In this document: piece by piece, positions 1 through 64,000 of the stretch
How positions within the stretch are numbered: the stretch's first letter is position 1
How the letters are laid out: each line of letters begins with the position of its first letter
NCBI GenBank assembly: GCA_015179125.1
Contig: WHVA01000438.1
Location: 1 to 64,000, forward strand
Reading direction: 5' to 3'
Source: Gautieria morchelliformis
Taxonomy: Eukaryota; Basidiomycota; Agaricomycetes; Gomphales; Gomphaceae
DNA: 64,000 bases
Position numbers and translations under genes: made by a program
The notes under the pieces: model-generated
What the model saw: only the letters and a program-made list of their open reading frames with translations
Told to the model about the DNA's origin: nothing
The model's database searches: none

Positions 1-812
1 AGGGTCACCATCCATCTTCCGGAGGAGGCTCTGTATAGCCTCCGTCGCTTCAGCCCGGCCGGGCTGTATCGGACTTTCGGTCGATTAATATCTTCTGTAT
101 GACACGATTGCACATACGACCAAACACCATCAAGTCACATACTAGTACCTACGAGGAACAGATGGACAGGTATTGAAATACAACCGCTGCCAGGTGAATT
201 TGTTGTTTGCGTAATTCCAACATGCTTTAGGGTTACCTTTCCTCCACGCGCCACGTCAATGTACCCAGTCAGTAATTTTTCTCGATTTTTGACGGTCCTA
301 ATTCGGATATATACTTTATATCCAAATGCATTCGCCCTCACGTCGTTAGGAATTATAGAATTATAGTGAGGATGTCCTAGTCGAGGTGCCTGGGAGATCC
401 CTTCACTTCGCAGACAAGCTACTAAGTCATCTCATACAGATCGTTAAGCTCGACAGTAGGCTTCCTCGTTTCATGCATCTCCAGGGATATGGCTGTGATA
501 GGTCTTGGATGAAAGAGATGTTGGCGGACGTTGAGGGAAAAGCCTTGACCCAGATATGCATGGCACTCTGATCAGAAGTTTTACATCCTGAATAACAGGA
601 TGTAAGGTAACCACTTATGCAACAATAAATCTAAAGCATCCATGAAGTACGGCGTAAACCTCTAATTTAAAAAAATGCTTGCCCAGTTCCAAGATGTACG
701 AGGGCGACACGTGCAACGTGAAAGAGAAGTATGTTGACAATCAGTATGGCTTAATTAGAATCGTTAATCATCCATATTCACTAAGAGTTCGCGACATGAC
801 TCACCAGCAACA
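1..812. other. No gene recognised; possible tail of the NACHT gene
   Basis: No domain or convincing exon was recognised. The stretch lies downstream of the broken NACHT gene on the minus strand, so it may hold that gene's decayed C-terminal part. The longest minus-strand frame (135-341) gives a plausible but unrecognised 68-residue peptide. Confidence 0.4.
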
Positions 813-2580
813 CTAGATAAGTATCAATGATCTCATTATAAGTATCCCAAACGCTGGAAATAATGATTGCAATGAAACGTACGCAGAGAAGTTCAGTAAA
901 CCGTCCCTGAGTAATATGGCGACTAGGGGCATCCCTACTGTTGAACCGGCATATCTCACTGTCCGGGCGGTTCTGTAGAGTGTGAGGAGCATAAGAACAA
1001 ATGTCTGGATAGTAAATGGGTTAGAGTTGTGCAAGAACCGGCCTAGTAAGTACGACGAGAGGGCGCGGTCAAAAGAGTACGACGACCCGAGACGTTCGAT
1101 GCTACTAAGTCGATTAGCGACCTCGTGGGCGATGGCAGACTTGCCGGCACCTGCAACATTGTCCAAGAAAAATATACATGGCATGTGCTATCCTGGTTGA
1201 CACAATCCCAGATCTCCGCAATAACTGTCTCCCGGCTATTCCGAAGACGTCCTTTTCCAAGATTGAACTTAGCACCGTCTGCATTCAGCAGAACTGCTTC
1301 AGCTGGGTGCAAGATGCGTTAGGCTCGGGAAAGGCCCAACGTCAGAAAACTCACAGAGGTCGCCGACGGCATCCAGAACACGGAGTACAGTGATTTCGGT
1401 ATGAATGCCGGCCTGCTCCTGTAACGCCAACCTGAGATTGTTGAACGTTTCCCGGTATTGTTTGACCTTGCTCTCGACATCCGACGCTAGATTTTTCGGG
1501 GTTCTTTTCCCTGAACAAAGATTATCAGCTATTGCCGCCTGACAGTTGGGTCCAACATACAGAAATCCTTGGTTTTGGCGTAGGCGCGGATAAAGTAGCT
1601 ACACTCTAATGTCTGTGGCGTCAAAGATAGGATGATTGACTTGTGCGATTGGATTTTCGTCAACGGCTCTGCCTGATAGACGAATGCATAGGTGTCGCCA
1701 TTAATTTTCGCCAGACCATGGATGGTATCGTCCTGGTCCATCTGATCAATGATCGTCTAAAACCCCAGATGCCAGCCATGTCTCCGGTTGGTGTATGTCA
1801 TAGATGTACCGTATGTGCAAGAGACAGGATGGACCATGCCACTTTCGCATAGGGATGGACCTAGAATTAAATGATATCATGTAAATGAAGTACCCGGGGA
1901 GACGACCAACCTAACCATACCTCTGAGGCCTTTTGGTGGTCGAAGTGACCCCGTTGACCACATTCCATACACAAATGATTAGGGACGACGGCGGGTTCTA
2001 TTATCGACCACTCTCGTTCCGCTGACGGCTTCGCTCAATTTGGCCTTCTGCGCCTCGTCGGACGTCGCGAAAGACGTGAAGGTGAATTCTAGGACAGTCA
2101 GAACCTCATGGATCTTCCCTGCCTCACCTGATTTCGCAGTTTACGAGCAACGGCTGCTGTATTCGATGATTACGCGTGCATTCCGTCGATGAGCGAAAAG
2201 GACTGACCTCCAGTTCCTCCTTCGGCAAGTAGAAACTCAATCCGTTCCTTCGCACCACCTATGTAGTCATCACGTGTAAAGATACAGTGCCCGTAGACTT
2301 CGATTCCTAATACGGAAGACCCATGAAAGTCCTTGCTGGGCGTGGACTTAAGTCGCGTGAAGGTAATAACATTGGAATTAAACGCACAAATAGAAGGACT
2401 CATTCCACGAGGCAGTGTTCCCCATCGCAGCTACCGCAGTCTTCTGGATACCCTTGTCGACACAGAGTTTTACGTAGTAGTTACCAGGACGTTTGCAGAA
2501 CAGTCCGACATTGGGAAGGTGATCACATTCAAGGTCTGTTGTCGATCGGCATGAGTCACTATGCAATAGGCAGCGCAAAC
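813..2580 (-). pseudogene. Broken C2-NACHT (NLR-like) NTPase gene
   Basis: Fungal NLR-like proteins with a NACHT NTPase are thought to act in non-self recognition and programmed cell death. Reading the minus strand, a C2-like domain comes first (2580-2170; CVDKGIQKTA, SWNESF, FTRDDYIGGAKERIEFLL). A helical linker follows (1741-1529, ECSYFIRAYAK; 1490-1300, QYRETFNNLRLALQEQAG and EITVLRVLDAV), then ADGAKF and RETVIAEIWDCVNQDS, then the P-loop VAGAGKSAIAHEVA near 1150 and SSYSFDRA. This order is the usual one in polypore C2-NACHT proteins. The frame changes inside short conserved blocks (near 1300 and just before the P-loop at about 1190) with no room for an intron, and the Walker B region is not recognisable, so I call it a pseudogene. 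The region up to about 3,000 may hold more N-terminal sequence. Confidence 0.75.
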
Positions 2581-3500
2581 GAAAGAGTTCTTTCCAGCAA
2601 CTTTGATTCCTGCAGGAATACTTCGTGGTGGAGAGTGAACAGTCGGCTCAGTAGAGAAGCGATCGTGGACTTACGCTACTGTGCCCTTATCGTTGCCCTT
2701 AACATTGTTCATTGTTCGCAGTGTTCGAGGTGGGTGGTAGACGGAAAAAGACGACGAGAGGCGCCGTGTCGGCAAACACCTCCTGGTTTGTCAAGTCACA
2801 CTCTGTGCATCCATCCGTCTTGGTGGTCTATATCGCATACAGTAATGCATAATTTCTCGGACCTGTCATCGAAGACATGGCAACGCCTGCAGCTCCCACG
2901 TGTTCTCGGCGTCCAGTTGAAGCGCACGTCCGAGATCGTCACCAGTGGGCCACACGGACACACACTGCATAAACCACCGTCTCTAATCGATCCCAATCTG
3001 CCATATCTGCTCCACTCGTCAGCCCAGTAACGCTGCTACCCTGCCGCTGCGAATCAGGTTTAACAGCACCTCGGCCTCCTGGTACGCGCGGACTGCAGCC
3101 GGAACCGCGGCACCTCCTGGCACGTGCGCCCCTGCGTCACTGCTTCCCCACCATGATTAACTGACATGCCAGAGACAGGCTGACATGCAGCGCTTCAGGC
3201 CTCGGTCAACGTCTGTAATTCTGAGGTTAGACCCGTTTCTACGCGGCGTGTGTTACGTGGAGCCTCTCGACGCTTCCACAGACTCGGGTTCATGAGAATA
3301 GAAGCGTCGTCCACCGACCCACCCGCAACGCCAACTTCCTGGCTCTCAATCGCGGGACTGGTCGTTGCAAAAAGTGCCCGCTCCACGTGCCCTATGGCAG
3401 CTTTCACGCTCACTCGCACGCATCGGCGATCTTCACCGCTACATTACTGCTTCATTCCCCGGCTTGATCCACCGGTGAGTAGTTGAGTTACCGTGCGCAG
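2581..3500. other. No gene recognised
   Basis: Frames here are open but match nothing I know. Part of it may be decayed 5' sequence of the minus-strand C2-NACHT gene. Confidence 0.4.
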
Positions 3501-5640
3501 TCCCTGCCCTCGAATACCCATCTAACACCTCCCAATGCCTTTTGTGCCACCCATCATCACCGTGGACATCCAGACCTACAAGGCAACAGGCTTCGGAAGG
3601 CCAGAAGCACACTCATAAATCCACGCAGACCTACATCACGCCGTGCGCAGACTTCCTGGACCAACACGCGGCATTGCGCGTCCCGACCCCACGGACGGCG
3701 CCGGGCGTGCTGCATCTGCGTCTGCGCCTGCCGCAGGTCCGGGCCTGTGCGTATGCTTATGGGCGTGAGTGCCTGGTCTTTCCACGTGCCCGCATTCGAG
3801 TTTGCATTGCGGGCATGTGCACACGGCCTGGGCCGGGATTGCACGGCGGCGAGGGCGCGATAGGCGGGCGGCGTCCGCAGCAGCTGCACTGTGCACTACT
3901 GGTTGACCGACGGCTGACCGGGTGAATGTGAGGGTGCAGAGGTGCGGACAACCGGGCTCGCGCTCGCCTCTCCGCCTATCATCGCATCCAGCCGCTCATA
4001 ATACGACAGACAAGGAAGCTCTGCCGAATGCCAGAAGCACTGTCTCTAACTCTACGCGCCTCGTATATATCATGCCGTGCGCAGAACTCCTCGGCCACAC
4101 ACGCGACATTGCGTGTCGCTACCGCCGGGCGTGCTCTGTCTGCGTCTGCGCCTGCCGCACGTCCCGACCTGTGCGTACGCGTACGCGTATGGAAGTGCCT
4201 GATCATCCTGCTGCCCGGGCCGCATGTTTGTATTGGAACACGACCTGTGCACGGGCGGGCACATCAACATCAGCACGGCTAGCTGCGCGCTTTGGGATCT
4301 CGCAACTCTGGCTGCCACTGTCGGGAACATCGCATGACGAAGAGGGCGCGATCGGAGGCGTCTGCAGCTGCACCGTGCACTGCTGGGTGACGGCGGGAGG
4401 ACGGCGATGTGGATGGGCGTGGGGAGCGCTTGGTCGGTCGGTCAGCGAGGAGGTGCGGAGGACTGGGGTGGGAACGGCCGTACTCTGCCTCAATGCGTGT
4501 GACGACGGCCGCGCGTCCGCGTGGGCTTTCCTGGTACTTCGCGGGCCCGGCTGCGCGGTCGTATTCGAATATGACCTGTGTGACCTGTGTGTGGCCGGGC
4601 ACGTGAACTTCGGAATGCGCTGTGCACTGCTGGGTGGCGGAAGGTAGAGCGGCCAGGTGTGGAGGACTGTTTGGGTGAGGAGGTAGGTGAATTGCGGTGG
4701 GGTAGGGCGCTCGTACTCTGCGCTCATTGCGTATGGATGGCCGCGCGTTCCGGGAGGACGGAGATGTGGATGTGCGTGGGGAGCACTGGGTCGGTCGATC
4801 GGCGAGGAGGCGCGGAGGAGTGGGGTGGGAACGAGGGTGCGTGCTCTTCCTCAATCCGCTCTTCCTCAATCCGTGTGGCGATGGCCGTCCGTGCGCGTGG
4901 GCTTGCCTGTCAATCCTGCGGGCCCCGATGCGGGCTTGTTTTGCGGGCATGTCCACGGCGGACAGACGGGCTCTGGCACGCCTGGCTGGGCGCGTTGGCA
5001 TAGTGGAACTGGAAGTGGCTACCACGCGGACGAGCAATGCCACTCCACTCAAGTACTCAGGCCTGGGCCGCGGGCCGGGAAGATTGCACGGCGACGAGGG
5101 CGCGATAGGCGGCGTCCGCAGATTCGCTGTGCGCTGCTGGGTGGCGGAGGGGTAGGCGGCGTCCGCGGCTGCGCTATACAATTCTTGGTGGCGGAGGGTA
5201 GGATAGCGAGGTGTAGTGGACTGACTGGCTGAGGAAGTAGGTGGATGTGGTGGCGCGGGGCGCGCGTACTCTGCCCTCATTGCGTATGGCGACGGCCGCG
5301 CGTCCTGGGCCGGTGACTGGCTCCGTGGGTAACTCTGGCTGCCGGGCAGTGAGGCATGGTGAGAAATGCCACTCAGGCGGAGTCGGGGAGACTGGCGACG
5401 AGGGCTTGATAGGCGGAGTCGGTAGCTGCGCTGTCCGCTGCGGATGGCGGAGCGTAGGACAGCGAGGTGCGGAGGACTGGGGTGGAAAGGGTTCCTCTGT
5501 GCGGGCGCGGACATGCTTGGGAGGATGCGCGTGGGCAGAGGGTTAGGTGCCGTGCCGCTGTGGGAGAAGTTTGCGCAAGAGAGACGCCCCTCGGATACCG
5601 GCAGGGGAGTAGGTGGGTGCCGAGGATGACCCGATCGGCG
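3500..5640. repeat. GC-rich diverged tandem/segmental repeat block
   Basis: The block is made of degenerate repeated modules. The motif GAGGGCGCGATAGGCGG and its variants, followed by GCTGCACTGTGCACTGCTGG-like sequence, occur near 3,849, 4,340, 5,096 and 5,400. A second module (GGGGAGC.CTTGGTCGGTCG, then a G-rich stretch ending GGGGTGGGAACG) occurs near 4,420 and 4,780. High GC leaves long open frames on both strands (one of 459 codons on the minus strand), but their peptides are R/P/A/S-rich without domains and I do not call them genes. Confidence 0.7.
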
Positions 5641-6500
5641 TATTGTAATGGGGAACACAGGCTGACTTCCCTTTCCATTCCATCAAACTCGCTCAGTGGG
5701 ATTACCAAAACGCCCCACAATAGCACCGGGAAGACAAGGTTTTCAGCCACCGTGCGTACCCACGAATATACGCTAACCACCGATGCATTAAACGTCAGCC
5801 TTCAGGCCCCCGGTTCTCCAGCGTGCATCATCGAAGGCATTGAGAAGTATGATACCATATGGAATGCTGCGGAAGCACCCTCATAACTCTAGGCTCATCT
5901 AGATCATGACGGAAGCAGATCTCGAACCGCCTCAATGGGACACGCCTCGCCCAAATATATTATTGAACACCTGGCTTCCAGGCATTTCCTTCCTTATTCT
6001 GTCAGATATCTCACTGAATGTCCCCACCACAGCAACAATAGCACCCGCGCAGATACGCCTTACGGCCACCGTGCCGGTAGTCCCTACTTGCTACCGACCA
6101 AAGCCCTCAGTAACACATCCCCAGATCTGCATGAACCTTCAGCCTTCAGCCACCCATCGTCGAATCGAGCCGCTCATGATATGATACCGTACGGAAGGCC
6201 ACGGACGCACCGTACAGGCTCCACGCTCGTCTAGATCGTGCCGTGCGCAGATCTCCAAAACGTCTCAATCCACCACGCCTCATGCTTGGCTAAATACGGG
6301 ACCATTATGGTTAATGTCCAGCTGTCAATCTAGTTCAACGCCTTCAGATCAGCGTACAACGTCAGCCTTCCGGCACTCGCTTCTCCGCGGTCGTGATCCA
6401 ATCAAGTGATGCCTGATTAAATATGACATCGAATGAAAGGGTTCAGAAGCACATCTCTACGCTCATCTAGATCATGCCGTTATCGGCTCCTCCACTCGCG
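5640..6500. repeat. Continuation of the repeat family (55-bp landmark module)
   Basis: A landmark module, GAAGCAC then about 15 bases then CTCTACGCTCATCTAGATC and ATGCCGTGCGCAG-like sequence, starts at about 3,602, 4,032, 5,871, 6,203 and 6,444. The last three copies lie in this stretch, where flanking sequence (CAACAATAGCACC..., GATACCATATGGAA-like) is also shared between the 5,711 and 6,033 segments. Composition changes from GC-rich to mixed while the module persists. No gene is seen. Confidence 0.65.
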
Positions 6501-6564
6501 TCAACGGAACGACGCGCGTGACTGAAGAAATTTTCGTTTCTATTGCATCTATCTCGTTCCATCG

Positions 6565-6786
6565 CATTACCAACCAGCCCTGCAGCCCAAGGTTTCACGC
6601 TGACAATACAACCCGCGAAGCGAAGCTTTTCGGCCACCGCGTCCATCCCGATTTGACGATAGCACAATGGCACATTACATTGCATTACCAACACGACCCT
6701 GCAGCCCAAGCTGACAACCCGCGAAGTGAACCTTCCCAGCCACCATGTCCATCCCGATTTGGCGATACAACGTAGCTGCACAATGG
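6565..6786 (+). repeat. Two-copy tandem duplication, unit about 118 bp
   Basis: Both units (6,565 and 6,683) start CATTACCAAC and run through CCCTGCAGCCCAAG, CTGACAA, AACCCGCGAAG, CAGCCACC or CGGCCACC, GTCCATCCCGATTTG and GCGATA-like sequence, ending CACAATGG. They differ by small deletions and substitutions. Confidence 0.8.
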
Positions 6787-8190
6787 CTCACCTCCCTTTT
6801 CTGCAGCCCTGCACGCCACCTTACTCCCGTTAACCCACCCGTCACCCTCGTATCCAGTCACCCACGTACGGCACAGGCCAGTGCCGGCTATTATTAACCC
6901 CATTCACTCCGCGGGTACTTAACCCTCGCCCGTCTCGCTAGAATCGTCGTTCCCTCACCCCCGACCCACGCCCCACGCCCCGCTCCCCTAGTCCGCTTAG
7001 CCTCCCTACCGCTGTTCTGACGGCAAGTGCGACCGCCACGTCCTTGTTAGAACTCGCGGGGATCTAACGCGACTAGGGTGCCCGTGGCGGCGCCTTGCGA
7101 CGCTCGACTAGCCCTGGCCCCCCTGGCCCTTACGCTTTGCGCCCGCGCCAGCTCTGCACACCGCCTTCGACCCTGGCACCAGCCTCGCATCCGCTGCGTT
7201 TCGTCACCGTCGTCTCCTCACCGCGTGCTACACCCCCACGCCCCATTCCCACCATGACCCGCGTCAACTGTCGTCTTCAGGCCGAGCCAGCGCTCCGCAG
7301 TGTGTCGTTGGCCTCTTGAGGACTGGGTGGCCTAGCGTCTTGATGGGATGGTAATGGTGGAGAGGTTGAACTCGATGAGATGAGAGTACGTGGGCTTCAT
7401 GGCGTCTGCACTGAGCCCCTGTATGCCCACACGTAGCGGGATCGAGTGGATGCGCGACCACCCCAAGGAAACTTCCCTCGGGTGGCTGGAATGTATGTGG
7501 CGCTGTGAGAATGAGTGCCGTGTTCGCACGAGCTGGAAGCGGAGGGCCATTCCTCCCACCTGACTACTCACAGCTTCGTCAGGCCTAAGCTAGCACGTAT
7601 ATATCAGTGCGCTGATATACACCGTCTTTCTCGCACGCTTGGCCTGCGTCGTGTTCTAGGTGTGTCTGTCTTCGTGTAGCGCTCATATCATCCTCTGAGT
7701 GACACGTTCTATTTCTATGTATCCTCTGTCTGCCCACCCGCACGGCCTGGATTTATGCCTCTTTGTCCCCGATCTCGGCGCCACAGCTCCATCCCTGGTA
7801 GCCTCGTGCTCATAGTCCGTGACTCCATCCACGTCTGTTTTCACTCCTCTAATATTCCCGTCGTCGTCCCACAGCCCGCTCCGCTTGCCCTGCAGTTCAG
7901 CCTATACAATGACGCGGGTATGGCGTACATCTTGACACCGGTCTTGTATGCATGTCCGCTCTAGGAAGGCGAGAGCATTGATTATAAGTTACACAGGGCA
8001 GCCTGCTGTAGTGGCGTCCAGCTGGCTGTGCATCTGGTCTCATTGACGGCATGTCACCTATCTCATCTCGGCCCTTATCTTTTCAAATATGCCTCCCCAT
8101 CTCAGAGCCGTGTCCTCATCGTTCCTCAAGCCTCCTGTCTGGTGTCTATTGTAGAGACGAGCTCCGTGGTTCACCGTGATTTACATCCCC
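6787..8190. other. No gene recognised
   Basis: A C-rich stretch (6,950-7,320) is followed by mixed sequence. A small hairpin, TATATCAG-TGCG-CTGATATA, sits at about 7,600-7,619. No frame shows a recognisable domain. Confidence 0.45.
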
Positions 8191-8194
8191 CTCG

Positions 8195-8645
8195 CTGCCT
8201 TTCGATCTCGTTATCGCGCTCCTGTCGGCTTGCTTCCAACTTTGATCACTTTAATTTCTACTACCAGTCCGAGGGTCGGTTGATCCTGCAGCGGTGCCTC
8301 CTCATGGTCGGGCGGGGGCGCAGCCTGCCGTGACGGCCCCTCGCCCCGATCCGCGCCGTCCAAGGTCAGCGGAGGGGGTCTCGAACGAAGATAGGACGGG
8401 CGGTTGCTGAAGCGAGCGTCCGACGGATCTTGCCCTTGGTCAGGAGGGCAAGATCCGTCGGAAGCTCGCTCCAGCAACCGGCGCATCCTATCTTCGTTCG
8501 AGACCCCTCCGCTGACCTTTTTTTTTCATATACGCTCATATATGCCGTTATTCCCCATCGTTTCTCGCCCATTGTTCCCGCTGCTTCCCGCCTTTGTCGC
8601 GCTCCTGTCAGCTGGCTTCCAACTTCGATACCTTTAATTTCTACC
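8195..8645. repeat. Direct repeats flanking a long near-perfect hairpin
   Basis: The hairpin arms are 8,362-8,435 and 8,446-8,519, 74 bp each with a 10-base loop. They pair almost perfectly, from AAGGTCAGCGGAGGGG at the outside to GACGGATCTTGCCC at the inside, with only a handful of mismatches. A T9 run follows directly. A 65-bp direct repeat (CGCGCTCCTGTC.GC..GCTT, then CCAACTT, then TTTAATTTCTAC) lies on either side, at about 8,195-8,262 and 8,580-8,645. It could be a foldback or MITE-type insertion with a duplicated flank, or the source of a hairpin RNA. No coding potential was seen. Confidence 0.8.
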
Positions 8646-8977
8646 TCTCATAATACTCCATCCTTCCCACGAAGACGCCTTGAACCTCGTCTCACCTGTC
8701 ATCCAGGTTTGTGGCGTCGTTGATGTCGTCTGGTGGGTGCTGCGCGGCGTGCGCTGCCTTGGGTCCCTGGGCGGCAGGCGAGCCTAGTCCTGCCCCTGCC
8801 GCATTTCCTGTTCACGCTTGCGCTGGGGGTGCCATTTTTTCATGAGCAGCAGCTGTGCATGCACAAACGGCAGGCCCAGCGCAAGCAGAAACAGCGCGGC
8901 CAGTACCACGACGATGCAGCTCGGGGAGAGGGGCCGTCGCGGCAGCGGATAGCAGTCAGACGCCGGCGGTTGGAAAC

Positions 8978-9030
8978 ATGTACAACCCCTGCTGTAAATT
9001 ACATGTACAACCTGCTGTAAATTACATGCA
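8978..9030 (+). repeat. Two-copy 23-bp tandem repeat
   Basis: ACATGTACAACC and CTGCTGTAAATT occur twice in succession, ending in ATTACATGCATG. Confidence 0.7.
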
Positions 9031-9080
9031 TGTTCAATGCAGACGCCCATTCCTACATCTCCACATTTGTTTCAACCGTC

Positions 9081-9222
9081 CCCTCGGCACGTGGACCGTA
9101 TCCCGCTTCTCAGTACGATGCACGTGCACCATAGGCATCCTCCTTGTACGGTTCACGTGCACTATATCCTGCCTGTCAGTACGGTGCACGTGCATCCCGC
9201 CTCTCGTTACGGTATACGTGCA
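9081..9222 (+). repeat. 33-bp array of CACGTG boxes
   Basis: CACGTG hexamers start at 9,088, 9,121, 9,154 and 9,187, exactly 33 bp apart, and a degenerate TACGTG follows at 9,215. The intervening sequence is a diverged repeat (GTACG.T.CACGTGCA..., then CCTGCCTGTCA-like). CACGTG is the classical bHLH (E-box/G-box) site and 33 bp is close to three helical turns, so dimers would face the same side of the DNA. Regulatory use is inference; no gene is recognised just downstream. Confidence 0.6.
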
Positions 9223-9239
9223 TGAGGGCTATGAGGCTG

Positions 9240-9540
9240 GATGGACGTATTAGAGCGTGACGATGCTCTGCACGTCAACTTACCCTGCTGTACAGTTACC
9301 GCAGATCACGTCGAAACATTCGCACGGAAGGGGCATCGTTTCTCGCCCTTGAGCATCCAATGTACGCACAGACGGATGTGGCATTGTGTGTTATTAGAGT
9401 ACCAAAATGGCTTGGCCCTCCCCGAAACGTACTTCAGTCCAGTCGAATCGAGAGTCGCCGTCATTATGTAAGTTAGAAACAACAAACAGAGCACGCGTGT
9501 CACGAGTTGGTCACGTGAGCAGTACCGATTCGGACGTCCC
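9240..9540. other. No gene recognised
   Basis: Short frames only; nothing recognised between the CACGTG array and the helicase-bearing repeat. Confidence 0.4.
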
Positions 9541-9724
9541 CCGGTAGACTCTAGACTCGAACCAGTCTCTATAGTCGTTTTACTTCCTATAGAGACTGGA
9601 TGAACTTATGACGCGCGTCGCGGAGTACTATCTCCGCTTGAATTTTTTAATGGGGACTTAGAATTTTCACGCGTTGGTCTACCTAAATTAGAGTCTGAGT
9701 ACCTCAATTTGACAATGTCTCACT

Positions 9725-10117
9725 ATGCTTGCTACGGGCACCTGTCCGTGCCATGGCTTCCTTCCGGACACCACTTTGTCGAAACTTGTAGCACAGTGGT
9801 TGGCCATGACTGCCAACACAGACCTCGGTGAGTTCAGACGTTCCATGCACGAGCAAATCGCGCATCGGGTGGCCGCGATCTACGGCATTCGAGAGATCTA
9901 CGACTGGCAGTATGAAGTCTGCGACGCTATCTTGGAGGGCAGAGATTGTATACTGTCTATACCTACTGGAGGGGGGAAAACACTTGCTTTTTATCTGCCT
10001 CTCTGTGCGCACTGGGAGCCTGGAGATGTTGACCCCACACATCAGAAAATTATTCTCATTGTGTCACCCCTTGTTGAGCTTATGAAAGAACAGGCAAGCC
10101 TGTATTTCCCCCAATAG
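9725..10117 (+). pseudogene. RecQ-like DEAD-box helicase, N-terminal fragment
   Basis: The 130-codon frame carries an upstream Q-type motif region (YDWQYEVCDAILEGRDC), helicase motif I (SIPTGGGKTLAF, Walker A) and motif Ia-type sequence (ILIVSPLVELMKEQA). This is the start of a superfamily 2 helicase domain as in RecQ-like proteins. A full RecQ-like core is about 350-400 residues with DExH, SAT and C-terminal motifs, and none of those follow: beyond the stop at 10,117 the sequence gives only short frames. RecQ-like fragments are abundant in basidiomycete repeats, and this one sits in a two-copy dispersed repeat, so I treat it as a truncated remnant, not a working helicase. Confidence 0.7.
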
Positions 10118-10796
10118 ATGACTCATCGATGTTCATTGCGGCCGATGCTACCCTGCAGATGTCCCAGTCCTGGCACATGTTCAATCGCGAGACATTTTAG
10201 CTGCCACAGAAGAGACTGCCGCAGTTCTAATTCCTGCATGCCCGTTGAGAGGAGCAGCTTTGCCGGAGTCTCCATCATTGTGCGACGTGACAACCGGGGT
10301 GGTTTCAGGTCCAGCGGCAGATATCCATGTTCGACTGAGCCACCTGTTCGCGGATTGAACAATGGAATGAGGTTCGCTGTCGTTCCATTGTCGAAATGAT
10401 CCTTCGAGTCCACCCGCTGTTCGGCCACCCGAAAAGCGATGTTGAGTACTTAGAAAACCGGTCAGTGTGCGGTCTGATGATGTCAGCTTGTCCGTGTCTT
10501 CAGGTTCAAATGAGAACCCATCAGGAATATCAGGCTCTGTGCGCAGAGGACGCATTGCGCCCAGTATGATAGCGGGCACAGCAGCCCGGCGCAAGATCAG
10601 GCAGATATGATGAAACCAAGTACACCAGGGTACAGTATTCAGCTAAATACAAAGGTTTGGTGAAGGGTCTGAGGGGCCAAAGCCAGATTGGAAGGCAGTA
10701 CAGCGAGCGTGGCAGTGGGACACGCCTGAAAATTCTAAGTCCCCATAAAAGATTTCAAGCGGAGATGGCACTCCGCGACGCGCCTCATAAGTTCCA

Positions 10797-11814
10797 TAGG
10801 TTCGGCACAAGCCCCATCTCCGACTCAAAGTTCACGCTCCGCGAGCACCTTCCGGAGAAGGGGCTTGTACCAAGATGCCACGCTAGGGGGGCCGTCTCAC
10901 GCCGTCTCTACCACCAGCCACACACTCTCTACGGCTTCACTCATTATAACAATCTACTAGACCATATGTCTCTTGAGCTCCCTAGCTAGTTAGAAATGCT
11001 TAATCACCAAGTAACTGTCTTATATCCCATTGGGAATAGTGGGGGTGGGCACAATTGTGCTATCTCACTTGTCAACGCGTTACAGACGGCCGTTCGCTGA
11101 TTTTCAAGGACATCTATAGTTGGGAATGTAGGCCAGATATCCTAAATAATTTTAGCAGCAAATGGGACAGCTCGATCGCTATGATAGTAGTGGTACGAAT
11201 AAATTGAGTCATTGACAGGCACGGTTTCAAACCTTCGGGCAAGAAGGAGAGAAGAGAAACAATAATAGGAGACTCCCAGATGACTGATGAGAGAGAATAT
11301 GATCCCAAGCCTGTCCTCTAGAACATCTTTGCATGATAACAGCAGGATATCTCCCCAGCATACGTCGATGTCCATTTAAAACGCGAGCGTGCTTAAAGTC
11401 ACGTGACGTAACGAACTGTCGACACCGTCGTCTGGAAAAGTGCCCGGTGCTGCGCCCATCGGTCACCGAGCAGCAAAGTAATTTATGAGATCACTTTAAA
11501 GCATACTACAGGTCATTGTGATAATTTCTTTAAAATTATTCTTGAGTGACTGGTTCAACTACGTGCCTCACAAGCCATTTGTCACTCGTCCCAGAAGGCA
11601 CATACATCACGACATAATTAAAATGATTCTTAGTTACTCACACAGGACAAGTTGTCAGATTACATCTCTGTTACGATAATCTAAAGAAACCTTGACGCGA
11701 GAGGTGTTGTGGCCGACGCAGCACCCTGAAGAGACGGTCCCCCTAGCGCGGCAGCTTGGTACAAGCCTCTCCTCTGGAGATGAAGTCGGTGCTTCAAGGC
11801 TTGCGCCGAACCTA
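10797..11814. mobile_element. Non-autonomous Mutator-like TIR element, 1,018 bp
   Basis: The element begins TAGGTTCGGC (10,797) and ends GCCGAACCTA (11,814). Its inverted repeats extend about 85-100 bp (10,797-10,898 against 11,731-11,814; shared GGCTTGTACCAAG, TGCC.CGCTAGGGGG and CCGTCTC). It is bounded by a 9-bp direct duplication TAAGTTCCA (10,788-10,796 and 11,815-11,823). The paralogous repeat at about 46,507 has a single TAAGTTCCA and no insert, giving the empty site. Long inverted repeats plus a 9-bp duplication fit Mutator-like elements. No transposase was recognised inside, so it would depend on an enzyme supplied elsewhere. Confidence 0.8.
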
Positions 11815-11823
11815 TAAGTTCCA

Positions 11824-12001
11824 CCAGTCCCTCTGGTAACCTTTAGAACGACTATCTTCTAATCGTTACCATTGCGGGACTGGGTTCGAGTCTAGGTAGA
11901 CTCGAGCCAGTCTCTATGTATAATCGTTACACGAAATTCTGGTACACATTCGGACGACTATCTCCGATCGTGTACCTTTATATGACTGGGTTCGAGTCTA
12001 G
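11824..12001 (+). repeat. Paired tRNA-like (B-box) modules
   Basis: Two modules end in GACTGGGTTCGAGTCTAG (11,881 and about 11,984), a good T-arm/B-box (GGTTCGAGTC). Upstream of the first, AACGA and TCGTT can pair as an anticodon-type stem around a loop containing TCTTCTAA. The second has CGACTATCTCCGATCG. A third copy of the first module is at about 46,515-46,587, and a lone inverted T-arm copy is at about 9,550. The loop is too long for a real tRNA, so I read this as a tRNA-derived repeat piece, not a tRNA gene. Confidence 0.45.
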
Positions 12002-12179
12002 TTCTCTGGATGAGGCACGCGACACTGCGTAGTATTGGGTCATGGAATAGGCATCATATCCCTGTCGTCCACCTTTCTGTTCGCCCGCGCAATAGACCTC
12101 TCGCCAGCCCGTCACAACAGCCGGGGTCTGACTCCCATCCGGCTTCAGTCGGAGCTCGACGGAGCTCGCCAAATTGCAG

Positions 12180-13407
12180 CAAGAAAAATGCAGTGACTTC
12201 AGCTTCCCTGGAGCGCCCCAACAAGCCGCCAAAGCAATGTCCAACCTTATTTCTATCGAGCTGGGCAACGTATGATTTGCGTGATGGCGATGTTACTAGC
12301 GACTGATCCTTGGAAGTTTGTTTATATTACAGCGGTGCATCACCTATTATACACAAGCAGGCGTTTACTTTGCTCCGGTGTGGAGTGTGCAGAGCTGATA
12401 TCAAATATTCCTAATGCTCTTTCCGGCGTTGTTTCGTTCAGAGGCTATTCGTATCAATCCACAGTCTGCTTGTCGTGGTGCTAGTACCAGTCTGGAGTTT
12501 CTGCAGGGTCACTGGTGGGCAGCGCCATATGAATAGCATATTATCTGCTTGGGTTGGTTTGTGCTTTATTTGTAGCGTCGTACACCTCACGATATCGCGG
12601 GCAAGCCGCTGCCGCGCACAGAGCAGGAAAACGTTGCGTTTTTTGCGAGACAAATTCAGGTGACACATTCGCCAATATTTCATGCATGGCTCTAACATCG
12701 AACACAACGACTAGTTACCTGTCATGTGGGGAGGAATTAGTCCAACCTTTGGCGCTGCCCTCTGGGTCATTGGTTACTCCCTTCAAGGTGCGTTGGTCGG
12801 TGTTGAAGCCGCTCTACTTTCACCAAGGTCAGATATTGCTTCCTGTAGTGGTCTGGCTTCGTTCATGATCCCAGAGACGATAGGAAGGATTGGAAATTGT
12901 CCGTACTCCTGGTTGGGCCAGTGCATATTTTCAGACACTGAAATCAAGTTGTACACACTTATATCCTCGTAAAACGTCGTCAACTGACGCTACTACGGGG
13001 TCGCATTTCTTTCCGAGGCGCTGGGGACTGATGTCCATAGCGTTGCCATGCTCGACACTGGCAGCAACTCTACTGCCATCTATGCAATTTATGCCTCTTC
13101 CAGAGTCCCCACACGCGTGCTTGTGATCAACACAGCATAATTCAATGGCACGGAACACGGTCAACTACTAGTGTACATACGCCTCGCCGGACTGAATAGC
13201 TCCCAGAAAATAACAGCAAAACTTCTGACGGGCCTTGCTGCAAAGTCAACTGTCACAGGAGGAGCCAGTCCGATCACTGTAGGTGGGCAGTCCTTCACGG
13301 CTGGATGCATACATACGTGGGCACCCGTCCTGGACGGCGTCGCAGTGTCACCCGGGTCTACCACTGTTACACTGAAAGCATCCGAGGCCATAATAGTGTT
13401 TTTGTGA
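12180..13407 (+). pseudogene. Broken GH79-type (beta-glucuronidase-like) gene
   Basis: GH79 enzymes are secreted hydrolases acting on glucuronic-acid-bearing glycans. Recognisable pieces in order on the plus strand are: SNLISIELGN (about 12,239-12,268), matching the acid/base 'LGNEP' region but without the expected EP; GISPTFGAALWVIGYSLQ, then ALVGVE and, in the next frame, LYFHQGQ (12,730-12,835), matching the catalytic-nucleophile neighbourhood of fungal GH79; and the C-terminal beta domain (13,020-13,407; TGSNSTAIYAIYASS, RVLVINTA, GGQSFTAGC, STTVTLKASEAIIVFL). The frame changes inside the LYFHQG block and an in-frame TAA lies in the C-terminal domain at about 13,138, so the gene is not functional as sequenced. 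The N-terminal third is not recognisable. Confidence 0.7.
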
Positions 13408-16400
13408 TGAATTCCCTTCACTGCTGTCCTTCTAGATGTTCGGGTCGCGTATAGATGGTCGTCAATCATTCAGTTAAGTACGGTTTTTAAACTATTAAGT
13501 GAGCGCTACCTTCTCCAACGCTGATTCAGGTCTGTGAAGAATTCAGATTCGAATACAGCCTTACCTTGTCCGAACTTGGCATTACCCAGTAGCTAGCCCC
13601 AGGCCTCAACGTTCAACCCTCATAAGTGGCGTTATCAGTTGTGTTCTCTTGTTGGGTCGATCTGAGGCAGGAGTCTATGCTGGGTCTGATGATGAGATAT
13701 TATATCCGCTGACGATCATTCTGAATCGGGTGAAGACCGTCACCATGGTGTTGCCCTCTGGAGAAGGCTCGCGGGACACATTCAACTCTCGATTATAATT
13801 CTGATCTGGGAGCATCCATTTCGACTCCTTCGATCCACAGAAGTAATAACACATGTTGACTTTGAATGCCAGCTGACAGTGGATCGTTTACCCGAGTCGT
13901 GGCACCTCCTACTCATATATGCAAAATGCAATTATCTCAGTCGTCTCGTACCGGGCATCACCGCAGAGTACTGTAAACAAATTCAAGCTAGTAATTCACG
14001 TCAATCTGCGAATACACCTATCTTCGAGCCGACCTGCATCAGTAATTTTAGGAGGAACTCGACCCAAGCCAACTTTCGAATTCTTGCCTGATTGGATAAG
14101 ACACTGCCAGTCAACCGTCAGTGAGTTAGTTCTCTTTGAAGTTCTGTCGCACATCTCCCGGGACTGGTCTACTATCAGGTAAGAATAATTTTACTTTGGT
14201 GGCTCTATTGGCGCATAACATTCAGTAGTTGTTTGCACTACTTTCTCGACGCTTTCTACTGCAAAATCTGTACTTCTACTATCACTTGAAGAGCATTATA
14301 GCGTCATAAGGTTTTCGTCACCTGGCAGATCTTTGGCGCTATGTATGCCGATGGCTCATGCTCGTCCACCTGTCATTCGTCACACATGCCATGAAGCCTA
14401 TGGCAAACTTCGCGGTAAGATATGCTCTTTGCACTCCCAACCAACTACTCAGCTGATCCTTCTACGAAACGTACCGGTCTTGTTTGTTCCTTCTTAGAAT
14501 TTTTTATTTATTCTTTGTCCCTCACAAGACTGTTCCCAGCAATGATCACAAGTAGAATATAATGCCTTCCATCCACCAAATAACAATATTTCTTCCGTGG
14601 CGCCAGTATATACACTGCGGGAACAAACCCCCTGATAAATCACTGGGACGACCGTACCCGGTTTTTATGGATGGTCCACCACTGGGAGATGGACACTCCA
14701 CCGGTCCGATGGTGGATCATCCACCATATACTTCTCATGGTAAGTCCACCGGCCGCTCAGGGGTCCATGTCCACATCCACTTACGGTACATGGAATATCC
14801 ACTCACAATAAGGCCTTTTTTTAGTGGATTTCATTTCCATTGACATATGTGTAGGATTATCCATGAATTCTCCTAAGGGATATACCAGTAATGATCATTG
14901 GATTATCAATGGCTATTACCATAAATCAAAAGGAAAAAAAAACCATCCATACTCTATGCCGCCTTATTGTAAGGTATTGTAAGCGTGTACTTATTATACA
15001 CTAGATTACCGTAAGGCTCGTCTTCGGCGCATTCCGTATGCAGTCTCTCGGCAACCCACCGCACCGCCCATCATTTTGTCGTTCCCCCGATGCACCGCCA
15101 AATGCTGCCCAGATCCCGCTGGCGCCTGCGCTGTCCACTCGCGTTCCGCGCTGCATCCCACCGTCCACCCTTGGCCTTGTTAGCACCGCGTCAGCTCGTG
15201 CACTGGCCACTATCTCGCGCCGCCTCCCACTATCCCGCAATCTATGTGCTACTTCTCAACGCCAATCGTTAGCAATCCGAGGTCCCTTGCGCCGTGTCCA
15301 GTCTCCAACTGACCCGCATTACCCGTTACCCATCCCCGTCCTCTCCCGCCATCCTGCGCTCACCTGTGCTAGTGTTGCATGTCGCGTCCCAGGACGCGCC
15401 GCTCCTTTCCGAGGATATCCAATCTCCAATCTATGTTACCGTCGCTCTCCCTCCCACACCTTTTCCCCCAATTGCCAGCGCCCGCTCTGGCCCGCCCGCC
15501 ATCCCTCCAACCAGCTTGTGCCACAATACCTCCTTCACCTCTACCGCTCGCCGCCTACCGCTCCCAAACAGTACTCCGTTATATTTGTGGTCGAATCACA
15601 CGCGTCTTCTCGTACCCTCTGATTTTCCCAGCCTTGCACAACAGACAGACCTTGGCGTCGGTATGTTTAGTGTGAAATTAATATTACTTTGACGGGGGCA
15701 CATAAACGATGCGCTTAAACGTACCAACAGCTAGTAGTACAGCATATCACTTCTGGTGTCTACAATCATGTCTGGGTAGGCTGCTTCGTCATATCCCTCC
15801 AACAATGTTGTAGGTACGGGAATAGTGTCTCGAATGACCTAGTACCATGAGTGACAGGTTTCTTGAACACCATGGCCGTTTTTTATGTTTTATTTTTTAT
15901 TTGTAGCCAATTTTCGTCTGTCGGGGCAATGCCCTATGTAAGACGTGACATACACAGCACGGTCTCAAATAAGTGCTACCTATCCTTTGCCTCTCGACCT
16001 CAACAGATGACCTTAATCTCCGGTGTGTGATTAATAACTTCAGTCCAATTCTCTTAATCAACAGCAATTGACAGTCCCACCAAGGCATCTAGTCATCAGC
16101 ATGCCTTCCAAACTGATCCGGATTTTGCATATCCTGCCTTTGCCCATTACAGGTATACCGTCGTCACATGGAGAAATTCATTTCTAAACACATGTGCCCT
16201 TGAAGGCGAATTCGTCGCTGCAGACCTTCGCTACACTTCACCGCCTTATGACTCTGCGCATATTAACCGATAGATTCACGTTAGCTTCTAGGCGGCTGAT
16301 CCCAAATCATACTCGAAATCTCGAATGTGCCCCCCACGCCATTGAACCCGACAAGATCGCGACCAGGAGTACTCCGTGCGCTAGGCCCCGGCGATTGGCG

Positions 16401-16830
16401 AGCTTACCTTGAAGATCCTGAGTGTGTGGTGGAAACGGTACAGTATAATCGTTCAAGGATACTGTGGGCGAGATGTTTATTGCTTGTGGATGTACGGACC
16501 AAGGATCCTGACGTCTCCGGACCGTCGACTTCACCAGCTCCTGCGCATACTCCTGATCCGGACATCACTATGAGAGCTCATGAGATAGTAGTGCTTTGGT
16601 CGACCTACCTGATCTTGGAACTTGACGCATTAAGGCTACGACGAAGTTAGGGCGTCTGCACTCCTGTTGTGTCGATACCTAATGGCTAGCGTCAACTCGA
16701 ACGCTTCACGCTTCCATACGCAAGGGTGTCATCTATCTCGTGTGAATCTCATGTAGTTTGTCCTATCTTCCCGCAAACTTCTTCTTGCGCGTAGCAGCAG
16801 CGCCTCGACGCTGTATCAAGCTAACTGGAA
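13408..16830. other. Long gene-poor stretch
   Basis: No domain was recognised on either strand. A perfect 19-base palindrome (ATGGTGGATCATCCACCAT, 14,709-14,727) sits in a stretch rich in GGTCCACC/GGTGGA words (14,660-14,800). A Pro/Arg/Ser-rich open frame at 15,038-15,622 looks compositional, not genic. Confidence 0.45.
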
Positions 16831-16839
16831 TCCTGCTAT

Positions 16840-17730
16840 CTGCCTGCTCTGGCTGGGAGTGCCGTCCCGACTCTGAGGAAGGAAGAAAGTGTTCTATCAA
16901 AATGGCACGTACTGCATATTCCCCAATATTGTTGGATTTGCGCTATACGGTAGCTGTAACATCGCGTATTGCGGCCTGTTGCGGGCTGCTGTCGTCCCTG
17001 ACCTTTGACTCGCCCTGTGGTCGTGAATGTTCTCTCAGGTTGTTGGAGGCTGAAATGATAGACTGAGTGTACAGAGCTATGCGTTATAGCCAGACTGATT
17101 GAATGGTTGCTGAGCTATCAAACAAAAAGTGTGAGTCGCGTTTAAGTCGCGTTGGAGGTACTTCACCGCGACCATCATCATCGCATTGCTTTCTGAGCTC
17201 AAACCTAAAAACTTCTTCAAGAATTTTCATCGTGATTGCTTCAGACGATCCCACGATCATCCTTCCAATATCACTAACGGTCCCCCTGATGCATCAGAGG
17301 GCCGCTAGGCAAACAGGAATCCAATGTGATGATAAAAGTAGGGGGAGTGGCGGAGATTTTGGTAGCGAGCGAAGCATTATTCAAAATTGGTTACGCTCCA
17401 GTTCACCGTACAGGACTTTCGCTGTTCCCCGGGCGGAGAAATACCATCATGAATGTAATCCGAGTCATATTCCTCACTTGAGTCTGCATCATCGGGACCT
17501 TCTTGCTCTTGATCATGACGGCTGCAACCACCCATTCCTTGCTGACCACAATATATCTTGAAGTTGAGTATCGGCGGGAGTCAGTGAACCAATTTCCGGA
17601 AGTACGCTCTGGAGAATGCGGCGTTCGCTGTTCCTGATATCAATGGCTTGGTCGCGACCCTCTGGCGGAATCGATTGCCAGCTTCGAGAGGTGGGTTGGC
17701 ATGCTGGAGTTGTTCGTGCGACTTTCATAA
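16840..17730 (-). CDS. Possible hypothetical multi-exon gene, unrecognised
   Basis: Several minus-strand segments look coding by composition but match no family I know. They include IRNSERRILQSVLPEIG (about 17,635-17,585), an acidic stretch with DADSSEEYDSDYIHDG (about 17,480-17,435), MKILEEVFRFELRKQ (about 17,240-17,195), EHSRPQGESKVRDDSSPQQ (about 17,030-16,975) and GEYAVRAILIEHFLP (about 16,920-16,875). Small gaps between them could be introns or decay. Order and strand agree, which is the main support. No start, stop or splice sites are proposed. Confidence 0.3.
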
Positions 17731-18249
17731 GGTCCAGTGAGGTTTTGAGACGCCGATGTATTGGACCCTAACGTGGATTAGCGCGCAATGCCACGACTCA
17801 CCACTTGAAGGCTGATGCGTGAGAAGTTTCGGTGAAATCCTTATGTAACTTCCTAATTCAAATCGGGCCTTACTCGGCCAGACGTGGCCTGAGTAAGGCA
17901 CCATTATTCGGACTCTACACCGCACCGTGCACTCATCAACGAATGAAACACCATGGTTCTGTTGCGATGATGTCGGTAGTCTGTCGCATCGCATAACTGC
18001 CAGGTCGAAACTCGATAATCATTACAAGGCCCAAAGAGGTAGTACTTATTAGTTAGAAGCTATAGATTGTCGACCGTGTGACATTTCTTAATTTAGACGG
18101 CGCGCCGGCGCGCGTAGTCCGCCGAGCTAGCAAAGAGCACTCTTAAGCTTTCCCTCGCTATTTCTCACCCAGATCTGTCATTGCAACAGTACCACTCTCC
18201 TTGAAGCTATCTGTACAAGTATCTCTCTCTGCGTCGATTGCAGCTAGCT
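17731..18249. other. Intergenic; possible promoter of the bestrophin-like gene
   Basis: An open minus frame (17,725-17,994) is unrecognised. The stretch just before 18,250 is pyrimidine-rich (CTCTCTCTGCGTC), as is common just upstream of fungal start codons. A CG palindrome GGCGCGCCGGCGCGC lies at about 18,100. No clear TATA box was seen. Confidence 0.35.
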
Positions 18250-21072
18250 ATGCACCCGCCAAATATTCGTTCCTTAGTAGGAAACCAAGGCTTGCTCCCT
18301 GCGAGCAACAAATCTGGTAAAATCTCCCTTGCCCATCTTCCCATGCGCGAGCCCTCAGCCTCGACGATTGGATTTGGCACCGTGGTGCGTAGATATACCC
18401 AGGCGGTTATTTACCCTGTGTAATATGACTGAGGTACCTGTGCCTAGGTGTGGAGGATATGGCCTGCTGTCCTGTTACACACCGTGTTTGCCACTAGTGA
18501 GTCCCAAATGTGAAGATATGATCTTTCTTATATTATACGCCATAGTCATTGTTGTCGTGTCGCGTAAAACGAATGTCGATCTTGGAATCCCGAATGTATT
18601 GCTTACCCTCCTTGGTGAGTTATATATCTGATTCCATCTCCATATGGAATTCCTCCATTGTTCGTGTATCAATCATGCATGGTGGTGAGCCGGGGGCTGT
18701 TGCGGTTTAATCTGCCAAACCACGCACATCGCGCCTTGAAATTACCGGGACATTGGGCGAACGCTACCTCGTATTTGTTGCCATCAAATAACTTCTCATT
18801 GCCTGTCTGTCTGCACCAGGTGTTGTTATCGGCTTTGTCATCAGCTTGCGTGTGTCAAGCGGGTATGTGTTCTTCCTACTCGCGAGGGAAGGTTTGACGA
18901 CGTTGCGCCCCCAGATACGACAGGTTAGATTTTCGCCTCGTTTAAAGACCAACTCAAAGCTACTCTACAAAGGTACTGGTGGGGTCGTTGTGCATGGTCT
19001 GACATCATCAAGACTAGTCGTACCATGTCACGTCTGGCATGGATTCATGTCCCACCCCGGATAACCAAACCCAACGGAAACGCCCCTATCCCTCGTGAGG
19101 AAATTGGTCAGTCGATGCGCGAAAAGCGAATTGCACTCGAGCTTATTGAGGCGTACGTAATGTTCGAGTTAACCTGAGGTCCTTCCCTCACGCCTCTGTC
19201 TTATCGGCAGCTTCGCTGTTGCTGTGAAGCATTACGTGCGAGGTGCGATTGAAATCTCATAATTCCGGATGAGTTCTGGTTTTAATACTGGTCTGTAGGA
19301 GAGCTTGGGATATATTACGAGGACCTGTATCCCGTGGTCCGCCCGTTTCATGAGCACCACCCCCATACCCACGCGGAGGGAACCCCCCCACCCGTTAATC
19401 CACCTGGCGGAAACAGACGTACGCCTAAACGCCAACATTCTATCGAGAGCTATTCACAACTTCCATCTGGGCAACTTCGCACATCGGCAAGTTTCTCCAG
19501 AACAACCAATTCTCGCCAAAGTAGCCTCCCTTCAGTGTCGAGGCAGAGCACACTTCTCCAACCCGAAGATCCCATCATCACCCCCATCAACTCCTATGGG
19601 GCCACTAGCAAGGGACTGGCCTTCTCGGCCTCACGAACATCCCTCGTGTCTAGCAACTCATCCCTGGATGAAGAGCGAGAGCCACTTTTGCCCTCTGCTA
19701 TCATTGGGCCCCAGACCGGTGCTTCTGCTGATCTAATTCCCTTTAGGACGGTTATTGGGAATTTCGGTTAGCATTTTTTTTCGTATTATGCCTTGCAGTC
19801 TCATCATGACACCTTCTGTTGTGACGTGAAGCTAGTGCCATTAACCCACTTAACTGGTGGCGTGCCTGGAGAGCCAATTGGCGGGAAGGGTTTGAAGGGA
19901 ATGACCAGGCCGGCGGCGTCGGCATCCAATGGGGTCATCCAGACCTCGAGCATGGCTCCTCCCCGTCTGCTGAGGCCCACCCTGATGGCCCTAATCACCA
20001 CCACCACAAGCATCGTAGGGCCGCCCGTCAGACGCATACAGAAGCCGGAAAGCATCGGCCACGTGTTGCTGGTGATGGGGAAAATCTGCCCCTGGAAATC
20101 GTCAGATGCATGAGCGAATGGCTGTCAATTTTGGAAGCCAGAGGGACAGTCGGCGGTTCGCATATATTTAGACTATGTCGACCATGAAGGCTGAATATGT
20201 TGTAGGAAATGCTCTTGGTGGGCTGTACGGCTGCGTGGCCGCCTATGAGGATATCTTATGTAGTGCGTCCTCGCATTCTGTGCTCTGTTTTTGACCCAGG
20301 AATAATGCGCTCCTCTCATAGCCTTGGAAAGAATATTGACAACGCCCTTACCCTAGTATGTCGTTTCTAAACCTTGCCCTTTACTCCAACGCCAACGATC
20401 ACAATGACAATCACAGTGTTTACTCCGTTCACATCAGGTGCGTCGTGCTGCTCGGATGGGCTGTGATTTCTTTGGCTTAGTGGAGACTGACTACTGTCTC
20501 GGAATAATTTTGCGTCTTAGACAGTAAGAGCTACACTTCCGTGATTTGCATATCTTCAGCTCACGTCCCTACTTCTAGTACCGTTTGGCTTTATCTGTTA
20601 TTCCTTCCTTTCCAACTCGCCGATGACTTCAACTGGTACACTATTCCCGGTACTGCGGTTGCAGCCTTCTTTTATCTAGGTTTTATTGCGGCCGGTTCGT
20701 AGTACCTTGCCCGAATGTTACCATGCACTGACAATGCAGTGCCCATTATCCAGGCGATGAAATAGAACAGCCTTTCGGTGAGTAAATTTATCTCTGGATA
20801 CTATTCCATGTTGACACCATTGGGCTTAGGATACGACGAGGTGAGAAATTGGCATGGTCCTTCATTTTCTGAGTGTTGCGTCTTATATATTTATTTCATC
20901 GCAGAATGATCTCGATCTCGACTTGTTCTGCCGCGACGTTGTTCAAGTCGATCTTCACACACTCATGATAACCCCATTCCCGAATGCGCCAACCGGATCA
21001 CACCATGGGGACATCGAGATTAACGAGGCTAGTACGGTCGTCGACGTCAGTCTCGGAAGGCATCACGTTTAA
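18250..21072 (+). CDS. Bestrophin-like (RFP-TM/UPF0187) anion channel
   Basis: Bestrophins are pentameric membrane channels for chloride and other anions. Splicing at fungal GT-AG sites gives about 15 exons: 18,250-18,384, 18,448-18,496, 18,546-18,614, 18,820-18,862, up to 19,152, 19,211-19,242, 19,299-19,766, 19,832-20,155, 20,206-20,259, 20,322-20,355, 20,417-20,437, 20,579-20,694, 20,754-20,777, 20,830-20,840 and 20,905-21,072. The product reads VWRIWPAVLLHTVFAT (first helix), KTNVDLGIPNVLLTLLG, VVIGFVISLRVSSG, YWWGRCAWSDIIKTSRTMS, WIHVPPRITKPNG, REKRIALELIEA, AVAVKHYVRGELGIYYEDLYPV, a Ser/Pro- and His-rich insert, TVWLYLLFLPFQLADD, FNWYTIPGTAVAAFFYLG and the family-typical GDEIEQPFGYDENDLDLDLF. 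The acceptor of the fifth exon is uncertain: the in-frame choice (about 18,972) drops about three residues before RYWWGR, and the alternative would shift frame. Otherwise it looks whole. Confidence 0.85.
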
Positions 21073-21719
21073 GAACCAGTACAAATTGCCTTGAACAAAA
21101 TTCCGGATGCGGCTGGCTGCAGTGTGCAATTCTGTCACCACGAAAAGTATATCCAACGGAGGGATAGTTGCACACAGAATGTATGTCCGTGGAAGGTTCC
21201 GTATACTCGTAGCGGATGTACGAAACATATATATATATTAAACCCTAGCAGGCTGGATTATACATTCCCTCCTTCGTCTCTAGCAGCATCTACTTAACTA
21301 TGCACAAGAGTAATCATGCAGGGAACAGCGGCACCAGCCAGCAGACAATGGACTAATGCGTATAGACTCCATATCATTCAACCTGTGTCAAATCTGGTGG
21401 AGACAGCAGAAATAAATTGCTTAGCTTGAGAAGTGATGGTAACCGTGACTAGACTTGATAGTGGCTGAGAAAGGTGGATCTTCGTTGTTCTCTCACAGCC
21501 ACGATGGATAGTTAGTAACTAGAAGATTTTCGATGCAGCGTGGTCCCCGGCCCCAAGGAACGTTCACTTATGGTCGGGAAGAAGTTTCCAGTAAGATACT
21601 GTAACTTTCGACATATGTTTTATGCAGACGGGCGCTAACTTAGAAGTTTTTCAGGTTATGTAATTTTGGAAACCAGCGGCCGAATTTCACCCACTTACAC
21701 CAAACGTCCACTGTCACTG
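21073..21719. other. Intergenic between the channel and SET genes
   Basis: No gene was recognised. An upstream ATG (21,534) with a short frame and a GTAAGA donor could be an alternative 5' exon of the SET gene, but the family usually starts nearer the conserved block, so I place the start at 21,720. Confidence 0.4.
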
Positions 21720-23297
21720 ATGCTGTCTGAATCTGAAGAAGAATCCCCACTGGTAGCCAACTTTTGCGCATGGTTACGAAGTAAGGGAGCATATCTACAC
21801 CCTGCTCTGAGGTTCGTCAAAGGTCTGTCCGGCATAACGTCCTGGGAGCAGACATTGCTCAATGCTCAGCTTGTTCCCACCAGATGTTTCCGGCACATCC
21901 GTTCTTACAACTGAGGATATGCCTTCTGACTGCAAAGTCGCCTCGTGCCCTTTCACTCTTGCCATCACCCCACAATCTTCCAAAGACGCTTTGTTAGCAC
22001 TCGCTAAAATGAGCAACGATAATGGCCATCAGTTGGATGCGTTCACTGAGCGTGAGCTTATATGCACGTACATTATAATGCATTGGATCTTGGAAGAGGA
22101 ACGAGACAATGCCGAGTTGAGGAGGTTCTGAAACATGTTATCTTTACATATTATGTTCTCAGCTTGCCATTCAGCATCGCAGTATCCATGTTCGACTACC
22201 TTCCATATCTGCGCACCCTCCCTACGGCCGACGCACTGCGCACTCCCCTCCATTTTAGGGAAGAGGAGTTGTTTTTGTTACGTGGAACAAATCTCTATGG
22301 TGCCACGTTAGATCGACAAAAAGAGAGGCGATTAGAATGGGAACGTTGCCGAACGTATGTTGAAACTCTTCGGCCTGTGTGGAAAGACCGTTTTACATGG
22401 TAAGCCGGAACGCCTTTGCTTTCTTTAAGATTTCTGAAGCTACGTCAAGGGAAAAGTATCTGACGGCCGCAACTTACCTCTCGTCTCGAGCTTTTCCCTC
22501 CACAATTCTCTCTGCGACACCCTCACTCATCTCAGCAACTTCCTCTCATCCTGTTCTTATCCCAGGGGTTGACTCCTTCAATCATGCCCGTGGACACCGC
22601 GTGTCCTGGTTGGTCGGTCCGGTTCGAGATTATGTGTCTCCCCCTCCCACGTTTACCCCCACCACATCAGATGCTCATCAGATCTCGCTGATTATTCACG
22701 ACGTCGCAACCGCCTACACTGAGGTCTTCAACAACTACGGCCCGAAACCCAATGCCGAGCTGATCCTTGGCTATGGGTTCTCGCTCCAGGACAACCCAGA
22801 CGACACGATCGTTCTCAAGGTTGGTGGCGTGCCGGAAGGTATAGATGGATATGGTAAGGCCTGGGAGGTTGGACGCGATGCCAGGGGATCAGAGGGGCCA
22901 TGGCAACAGCTAATGACCACTTGTTCACAAATGGTGGATGACCAGGAACAAGAAATAATAATTGCCGACTGGCAGTTTGAGCTTGATGTCGCAGAGGCAT
23001 TTAAAGAAATGGTGGATGAGAAGCTCACGGCACTGCCTCGTGTTGCGGAGGCAGCTCAGGAGGGTGTTCGTGCTGAAGTGTTAGAAATGATTCAACGTTA
23101 CGTTGAAGGCTGGTCTTGCCTACAAACTTTCTTTCTCAAACCATCTCACCATTGATTAACCAGGTCAGCAAGATATTCTACAATCTCTCTCTGCGTTTGC
23201 AGATTCGAAATACGAATGCGCCGTCGCCAAGGCGGAGCAGGATGAACTGGAGCTCGTGCTCGACGATGAAGCGGCAGACTCGGGACTAGTAAGCTAA
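21720..23297 (+). CDS. SET-domain protein lysine methyltransferase (RKM/SETD3-like)
   Basis: This type of SET enzyme moves a methyl group from S-adenosylmethionine to lysine (or histidine) on non-histone proteins such as ribosomal proteins. Exons run about 21,720-21,822, 21,884-22,115, 22,163-22,399, 22,450-23,108 and 23,164-23,297. Visible features are FCAWLRSKGAYLHPALRFVK with TTEDMPSDCKVASCPFTLAI (N-SET), ERELICTYIIMHWILEEE, PLHFREEELFLLRGTNLYGA (insert), YLSSRAFPS, PGVDSFNHARGHRVSW (the NH motif that binds the cofactor) and FNNYGPKPNAELILGYGF with NPDD (the YGF segment near the lysine channel). A charged C-terminal tail ends ELELVLDDEAADSGLVS. The last intron keeps frame only with a GC donor (23,109), which is unusual. 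The start at 21,720 puts MLSESEEESPLV ahead of the first SET helix, as in relatives. Confidence 0.85.
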
Positions 23298-24572
23298 CCC
23301 TATCAGCTGCACAATCCCACTACGAATCCGAGAGTAAATTCAAATGTCCTTTGGTGTACAACTTCTGCGCTTTTGCCCGATTGAAGCAGCACCGCGGATG
23401 CTGATATGGCTGAGGTTCAGGCATGATTTACAAATGCTAACGCAATCCAGGAGTTCCGGATGCGGGAATGTTAAGCTCGTGGGCCATACCGACACTTGTC
23501 ATTCAATCCTGTCACAGTGTCACCATTTCAATATGCCTACGGGGCAACTTGCATTCAAGCTTATGCAATGTTCAGCGTCGTTACTGTGAGCGTGTCTGGA
23601 TCTATCGGCCCTAATTATTCGGGTCGTGTAGAGTCTCATCTGTGGGCGAGGATGTTATACACGAAGGGCTAAGTTAACCGCGCAAAGGACAGTGAGTAAA
23701 TTCGGGAGATGAAATTCCCAAATATAACTAAGTATCCCATGAATGTCGCGTTTCGTGAAGCCCCCTCTGGTATGGCTTCAGATCCTCCCTGGCTATGCAG
23801 CCCAGACATCTCGGACCATCACTGCCATTCGTTCGCTGTAACAAGGGTGCTATCCACCGTAGCGTCCGACTTAATGACCCCCTTGCTGATACTCAACAGG
23901 GGTGTCCCGGATGTCACTCGTAGATCCAGCAGGAAGTGCGATATACTGATGACAGATATATTGCAGGGGGACTGCCCAGACGGGGGCAAATTCAGTGGAC
24001 AAGAGTAGTTCAAGTGTCTCGATGACGAAGACTCGCTGTCTCGCAAGGTATAGTCCTATTCCGTTGACTCCACTGTAATCGAGGAAGGTGAATATGTCCT
24101 TTCTTCTCCCGAGCCAAACTCAGGGCTGATCTGTGACATGTCAGAACGATGTGTATTGATTGTCTTAGAAACGTACAAAAGGCTGATGTTCATGGATGAC
24201 AACACGCTGCCATCCCAGAAGCGACCATGCCATGCTTTCTTCAACCGGTATAGGGTGAATGCAATGGCCCCTCTCTCGAATGGAAGCAAGGAGAAACTGT
24301 ATAAGATGGACGCTGGTGGATTGGTGGTCTCCAGTCACGCCAGGGGAAAAGGGTTATAATGTGACCCACTGAACCCCACGGCACACTTGAATAACTCGTA
24401 ATGTCATGTCAGAAATGGCTCTGGAGGGAAACGCAGGTTCGTAGATCTAATAGAATAAATTGTATGACGAGGATGATCCATATGTCGCGCCAGATGGAAA
24501 AGCGTGAGTGCATTGCAATAACCACGGTAACTGTACAAGTTCATGCCCCTGGTAGATATACAGTGAAACATG
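23298..24572. other. Intergenic; one unrecognised open frame
   Basis: A continuous plus frame at 24,060-24,359 (STVIEEGEYVLSSPEPNSG, then SERCVLIVLETYKRLMF) looks mildly coding but matches no family and has no clear start. Nothing else was recognised between the convergent SET and reductase genes. Confidence 0.35.
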
Positions 24573-27500
24573 TCAGCTTTCAAGAAACCCAACACCTCTC
24601 CAATACCCCAACCATTGCTCAATGCATCGTTTGTCTAAGCAATCGACATTTGCCAGGGTTGCCGATACTTGGCAGGCATAACTGCTCTGGAGCGATGGTG
24701 TGAATCTTTGGTAGCGGCCGGATCCATCAGGCAAGAGTTCTGAACCGGACCGGAAGAAGTCCAACAGTCTGAGAGCGGGATTGCTGTCTGCAGGATCTCT
24801 TCCAGATCGCTGCAAAGCCTCAAGGCGCGACAGCCACTCTGTATATGGAATGAGAGGTAGCTGAAGAATATTGGCAGCCGTCATAAATATGTCCGACCAT
24901 TCCACCGGTTTTGGATGTACGAGATGAAGATATCTATGATCAGCATTTCGCATCTCCACCAGAGACGCCGCTGCCACGTCTAATGGAATCCAAGCCACTT
25001 CCTACTCGTAAGATGAGAATCGTCAGTTTTTGAATGAAGTATTGATCACCGACCTCGTCTCTCAATGGAACGCAGCCGAGTATTTGTCCCCCCCGCATGA
25101 TAGCAGGAACCCATTCCTTTAAATTCCAGGCCCCATTCTTGCTGCTTCCGCTTAATTGGCCAATTCGGACGACGGTAGTCCTCATAGTCGTTTTCTGGGA
25201 GGCAGCCTCAAGAATTCGCTCCGTAACCCACTTGCTCTCGGAATATCCTGTCCCGACTGCCATGCAAGGCTCAGTCACTGAAGTCTCCTCAGCAGGCTCA
25301 GAGGAGGTAAAGTCTGGACAGCATATGTCAGGAAAAGACGCAAGGCGGTAAGATCAACTTACTTCTTAGAACAGAGATCGAGCTGGTGAACAGCAAGTAA
25401 GGGGGGTCAACCTTGGGAGAACCCAAGGCTAAGTTGATTAAATCCATAGTGCCTTTGATCAAAGGCTCAAACGAAGACAAGGACAAATTAAAATCAACAC
25501 GCCAGGCTGAACGAGACAAAGTCAATGTACGACCACGCTACGGGCACACGAATGGCTTACCATTGTGGATTATTCCTGTGATAGAGTCTTGGATCTCCAA
25601 GGGGCTTCAATATTCTCCACTGATTCAAAGCTGCTAAAAACACAGACCTGGGCAAAAACACATTTCTGTAATCCCAAATAGGGGCGTCCAGTGGTCATTT
25701 CCAATAATTGCAGCTTAGGAGAGGATAGCAACATTGGATCCAGACCACATGAAAGGAAGGCCTCCCGCTGCCTCTCATATAATCCGATACCCGGGGAAGT
25801 GGAGGGCCTGTTCAGTGCAAATATCTGTGCGACAGTGGGAAGCGCAAGGAGTTGTGCAAGTAAGCAACAACCAAGGTGACCAGTGCTCCCAGTGAGGAGA
25901 ATGACTTCGGTGTGTTCTGACATCGTGATGACACTAACTGATTTGGATGTGCGCTGGTCAGAAATACTAGCTGTGTATTTGGCAACAAGGGCCTCCATCT
26001 CGCGTAATTTGGAATTCCCCGTGTTGCCATTGCTTGTTTTGCCATCTTCACGGATCAAACAAACGCTACTGATGAACTCACTGAGACTCGACACAGAAGG
26101 GTGAGTGTAAACAAAGTTGTGGGATATGGGAGGCCAGTTAACCGCATGGGAAAACATGGGAGCTTCGCGGAGCACTTGCATGAGAACATTATGAATCCTG
26201 GTAGCTTGCAGACTGGGCGGAAACATTTCTAAGTGAGGGATGCCAGAGCATTCGGTGACTCACCTATCGCATCCATACTGGAAAATATCGTCGACATCGC
26301 GAACAGACCTCACCAATACCTGTTTCACTACCATCCTGACAAACTTCAAGACGGCTTCAGAGGTCCATTCCTCGGGAAGCCTGACATTAGCCTGTGCAGA
26401 TTCCTTCACCGCCGCATATGCAGCTTCAATCTCTTCGGCGTATATCTTCAGGGCTACGCCGCGGCGAGGGGTACCCTTCGCAGTATATTCCAAGGGCTTT
26501 TGAGCGCTTGTGACGATTATCATCTAGAAAGTTAAACTGAGATGGTATAAAGGGACATATCTTAGTAATTCCGACCGACCTCTTTGAAGAGTCGAGAATG
26601 GGACGGGGCAAATTCATTTAGCCTCTCCACACTCTTCCTAAGAACCGCCATTAATCTATGGGTTGCGTTGCGAAATTTTGAAGAAGATAACAAACCATAT
26701 AGCGCTCTTGAAGCTCTCCAATTTTGTTTCATCGCTCACTTCGAATAGGTACTCTTTCTTCGGCTCAACCAATACTCCGTTTTGAAATCTCTCACGCCCA
26801 AACATGACAGCAGCAGATATGTGAGGGTCACGTAGGAGGATACCCTCTGGGGGAGATATCGTCATTAACATTACACTAGCATGAAACATAAGATTGGAAA
26901 CCGACCGAGTGGCCCCGGGTTAGTCTGCACGTTATGAATGTCAGTCGATGCAAGCTCCTCGGTCATGAAAGGTACCTTTTCGCCCGTGGAAAGCATTATC
27001 TGATCATCGACACGTCCGTAGACCTTCCATCGCGTCGGGTCCGTTGGGTGTTGTACAATGAGATCACCAACCGCATAGGCGTTTCGCTTATTGATCGTCG
27101 TACTGGACAATGCCGGTGTGAAGCAATCCGTGTCCTAGAATAATGATTATGTAAACTCTGGAAATAATCGAACAGAGCGTGCGCTACATATAGCACGATG
27201 ACATACCACCATAAAGACTTCGTATATGTTAGCGACGCCATCATGAGGAAGGGCCTTCATTTCGACATGCGGAGAGAATTTGAAATACTCCCACTCGTCA
27301 ACACTGGGCTTTCCTGCCGAGAGAAAGATGCTCATACATCCCGCTTCCGTGCTGAGGGCCGTAAAGTGTCGGCGGAATCTATTCAGTTGTGAATGGAACT
27401 TCTGAACTCACCAGCCATAAAATGAATTGAGTGATACACCTTTCTGTGCGAGTTTATCACCTATGGACTTTGACATGGGAGCACCTGCATAGACCTAACA

Positions 27501-28834
27501 TTGCGCGTAAGGACATATACATCGGAGAATAGCAAGACTAACGACTGCAGTCAATGCCTTCAAGAATGCGATGTTGTTCGTGTCCTGACTCCAATGCTGC
27601 GATAAACAGTTCATTTCATTTCAACATCGTACCGCACGTGGGGCCATTGACTTACCTCGACGAATGAAGGAACACAGAAAACAATATCACTTTTTGTGTC
27701 AATTATTCCTTTGAGAACTGATTCAGGGGTAGGATTTGTTGGTGGTACAGTTGGTTCAAAACTGCCTAGTATCACCCCCGTGCAGCACTACATATCATGA
27801 TCTAATGAACGGCCGAAAAAGAGAGTGAGAAAGAGCAACACACAGTCCATAGAATCGTGATTACGCCCATCCCATCTATAAAGGCGCCGTGGAGAGGGGA
27901 ACGGGTAAAGTATAAAAAGAAACGTACGAAACATCGGCAAGGCATGCCCTGCCAGTGTTTTCGAGCATATATCGATTTCCCCATAATCTAGGGTCAGTTA
28001 GCAAATGTAAGGGAGCAAGAGGTAAAGGAACTCGCAAGGAACACTCCCCCATTCCAAGAGCATTCGATGGGTCAAAGTAATCGGTTTCGGGAATGCCGTA
28101 GAACCTGGACGGTAGTTGTATAGAAGGAAGATTATAATCGCAAAGACAGCTTGCCTGATGAGTGTAGAATTAGGCCTGGTCGGTCAATTTGTAGTGGTTG
28201 GATTGCGACGGGTGCGGTCTGCTTTCCTCCCGTTCCGCGAAATAGTTCCTCAAACCGGGGAGTTGGAAGGATCTCGACGTTGTGGCCATCTTTCGCAAGA
28301 AGATCAAGAGATTCCCGAGACAAACGTTGCATTGCTGGGTCAGGGCTGACAAAGAGCTGGAAGACACGCATCTTGGAAACTAGATGTGCGATGGCCAGGG
28401 GTGAATTTCGGGTAGAGATGGGGAACGCCGTGCATCCAAGGCTCATGATGCCTGCAATCAGGCAGGAATAGCTTATTGTGTCTGTAAGCATCCATTGGTA
28501 CACCCTACCCAATATCATACTCCACTATCATACCTGTGATGGCGAGGATTCCAAACGTAGGTCCAAGATCGTTAGTCTGTTTCTGAGATATGTACTGGTC
28601 TTTGCAGCGCGAATAGTGGGATTCGACGATGCGGGCCGCATTACGGATTGCTTGTACGCCCTCAGGATAAAACACGGTCCTAATTTGCCTTGGAGCTTCA
28701 GCGAATACGAAGAGAGGATGATTCGGACTATTCTTTGCCTGTGCCTCGTATATCTCTGGGATCGTAAGTGACCCGTCAAGAGGAGGCGGCGTGAAAGTTG
28801 TGGAATCAACGCCTTGTGGTGTTAAGAATTGCAT
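24573..28834 (-). CDS. Adenylate-forming reductase (NRPS-like A-T-R)
   Basis: These enzymes activate a carboxylic acid as the adenylate, load it on a carrier domain and release it by NADPH reduction to an aldehyde or alcohol. The start MQFLTPQGVDSTTF (28,834) leads into the family's N-terminal region. The A domain follows: HSSGSTAFPKP (A3, split by an intron at about 28,155-28,104), YAGAPMSKSIGDKL, SFYGCTEAGC (A5), WEYFKFSPHVEMKALPHDG, YAVGDLIVQHP and GRVDDQIMLSTGEKTNPGPL (A7-A8). The carrier domain has GCDSLQATRIHNVL, where an intron splits the phosphopantetheine serine codon (about 26,265-26,227). The reductase has LLTGSTGHLGCCLLAQLL (nucleotide binding, about 25,890), WRVDFNLSLSSFEPLIKGT, LLFTSSISVL and GTGYSESKWV (catalytic Tyr and Lys, about 25,235), ending GYWRGVGFLES. 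There are about a dozen short introns; the first uses a GC donor (28,154-28,153). A3 has Ala where Gly is usual. Domain order is complete; the substrate cannot be told from the sequence. Confidence 0.9.
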
Positions 28835-30134
28835 CTTGGAAGGGCGTAGGCTGAAACCTAGGGCCCCAGACCCGTAAACTTCGTATGGTGTGGGTAAATA
28901 AACCCACTACTGAAACCGGACTGCTGAGTACTTCCCACAGCATCCAAAAGCGGCGATAAGGAATTGAATAGATGGCAAACAAAAGCAAACACAGAACTTT
29001 CGCCATCATACTTACTGTACCTGATTTTAGGGCCAACAACTTTGCTGTAATAGGTAAGCGATACATCCTATTAAGAAGCACGAACTGCGTTGCGCTCTCG
29101 GTGTCCAGCGCCGCGACCAAACGTTAATAAGAAGAGAGCCAATTGGTTACGCCTGAAAGCCTAAAACGATGCCATGGAGTTCCACTGGCATTGGAGCTTA
29201 TATATACCTGTTTTAAGCGGAGTTAGAATACCGGAGAATAATCACTCATCCTGTAAAAGATGTTTCAATCCCCATTAATAATCTTTTGTTATACTTAGTC
29301 ACTGTAATTGTTAACTACTTGTATCGGCAGAACACTCGCGCATCACATTTTGTGACGGCCTAGAGCTCATGTGCTAGGCTCAAATTAAAGCCAGTTTTGA
29401 GAGCAACCCGACAGTCGGGAGATAGCCAGCTGACAACCCTAATATAAAAATAACCTTATAGATAGACAGATGAAGTCGCGTTACCCGATGACGGGTACAA
29501 CACGTGCCTTGCCTGTGCCACCGTAGCTACTTACATAGTAGCACGGCACGTATGAACGAAATATTGGCAGATGGTGTCGGGTTTCTTACGATTGCTCAGT
29601 TCACCACTTCCCCGTGCCCTTGACGAGCAAGGGAATCAAGGGGCCTTAAAACTTGACAAACACTGCATATGCCTCGTGCAGCGCAGCTTTGAGCTTGCAC
29701 CTGAGGCCCGGCAGTGGACGACAAAACATCATCATATACTAACTATATCGGGCGAGGTGCATCCATCCGCCACCTGTTGCCCACGTCAATACTACACATC
29801 TGCTTCGGCGCATCTATATAGTTTCCAAACTCGCGGACTCCAGGAGGCGGATTCTCATCGATCGTGTAAGAATGCGCCGGCGATAATCAACAGAGATCGA
29901 TAATAACTAAGTAGCGCCGATGCGCGACCTGGACATTGCTCTGAGCTCATACGCGCAATTGATGTTTCTGATACGATGAAATGTCCAGTTTTCTCAGTGG
30001 TCCGCCTTTGGATTATAGGTGGTGATGCATGATCTCTTCTCGGATCATTCCACCACCTGTCAGTAATGCCACAGACCGCGAGTGCTTAAAGGAATACATT
30101 CTTCTACACCTTTAACACACACTCGCACCAAATC
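28835..30134. other. Divergent intergenic region
   Basis: This is the shared upstream region of the reductase (-) and the membrane protein gene (+). It holds the TATA-like site and no recognised gene. A plus frame at 29,571-29,903 is unrecognised. Confidence 0.5.
29198..29207 (-). promoter_or_regulatory. Candidate TATA box for the reductase
   Basis: On the minus strand GGTATATATAAGC lies about 365 bp upstream of the chosen start at 28,834, and about 80 bp upstream of an earlier ATG (29,120) that opens a short unrecognised frame. A long 5' leader or leader intron is possible. Confidence 0.35.
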
Positions 30135-31549
30135 ATGGCTGGCATTGCTCTCGACAAAGCAGAAATAATTGCCATATTTCTGGAAACTTTGCTTTACGGT
30201 GAGAATTCCATCTCCATCCGTCTACTCGTAGATCATTTTGAACAGCGTCCATCAACCTTTCAGGCATTTCTTTAACACTTTTCTGTATCACGTTATGGAT
30301 TCTGGTAAACAAACAGGCTGAGACCAAAACACGTAGTCTCATGTTGGCGATCGCTATCAGCTTGTTCGTTCTGACCACTGCGGTGAGCTCTTTCACTATA
30401 CTTATGAGGACGTGAGGCCAATTCGAGTCAAACCAGCATATTATACTTGACTTCATCAGAATTTTAGAAGCGTTCATTTTCTTGCGCGATTCAATACCAG
30501 GTGGTCCAATCGGTATGTCGGACGTAGCCTTGATCGACTGTCCTTGCATCGATGGTGACATACTTATGTTTGGTCTAAAAGGATACTATGGGAATGTCTC
30601 CAATCCTCTTCATATCGCGAAGACTTCAGTTTATATTACCCAAACACTGATAGGTGATGCCCTTGTGGTGCGTTGGATCTATTAACCACGCTCCCCACTG
30701 TTCGGCAATGCTGTTTCCTACAGACATGGAGATGTTACTCAGTTCACCGGGGAAACAAGTACGTTATCATATATCCAGTAACGAGTGTCGCTGTGTGTGC
30801 TGGTAAGTTTTCTACTTGCAGACACTGTCAGCTCTGAAATTTAAACGTATGTGTTCTAGCTACTGGCTATTACATCACCTGGAACCTGACCAATGCGACT
30901 CCTGGTTCAACAATATTTCAGGCCGGTGGAGCGTGGATAACCGCCTTCTTTGTCCTTACCATGTCCACGAATGTGTACTGCACGAGCAAGTCGCATATCC
31001 AGTGACGCTGCAACGTCGCTATTTCTGACCATTCGCCTAGGCCTGATTGTGTACCGAATTTGGACCTCAAATCGATCTGTAGCCTCCTACCATCACAGTA
31101 GTCTCATACCAGTAATATTAGCGCTGGTAGAGAGTGCCGGATTGTACTCTTCTGCACTTCTCGCGCTGCTCATCGCATATCTTGCGAATTCCAACGGGCA
31201 ATACCCTGTTCTAGACACTGTGATGCCAGTCATCGTAAGTCGTGCTTCTAAAACTTATCAGCCTTGGGAATTGACTTTCGACGGCTGAATCCAGAGCATA
31301 GTATTTAGCTTGATTATCCTACAGATCAGCTTTCGTACCTCTAGCGTTCATGGCAGCACCGGAAAGTACTCTACCAGGGAGCATGCGAGCACGGCCCGCC
31401 ATGGATTTTCCACCACAGTCCCAAGCTACCCTTTACAAGCCATTTCGGTCGAAATATCCCGGGTTACGGATTCAGACGATACAAATGTACAGAAATCCTC
31501 AAAGGATCAGAAGAAATCCATGCCGGAGCAAATGTGGGAACAAGCTTGA
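30135..31549 (+). CDS. Basidiomycete seven-helix-type membrane protein of unknown function
   Basis: I recognise a family common in Agaricomycetes but with no assigned function. Exons: 30,135-30,198, 30,264-30,382, 30,428-30,512, 30,582-30,667, 30,724-30,802, 30,860-30,985, 31,041-31,234 and 31,295-31,549. The product begins MAGIALDKAEIIAIFLETLL, followed by hydrophobic segments SLTLFCITLWILV, LMLAIAISLFVLTTA, VYITQTLIGDALVTWRCY, VIIYPVTSVAVCAATGYYI, AWITAFFVLTMSTNVYCTSL, LIPVILALVESAGLYSSALL and VMPVISIVFSLIILQ, giving about seven membrane helices, then a polar Ser/Thr/Lys-rich tail. Family-typical words include IFLRDSIPGGPIGYYG and IVYRIWTSNRS. The sixth intron uses a textbook GC donor (GCAAGT at 30,986). 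It diverges from the reductase gene across about 1.3 kb. Confidence 0.75.
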
Positions 31550-32135
31550 TGATTGAATCTTAATTTTTGTATATTCTCTGGTCAATGTCGCACATAATGC
31601 TACAGTTGCCCTGTAAGGTACCTTTTTACATACACCGCTGCGTGGATGTAAGCACCACTGTCTCTAAACAGGCACCCTAACTCCTGCACAGAACTTGTTC
31701 AAGACTGAAAAAACTCAATTCTTTGACACACCATATCTTATCGACGCCCTTTGTGTCAATGTAAATGCACATTTGCATGCGTCAACGAGAGCAGAGTAAC
31801 ATGGGAGCTATGGCATCCGCATTGGTATGTTTATATTATGGTTCAAACGTCAAAATATCATAGTAATGAAATGCTCATACTGAAAAAGCAGTTAGGAGAA
31901 AAAGACCGGTAGCATAATCCCTACTAAAGCTGCGTTTGGTGAACATTGCGGTATGCGGGACTCTAGATGAGAGATTCACGGTGAAAAAGCATGGTGTTGG
32001 GGATCAAGAATGTTAATATTAGTGATGATGTGTGAGGTTGTTCAATTTTGGTAGATACAATTTCTCCTGTTAAGACTATAAGTCGTACTGAGGCTCGACT
32101 CCGAATGAGAGCTGAGGTGAGGTTCGGAACAGAGG
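31550..32135. other. No gene recognised
   Basis: AT-rich sequence between the membrane-protein gene and the chromovirus; only short frames. Confidence 0.5.
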
Positions 32136-34056
32136 GCTTGTGTAAGGGCAACCCTGGCTGGTTGTGGAGATCACACTATCACACAACTGACAAGGGGAAA
32201 TCCAAAGTATGTATAAATGAACAGAGTATACAAGAGAGGGGATTCTCACCTGACAAGGGGAAATCCAAAGAGAAAAGTCTAAGGACCCCCAATGTCAGCG
32301 AGCCCGTATTATACTACGCTGCGCAGCCAGGGACAACACTTGGCACCCGCCATCAACCCTGCATACTCATGACCTCCCTGACCCTTGATCGACCCTTGAT
32401 GCCACCTATTACGCGAGTCGCTTGATTTCCGACACTGTTCCGAGAGTGGAAGTCGGAAATTGGAGTGGAACTGGCAAGGCGAACAGAACTGGTGGAAGTT
32501 CTCCCAGAAGCGGAATCATTTCCGAAAGCGGAGGCGGAGATGGAATTGGACCTGGAAGCGGAGTCGGAAATGGAGTCGGAACTCGGTGTGGTGTCGGAAC
32601 TGGAAATGGAAAACAGGGTGTCCCCTGACATCACCCCCCCTCTAGCGTGCTGCGTCCTTGAAGCACGGGACACGAGGGATTGAAATGCCAGTGAGCGGAT
32701 TCGGCAAGGGGCACCGGGGTGTGTCCTATAGAACTCATGGAGTTTGTCTGGAGCGGAAACATCTTGCTCCAGGACCCACGAATTCTCCTCATACCCATAC
32801 CCTTCCCATTTCATGAGGAATTGGAGTCGTCCTCGCACGAACCGGCTGTCCAGGATCCGTTCCACCACATAGTGTTCTTCCCCATCTACAATTTCCGGCG
32901 GAGGTGGCAGACGAGCCTTCCGACCTGGAATTGGGTCCTCAAGTGTAGGGAGTAACTTCACCACGTTGAAGACGGGGTGGAGGCGGGACATGGACATTGG
33001 AAGTCGGAGGCGGTATGCATTCCGTCCAACCCTCTGCATCACTGTGAAGGGCCCAAGGTAGCGGTTGGCAAGCTTCTGCAAAGGGCGTGTGGTGCGGATG
33101 TCACTTGCATCTAGATACACCTTGTCTCCAACTTGGTACTCCGGGGCAGGAACCCGGCGTTGGTTGTAGTACCTTGCCATGTCATCCTTGGCCTTCGCAA
33201 GGGCCGACTTGGCTTCCGAAAGGGTGGAGTCCATGCGGTCTCGGAACTCATTGACCGTCTCGAGTCGGGACTCAGCCTGGCGCGGTTCAAAGCCCATCCG
33301 CGGGTGTCGTCCGGAGTCAAGCATGAAGGGAGTCTGTTGTGTGGCGGAATGTACATGGTTGTTGTATTGGAATTCCGCCAGTGGAAGTAACTCATCCCAG
33401 TCATCCTGCCTCTCATGGACAAAGAGGCGGAGATATTGCTCCAACTCCTGATTGACCCGTTCTGTCTGTCCGTCACCTGTGGATGGTATGCTGTGGTGGT
33501 GGCCAGCTTTATGCCAAGCAGGTGGTAGAGCTCCCGAGTCAATTATGGGACAAATTGCGGACCTCGGTCGGAAACAACTTGCTTCGGGAGCCCATGCAAC
33601 TTCCAGACATGTGCAAGGAACAGGCGGGCCGCTCCGAGGGCTGTGATCATCGTGTGCGTTGGAATGAAGTGGGACACCTTGCTTACCGAATCCACGACGT
33701 TCATGATCGCGTCGTAGCCATGAGACTCTGGGAGTTCAACGATGAAGTCGACACTGATGGTGTCCCAGCGGGATTCAGGAATCGGGAGTGGAACAAGTTC
33801 TCCGATGGCGGATGTCGTTGCGCTTTGGTTCGGAGGCAAAGGTTGCATGTCTTCACGTATTGTCCAATGTAGCGGGACATCTGAGGCCACCAGTAATTCC
33901 GAGCCACTAACTCCAGCGTCTTCCACCTGCCAGCATGCCCAGCGACCCGTGTGTCATGGTGCTGGGACACGATGCAGCGGCGGAGGTTCGCCCCACCTGG
34001 AACATAGACCTTGCCTCTGAAGTGGAGCAGTCCATCACATTTGGACCATTCCGCTT

Positions 34057-35137
34057 TTAGATTAAAATGTTAATTAGTGCCTTTTTATCAAATGAAATCT
34101 GTTGCTTAGTGGTTGAAACCACTATGTTTGCCTCCCCTCTGTGTGCTGACTAAGCCCTTCGGGGCGCGTGCAACACTGATGAATGAGGGTCATGTGACCG
34201 TGTCGACAGAAGAACAGTGTCGATCCAAGGGATAGTCAAATCAAAAGCGTTCACTTTTAAGGTAGTATAGAGTAAACAGTGATAGTAGACTCTCAACGAA
34301 GATTTGGAATAAACTGTTAAGAATTGAGCTCTGTAACTATCAAACAAGATTACAGCAATTTCAGGAGGCAGAAAAAATCGATTCTGGATAATTTTGTTCA
34401 TACATTTGTACTAGCTATTTATACTATGTTGATAGTAACTTCTAGTGTTCAAGATATTGGATGGATGGGTCGAAAAACTACTTTGTAGCTAAGGGGTGAC
34501 TAATTTATAGTCATAAAGTCATAGGGTGATGGGGATAGTGTCAGGATTGTCTGGGCTTTGAAATAGAGATTTGTACCTAGTATACAAAGCCCCTGTCCAC
34601 ATGTTGTTAGGATAGTAATCAGTCAGACGTGTCATGGGATTCAAATAGAAAATGGATTTTGATTTTACTCTGCCCAGCATATATGCTGGGCTTGGAGATG
34701 GGGCCGCTGTCTCTGTGCCTCTCTTGTGTGGCAGCTGATTGAGTATATGTGTTGCAGATGACTTTCTCAGGTCACTCCACAACACCCTGTACCCCTGCGC
34801 AGTCTACTATTCTCTGCGGCGTTTGGTGCCCGTACCCCTCGGTACCTATGGCCTGGCGCCTGTCGATGTCATGGCTGATACCATCACCCGATAGGCGCGC
34901 CGTCCCTGATCGACCGCACGTGGCCGACGCTCGAACTCCTGTATATTACCCGATCTATGGGTAATATAGCGTGTCGTAAAATTCGTGTGATCGTCGTCTG
35001 CACCGACGTCTATCGTGAATGTAGTTTGTGTTTCTTTTGATTTTTCTTTTGTTTTTCTTTTGTTTTTCTTTTGTTTTTCTATTAGTTTCTTTTTATATAT
35101 AAATGATTTGAGTAAGATAATTGCGTTTATCACAACA
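34057..35137. mobile_element. Unidentified 1.08 kb insertion inside chromovirus copy 1
   Basis: Copy 2 of the chromovirus reads straight through GGACCATTCCGCTGCCCATAC in the antisense orientation. Copy 1 has this insert between two TCCGCT repeats (34,051-34,056 and 35,138-35,143), so the 5-6 bp repeat is probably a target duplication. The insert holds about four copies of the 11-mer TTTTTCTTTTG (35,039-35,085) and a TATATATAAA stretch next to them. It shows no inverted repeats and no domain, so its class is unknown. Confidence 0.7.
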
Positions 35138-35948
35138 TCCGCTGCCCGTACAGACCGTGAGTGCCCTTTCCGAAGTTCTTCCACCACCTTCACCACCGAC
35201 TCCTCCTTCTCTCCATTCCGGTACTGCCTCCGGATGTCCCCGAGCATTTCCGCTTCCGCCCCAACTGCAGTCACTCCCTCTAGGGCACGCATTGCAAAGA
35301 GACTTGGGTGGAGCAGTGTTATATCCGCGGTGTCTCCACTTCCGCTTCCATGATCCGCACGGCGGGATAGGGCATCGGGCTTGCCCATGGTGTGGCCGGG
35401 GCGGTGGTAGAGCATGAAGTCGAACCGGGACAGGTGTAGGGACCACCATGCTTGGCGTCGGTTCAACTTCTTTGACGTGCGGAAGTACTCGAGGTTCTTG
35501 TGGTCTGTCAAGATCTCAAATGGGCATAGGGCACCCTCGAGGAAGTGTCGCCACTCTTCCAGCGCTCGGATGATTGCTAGTATCTCCTTGTCATGGATCT
35601 CATAGTTCCGCTCAACCGGACTAAGGCTTTTAGAGAAAAAGGCAATCGGATGCCACCCCCCACCATCTTCCGATGACTGTTGCGAGAAGACCGCTCCGGT
35701 AGCTGTGTCGGAAGAATCTGCCTCGACTCGATAAGGGCAAGAGTCGTCGGGAAAGATCAGGACCGGGGCAGAAGTGATCAGCTCCTTGAGTTTGTCAAAG
35801 GAGGCCTGTTCCGGCTCTCCCCACCGCCACCCAACCTCCTTCTTGGTGAGGTCGAAGAGGGCACGGGCGTGGCAGGAGAAGTCCTTGATGAACCGCCGGT
35901 AGAAATTGACAAACCCAATGAAGGACTGGACCTCCTTCTTGTTCCGCG

Positions 35949-36636
35949 TGTTACGTATCGAGATTTCCACTAAGTCGGAACTGGAAAGGACAGCAGCTTC
36001 AACTTATAGGTTGCACCCCCAATGAACTATTGTCCTAGGTATTTCGGAAATGAGTCGGAAGTCGGAAAGTACTGGACCAAAGGTTTGGTTGGAACTTGAG
36101 TCGGAACTGAGGCGGAAGGCGGAAGACGGAGGGCTGAGAGAGACTGAGATCTTGCTAGACTCGCTGTGCTAAGAACAGGAGATGGAGCGAAGGAAATCAA
36201 GTATCGAAGGTGATTATCTGATTGCAGAATAACAGACATACATGAGGGGGTTTTATACAAAGCGCAGAACAACAAGTAATGGTATTGTACTAAGCAAATT
36301 CCAGAGGAAGCGGAAGTCGAGTAGACAATGTGTGGGAACTAACTGTTGGGAACAATGGGACTACAAGGGGGTTCAGGGTAAGGTAGAACAATGCAAAGAA
36401 CAAGGGGTTGGGAAAACATATCTGACAACGAACTACATTGGTGACTGGAGATATGGTTTTGATGGATGATGAAGCGGGTCCGGTGGGTCCGAGTAATAGA
36501 GTCGAAAGAACAAGGGAAATGTACAATGGGCGGAACGTCAGAAATATCGGAGGGGCGGAATGTATTGCGGAATATCGGGGGGGCGGAATGTGTGGCGGAA
36601 CTGAGGGTCGGAAGTCAGAAATGAACGGTCGTAACA
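35949..36636 (-). mobile_element. Solo LTR, family 2, within the pol region of chromovirus copy 1
   Basis: 688 bp, starting TGTTACG and ending CGTAACA, flanked by near-identical 5-bp repeats CCGCG and CCGTG. Copy 2 has the uninterrupted sequence at this place, confirming a later insertion. In minus orientation a TATA-like GTATAAAACCCCC lies in its middle. Only one LTR is present, so the internal part was lost by LTR-LTR recombination. Confidence 0.85.
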
Positions 36637-39629
36637 CCGTGGCACAGGCCAATCCGATACACCGGAAACTTTGACTGGGTCCATTTCCACCTTTCCCTCC
36701 GACACAATCAGCCCAAGATACTCTATCCGCATCCGCTCAAATTCACACTTTTCCGGATTGAGACACAGGTTGTATTCCCGGAGCCGTTCCAGCACTCTCC
36801 ACACACTTCCCGATGTTTGGACATTGTCTTTGTGAAGATGAGGATGTCATCGAGGTAGACGCAGGCAACCCCTTCTGCTATCATGTCACGGAAAATGTCA
36901 TTCATCATCGTCTGGAATGTGGCGGGACTGTTGGTGAGGCCAAAGAACATGACCTGTGGCTCAAAGAGTCCTTGGTTGGTGCGGAATGCGGCCTTCCACT
37001 CGTCTCCCTCCTGGATCCGAACATTATTGAAGCCCGAGTGGACATCCAGCTTAGTGAAGTACCTTGCCCCGCGGAGTTGTGTGATTAGTTTGGAAATGAG
37101 TGGAATGGGGTATCGGTTCTTGATCGTGATCGCATTCAAGGCCCGGTAGTCCTGCACAAGCCTGAGCGAGCCGTCCTTCTTCTTGATGAAGAACACCGGA
37201 GATGCCATGGGTGACTTGGAGGGGCGGATCCTCCCTGTACGGAGGTTTTCTGCAAGGAATGCATCGAGATCTACCTGCTCCTTGGGTGACAGCGGGTAGA
37301 CCTTGCAGTTGGTGGGCTTTGACCCGGGTTCCAATTTGATGGCATGGTCCCACAGCTTTCTGGAGGCAGGGCATCAAATGACTCCTTGGCCAAGACATCC
37401 TCGAACTCCCACAGGTACTCTGGAATTTCCACCTCCGCTTTATCATGCTTCTTGGAGGCTTCAGCAAGGCGTTGCGAAATGTTTCCGGTGGCGCGGATGT
37501 GTTCCGCTTCCGGTGGAAGGTTTACATACAGCAAGCGTCCCACTCCGCCAGAGTCTCTTCCGGGCTGAGTCGGATGACATCGGGATTGGGATCGGAATTG
37601 TAATTGGAAGTGGCATCCGGATCAAATTCCGCTTCCGAGTCTTCTTCTGCAAGCAGTGGATGGGGGCCAGAAGACATGTCTGTATGAGCCGTTCGGTCTT
37701 CCGCTGCTCCTGGCGCTCCTTCCGCATTTCTGACCGGCACATGTGACACTTGGCTGGGCACCGACTCATCAGCACCTTCCGAGTCTGCCAATTATCTCCT
37801 GGTTGTGCTCCTGGAGCCAGGTAAACCCGAGGATGATGTCTTGCTTCCCCAGGCTGGTCACTGCAAAGGAAGTGCGTTCTGTGTGCCCATCATAGCGGAG
37901 AATCGTGTCTACTATCGCCATGATGGACCCTGCCCATTGGGGCTTCCATCCACATTGAACACCGGGATTGCACGTTGCAACTTCCGCGTGGTCAGTCGGT
38001 TCTGTTCCACATAGTCCCGGTCTATAAACTGACCAGTGGCCCCGCAATCGACAAGGGCGGGTCCGGATTTGACTTCCGCAGTATCTGTTGTCTGGATCTC
38101 CACCTTAATGACTAGTGACTTGGGGCCAGGGGTGGAAGCAACAACATAGCGCTTCGGGAGGTGTCTCTCCCAAGGGCGGATGCGGGATGGACGGGGTGTC
38201 GGGTTTGGTTTTTGTGTGACTTTATCCGGTGGGTCTGTACGAACGAGGGGAGTGGGGGGTTTTCATTCTCTACTTCAAGACAGGCAAACCAGTTATGTAC
38301 AGGCAGCAGGGGCACACATCTCACCCGCTGCACGTCACAAAATCCGACGCATCTTCCACTCCCGATGCACCATGTTCCGCATTTTCGGAAACTCCTTCCG
38401 CAGAGGGCACTCCGCTCATGTCCGCGAGTGCGAGGACCTCTGGAAGGAGCTCGAGTTTCTCCTCCGTGGTCATAAGCCAGATGTCAAAGGCTTGGGGGCA
38501 CTCGCGAGCATAGTGACCTGGTTGTCGGCATCGGAAGCAGGTGATAGTTCTGTGGCCTTTTCCACGCATGCGGTCAACATCCATTGGGGCAGGGCCACTT
38601 TTCGAGGGAGGAGGGCTATGGTTCCTAATAGGAGCAGGCGGAGCAACCACCGGAAATATTTTCCGTGTGGGAGTGAATGCACTTCCGAGTTTTGGCATAG
38701 GTGGAGTAGGACGAGTGGAACTGCGTGTCATGTTCCGGTTTGTCTCCACGAAGGCCTCATTTACTTCCTGTTCCGGGACACCCTCTGCGCAGCGTGGTAC
38801 CACCCTTCTGGGTCATCAAAATCCGGAGCTCCATCCCCAAGCAGCGCGACTTGGTTCTGGAGTGTAGGATCAAGTCCCCGTCGGAATTTGATGACGATCG
38901 TCTTGTCGTCGTCATACTCCGCAAGGTCAATGAGCTCCTGGAAGCGATTGATGTAGTCATCGACCATATCCTTGGCCTGGTACCAGCTTGTCCCCTCGAG
39001 CTTCGCAAGGGCTGTGAGCTGCTCGTTTTTCGGGCAGAACTGGTCGGAAAATGTTTTCTCGAAGGCGTCCCAGTCCCGGAAGTAGTTCCCCTTGCCCTTT
39101 GCTTCATGTCGGATCACCTTGTTTGCAAAACGGGCTGTGCGGTCCGACTTGAAAAAGGACAATGCCCAGTGGATCCGAGCCTGGTCGTTCGGAAAGAGGT
39201 CTCCGACAATTGCGAAGTAGATGCTGCATGTGTTGAAGAATGCGTGTCCCTTCTCCCGATGTCTGTCAAAGTCCGCCGGAGTTGCGGGTTTGACCTTTGC
39301 TAACTTCGCCGACATCCTCTCTTACGCTGCTCCTGCTTTTCCAAAATCCGGATCATCCAGCATTTCATTTCCACCACCTTGTGGAATATCTAACTTAGCC
39401 AAAATCGCTTGTAAGGCTGTTTCAATCGCATCGGTCTTCATCCGGTTCCGCGTCAATTCCTCCTCCATATTCCGAAGACGATTGTCCGGATCCATGTCGG
39501 AAGGAGAAATATGGGACGGGATTTCCGGGGTTGGGAGCTCGACGTAAGAAGAGGGGCTGTCGTACGCTGTGTGTGCGGAAGAGGTCACGATCTCCGAGTC
39601 GCTGTCTCCGATTCCGAACGCACCTATGG

Positions 39630-40313
39630 TGTTACGTATCGAGATTTCCACTAAGTCGGAACTGGAAAGGACAGCGGCTTCAACTCATAGGTTGCGCCCC
39701 CGATGAACTATCATCCTAAGTATTTCGGAATTGAGTTGGAAGTCGGAAAGTACTGAGCCAAAGGTTTGGTCAGAACTTGGGTCGGAACTGAGGCGGAAGA
39801 CGGAAGACGGAAGGAGACTGAGATCTTGCTAGACTCTCTGTGCTAAGAACAGGAGATGGAGCGAAGGAAATCAAGTATCGAAGGTGATTATCTGATTGCA
39901 GAATAACAGACATACATGAGGGGGTTTTATACAAAGCGCAGAACAACAAGTAATGGTATGGTACTAAGCAAATTCTGGAGGAAGCGAAAGTCGAGTAGAG
40001 AATGTGTGGGAACTAACTATTGGGGACAATGGGACTACAAGGGGGTTTCAGGGTAAGGTAGAACAATGGCAAAGAACAAGGGGTCGGGAAAACATATCTG
40101 ACAATGAACTACAAGGGTGACCGGATTTATGGTTTTGATGGATGATGAAACGGGTCCGGTGGGTCCGAGTAATAGAGTCGAAAGACCAAGGGAATAGAAC
40201 AATGGGCGGAATGTCGGAAATGTCGGAGGGGCGGAATGTGTTGCGGAAATATCGCAGGGGCGGAATGTGTGGCGGAACTGAGGGTCGGAAGTCGGAAATG
40301 AACGGTCGTAACA
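39630..40313 (-). mobile_element. Solo LTR, family 2, in the leader/gag region of chromovirus copy 1
   Basis: 684 bp, same TGTTACG...CGTAACA ends and closely similar along its length to the LTR at 35,949-36,636, flanked by a perfect 5-bp duplication TATGG (39,625-39,629 and 40,314-40,318). Confidence 0.85.
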
Positions 40314-40866
40314 TATGGCGAGAGCAACACGCCATACGACCGCCGGTCCTCTAGGGGAGAGACTTTTCTGCTGTAAGGGCAACCCTGGCTGGTTGTGGAG
40401 ATCACACGACCACACAACTGACAAGGGGAAATCCAAAGTATGTATAAATGAACAGAGTATACAAGAGAGGGGATTCTCACCTGACAAGGGGAAATCCAAA
40501 GAGAAAAGTCTAAGGACCCCCAATGTCAGCGAGCCCATATTATACTACGCTGCGCAGCCAGGGACAACACTTGGCACCCGCCATCAACCCTGCATACTCA
40601 TGACCTCCCTGACCCTTGATCGACCCTTGATGCCACCTATTACGCGAGTCGCTTGATTTCCGACACTGTTCCGAGAGTGGAAGTCGGAAATTGGAGTGGA
40701 ACTGGCAAGGCGAACAGAACTGGTGGAAGTTCTCCCAGAAGCGGAATCATTTCCGAAAGCGGAGGCGGAGATGGAATCGGAACTGGAAGCGGAGTCGGAA
40801 ATGGAGTCGGAACTGGGTGTGGTGTCGGAACTGGAAATGGAAAACAGGGTGTCCCCTGACAGCTTG

Positions 40867-41345
40867 TCAACTTCGTAGGGTGTGCCCACTCAGTGTTCCA
40901 CCCTAATTTCAGGACACAGGGCTCGGCTCAAAGCTGAGGATCAGGATTGATATCAGATAGGAGAGCTTAGTGTATGAGGAGCTAATTCCATATCTGAACT
41001 GAGGAACTAACATACAAGATTGGGGGGTTTATATAGTAAAAGCAGGATGCAGGGTCAGGGCCATCAATGACCGGAACTAGCAGACAAGGGGGACAAAGGG
41101 ATGAATATATGGGGACTAACTAAGAAGAAATCAGAGGTGATGGAAAGGTATGAAGGGAAACCGAGCAAAGCCAACTGACCCTGAGTCTTCCTGAGCAAGT
41201 ACCAAAGCTGAGGCTTTGGGACCAGACTTGGGTACAGATTGTAACAGTACCTCCCCCTTATGGCCGAACCCCCATAAGGCCATAAGCATCACCAGGTTTG
41301 GAGGCTTATATAAGCATTGTTTTGCGTCTAACTTCTTGCCTTCTC
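40867..41345 (-). repeat. LTR-like segment of a third family (tentative)
   Basis: On the minus strand TTTACTATATAAACCCCCC (about 41,040-41,020) resembles the TATA region of the family 2 LTRs, and the wording around it (AGGAGCTAATTCC, AACTAACATACAAG) has the same layout. I could not fix both ends or a target duplication. Confidence 0.3.
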
Positions 41346-43401
41346 CCATCATGAGCAGGACTTTACGAAACATGTCAGGTGCTCAAGAAATCAACATCGC
41401 TGAAATTGATGAGCTCAACGTCGAATTTGTGCAAGCTGAGCGCAAAGTGGAAGAGCATAAGAACACTCTTATGTAAAAACGATGACTTGCGCAGGAGCAC
41501 AAGGAAGGGTTGGAAAAGAAATAGCTGGAGGATGCTCAAAAAGCCAAGGAGGAGCGGAAGGAATGGGAAGCACAGGCCAAAGCTGTGAAAAGAACCAACG
41601 AGGCCAAAAGGGCCAAGGATGAATGGAAAGTGCAGGAGGCCAAAGCCAAGGCTGAAAAACGCAAGAAAATAGATGATGACTTGTGGGCTGAAAGACTTTG
41701 GCAAGCCAAGAAAACACCAGCTGAGCCTGAATGGCCGTTGCAGATCACTATTGTTAGAGAATCAAGCAAGATGATAGCAGGTTCCAACTGTGTAAGGAGC
41801 TAGTGTACAACACGTAGAAAACTAATGAACCGTATGACGTCAACATGACGTTGCTTGCATTCCAACACACCTCCTTGAGCGACGGCTTCTCGAGTGACAG
41901 AAAGTCGAAATGTAATCAGAACAAAGAAGCTGCGATTTTATCGCCCGTTTCCTCCTTCTTCGGTTTGGGACAATTGGACTTGTAATGACCTTTCTTGCCA
42001 CAACTCAAGTGATCTCGGAAAGTTGCTTCTTGATTTTCTTGTTCTTGACATCTTGTACAGAATAGATAGGTCTTGAGAGTTCTACGACATCTTCGTGGGT
42101 ATTTTGTCGCACCTCCTCATTCAAAAGACGGGTGATGACATTTGGAAGTGTGAGTTCATTCGGGGGCAGGTTGGCAAGCGTGACGATAAGTGTAGAATAC
42201 AAACCTGGTAGTCTGGCAGTGAGTGCAAGAATGATGTCTTCATCAATAACTGTAACTCCAGCAGCGTCGAGACGGTATGCGGTATTTTTGACATCGGCTA
42301 TCCATGAATTCATGACCTGGTTGTCCTGTTTCTTCATATACAGGAATTCACGGCGAAGGGCAAGGTTGGTCACAAATTGGCGAGCGCGATGGACTTGTTC
42401 AAGGTTCTCCCAAATCTCAGTTGGGTTACTGACCCGAGCATGAGGGAGTTGGGATGGTTCGATGTGGAGAATGATTTTCGCGCGGGCCACTTCTTGCTTC
42501 TTAACATAAGCATGAACGGCCTTGGAGCTGTCAGTGCCTGTGGGGCGACGCTCAGTCCCATCAACCACATCCCAAAGGTCCTTCTCAATGAGCAGGGCCT
42601 CCATCATATAATGCTAGTCTGCATAATTCTATTCAGCTTCTCAAACTGAGTCTCTGGCATGATTGCAAGTGATTTGAGCTTTCGGTAGCCTCAACAATGG
42701 TGCACGCTTTCAGCAGGCATGACTTTCGACAATTGAGCTTTCGGTAGGCTCAACAACAGTGCACGCTTTCGATAGGCGTGTCAACTTCGGCCTTGACAGG
42801 CAAGGGGTGTATGCAGTTGTGTTAGAGAATCAAGTGAGATGATAGCAGGTTCCAACTGTGTAAGGAGCTAGTGAACAACACATAGAAAACTAATGAATCG
42901 TATGACGTCAACATGACGTCGCTCACATTCCAACAACTATGCCAGAAGACTGTCCGGTATTGGAGTCAGCAGTGGCCAGGGCCAAGGTGCTGAATGTCGA
43001 GATGCTGAGGTGATGGGAAGTTGGGGGTAAGTCTCGGGTGGGAGGCTCGGGGGCTTGGAAGCATACGGAGAAGCCAGAGGAAGAAGGGGAGCTTGACATC
43101 GGCAAGGAGTTCTGAACATGGTGTACGTGAATCGCCAGCGGAACTCAAAGTTCATCTGGTACATGTCGCAATGGGTGATGGCAGCAGGACAAGCTGGCAA
43201 ATGGAGACTGATATGGGTTTTGGGGTTTGGGTTCAGACTCAAGTTTCAAGGATGAAATGGAAAGGGGGGAATCAGAAAAAAGAAAAGGGAAGGGCAAACA
43301 GAGGGAAACAGAAAATGCTGAGGAAGGTTCGAAGGGACTTTGAAAATGAAGATAGGGACAAGGATATGGAAACAGATGAGGAAGGAAAAATTTTAGAATA
43401 G
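41346..43401 (+). pseudogene. Degenerate Lys/Glu-rich coiled-coil frame, interrupted
   Basis: From about 41,371 the plus strand reads SGAQEINIAEIDELNVEF and then, with in-frame stops, a long Lys/Glu/Ala-rich coiled-coil stretch (EGLEKK, DAQKAKEERKEWEAQAKA, KRAKDEWKVQEAKAKAEK, DDDLWAERLWQAKKTPAEP). At the ACTAT site it is cut by the gag-only copia element (41,752-42,935). The plus strand continues after it (MPEDCPVLESAVARAKVLN), followed by a basic Lys/Arg-rich frame at 43,021-43,401. I do not recognise the family; similar coiled-coil frames occur in fungal repeats. Confidence 0.45.
41752..42935 (-). mobile_element. Copia-type gag-only element (TR-GAG-like), 1,184 bp
   Basis: Two 116-bp LTRs (42,820-42,935 as 5', 41,752-41,867 as 3') start TGTTGGAATG and end TTCTCTAACA in element orientation. 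A perfect 5-bp target duplication ACTAT flanks them (41,747-41,751 and 42,936-42,940). Between them on the minus strand is an open gag frame of 200 residues (42,607-42,005), with the copia/UBN2-type pattern: KDLWDVVDGTERRPTG, EIWENLEQVHRARQF, FLYMKKQDNQVMNSWIADV, LPGLYSTLIVTLANLP and TRLLNEEVR. A zinc-knuckle-like CGKKGHYKSNCPK follows at about 42,005-41,960. There is no room for pol. The LTRs differ at about 8 of 116 positions, so it is older than chromovirus copy 1. Confidence 0.8.
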
Positions 43402-44850
43402 TTGTAACTACAGGTTTGGGAATATTGGAAATGTGACTTGTCTTTTTTTTGGAATCAAATTTCTTTGGGATCAGGAACGGAAATGGAAAATGGACAGAGA
43501 CAGGGAAACAGATAGACAGATACATGGATGACGGATGATGGAAAATTAGAGAGAGGAAAGCCAAGAACTACAAGTCTAAGTATTTGGCAAAACGGCCAAG
43601 ATAAAGCATAGAAAAGAGTGTGGTTTTTTATTTAACTAATAAATTGACAGTAAATTAGTGAAAGAAAATTAGGGGGGGGGGGGGGGCAGCGGGGTGAAGC
43701 TTGGGTTCATGGAACCCATGGTCCAGGCCTGGCAGGGTAGGCTGAGTGAAAGTTGGTCATGATGTTGGTCACATGGCTGAGCTTGGTTGCAAGGACACAT
43801 GATGTCTCTTCATCAGTACCTTCATAACTGTTATAATAGCTTGGTGGCGGGGTTGCATATGCAGTGGGGGAGTTATAAGATCATAGAGGGGCATATATAG
43901 AATGAGATGAGAACACAACTTCAGTTGTATGCACAAACACCATGTGCAGTGACAATAACACTGTGTCATGACACGTTTATTTCCCATACTCAGAAGCTCA
44001 GTTTTCCTATTTTCTCACTCCACCTTCGTGTTCGTTCCGATCGCCATTGTCATGTTCGGCAACCAATTCTCGCTGTTCGCGCCAATTACCATAGCCACGC
44101 CGTCAAAACGCATGATCGATGTCTTGGGACTGACTCGGCAGTCATCGCTGGGTCTACCACCTCCTCTGCATGACCCTCTTCTGATGGTGTTTTGGTAATT
44201 GGATTGTCATGACCTGTGTATTTCCTGCACCTTGTTACCCCCATTTCCCCTTTCGCTACTCCTCCCCAGTGTTCGCTCGGCTTCGCCCTCCACCTCGACC
44301 TGTCCTCCTCTATGTCACCTCTGTTCGCCCTTCCTCACATTTCTCTGAACGATCATTTGCTGCTCGCATCATTCACCAACAGGCACACCATCAAATCACG
44401 ATCGACATACCTATCCGGCATGATGGCTCGTCAGTAACTCCATCAGCCTCTTGATCCAACCCCCTTTTGGTGTCCATATGAGCAGGGTGCGTTTGCAGGA
44501 CGTCCTACCCGTGGGTCGTGTGGGATCAACCCAGTAGATGAAGAACCCGTGCAGGGCAGTGTATATGCGGGCACCAAGACATGGTTTCGTACACAGGTGT
44601 CTTCGCCACCTTCACCGTCCGTCGTTTCATGTTCTCCCTCTTCTCTGATTCTATTGTATGTTTATTTCATCTATGTTGTATCATGACTGCGCACCCCTAT
44701 CCAACCCTGACTCGTGACAGCCTCTTTCCTATTCGCTGACACCTTATGAGCATTCGATATAAGTAGTTTACATTCACATGTATATTCCCCAGTTCAATTA
44801 TCATACGTCGTTGAGCTTGAAATAATTGACATGATATGTTGTTACATTTG
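43402..44850. other. No gene recognised; 15-base G run
   Basis: A homopolymer of 15 G lies at 43,672-43,686. Short frames at 43,900-44,450 are unrecognised, although a stretch in 43,980-44,200 (FAPITIATPSKRMIDVLGL) looks mildly coding. Confidence 0.4.
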
Positions 44851-44852
44851 GG

Positions 44853-45150
44853 TCGGAAAGGACAGTGGCTTCAATGTATGTGTTGCGCCCCCAATGAACT
44901 ATTGACCTAAGTATTTCAGATCAGAAGTCAGAAGTCAGAAGTCAGAAGAGGCAGAGGTAGAGAAGGGTTCAAGAATCGTTCTAAGTCAAGAGTCAGAAAT
45001 CGAGTTTGAGGCCAGAGGAAGTACTCGCTGTGCTAAGAACAGGAGATGATGTGAGGGAGTCAAGTATTGAAGTTGATAATCTGATTGCAGAATAAAGCAC
45101 ATACATGAGTGCGTTTTATACAAATAGCTGGAGCAACATGTAATGTAATG
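44853..45150 (-). mobile_element. Truncated LTR fragment of family 2
   Basis: It matches the first half of the family 2 solo LTRs (GGAAAGGACAG, GTTGCGCCCCCAATGAACTA, GTGCTAAGAACAGGAGATG, TCTGATTGCAGAATAA, TACATGAG.G.GTTTTATAC) but is more diverged and lacks both ends. A short AGAAGTC repeat (AGAAGTCAGAAGTCAGAAG) lies at about 44,930. Confidence 0.7.
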
Positions 45151-45189
45151 TAAGTTGTACGTTCAATGACATCAAAAGGTTTCTTGGCT

Positions 45190-45375
45190 TCATCCAATAT
45201 TTTGTTCTGAATAGAGACCTACCTTCTTCTTGTTCAAGAAAAGATGATTGTTCCATAGTCTGTCAAAGACTATGTGGAGATGTTCCTCATGCTCTTTGAT
45301 TGAGTGTGAGAATATGAACATGTTAGATGGAAAAAGAGATGTGAGCACCAGTGCATTATCATGCGCTGATGGCAC
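45190..45375 (-). mobile_element. Ty3-type reverse transcriptase fragment
   Basis: A 61-codon minus frame contains MFIFSHSIKEHEEHLHIVFD and RLWNNHLFLNKKKVGLYSEQ, the stretch that follows the YxDD box in Ty3 reverse transcriptases. It is an isolated fragment; the rest of the element is absent. Confidence 0.6.
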
Positions 45376-45379
45376 TTGA

Positions 45380-45670
45380 TTGGCCTGCGACTCTTCTACA
45401 TATCCTCACAGTGCTATTCTATTGGTTAAGTAGGTAGTCATGTATGTAGCAAACCTCATGCAGTAAATCACCAGCATTGTGCTATTATTCTAGCCCATGA
45501 GGCTTTTGACTGGATGGTGTTAAATCAGTTGGTGTCCATGTCAAGATTGGTTTTCAGGTGGTAATATCGTGTATTAGTGAACACAGCGAATGCCTGAATA
45601 CCTTGTTCAAATAAGTATGCCGTTCGGTGAATAGGTGAACCAATGAATGTTCACAAGGTAAGAGGGTTTG
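45380..45670. other. No gene recognised
   Basis: Mixed sequence between retroelement fragments and the second copy of the dispersed repeat. Confidence 0.4.
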
Positions 45671-46587
45671 CCTAAATGGGGCTTACCCTATCTACAGTCG
45701 TAGCAAAATAGCCCGTGGCTCTTGACGATGTAACGTGCAAGGTCTCACGGAAGGGCTGTCTAAGTCTTGACAATCCCTTCGCTGGCGAAGGTGCTCCTTC
45801 GGAGCCCTTCGCCAACAGCACAGAAAATGGTTCGAAGGCTAAGGTAACGAAGGTGAAGTATGAGAACTCACCAGTGGCGCCTAAGTCCTCTGCTAGTCGA
45901 AGATGCAAATCTTCAAGAGAAGGCTTAAGACGATGGCCACAGCGAGGTCAAATTTGCACAAGATGAACGTGGCAACGCTCGCACCGTTCCCTTTCCAACT
46001 TCCGGAACGCCTTCACCTGTGCGTTCATGGACTTTTCAGCCCGCTTTTTCAGTTTTCGAGTCCCTGTAGGTCTGCCGTGTTTCCTCTTAAGAGGAGAGCC
46101 GAGGATGCTAATTGGGGAAGAAGGGGTGTGTTGGGAAACCGGAGGTGCGGAAGATCCCCTGGTTGGAGTACTTAGAAAACCGGTCAGTGTGCGGTCTGAT
46201 GATGTCAGCGTGTCCGTGTCTTCAGGCTCAGATGAGAACCCACCAGGAATATCAGGCTCTGTGCGCAGAGGACGCATTGCGCCCAGTATGATAGTGGGCA
46301 CAGCACCCCGGCGCAAGATCAGGCAGATATGATGAAACCAAGTACACCAGGGTACAGTATTCAGCTAAATACAAAGGTTGGTGAAGGGTCTGAGGGGCCA
46401 AAGCCAGATTGGAAGGTAGTACAGCGAGCATGGCAGTGGGACACGCCTGAAAATTCAAAGTCCCCATAAAAGATTTCAAGCGGAGATGGCACTCCGCGAC
46501 GGGCCTCATAAGTTCCACCAGTCCCTCTGGTAACCTTTAGAATGACTATCTTCTAATCGTTACCATTGCGGGACTGGGTTCGAGTCT
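45670..46587 (-). repeat. Dispersed composite repeat, copy B (empty site), with protein remnant
   Basis: 46,168-46,587 matches copy A (10,443-10,796 joined to 11,815-11,899) and lacks the Mutator-like insert. On the minus strand the repeat carries an open frame (46,316-45,948; SEPEDTDTLTSSDRTLTGFL, GSPLKRKHGRPTGTRKLKKR, then FRKLERERCERCHVHLVQ). It runs past one in-frame TGA into PRCGHRLKPSLEDLHLRLAEDL, and a further frame (FEPFSVLLAKGSEG) follows after a possible GTGAGT intron. The Cys/His spacing hints at a zinc-binding segment but I do not recognise the family. Copy A keeps only the upstream part of this frame. Confidence 0.55.
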
Positions 46588-48095
46588 AGGTGTGAACTGA
46601 CTCCAAGAAATTGCGTGCTGGTGTCACGTGACAAGTGAGAGTTGGTTTCAACGTGGGTGATAAATAGTTGGCGAAAAATTGCAAGGGTTGTACTCCGACC
46701 ACCACCTCCAACATCTGGACTCGGTCCCTCCTTAGCACAATTACCATAGGTATTATTTTGCGTCAACCCTACCTCAGTTGCTTATATGGAAATACATAGT
46801 ATTTCCCCTGGCACGATATTTGCTGTGGTTACCATCTCTGCTGACCTTCCGCCAATCAAGTAGCCTCCCTGGTTGTTATACTTCTGCAAGCCTTTCAAAC
46901 TAGTTCTTCATCCTTGCCATATATTCTCAGCTACCTCATTAACATAGATAAAGCAGTATGGCATGTCTGGGACAAGATAAAACCTAATGCAAGCATGGTC
47001 TCACATCCGACAACGGTGCTATGTATTAAGGTAGGCCCGCCTGCTCTCATTCGCTCTCCTCCCTGACCCTCATGCAGGCTCCTGTAACACGTCCTCAGAC
47101 GGCGGAGTTCTTGAAGACAGCGCCAGCACGGGAGTTCAACGGCGCAGCCGAGCGCGACTGTCATGTCGGCAGGGAGTGCGTGCCCGTCATTGGCGACACA
47201 GGGCCCGGGGACGAGGCCCTGGGTGGGGCGGGGGTGGGGCTGGGGCTGGGGCTGGAGAGCTGGGCTGACAGTGATGCCTCCCTGGCAACGCTGCGCTTCT
47301 TGCCTGGGGCCCATGTGCCCAGTGGCGAACATGAGTGTGCGTCGCCCCTGCCACCTCACCGCACCCGCACACACATTCCTTTGCCCCCAACAGCAACGAT
47401 GGCAGCAGCCACACCTGCACCCGCCGCATCACACACCCCCCGCACCTCCAACTCTGCACCCACAAGCCCTCCCTTACCCACGCATGCCACCGCCACGGCA
47501 ACCTTACCTCACCCATACCCGCCCCCCTCCCAGACCCCCCAAAATCCCCCGCCACCGCGCGGGCAAATACATGGAGCATGTCTTCATGAACGCACCCTGC
47601 ACGCTCCCTGGGGATGGGAACGGACCCGCGCCCAACGCGTACCCATCGCACTCGCACTCACACATGCTCCCCCTACCCCTGCCCATGCGCATGCGCATGC
47701 CTACCCAGCCACGGTGTCCCCGCCTCCCCCTCATTCCACTGTGCTCAAGAAAACCTCAACTCACAATGATTTGAGCCCGAGGACCCGTCCTTTGTTGGGC
47801 CCTGCACAAACTGAAACCCTCACTACCAATCCCAGTTCATGCACTCGCCTGACCAAAAAAGGACTTGAGTATCGTACGTACCATCTATCTTGAGAGTTGA
47901 TGAGTGGAAGGATGGAAGGTTCCTGGCGAGCTGCAGAAGTGTCTGCATGATAAAGCAAGGTACGCATATCACGTGGTCGCAGGTCGACGCTCTAACAGCA
48001 CTCCATTATTCATTGTATCAGTTACATGCCTGCCGGTTCTGTGGCTGAGTCATCCCTTGGATGACTAACATATCCCACTTGTTTTTCTGCCACAA
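46588..48095. other. No gene called; C/A-rich low-complexity frames
   Basis: 46,588-47,060 holds short frames only. At 47,072-47,893 a 273-codon plus frame is dominated by Pro, Thr, Ala and His from CCCGCACAC/CCTACCCAC-type sequence, with a GGGGCTGGGGCTGG repeat (about 47,236) and alternating GCGCATGCGCATGC (about 47,684). No domain is present, and frames on the opposite strand are equally open. I do not call a gene. Confidence 0.45.
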
Positions 48096-48099
48096 CTGA

Positions 48100-48540
48100 T
48101 AGCCTGAACATCATTTGGTCTCCACTTCCACTTCCATGGTCCACACGGTGGGATAGGGCATTGGGCTTGCCCCTGGTGTGGCCAGGGGGTGATAGAGCGC
48201 AAAGTCGAACCGAGACAGGTATAGGGACCACCGTGCTTGTTGTCTGTTCAATTCTTGGACAGGCAGAGGTACTCAAGGTTCTTGTGGTCTGACCAGATCT
48301 TGAACGGGCACAGAGCACCCTCGAGAAAGTGTCGCCACTCCTCCAGCACTCGGATGATCGCCAGCATTTCCTTGTCATGGATCTTATAGTTCCATTCCAC
48401 AGGACTAAGGCTTGTGGAGAAGAAGGCAATCGGGTGCCACTTTCCACCATCCTCCGACGACTGCTGCGACAAGACTGCTCCAGTGGCTGCATCGGAAGAA
48501 TCCGCTTCAACTTGATAAGGGTGAGGCTCTCCCTTCGCAT
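48100..48540 (-). mobile_element. Ty3-type RNase H fragment
   Basis: Minus-strand sequence encodes the RNase H region typical of Ty3 elements (VEADSSDAATGAVLSQQS, WHPIAFFSTSLSPVEWNYKI, ILEEWRHFLEG-like and WSDHKNLEYL). It matches the same region of the chromoviruses nearby but is an isolated piece joined to a KDZ fragment. Confidence 0.75.
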
Positions 48541-48559
48541 TATCCCAAATGGGCACTTG

Positions 48560-49044
48560 GTTTGGGTTAGTTCCACCTGCGCTAACCACCCTCCGAGAGA
48601 ACTGTTGATCTTCATCAACAATCCATGTTGCCAACCAGTTTATCTCCACATTGAGTCTCATTATTTCTTCCTGGGCCTAAGTCCACTTGAGATGAAACAT
48701 AGTAGCTTGTAGAGTGTTGGCATCAGCCCATTCCAAGTTCCAAATGTCCTTTCAGGCCCCTGCCTGGAGCAGCTCAAACTCTACGAGTCTTGTATATCCA
48801 CAATCTGAGCCAAACTTAAAGTAGGACAAGGGACTTCAAGGCATGCAGCAGCCTTGTTGTACACTGCTAGAGCTCTCTGTATAGCCTTGGAGTCAGCTTT
48901 CAAGGCCTTTGAGATGTGCATCCACATATTATAACCTATGGCAATTACAACAAGTGGATAAGTGTATTTGATGACAAACATACCTGTCTGTGAGACATTG
49001 GCGTTGGTAGGTTCAAACAGACGTTGGACTACTAGTCCTTCCAA
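48560..49044 (-). mobile_element. KDZ-type DNA transposase, C-terminal fragment
   Basis: The minus strand reads GYNMWMHISKALKADSKAIQ, RALAVYNKAAACLEVPCPTL, LAQIVDIQD, then after in-frame stops AQEEIMRLNVEINWLATWI. This is the helical C-terminal block I associate with Kyakuja/Dileera/Zisupton transposases of Agaricomycetes (a 'KALKARSKAIRTAL..YN.AA..L.PPRP.L' stretch followed by 'A.EEI.RLN.EI.RL'). The catalytic core is missing, at least three stops interrupt it (about 48,782, 48,754 and 48,679) and it abuts an RNase H fragment, so it is a relic. Confidence 0.6.
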
Positions 49045-52000
49045 CGAAAAGCGGAAGCAGCGGAAGAGAGGATGTCGGCGAAGTTAGCAAAGGTCAAACC
49101 CGCAACTCCGGCAGACTTTGACAGACATCGGGAGAAGGGACGCGCATTCTTCAACACATGCAGCATCTACTTCGCAATTGTCGGAGACCTCTTTCCGAAC
49201 GACCAGGCTCGGATCCACTGGGCATTGTCCTTTTTCAAGTCGGACCACGCAGCCCGTTTTGCAAACAAGGTGATCCGACATGAAGCAAAGGGCAAGGGGA
49301 ACTACTTCCGGGACTGGGACGCCTTCGAGAAAACATTTTCCGACCAGTTCTGCCCGAAAAACGAGCAGCTCACAGCCCTTACGAAGCTCGAGGGGACAAG
49401 CTGGTACCAGGCCAAGGATCTGGTCGATGACTACATCGATCGCTTCCAGGAGCTCATTGACCTTGTGGAGTATGACGACGACAAGACGATCGTCATCAAA
49501 TTCCGACGAGGACTTGATCCGACACTCCAGAACCAAGTCGCGCTGCTTGGGGATGGAGCTCCGGATTTTGATGACCCGGAAGGGTGGTACCACGCTGCGC
49601 AGAGGGTGTCCCGGAACAGGGAAGCAAATGAGGCCTTCGTGGAGACAAACCGGAACATGACACGCAGTTCCACTCGTCCTACTCCACCTGTGCCAAAACC
49701 CGGAAGTGCATTACTCCCACACGGAAAATATTTCCGATGGTTGCTCCGCCTGCTCCTATTAGGAACCATAGCCCTCCTCCCTCGAAGAGTGGCCCTGCCC
49801 CGATGGATGTTGACCGCATGCGTGGAAAAGGCCACAGAACTATCACCTGCTTCCGATGCCAAAAACGAGGTCACTATGCTCGCGAGTGCCCCCAAGCCTT
49901 TGACATCTGGCTTATGACCACGGAGGAGAAACTCAAGCTCCTTCCAGAGTTCCTCGCACTCGCGGACATGAGCGGAGTGCCCTCTGCGGAAGGAATTTCC
50001 GAAAATGCGGAACATGGTGCATCGGGAGTGGAAGATGCGTCGGATTTTGTGACGTGCAGCGGGTGAGATGTGTGCCCCTGCTGCCTGTACATAACTGGTT
50101 TGCCTGTCTTGAAGTAGAGAATGAAAACCCCCCACTCCCCTCGTTTCGTACAGACCCACCGGATAAAGTCACACAAAAACCGAACCCGACACCCCGTCCA
50201 TCCCGCATCCGCCCTTGGGAGAGACACCTCCCGAAGCGCTATGTCGTTGCTTCCACCCCTGGCCCCAAGTCACTAGTCATTAAGGTGGAGATCCAGACAA
50301 CAGATACTGCGGAAGTCAAATCCGGACCCGCCCTTGTCGATTGCGGGGCCACTGGTCAGTGTATAGACCGGGACTATGTGGAACGGAACCGACTGACCAC
50401 ATGGAAGTTGCAACGTGCAATCCTGGAATTCACTGTGGATGGAAGCCCCAACGAGGCAGGGTCCATCACGGAGATAGTAGACACAATTCTCCGCTATGAT
50501 GGGCACACAGAATGCACTTCCTTTGCAGTGACCAGCCTGGGGAAGCAAGACATCATCCTCGGGTTTACCTGGCTCCAGGAGCACAACCCGGAGATCAATT
50601 GGCAGACTCGGAAGGTGCTAATGAGTCGGTGCCCAGCCAAGTGTCGTATGTGCTGGTCGGAAGTGCGGAAGGAGCGCCAGGAGCAGTGGAAGACTGAACG
50701 GCTCATACAGACATGTCGTTCTGGCCCCCATCCACTGCTTGCAGAAGACGACTCGGAAGCGGAATTTGAACCGGCTCCCACATCCAATTCCGATTTCAAT
50801 TCCGACTCCGTCATCATAAGACTCAGCCCGGAAGAGACTCTGGAGGATGGGGAGCGCTTGCTGTACGTAAACCTTCCACCGGAAGCGGAACACATCCGTT
50901 CCACCGGAAATATTTCGCAATGCCTTGCTGAAGCCTCCAAGAAGCATGATAAAGCGGAGGTGGAAATTCCAGAGTACCTGCGGGAGTTCGAGGATGTCTT
51001 TGCCAAGGAGTCATTTGATGCCCTGCCTCCATGAAAGCTTTGGGACCATGCCATCGAGTTGGAGCCTGGGTCAAAGCCCACCAACTTCAAAGTCTACCCG
51101 CTGTCACCCAAGGAGCAGGCAGAGCTCGATGCATTCCTTGCGGAAAACCTCCGTACAGGGAGGATCCACCCCTCCAAGTCACCCATGGCATCTCCGGTGT
51201 TCTTCATCAAGAAGAAGGACGGCTCGCTCAGACTTGTGCAGGACTACCGGGCCTTGAATGCGATCACAATCAAGAACCGGTACCCCATTCCACTCATTTC
51301 CGAACTGATCACACAACTCCACGGGGAGAGGTACTTCACTAAGCTAGATGTCCACTGGGGCTTCAATAATGTTTGGATCCAAGAGGGAGACGAGTGGAAG
51401 GCCACATTCCGCACCAACTGGGGACTCTTTGAGCCACAGGTCATGTTCTTTGGCCTCACCAACAGTCCCGCCACATTCCAGACGATGATGAATGACATTT
51501 TCCGTGACATGATAGTGGAAGGGGTTGTCTGCGTCTACCTCGATGACATCCTCATCTTCACAAAAACAATGTCGGAACATCGGGAGGTTGTGCAGAGAGT
51601 GCTGGAATGGCTCCGGGAGTACAACCTGTGTCTCAAGCCGGAAAAGTGCGAATTTGAGCGGACACGGATAGAATATCTTGGGGTGATTGTGTCGGAGGGC
51701 AGGGTGGAAATGGACCCAGTCAAAGTTTCCGGTGTATCGGATTGGCCTGTGCCGCGGAACAAGAAGGAGGTCCAGTCCTTCATTGGGTTTGTCAATTTCT
51801 ACCGGGGGTTCATCAAGGACTTGTCCTGCCATGCCCGTGCCCTCTTCGACCTCACCAAGAAGGAGGTTGAATGGCGGTGGGGAGAGCCAGAACAGGCCTC
51901 CTTTGACAAACTCAAGGAGCTGATCACTTCCGCCCCGGTCCTGATCTTTCCCGACGACTCTCGCCCTTATCGAGTCAAGGCGTATTCTTCCGACACAGCT

Positions 52001-54469
52001 ACCAGAGCGGTCTTGTTGCAACAGTCATCGGAAGATGGTGGGGGGTGGCATCCGATTGCCTGTTTCTCTAAAAGCCTTAGTCCGGTTGAGTGGAACTATG
52101 AGATCCACGACAAGGAGATGCTGGCAATCATCCGAGCACTGGAGGAGTGGCAACACTTACTCGAGGGTTCTCTGTGCCTGTTTGAGATCTGGACAGACCA
52201 CAAGAACCTTGAGTACTTCCGCACGTCTAAGAAGTTGAACCGACGCCAAGCACGATGGTCCCTACACCTTTCCTGGTTCGACTTCATGCTCCACCACCGC
52301 CCTGGCAGCACCATGGGCAAACCCGATGCCCTATCCCGCTGTGCGGATCATGGAAGTGGAAGTGGAGACACCACTGATATGACACTGCTCCGCCCAAGTC
52401 TCTTTGCAATCCGCACCCTAGAGGGAGTGACTGCAGTTGGGGCGGAAGCGGAAATGCTCCGGGACATCCGGAGGCAGTACCGGAATGGAGAGAAGGAGGA
52501 GTCGATGGTGAAGGCGGTGGAAGAACTTCGGAAAGGGCACTCACGGTCTGTATGGGCAGCGGAATGGTCCAAACATGATGGACTGCTCCACTTCAGAGGC
52601 AAGGTCTATGTTCCAGGTGGGGCGGACCTCTGCCGCCGCATCGTGTCCCAGCACCATGACACACGGGTCGCTGGGCATGCTGGCAGGTGGAAGACACTGG
52701 AATTAGTGGCTTGGAACTACTGGTGGCCTCAGATGTCCCGCTACATTGGACAGTACATGAAGACATGTGACCTTTGTCTCCGAACCAAAGTGCAACGACA
52801 TCCGCCCGTCGGAGAACTTGTTCCACTCCCAATTCCGGAATCCCTCTGGGACACCATCAGTGTTGACTTCATCGTTGAACTCCCAGAGTCCCATGGCTAT
52901 GACACAATCATGAATGTAATGGACCCGGTAAGCAAGGTGTCCCACTTCATTCCGATACACACAATGATCACGGCCCTTGCAGCGGCCCGCCTGTTCCTTG
53001 CGCAAGTCTGGAAGTTGCATGGGCTCCCGAAGCAAGTTGTTTCCGACCGAGGTCCGCAGTTTGTCGCGGAACTGACTCGGGAGCTCTACCGCCTGCTTGG
53101 AATAAAGCTGGCTACCACCACAGCGTACCATCCTCAGGGTGACGACAGAACGGGTCAATCAGGAGTTGGAGCAATATCTCCGCCTCTTCGTCAATGAGAG
53201 GCAGGATGACTGGGATGAGTTACTTCCACTGGCGGAATTCCAATACAACAACCATGTACATTCCGCCACACAACAGACTCCCTTCATGCTGGACTCTGGA
53301 CGACACCCGCGGATGGGCTTCGAGCCACGCCAGGCAGAGTCCCGACTCAAGCCGGTCAATGAGTTCCGAGACCGCATGGACTCCACCCTTTCGGAAGCCA
53401 AGTCGGCCCTTGCGAAGGCCAAGGATGACATGGCAAGGTACTACAACCAACACTGGGTTCCTGCCCCGGAGTACCAAGTCGGAGACAAGGTGTATCTAGA
53501 TGCAAGTGACATCCGTACCATGCGCCCTTCACAAAAGCTTGCCCACCGCTACCTTGGGCCCTTCACAGTGATGCGGAGGGTTGGACGGAATGCATACCGC
53601 CTCTGACTTCCGATGTCCATGTCCCGCCTCCACCCCGTCTTCAACGTGGTGAAGTTACTCCCTACTCTTGAGGACCCAATTCCAGGTCGGAAGGCTCGTC
53701 CGCCACCTCCGCCGGAAATTGTAGATGGGGAAGAGCACTATGTGGTGGAACAGGTCCTGGACAGCCGGTTTGTGGGAGGATGACTCCAATTCCTTGTGAA
53801 ATGGGAAGGGTATGGGTATGAGGAGAATTCGTGGGTCCCGGAGCAAGATGTCTCCGCTCCAGACAAACTCCGCGAGTTCTATAGGACACACCCTGGTGCC
53901 CCTCGCCAAATCCGCTCACTGGCATTTCAATCCCTCGTGTCCTGTGCTTCGAGGATGCAGCATGCTAGAGGGGGGGTGATGTCAGGGGACACCCTGTTTT
54001 CCATTTCCAGTTCCGACACCACATCCAGTTCCGACACCATTTCCGACTCCGGTTCCGGTTCCGATTCCATCCCCACCTCCGCTTTCGGAAATGATTCCGC
54101 TTCTGGGAGAACTTCCACCAGTTCTGTTCGCCTTGCCAGTTCCACTCCAATTTCCGACTTCCACTCTCGGAACAGTGTCGGAAATCAAGCGACTCGCGTA
54201 ATAGGTGGCATCAAGGGTCGATCAAGGGTCAGGGAGGTCAGGAGGATGCAGGGTTGATGGTGGGTGCCAAGTGTTGTCCCTGGCTGTGCAGCGTAGTATA
54301 ATACGGGCTCGCTGACATTGGGGGTCCTTAGACTTTTCTCTTTGGATTTCCCCTTGTCAGGTGAGAATCCCCTCTCTTGTATACTCTGTTAATTTATACA
54401 TACTTTGGATTTCCCCTTGTCAGTTGTGTGGTAGTGTGATCTCCACAACCAGCCAGGGTTGCCCGTACA
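49045..54469 (+). mobile_element. Ty3/gypsy chromovirus copy 2, 5'-truncated
   Basis: Same family as copy 1, opposite strand. Parts in order: gag (about 49,072-50,066; NEQLTALTKLEGTSWYQAKD, CCHC knuckle CFRCQKRGHYARECP), protease (about 50,330, VDCGAT), reverse transcriptase (about 51,060-51,740; [25 protein letters not shown]), RNase H (about 51,950-52,330), integrase (about 52,640-53,460; HHDTRVAGHAGRWK, CDLC zinc finger) and chromodomain (about 53,740-53,870; MKWEGYGYEENSW). A purine-rich tract and the single LTR (53,980-54,469) follow. The left LTR and leader are absent. It is broken, with about five breaks, and provides empty sites for two of the insertions in copy 1. Confidence 0.88.
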
Positions 54470-57400
54470 CTCAGGGTCCAGCCAAGTTTCTGAAGCTTCG
54501 GCCGGGGATGCAGACATGTGTCAGGAATGGAGCAGGCATCCCTGACTTGGATCAGGGCCATGAGGTATATAGGTAGCGCACTGGTAGTGGAGGTCCTTAG
54601 CTTTTCCTCTTTGGATCCTCCTCTACCAGACCATGTGAGTTTGCTGGCTAGGGAGAGTTGCCCTCACAGCATGAAAAGCTCTTCTCCAAAGGACCGGTAG
54701 TCAGGTGGTGGAATAAAGCCATAGGCAATTTCGGCATCAGCGATTCTGAGTCAGATTTTGGCATGCATTGTGAGCATACAGCACCCGACACCACTTCCTT
54801 TGAAGTTGTTCTGTCAGCCGGTCTATCCCTGATCACCCCTCCGAATCCCATGATGATGGATCAGTCCGAATGGATCCGGAATATAAAAGAGGAACTCTGG
54901 GTAAGCCGAGTGAAGAATGAGGAAATAGTGAACACGCTACACCTCATCATGACCAAATTAGATGTGTGGCCAACACCCCAAGAGCCGAGAAGAGAAAAAG
55001 CAGGAACCTTAGAGTTCAGGGGGTTCAAAGACTCAGAAGGGGAAGCCAATTGGCTGGTAACAGGTTCGAGGTGGGGAAAAGTAAAGCCGGTGACACCATC
55101 GGATTTCAATGGGGACTGAGAATGGGTCTGAGTGTTCCTGAACTCCCTGACCCTATACTTTGTAATCATTGGGGACACTTTCCCATTGGATCAAGCCTGT
55201 ATCCACTGGGCTCTGTCATTCTTCAATTCCAGCCAAGCTGGGTGTTTTTCAAATTGAATCCTGCCTGCCAAAGCCAAAACGCGAACCCCATATTTTCAAG
55301 CTTGGGAGGATTTCCAAAAGGAGTTCACTGATCAGTTCTGCCTGAGGAATGAGCAAATCACTGCCCTCACAAAGCTTGAAGGCACAAGCTGGTACCAAGG
55401 CAAGGACCCAATCGATGAGTACATTGACCGTTTCCAGGAATTGATAGACCTAGTGGAATACAATGACGAGAAGTTGAAAGTCATCAAGTGACCCGAGCCT
55501 ACAGAACAAGGTGGTGCTACTTGGAGATAGCACCCCAGACTTCGACAACCCCAAGGGATGGTACGAGGCCACCCAAAGAGTGTCCTGAAACTGAGATGTG
55601 AACGAGGCATTCCTCAAAACAAGCCAAAGCCTTTCCAGACCCGCCCAAGGCACCAGCTCCTTCCCAAAGGTCGCCGTAGCCCCAGTGTTCAATCCCAAGC
55701 CCCTGTTCCATGGCCCAAGGCAAGCTGCAACCACAGCCCTGCCAAGAGATGGCCCGGCCCTGATGGACGTAGATGCCACACACAGAAGCAGCTGCCCCTT
55801 GGTGACTGGCTACCAATGCCGCAAGTCCGGTCACTGTGCCCAAGAGTGCCCCCAGGGCTTCAATGTTTGAACCATGACCCGCGAAGAAAAACTAGAGATG
55901 GTCCTGGAGCTCCTTTCCCTGACCGATGCAAGCCTAGTAACTCCAAGTCGGGAGAGGGACCCACGACTCGAGAGGTGATGGAGGATGCATAAGAACCAAT
56001 GTTGGGTTTTGTAGACCACAGGGGGTGAAAAGTGTGCCCCGTTGCCTGTACATAACTGGTTCTCTTGCCTTGAAGTCAAGAATGAAATGCCCCCACTCAC
56101 CTCACCTGTGCAAGAGAATTTGGTTGAAGCCACACAGAAACCCGCCCCCGTCCTCCGGATGTACATGCCCCAACTTCACACCTTCGAAAAAGAATGCCAA
56201 GACATGCATGATCAGCTCAGTCAGCTCCACCAAATCCCTGGTGGTCAAGGTGGAAATTCAGACTACTGACAACAGAGAGGTTAAGTCCAGACCTGCCCTG
56301 ATTGACAGTGGGGCCACCGCATCAGGAAAAGCCCAAAAACCTGGTAGCCGAGCCCAAAAATACATTGCCCAACGGGCGCTACGGCTGGCCATGTAACTCA
56401 GCCCTGCTGATGTAGCCTGCGTAGGCCAACGTAAATCGCAGATGGCCCCTGCGTAGACTGCGTAGGCCGAGGTAGTAATGCCACAGAACAACGTAGTCTA
56501 CAAGTATTGATCACTAATCGTCACTGGTTTGAGCTTGCTCACTGAATTATTGAACAACATGCTGACCAATTCCCTTGTTGAAATTTTTCTCCAATGACAT
56601 AGTAGGCGAGTCATAAATGTTCAGCAATTCCAACATCTGGAATGTGCTCCCCTCACAACACAGGGGAAATGGGATGCCTAAAGTTAACGCTCACCAGTGT
56701 GCACCTTTTTCTGCACATACCGTCATGTGCTTCCATACAGACTTCCATTCAATCAGGCGTGATATGGCCCCTGGGGCTTTGGATTTCTCAGGCACTGTGA
56801 GTACCCCTCACTTAATTCGTTGTATCCACCGTTATATGTACATCTTTTTCACATCATGAGTCTGATGACACACACCAATGCTGTTGGTCTAATATTTATT
56901 TTAAAGCTGTTCCTGTTGCTTGGGCTTGGAGGTGTACAGGCTGCAATGTACGCCGACCAAGGTCATACCTTAAATAGCAATGTATAATCTGTAGATGGTC
57001 TGCTTTATATTGCGTGCTGACACAAGCATGTGCCGCAGCCCCGTTTTCTTGGAAGTCATTTCCAGCTCTGAGGATGCACGTGATCGGTGGAATGTTTTGG
57101 TACACAACCAAACACAATGTTCCATTCATACCACCGCCACCTGTTCCACAACCACCTGTCTTGGATCAAGCTGGACGTGCACTGCACCCTTTTCTAATTG
57201 TTATTTATGCCTCCCTATAGTAGGCTAATACATGCCGGTAAATTTTTTTATGTTCGCTTCCGTCGTTCCTTCCCCTACATTGCATGCTTTGTTTGAGCTT
57301 GTCAGTACTTGACAAGTGTCAATCTTAGAATGGCCTAAACATTTTCAACTGAAGTGTTCTGTGATCATTGGACTGTCCCTCATGGCAGACCCAATCTTTC

Positions 57401-59155
57401 ACTTGACCACACATCGTGGAGTCCCATAGTTGTTGGCAGGTATTTTACAATGCTTCCCATGTGCTTGGGTACTGCTCCTACTCTCCACAGCAACAGGTCA
57501 TCCTTTGCGGAGGTCTCTTTCCATGAGTCCAGAGTCTGCTTGAGAACCATAGGTAAGTCCCCACCATGTTGTTAACCACAACACAATGTTCTGACATTTG
57601 ACAGTATCCGTAGATTTTATGTCCACCTCCCAATCGTGACCCGAAACCGCGCAAGCCATTGATGAGTCAGATGAGGACTGAGAGCTGCATATGTACTTTT
57701 TGCTTTTTGATCATCTATGTGTACTGTGATGAAGAGCGCATGGTCCATCGATCTAAATAAATGAGAATTGTTTCATCTGCTCGCGCTGGGATGGATCTGT
57801 ATGCAACACAGCATTGGGCTACAGCGCAACTATCGCTACAAGGCGCTACCTCAGTGCTACATCGAACTACAGGGCTCAATGTATGCTTGTGTGATCACTA
57901 TGTAGGCCTACAAGACAGCTACATGGGCCTATACTACCACCTTCAAACTACTGTATGCTACATAAACGGCCAACATCCTACGGCCCTACAAGTCCTACAT
58001 AGCCTACGTAGGACTGTGTATTACCTTGCTTTTTTCCTGATGCGGGATGTTCATGGCTCGAGCATACATGGAGAGGAACTGTCTTAGCACACAGAAGCTC
58101 CAGAAGCCGATCTACATATGCAATGTAGACAGGAGTCTGAACACCTTGGGAGCAGTTACAGAGGTCGTAGATGCCATCCTCCAGTTCAACAGGCATTCGG
58201 AGAGGACTACGTTCATAGTCGCCTCCCTTGGGGTGCAAGACATCATCATTGGCTTCCCTTGGATCCATGATCATAACCCAGAGATTGACTGGAAATCTGG
58301 TGAGATTTCCATGAGCCACTGCCCAGATAGGTGCCACACCTGCCAAGCTGAGGAGTACGGGGGGCAGAAGGAACTAAGACAGGCTGAGAGGAAGCTGCGG
58401 AAGTGCCGCTCAGGCCCACACCTGGCCATTGTCCACGATAGTGACAGCACTGATGACAAATCCAAGGTGGACCCCCAGAAGCCACAGACCCCAAACAAGC
58501 CTACCTTGCAAGTCTGCGGCAAGAGGGAGACCATTTGCTCTATGTGGACTTACAGCTAGCAGAGTGGAGAAAATAGGTGAAAATCATAGAATAATAGAGG
58601 TAGCTCCTCAGAGAAAAGTACAGATCATGACAGGTGGATCCATTCAGTTGCCTTCCAATCCTTCATGTCCCATGCTTTGAGGACGCAGCACACTAGAGGG
58701 GGGTGATGTCAGGGGACACCCCCTTTTCCAGTTCTGACCTCACTCCAAGTTCCACTCACTCCACCTCCATTTCCACTGCCATTTCCAGAAGCAGTTCCAC
58801 CACATCTCCTCACTTCTCTGCCTCTGCCCTGCTTCTCCACATCCGCTTTCAGAACAATTTTGGGAGCAAGCAGCTTGCACAGTACATGGCATCCAGGGTT
58901 GATTGGGGGTCAGGGGAGGCCAGGGTTGCTAGTAAGTACCAAGTGATGGCCCTGGCTGTGGTTGAGTACAATATAATATAGGCTTGCTGGCAGTGTGGAT
59001 CCTTATCATTAGACTTTTCTCTTTGGTTTTCCCCTCCGTCAAGTGAGAATCCCTTTTATTGTATATTCCCCTTATTTATGTATATGCTTTGGATTTCCCC
59101 TCTGTCAGCTCATGTGATTGTGTGACCTTCACAATGCATGAAGGTTGCCCTTACA
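54470..59155 (+). mobile_element. Older chromovirus relative (copy 3), heavily decayed
   Basis: An LTR end (to 54,668, ...GTTGCCCTCACA) is followed by GCATGAAAAGCTCTTCTCC, which parallels the leader of copy 1. Gag-like sequence follows (about 54,720-55,990; CCHC region YQCRKSGHCAQECPQ), then protease-like sequence (about 56,290 and 58,050-58,560; TTFIVASLGVQDIIIGFPWI). Most of pol is missing. A purine tract (CTAGAGGGGGG) and the 3' LTR 58,707-59,155 (TGTCAGGGGACACCC...GTTGCCCTTACA) close the element. It is clearly more diverged than copies 1 and 2, carries many breaks, and is interrupted by a DNA transposon. Confidence 0.75.
56320..58042. mobile_element. Non-autonomous TIR DNA transposon, about 1.72 kb
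   Basis: The insert interrupts the protease region of copy 3. It starts CATCAGGAAAAGC and ends GCTTTTTTCCTGATG, a short inverted repeat. The flanks read GGGCCACCG and CGGGATG; removing the insert with one CG restores a plausible uninterrupted sequence, so the target duplication may be just CG. Both subterminal regions are rich in GTAGG/CCTAC words (TGCGTAGGCC, CCTACGTAGG, GGCCTAC; 56,410-56,480 and 57,830-58,020), as often found where a transposase binds. No transposase frame was recognised. Confidence 0.65.
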
Positions 59156-59540
59156 CAACCCTTATTCAAACACATGAAGAAGGATGTGAAATGCTCCTGG
59201 GGCAATTATGAACAGCAAGCCTTCGGTGGGCTCATGAATTGTTTCAAATCTCTGTTTCTATACCTGGCCTCAGTTATGTCGCTAACACCCTTCTTGGCAT
59301 CATTCATTTTGATACACTTCAGACTTATGGTCTCTTCTGGTGGCTTTGACGTCAACTTCTCCCGTGGCCACATCATGGTAGATCGACTTGACGGCAAACT
59401 GCACTGGCAGCGCCTCGCTGCAGCTAGCATGTTCTCATCTCACATCCGGGCATACACACTCGGCCTACGACTGGGAGAGAGCTACTCCTGGCGGTACTTG
59501 AGATCCGGCCGAGGGATACACCGTTCACGTTCGCAGTAAA
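59156..59540 (+). mobile_element. Ty3-type pol fragment (RT/RNase H junction)
   Basis: PLFKHMKKDVKCSWGNYEQQ is the stretch between reverse transcriptase and RNase H in Ty3 elements. The remainder of the frame is not recognisable. It directly follows the copy 3 LTR and is a separate fragment. Confidence 0.55.
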
Positions 59541-59669
59541 AGTAAAACAATAAAGAAGCCATGGAAGCCTCTCATTCACAGGCCATATCACGGGAGACAT
59601 ACACAATTATAGATGAGATTTACGCCTTATAACTAGCAAGAAATTGGTTTCTCTCAAAGTCGTCTCAAT

Positions 59670-61867
59670 TTAGCCCCTTGCGGCCAAAAAGGTCTCAGGA
59701 GTCATTGCTCGTGGTTTAATTGAACCCTGGAACGGTTTGGGAAGACTAGAATGATATTCATACATATTGAGAAGCAACAACAGGAAAAAGTTGAATGCAC
59801 GGAACGGCACCCGGAGAGAAGGAATCATGCACAGGTATTTCAGCTCCATTGGCATCTTTGGCATGAGATATATTGAAGACCTTGAGAATGGAGCTCGCCG
59901 CTAGGTATATCGTGTTATCGGCTAGATGACGGCCAGGGCAGATTTAAAATAGCATATTAGCGAGATACTTGGGAATATACTATCACCTAATTAGTCTCAC
60001 CTTCGTCCAAAACCAAACACAGCGGACGGATCTCTGGCACTTTGCCTAAGGAAACGCTCAGGCTCAAAGTGTTCAGTATCGGGGCCGTACACGGTCTCGT
60101 CATGGTCGCCCTTTGAAGCATGCTTATTTAAGCACCTGCATTAAGGTCCACAAAGGTGATGGCCCCACCATGCATTTCCAATCACAACACTGCCTCGGGG
60201 GATAAAATTATTGTTGTATACATCATCTTCCATCAACCTGTGTGGAACGCCCAGCGGCGCCACCGGACGCCACCTAATACAGAAAGTTTTATCTGTGAAA
60301 TTCTGGCTTTCAGAGTATCAGCTTAGGGCACCTTTGTAGTTCCTTGCAAACAGCATTCATATACGGAAGGCTTTCGCGATCCTTAAAGGTAGGGAGCCGA
60401 TCAGCACCGATAACTTCGTCGAGCGTTGCACATCCGGATAAAGGACCATGGTGAGGATGAACCAGGATAAAGCGATGGTAGTCTAGAGCAGTGAGCTGAA
60501 TGGTGTCCTGAGTGTCACAAAAAGAGTGTTCGTACAGTGTCAGCTCCCGCAAGATACGCAACAGCTCCAGTGTTTCGGATGGTTTCTTCTTGTTGCGGCA
60601 CATCCGCCTCTGGTAAATCAGCCATACTTTCTAGGAGCCAAGCAGTGACAGAGGGTGTAGCTTTCCCTTCACTCATTGGTTGGACTCACTTGACTGAACA
60701 AAGGGATGGAAGATTGTGATGGAAGATTGACTCACCAAAGCCTTCTTGCAAGCATTAAACGGAACAACAGGCATCTGTGTGGCGACCTGTCGCCAGATGC
60801 GGGCTTTGGTTTTGAACCCTGCCCCTGGCATCCACTCGGGTACGTATTTCACTGAAGACTAACCTGAGTTAGACCGTCTGAACCTTGTACATTCACTATA
60901 CGCACATATTGGGAGAGTATCGACGAGAAAGCCACCGGGGATGACCGCTGACAACACGGCCTCCGTCGCCTGTTCAGCAAGTTGTATGTAGGGGTCACCA
61001 ATCGGAAGCACGTCAATGCCATAGATAATCAAGGTGCCATGATGGAGTCGACTCAGTGTTTTGTTTAGATGCATATCATCTCACCTCCATGATTGTAGCA
61101 CCTGCAAGGTGTCGAATATGTTGGAGAAAATTATCTGGAGATTTGTGAAGTCGATAAAGAAGCTCTCTGCTCATGTGTTAGTTAGCAGACAACGATGATG
61201 CATAATTGCACTAAGAAAAATGCACTTTGTCCGTTTTTCCTGAATGCTGGTATATGCTGTTACTGCAGCGAGGTGGAAATTCTGATAAAACATCTTGCTG
61301 TGACGCCGCCATTTGTCTCTGTAGTGCATCGCCCCGAAAGCCCAGTCGAACCCCATCCTATTAGAATAGCCCTAAATGGCTCAAGTATGGCGAAGACAAG
61401 TGGCAACAACGTACAAGTCGCTCATCATAGGGAACTCATAGCGGTCAGAGTAAACCGACGATCTTTTCTCGAAGAGGTCGTGCGCGACAGCAAGAGAATT
61501 TACAATTACTATGGGCTGTCTTAAGACTTTGATGTAGACAAGGTCACCTAACAGAAAGTTAAAATTTATTCGCCAGTCATTGATGTGCGATATCATGCCG
61601 TATGGTTTGGCCCAGTCGGTGTATGTCTTCCATTCATGCTCCGTGGGGGCGTCGTAGACGTTTCCTGTAAATGGCTTCCCCGGAGGCCCTGGTGGGAGAT
61701 GTGCACCTGTGATGTAACGAGGTCATTATCAAGTACAGGCTGGTTCGATCTGTATCCAGACTTTTTGGGATGTGATTCCGTTGCGCGATGAGAAAGAAGA
61801 AAGTTGCACATATCAAACCACCCAGAGCGATGTAGATGTCCGATGTCCAACTAGCTGAGAGAACCAT
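59670..61867 (-). CDS. Cytochrome P450 monooxygenase
   Basis: A microsomal haem-thiolate monooxygenase that needs a P450 reductase partner; the substrate is unknown. The start MVLSASWTSDIYIALGGLIC (61,867) gives an N-terminal membrane anchor. Then come LPPGPPGKPFTGNVYDAP (proline hinge), GDLVYIKVLRQPIVIVNS, MGFDWAFGAMHYRDKWRRH (C helix, WRRH), YGIDVLPIGDPYIQLAEQA, PGGFLVDTLPI, YVPEWMPGAGFKTKA, the K-helix ELQR (ExxR, in FKDRESLPYMNAVCKELQR), DHDETVYGPDTEHFEPERFL, FGFGRR and ICPGRHLADNTIYLAASSIL (haem cysteine), ending KPFQGSIKPRAMTPETFL. About a dozen short introns. Two oddities: the intron after TDWAKPYG fits only with a GC donor (61,598-61,597), and I see no AG acceptor just before ICPGRH (about 59,945). 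The I-helix segment is hard to read. It may be recently damaged. Confidence 0.8.
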
Positions 61868-62070
61868 TGGGGGCAACAAGCAGAGATGTGGGCATCTTCT
61901 TCCAAGAATACAGTACAACTCTGTCTCTGACAACCTCGGTCTAAACATTACATCAGCCTCTACTCCAAGGGATTTGAAGCCCGGACAAGCAGCTTAGTCA
62001 ACGGCTGTGTGCCGATTCAGTCCCTGCTTTGGCAACTCCAGCCGCTGACTAAGCTGCTGCTTCATGGAAT
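61868..62070. repeat. Short inverted repeat next to the TIR element
   Basis: CAAGCAGCTTAGTCAACGGCT (about 61,987) and AGCCGCTGACTAAGCTGCTG (about 62,041) are near-perfect inverted copies. They resemble the AGCTTGGTCAGC.GCTGATC core of the element that follows. Confidence 0.6.
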
Positions 62071-62900
62071 TGAGGCGTGAACAACCAGCTTGGTCAGCAG
62101 CTGATCAATCCAGACTATCGGAACGACCGGCAGTTTGGTCCAAATACCAAACCTCGCTTACCATCGTTTCCCTTTTGGAGCAACTGTTTGACCTCCATCA
62201 TCGGAGGGCGGAAAGTCTTAAATCCCCACCCCGACGCGACACTTCGGACTCCGATGCACACGCTTGCGTAAGTTCTCCACATCACAATGAAGTTTATTTA
62301 TAAAGAAAAACAAAATATAATGGCAATAAAATGCCTCAGAAACATTCTGAAAGATTAAAACATGTTACATTTATTGTAACTATAAGCGTCTCATGTATGA
62401 ATATATAATGTTTAAAGGGTACATTTTGGTATAAAGTCGGCTTAGTGCAATGGTTGAGTTGTTAACTCTGTGTCCGACTAGGCGTGGGTTCAAACTGTGC
62501 TCAGTGCAAATGTTTCTTTGACACTTCCATTTCTTTTTGTAAATGGTTCACTGGCCCTATTGGCTTTTTCTCTACTTTCTTTCTATACCTCAATGTAGCA
62601 TTTTAATTGTTGGTACATGAAATTCACGGTACACATATACTATTTTGGATGCACGAACGAGGCTTTAGCGTGCTGACCTGAACCGACCCGGTTCGGGGGA
62701 CCCCCCGAGCGTAGCGAGGGAGGGGAGGGTCGGTGAATGGTCGGTCCTCTTTGTGCGCCCGGGAGAAACAGTAAAATTTACGCTCAACAATTTTTTTAAT
62801 CTCTTAATTGGTATTTTTCTAATTACTCGTGACCAAACTGCCGGTCATTCCAATAGTCTGGATTGATCAGCCGCTGACCAAGCTGGTTGTTCATGCCTCA
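62071..62900. mobile_element. TIR element, about 830 bp, with tRNA-like promoter
   Basis: The terminal inverted repeats are about 75-85 bp. The left starts TGAGGCGTGAACAACC (62,071) and runs through AGCTTGGTCAGCAGCTGATC, AATCCAGACTAT and GACCGGCAGTTTGGTC. The right end (to 62,900) is its inverted counterpart with a few changes. No clear target duplication was seen and no transposase is present. The interior holds a tRNA-like block (62,449-62,504) and CCGAGCGTAGCGAGG (about 62,707). Confidence 0.65.
62449..62504 (+). promoter_or_regulatory. Pol III-type A/B-box pair (tRNA-like, SINE-type)
   Basis: TAGTGCAATGG fits the A-box consensus TRGYNNANNNG and, about 40 bases on, GGGTTCAAACTG is close to a B box (GWTCRANNC, last base off). 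The intervening sequence does not fold into a standard tRNA, so a tRNA-derived SINE head or pseudogene is more likely than a working tRNA. Confidence 0.4.
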
Positions 62901-63639
62901 GCTCCCTGCTTCATTTAGCTATGCTACCTGCAAGCGAAGCCGCGGGTTGCTGCGTCCAACAGAGCGCCGCTGGGCAGACCACAACCTTTGCACCTACCGC
63001 AGACAGCTGTCTCCGAGGATTGGGCTTTCGCTGGTAGGGAAGAGGGTTGCTAGGGGAGACAGGTGTGCAGCGGTTTCGAGCCGATGAAAGCTCTCGTCAG
63101 GGGGCTACTGCTACCCCGACCACTCGCCCTTCCAGACCTGTTTAGGAGTCGCTGCTTCTGAGCCTTGACTAGTGGGAGTGAACGGTCCGTGCACGTGAAC
63201 GGTGCCTATCGCCATCCGAACAGAGGCCGCTACGGCACTCGTGACCCACCAGCGGGAAGCATACTGTTGGGTGGTGCGTTTAGTCAGAGGGCGGAAGCTT
63301 CGTCCTAAACTCCTTAGCTCCAAGCTGACTAAAGCATGGACTGCGTCCGGTAGTTTCCATCCGGGTACAGATATTTTCGCGTCCATGCAGCAAGACGATG
63401 TTGGACATTCCTACTCCCCCAACGTGTCGATCGGCAACTATGGCATATATCATATAGCGCTCGACCAAATTGGAAGTTCCAGCATATTTGGAACCTGTCG
63501 GATGTCACCGTACTAGTAGTTATGTAAATTCGTGTGAGAGACATGATGAAAGCGACACTCACATATTCTACCTTGTGCAAACCCCGATCCTATCAAAGAA
63601 AGGTGTAAAGCGACGGCTAAGCCCCAGATAACATTCGCC
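62901..63639. other. Intergenic; no gene recognised
   Basis: GC-balanced sequence upstream of the right-edge reductase. Overlapping frames at 62,887-63,516 show no domain. No TATA box was identified. Confidence 0.4.
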
Positions 63640-64000
63640 ATGCCCGCCCTCCTACCAAACTCACTGATCGCCATTACAGGAGTAAGCGGCTACATTGCCT
63701 CTTACACCGGCCTATGGGCCCTCCGCGCGGGTCATCGCATGCGTGGGACCATCAGATCCATGGCACGCGCCGCATCCCTCAAGGCGGCATATGAAAAGCA
63801 GGGCATCCCTGCTGATGAACTGAATAAGAATCTCGAATTCGTGGTCGTGGATGACCTAAGTTCCGAAGAACAATGGACTAACACATTTGAACACGTCGAT
63901 GGTGTCATCCATGCCATGCTGTCTCTGGCCGACTTATCTGACCCGCAGTTGGTGCCTGATGCTGTCTCAGCGACACGCGCTTTGCTTCGAGCTGCCAAGA
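63640..64000 (+). CDS. NAD(P)-binding extended SDR reductase, N-terminal part (runs off the window)
   Basis: The frame opens with ATG at 63,640 and is open to the end (120 codons). MPALLPNSLIAITGVSGYIA carries the first strand and the TGxxGxxA nucleotide-binding loop of extended short-chain reductases. GLWALRAGHRMRGTIRSMAR follows, where the Arg after the second strand fits NADPH preference, then LEFVVVDDLSSEEQW (DDL) and VDGVIHAMLSLADLSDPQ, the typical post-strand-4 loop where relatives have 'H.A..'. This pattern fits the cinnamoyl-CoA/dihydroflavonol/ketone reductase group of fungi. The catalytic YxxxK would lie beyond the window. The substrate is unknown. It could act with the nearby P450, but that is inference. 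Confidence 0.8.
   Translation, partial: MPALLPNSLIAITGVSGYIASYTGLWALRAGHRMRGTIRSMARAASLKAAYEKQGIPADELNKNLEFVVVDDLSSEEQWTNTFEHVDGVIHAMLSLADLSDPQLVPDAVSATRALLRAAK

Follow-up and report, generated by a model that had tools for sequence, protein, structure and literature searches.

The window, a 64,000-nucleotide stretch of the Gautieria morchelliformis contig WHVA01000438.1, contains at 41752-42935 a short LTR element with its gag on the minus strand. An earlier note, made from the sequence alone, had described a copia-type element reduced to two LTRs and an open gag frame, and its account of the boundaries was borne out. The 116-bp LTRs at 41752-41867 and 42820-42935 are direct repeats with 93% identity (8 mismatches), the ACTAT target-site duplication (TSD) at 41747-41751 and 42936-42940 is perfect, and no pol lies between the LTRs in the three sense frames that were read. 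The marks of the Ty1/copia superfamily are present, namely a PF14223 gag, TG..CA LTR ends and a 5-bp TSD. The features, in the order of gag transcription, are:

42936..42940: target-site duplication ACTAT, right copy
42820..42935, minus strand: 5' LTR (in the sense of gag), TGTTGGAA..TCTCTAACA, 116 bp
42853..42858, minus strand: counterpart of the presumed primer site within the LTR, complementary to it and 39 nt ahead of the LTR end; predicted transcript start
42661..42819, minus strand: leader from the 5' LTR to gag, 159 nt
42811..42819, minus strand: presumed primer site, the first 9 nt after the 5' LTR
42760..42782, minus strand: hairpin unit 1, stem CACGC/GCGTG, loop CTATCGAAA
42732..42754, minus strand: hairpin unit 2, stem TGAGC/GCTCA, loop CTACCGAAA
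42701..42723, minus strand: hairpin unit 3, stem CATGC/GCGTG (one G-U pair), loop CTGCTGAAA
42673..42695, minus strand: hairpin unit 4, decayed, 4 of 5 pairs
42658..42660, minus strand: ATG matching the gag start of intact copies (MPETQ..)
42008..42613, minus strand: central gag frame, 202 codons (42005-42613 with the stop), copia gag PF14223
41916..42116, minus strand: open stretch in a different frame, zinc-knuckle remnant and gag end
41868..41879, minus strand: purine-rich tract CTCAAGGAGGTG adjoining the 3' LTR, probable plus-strand primer
41752..41867, minus strand: 3' LTR, 116 bp, 8 mismatches relative to the 5' LTR
41747..41751: target-site duplication ACTAT, left copy

Elsewhere in the window, long frames at 49036-53197 (plus strand) and 32353-36003 (minus strand) resemble, by eye, Ty3/gypsy gag, protease, reverse transcriptase and integrase.

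The 200-residue copia gag frame of the earlier note was recovered as a 202-codon minus-strand match to Pfam Retrotran_gag_2 (PF14223; E 2e-29), but the gag is broken and only its middle is open. When aligned to the gag of sister copy L006 (250 aa), the window gag falls into three pieces in three frames, corresponding to residues 1-18, 11-219 and 222-250, the last of which holds the zinc-knuckle end and scores just under the Pfam cut-off (19.2 vs 20.8 bits). An in-frame stop, in place of the Trp of most copies, precedes the middle frame. The split over three frames rules out the window copy as a working gag; AlphaFold2, run on its single sequence, gave a mean pLDDT of 39.9, and this model was set aside. 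The window gag is a pseudogene, and open frames occur in sister copies. Because the frame is broken, the argument for a maintained Gag protein that had been drawn from this copy is weak. The window leader is also shorter than the leaders of the 12 sister copies that were read (159 nt vs 204-225 nt).

Copies were sought in the 122-Mb assembly (1113 contigs; 26 hydrophobin gene matches above cut-off, which indicate a filamentous fungus), and all copy counts given here are lower bounds. A DNA search with the window element returned at least 62 matches (best 40 of 93 candidates scored), and at least 13 other places gave matches of about 1 kb or longer. We call this family A; at least 13 near-complete copies of it are present in the genome, 12 with a perfect and distinct 5-bp TSD. 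Both LTRs, in part incomplete, were present at 12 places besides the window (L002-L013). At 13 of the 17 places with ends read, the window itself and an internally deleted copy (L019) included, a perfect 5-bp duplication was observed, and all were different; at the ends taken for L002, L014, L018 and L027 no TSD was found. Six of the 13 near-complete copies have a complete gag (L003, L005, L006, L007, L009, L013). In the copies on C360 and C510, gag is interrupted by about 7.5 kb and about 5 kb, respectively. The contig pairs C406/C990 and C415/C1010 carry like elements at like offsets or spacings, suggesting that some copies may be assembly duplicates or alleles.

A single copy, the earlier note had argued, would point to a one-off internal deletion. 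The many copies with one common structure and differing TSDs exclude such an event, including a single deletion copied by chance. The copy in the window is a degenerate member of a copia family that is mobile and carries gag only.

Family A is not alone in the genome. A protein search with gag listed 100 matches at 44-100% identity, representing 81 loci with frames of at most 356 aa; below this group came a gap and then, among the best 150 of 1377 candidates, matches of at most 34% identity with frames of up to 1465 aa. Flanks were read for selected matches among the 81 loci, many of which are fragments. At least four further gag-only families were found. Each has paired LTRs and a complete gag frame, and the copies read contain no pol:

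Family B: gag of 253 aa, LTR of about 165 bp
Family C: gag of 287 aa, LTR of about 86 bp
Family D: gag of 271 aa, LTR of about 210 bp
Family E: gag of 296 aa, LTR of about 230 bp

By eye, 5-bp duplications flank all seven of the gag-only loci L061-L067. The LTR pairs of L065 (family D) and L066 (family E) are 100% identical, over the whole length in L065 and over the aligned part in L066, whose 5' LTR lacks part of its start; such identity indicates recent movement. A DNA search with a family B element gave 16 places longer than 1 kb, two of which are possibly one copy on two contigs. In L070 (C189:1000-6200), a family D copy with LTRs 99.5% identical, the leader contains about 3 kb of extra DNA, in which no pol-like frame of 150 aa or more was found on the sense strand. 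LTR matches (best 40 of 60 for A, 24 of 24 for D, best 40 of 90 for E) included no pair marking a gag-pol element, the wide pairs being L070 and the C360 copy. As a separate observation, a 29-bp repeat containing CTGGGGCCGAAGCCAG occurs twice in the family D leaders of L064 and L065 and may form a hairpin of another kind.

Maintenance of the Gag protein, which the earlier note had suggested and proposed to examine by dN/dS, is supported by purifying selection on gag in families A and B. The sample comprised 8 A and 5 B frames, picked as long and open (L011 was cut at its frameshift, L008 lacks the first residues and L075 begins with Ile instead of Met). The ratio of mean dN to mean dS was 0.226 for A (28 pairs) and 0.288 for B (10 pairs), and the means of the dN/dS ratios were 0.255 and 0.308. 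Neutral simulations that followed the observed spectrum of changes and held the frame open gave means of 0.72 (A) and 0.82 (B), and none of the 400 runs per family reached the observed means; single observed pairs ranged up to 0.43 (A) and 0.57 (B). Families C, D and E gave 0.29-0.43 from 1, 3 and 1 pairs, too few to weigh, and the gags of gag-pol elements gave 0.13-0.16 in the same calculation. These comparisons are between copies that are gag-only already, so the selection took place in the gag-only state. In a maximum-likelihood gag tree, 20 gag-only and 11 gag-pol sequences were separated by one branch with support 92/90, the first value being under the 95 mark, and the split was present in 94% of 200 bootstrap trees; the tree is unrooted, and long gag-pol branches meet in it.

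The leaders of families A and B contain a row of 4-7 small units, each with a 5-bp stem whose arms vary and are complementary, around a constant CUANCGAAA-type loop (9 nt, type CTANCGAAA). For statistical assessment, units were chosen by the loop motif only, in 24 leaders (13 A, 4 B and 7 from the gag-less elements described below), which gave 160 units, 85 of them distinct; many are tandem or inherited duplicates. The innermost stem pair is not an independent test because the loop motif includes the first G of the 3' arm. Stem cells were paired in 88.9% of cases as compared with 72.5 +/- 1.1% when the arms were re-dealt (0 of 500 shuffles), and 83 cells were changed on both sides vs 27.3 +/- 6.6 after shuffling (0 of 500). 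Controls with the stem slid along the sequence reached at most 53.2% pairing and 31 both-side-changed cells. The sixth stem position is unpaired (pairing in 19 of 85 units), and eight different fully Watson-Crick stems occur. The number of pairs with any both-side change, 4, is uninformative, being equally high in 423 of 500 shuffles. A pairing excess was found within single elements (L103 and L094, 0 of 2000 shuffles each; L009, 13 of 2000; L061, 17 of 2000), and the four-unit window array taken alone exhibited none (318 of 2000). G-U cells exceeded A-C cells modestly, by 21 to 14 at pairs 2-4 and by 19 to 7 at pairs 2-3. Strong folding of the leader as a whole was not supported, with unremarkable z values of -0.03 (window copy), -1.02 (L007) and -1.86 (L094).

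A covariance model of the array found four sites in the 64-kb window, all within the leader of the window element. With model R1 and E up to 1, no array was detected in 19 family C, D, E and gag-pol loci; thus the array is not needed for gag-only life as such. The exact array pattern occurs at 91 sites in the genome, as compared with 0 for the reversed control pattern. Of these, 61 have a gag-only gag match no more than 1.5 kb away and 19 lie in other fetched or LTR-matched elements; of the 11 remaining sites, eight overlap DNA matches to L103 (C307: array only). The sites outside all these elements are C147:46595, C156:122491 and C304:249545.

The array is also found in elements without gag. 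L094 (C448), L095 (C588), L096 (C726), L097 (C142) and L103 (C417) are LTR-bounded elements of 0.7-0.9 kb with LTR pairs 95-99% identical, and none has a gag match under E 0.09 (one spurious match at the L095 LTR was discounted). Their arrays comprise 6 to 13 stems of at least 3 bp; counted by loop motif, the L094 array has 16 units. The TSD is perfect in L094, L095, L097 and L103 and agrees in 4 of 5 bases in L096, and the LTR of L103 is a different one. In their small size and LTR-bounded structure without a significant gag match these elements are similar to TRIMs, and L094, L095, L097 and L103, whose coding was judged by gag match alone, combine shortness, LTRs and TSD in the same way. Unlike TRIMs, however, they keep and expand a hairpin array common to the gag-only elements. 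Other copies retain traces of gag. L099 and L101 carry the array with a remnant of a B-type gag end (E 1e-4 and 1e-5), L100 retains gag pieces, and the end of L094 resembles a gag end by eye; L098 and L102 were read only partially. In the E-type derivative L105 most of gag is lost and the E leader is kept. L104 has an E gag end before it and may represent a tandem arrangement. Neither L104 nor L105 has the array according to covariance model R1. A CACACYGGAA motif is repeated in the E-type leader, with more copies in L105, and no hairpin was seen at these repeats. That the array is kept where there is no gag to translate argues for a role in cis in the handling of the RNA.

The sequence directly after the 5' LTR forms another common element. 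Many copies of A, B, D and E have there a 9-nt stretch, anchored at the first base, whose complement is found in the LTR, 41-85 nt upstream of the LTR end. The sequences of site and segment vary among families: CAACTGCGT/ACGCAGTTG in A, CAAACGGAT/ATCCGTTTG in B and E, and CAAACGCAT/ATGCGTTTG in D. In L103, 11 nt are complementary to its own LTR, and in L012 both the primer site and the LTR segment are changed. At least 9 Watson-Crick pairs from the first base were present in 11 of 29 elements (26 of which are A, B, D, E or derivatives; L011 was left out), and in each of the 11 no other of 59 offsets gives so long a run. L066, L067 and L070 were cut 1-2 nt off among the 29, and the 9-nt run was present in them on separate check. 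The run is absent in L005, L007, L010, L013 and L061, among others, and in the window copy, with 6 nt of complementarity only. A looser control, allowing G-U pairs and any offset, was less clear-cut: elements with runs of at least 9 were matched in run length by 0 to 64 of 200 shuffled LTRs, and family C has a 10-nt run as well when G-U is allowed. The case for self-priming lies in the same anchoring in families with different sequences.

A different type of site, similar to a half tRNA-iMet, was found in family C and in 7 of 11 gag-pol loci checked. The start after the LTR is GGTTATGGGCCCCGC in family C and in the gag-pol locus L069; GGTTATGGGCCC is present in 6 of 10 further gag-pol loci (L085, L086, L088, L090, L091, L068), with a close variant in L083, and is absent in L084, L087 and L089. 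This sequence resembles the half tRNA-iMet site of Drosophila copia. In the stretch read of gag-pol family R (L087 with L106), neither a self-complementary site nor any of five tRNA-type primer motifs was found.

Tf1 of fission yeast is a Ty3/gypsy element with its own pol. In common with Tf1 and the plant copia TAR lineage, the A, B, D and E elements show complementarity between the sequence following the LTR and part of the LTR itself; in the parts of the papers available to us, Tf1 is described as self-priming (PMC5445492) and self-priming is predicted for the plant copia elements (PMC6317226). The elements described here differ from Tf1 in being without pol, and their transcript start is predicted only.

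Our preferred reading, to which we assign a probability of roughly 0.6, is that these elements form a gag-only lineage with its own Gag and borrowed Pol, in which family A is one of at least five related families and array-only elements are carried along. The element would make its own Gag, which would gather the element RNA via the hairpin array, and an autonomous copia element would supply protease, reverse transcriptase and integrase. Minus-strand DNA synthesis would start, as in Tf1, from the folded-back 5' end of the element's own transcript on the primer site; in family C and in most of the gag-pol loci checked, the primer would instead be a half tRNA-iMet. The gag-less derivatives would enter the same particles via the array alone, giving layers of gag-pol, gag-only and array-only elements. 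The array, the gag-less derivatives and the self-complementary primer site are new relative to the earlier note.

It may be argued that internal deletion of an autonomous copia element produced the gag-only copies time and again, and that gag conservation was inherited from this parent, with no selection on gag once pol had been lost. The plant TR-GAG AT5TE33540 is indeed highly similar to a potentially autonomous copia element (PMC8704663, in the part available to us), and acidic ..AF tails (..GFAF, ..DAAF and ..VAF) close the gag frames of B, D and E and recall the ..DFAF found shortly upstream of protease in gag-pol elements. Still, no gag-pol-sized frame with more than 34% gag identity was present among the best 150 of 1377 candidates, the five gag-only families lie on one side of one branch, and dN/dS is low among copies that already share the gag-only structure, and we consider this explanation unlikely. 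Far less credible is retention of gag as a host restriction factor. Its precedent is Ty1 p22, a Gag fragment that can inhibit particle assembly according to the part of PMC4599808 available to us; here, however, the conserved gag sits in numerous independent insertions that have LTRs and TSDs, with identity between paired LTRs of up to 100%, and the leader and primer site are kept along with it.

As to the array itself, a function in translation or transcription, by leader control or as binding sites for a DNA-binding protein, would fit its position directly upstream of gag, the unremarkable folding of the whole leader and the modest size of the G-U over A-C asymmetry, which would mark an RNA strand. 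Derivatives without a gag frame nevertheless keep and expand the array, and its arms vary by unit yet stay complementary, for which a fixed DNA half-site has no need; we regard such a function as possible but distinctly the less probable alternative. The array is probably the packaging signal of the element, exploited by gag-less hyperparasites. Some RNA phages use a hairpin for packaging. More tentatively, at somewhat less than even odds, the array may be a code of repeated RNA units that is read by the Gag of the gag-only elements themselves, a natural series of 4-16 tandem capsid-protein-binding hairpins, which would have let an independent gag-only lineage persist on borrowed Pol and then be parasitised by array-only elements in a three-layer chain.

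The closest known counterparts are the TR-GAG elements of plants, whose founding paper is reportedly that of Chaparro and others (2015). The comparisons below draw on the parts of the cited papers that were available to us. Like TR-GAG elements, with two LTRs, a single gag frame and no pol (PMC8704663), the elements described here have LTRs and TSD around a short interior, with no pol in the copies read from LTR to LTR; a single complete gag is present at the family level, in A-E copies, and is missing from the window copy. One TR-GAG moves in Arabidopsis ddm1, and the Arabidopsis element closely resembles a potentially autonomous one (PMC8704663), which the gag-only families here do not. A partner of that kind, which may not be a defining trait, was not found among the best-scored LTR and gag matches. 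Further differences are the fungal host, a Gag diverged from every gag-pol element found, the leader array and the self-complementary primer site.

The fungal GalEa copia elements are similar in host kingdom, 5-bp TSD and a hairpin beside the LTR (PMC5445492). GalEa elements are 5.4-7.0 kb long, contain a large single ORF and have one hairpin, with 9-nt arms, that replaces the primer site (PMC5445492), whereas the arrays here have 4-16 units with a 5-bp stem and a near-constant loop. The GalEa Conserved Hairpin Site, a palindrome of CTGATCAGT/CTAATTAGT type after the LTR, is absent from the leaders here, which begin with CAACTGC, CAAACG or GGTTATGGG. In Ty1 and Ty3, as proposed here, recognition by Gag involves the 5' part of the RNA. 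A pseudoknot region of Ty1 is bound by Gag, although it could not be demonstrated that the pseudoknot has a role in packaging; this region and further Gag sites are described there, with no tandem hairpin array (PMC4974528). In the open-licence literature, as far as its texts were accessible, we found no report of a fungal gag-only copia family, nor of a tandem hairpin array in the leader of an LTR element (the words 'tandem hairpin' occur in PMC5767303 and PMC7395439), and the parts consulted of a fungal transposable element survey (PMC4905642) contain nothing on gag-only elements.

Gag-only retrotransposons could be either debris of deletions or parasites that sustain themselves. This fungal lineage of five families bears on that question, as it combines selection on gag, without a closely related pol element found, with a testable RNA module that gag-only elements and gag-less derivatives have in common. 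The array offers a direct route to asking how a copia Gag picks its RNA, and together with Gag it may constitute a compact natural RNA-protein tethering system. Finally, family C (L063, L077) is the sole gag-only family seen with a half-tRNA-type site, which it has in common with the gag-pol locus L069, providing a lead to the helper.
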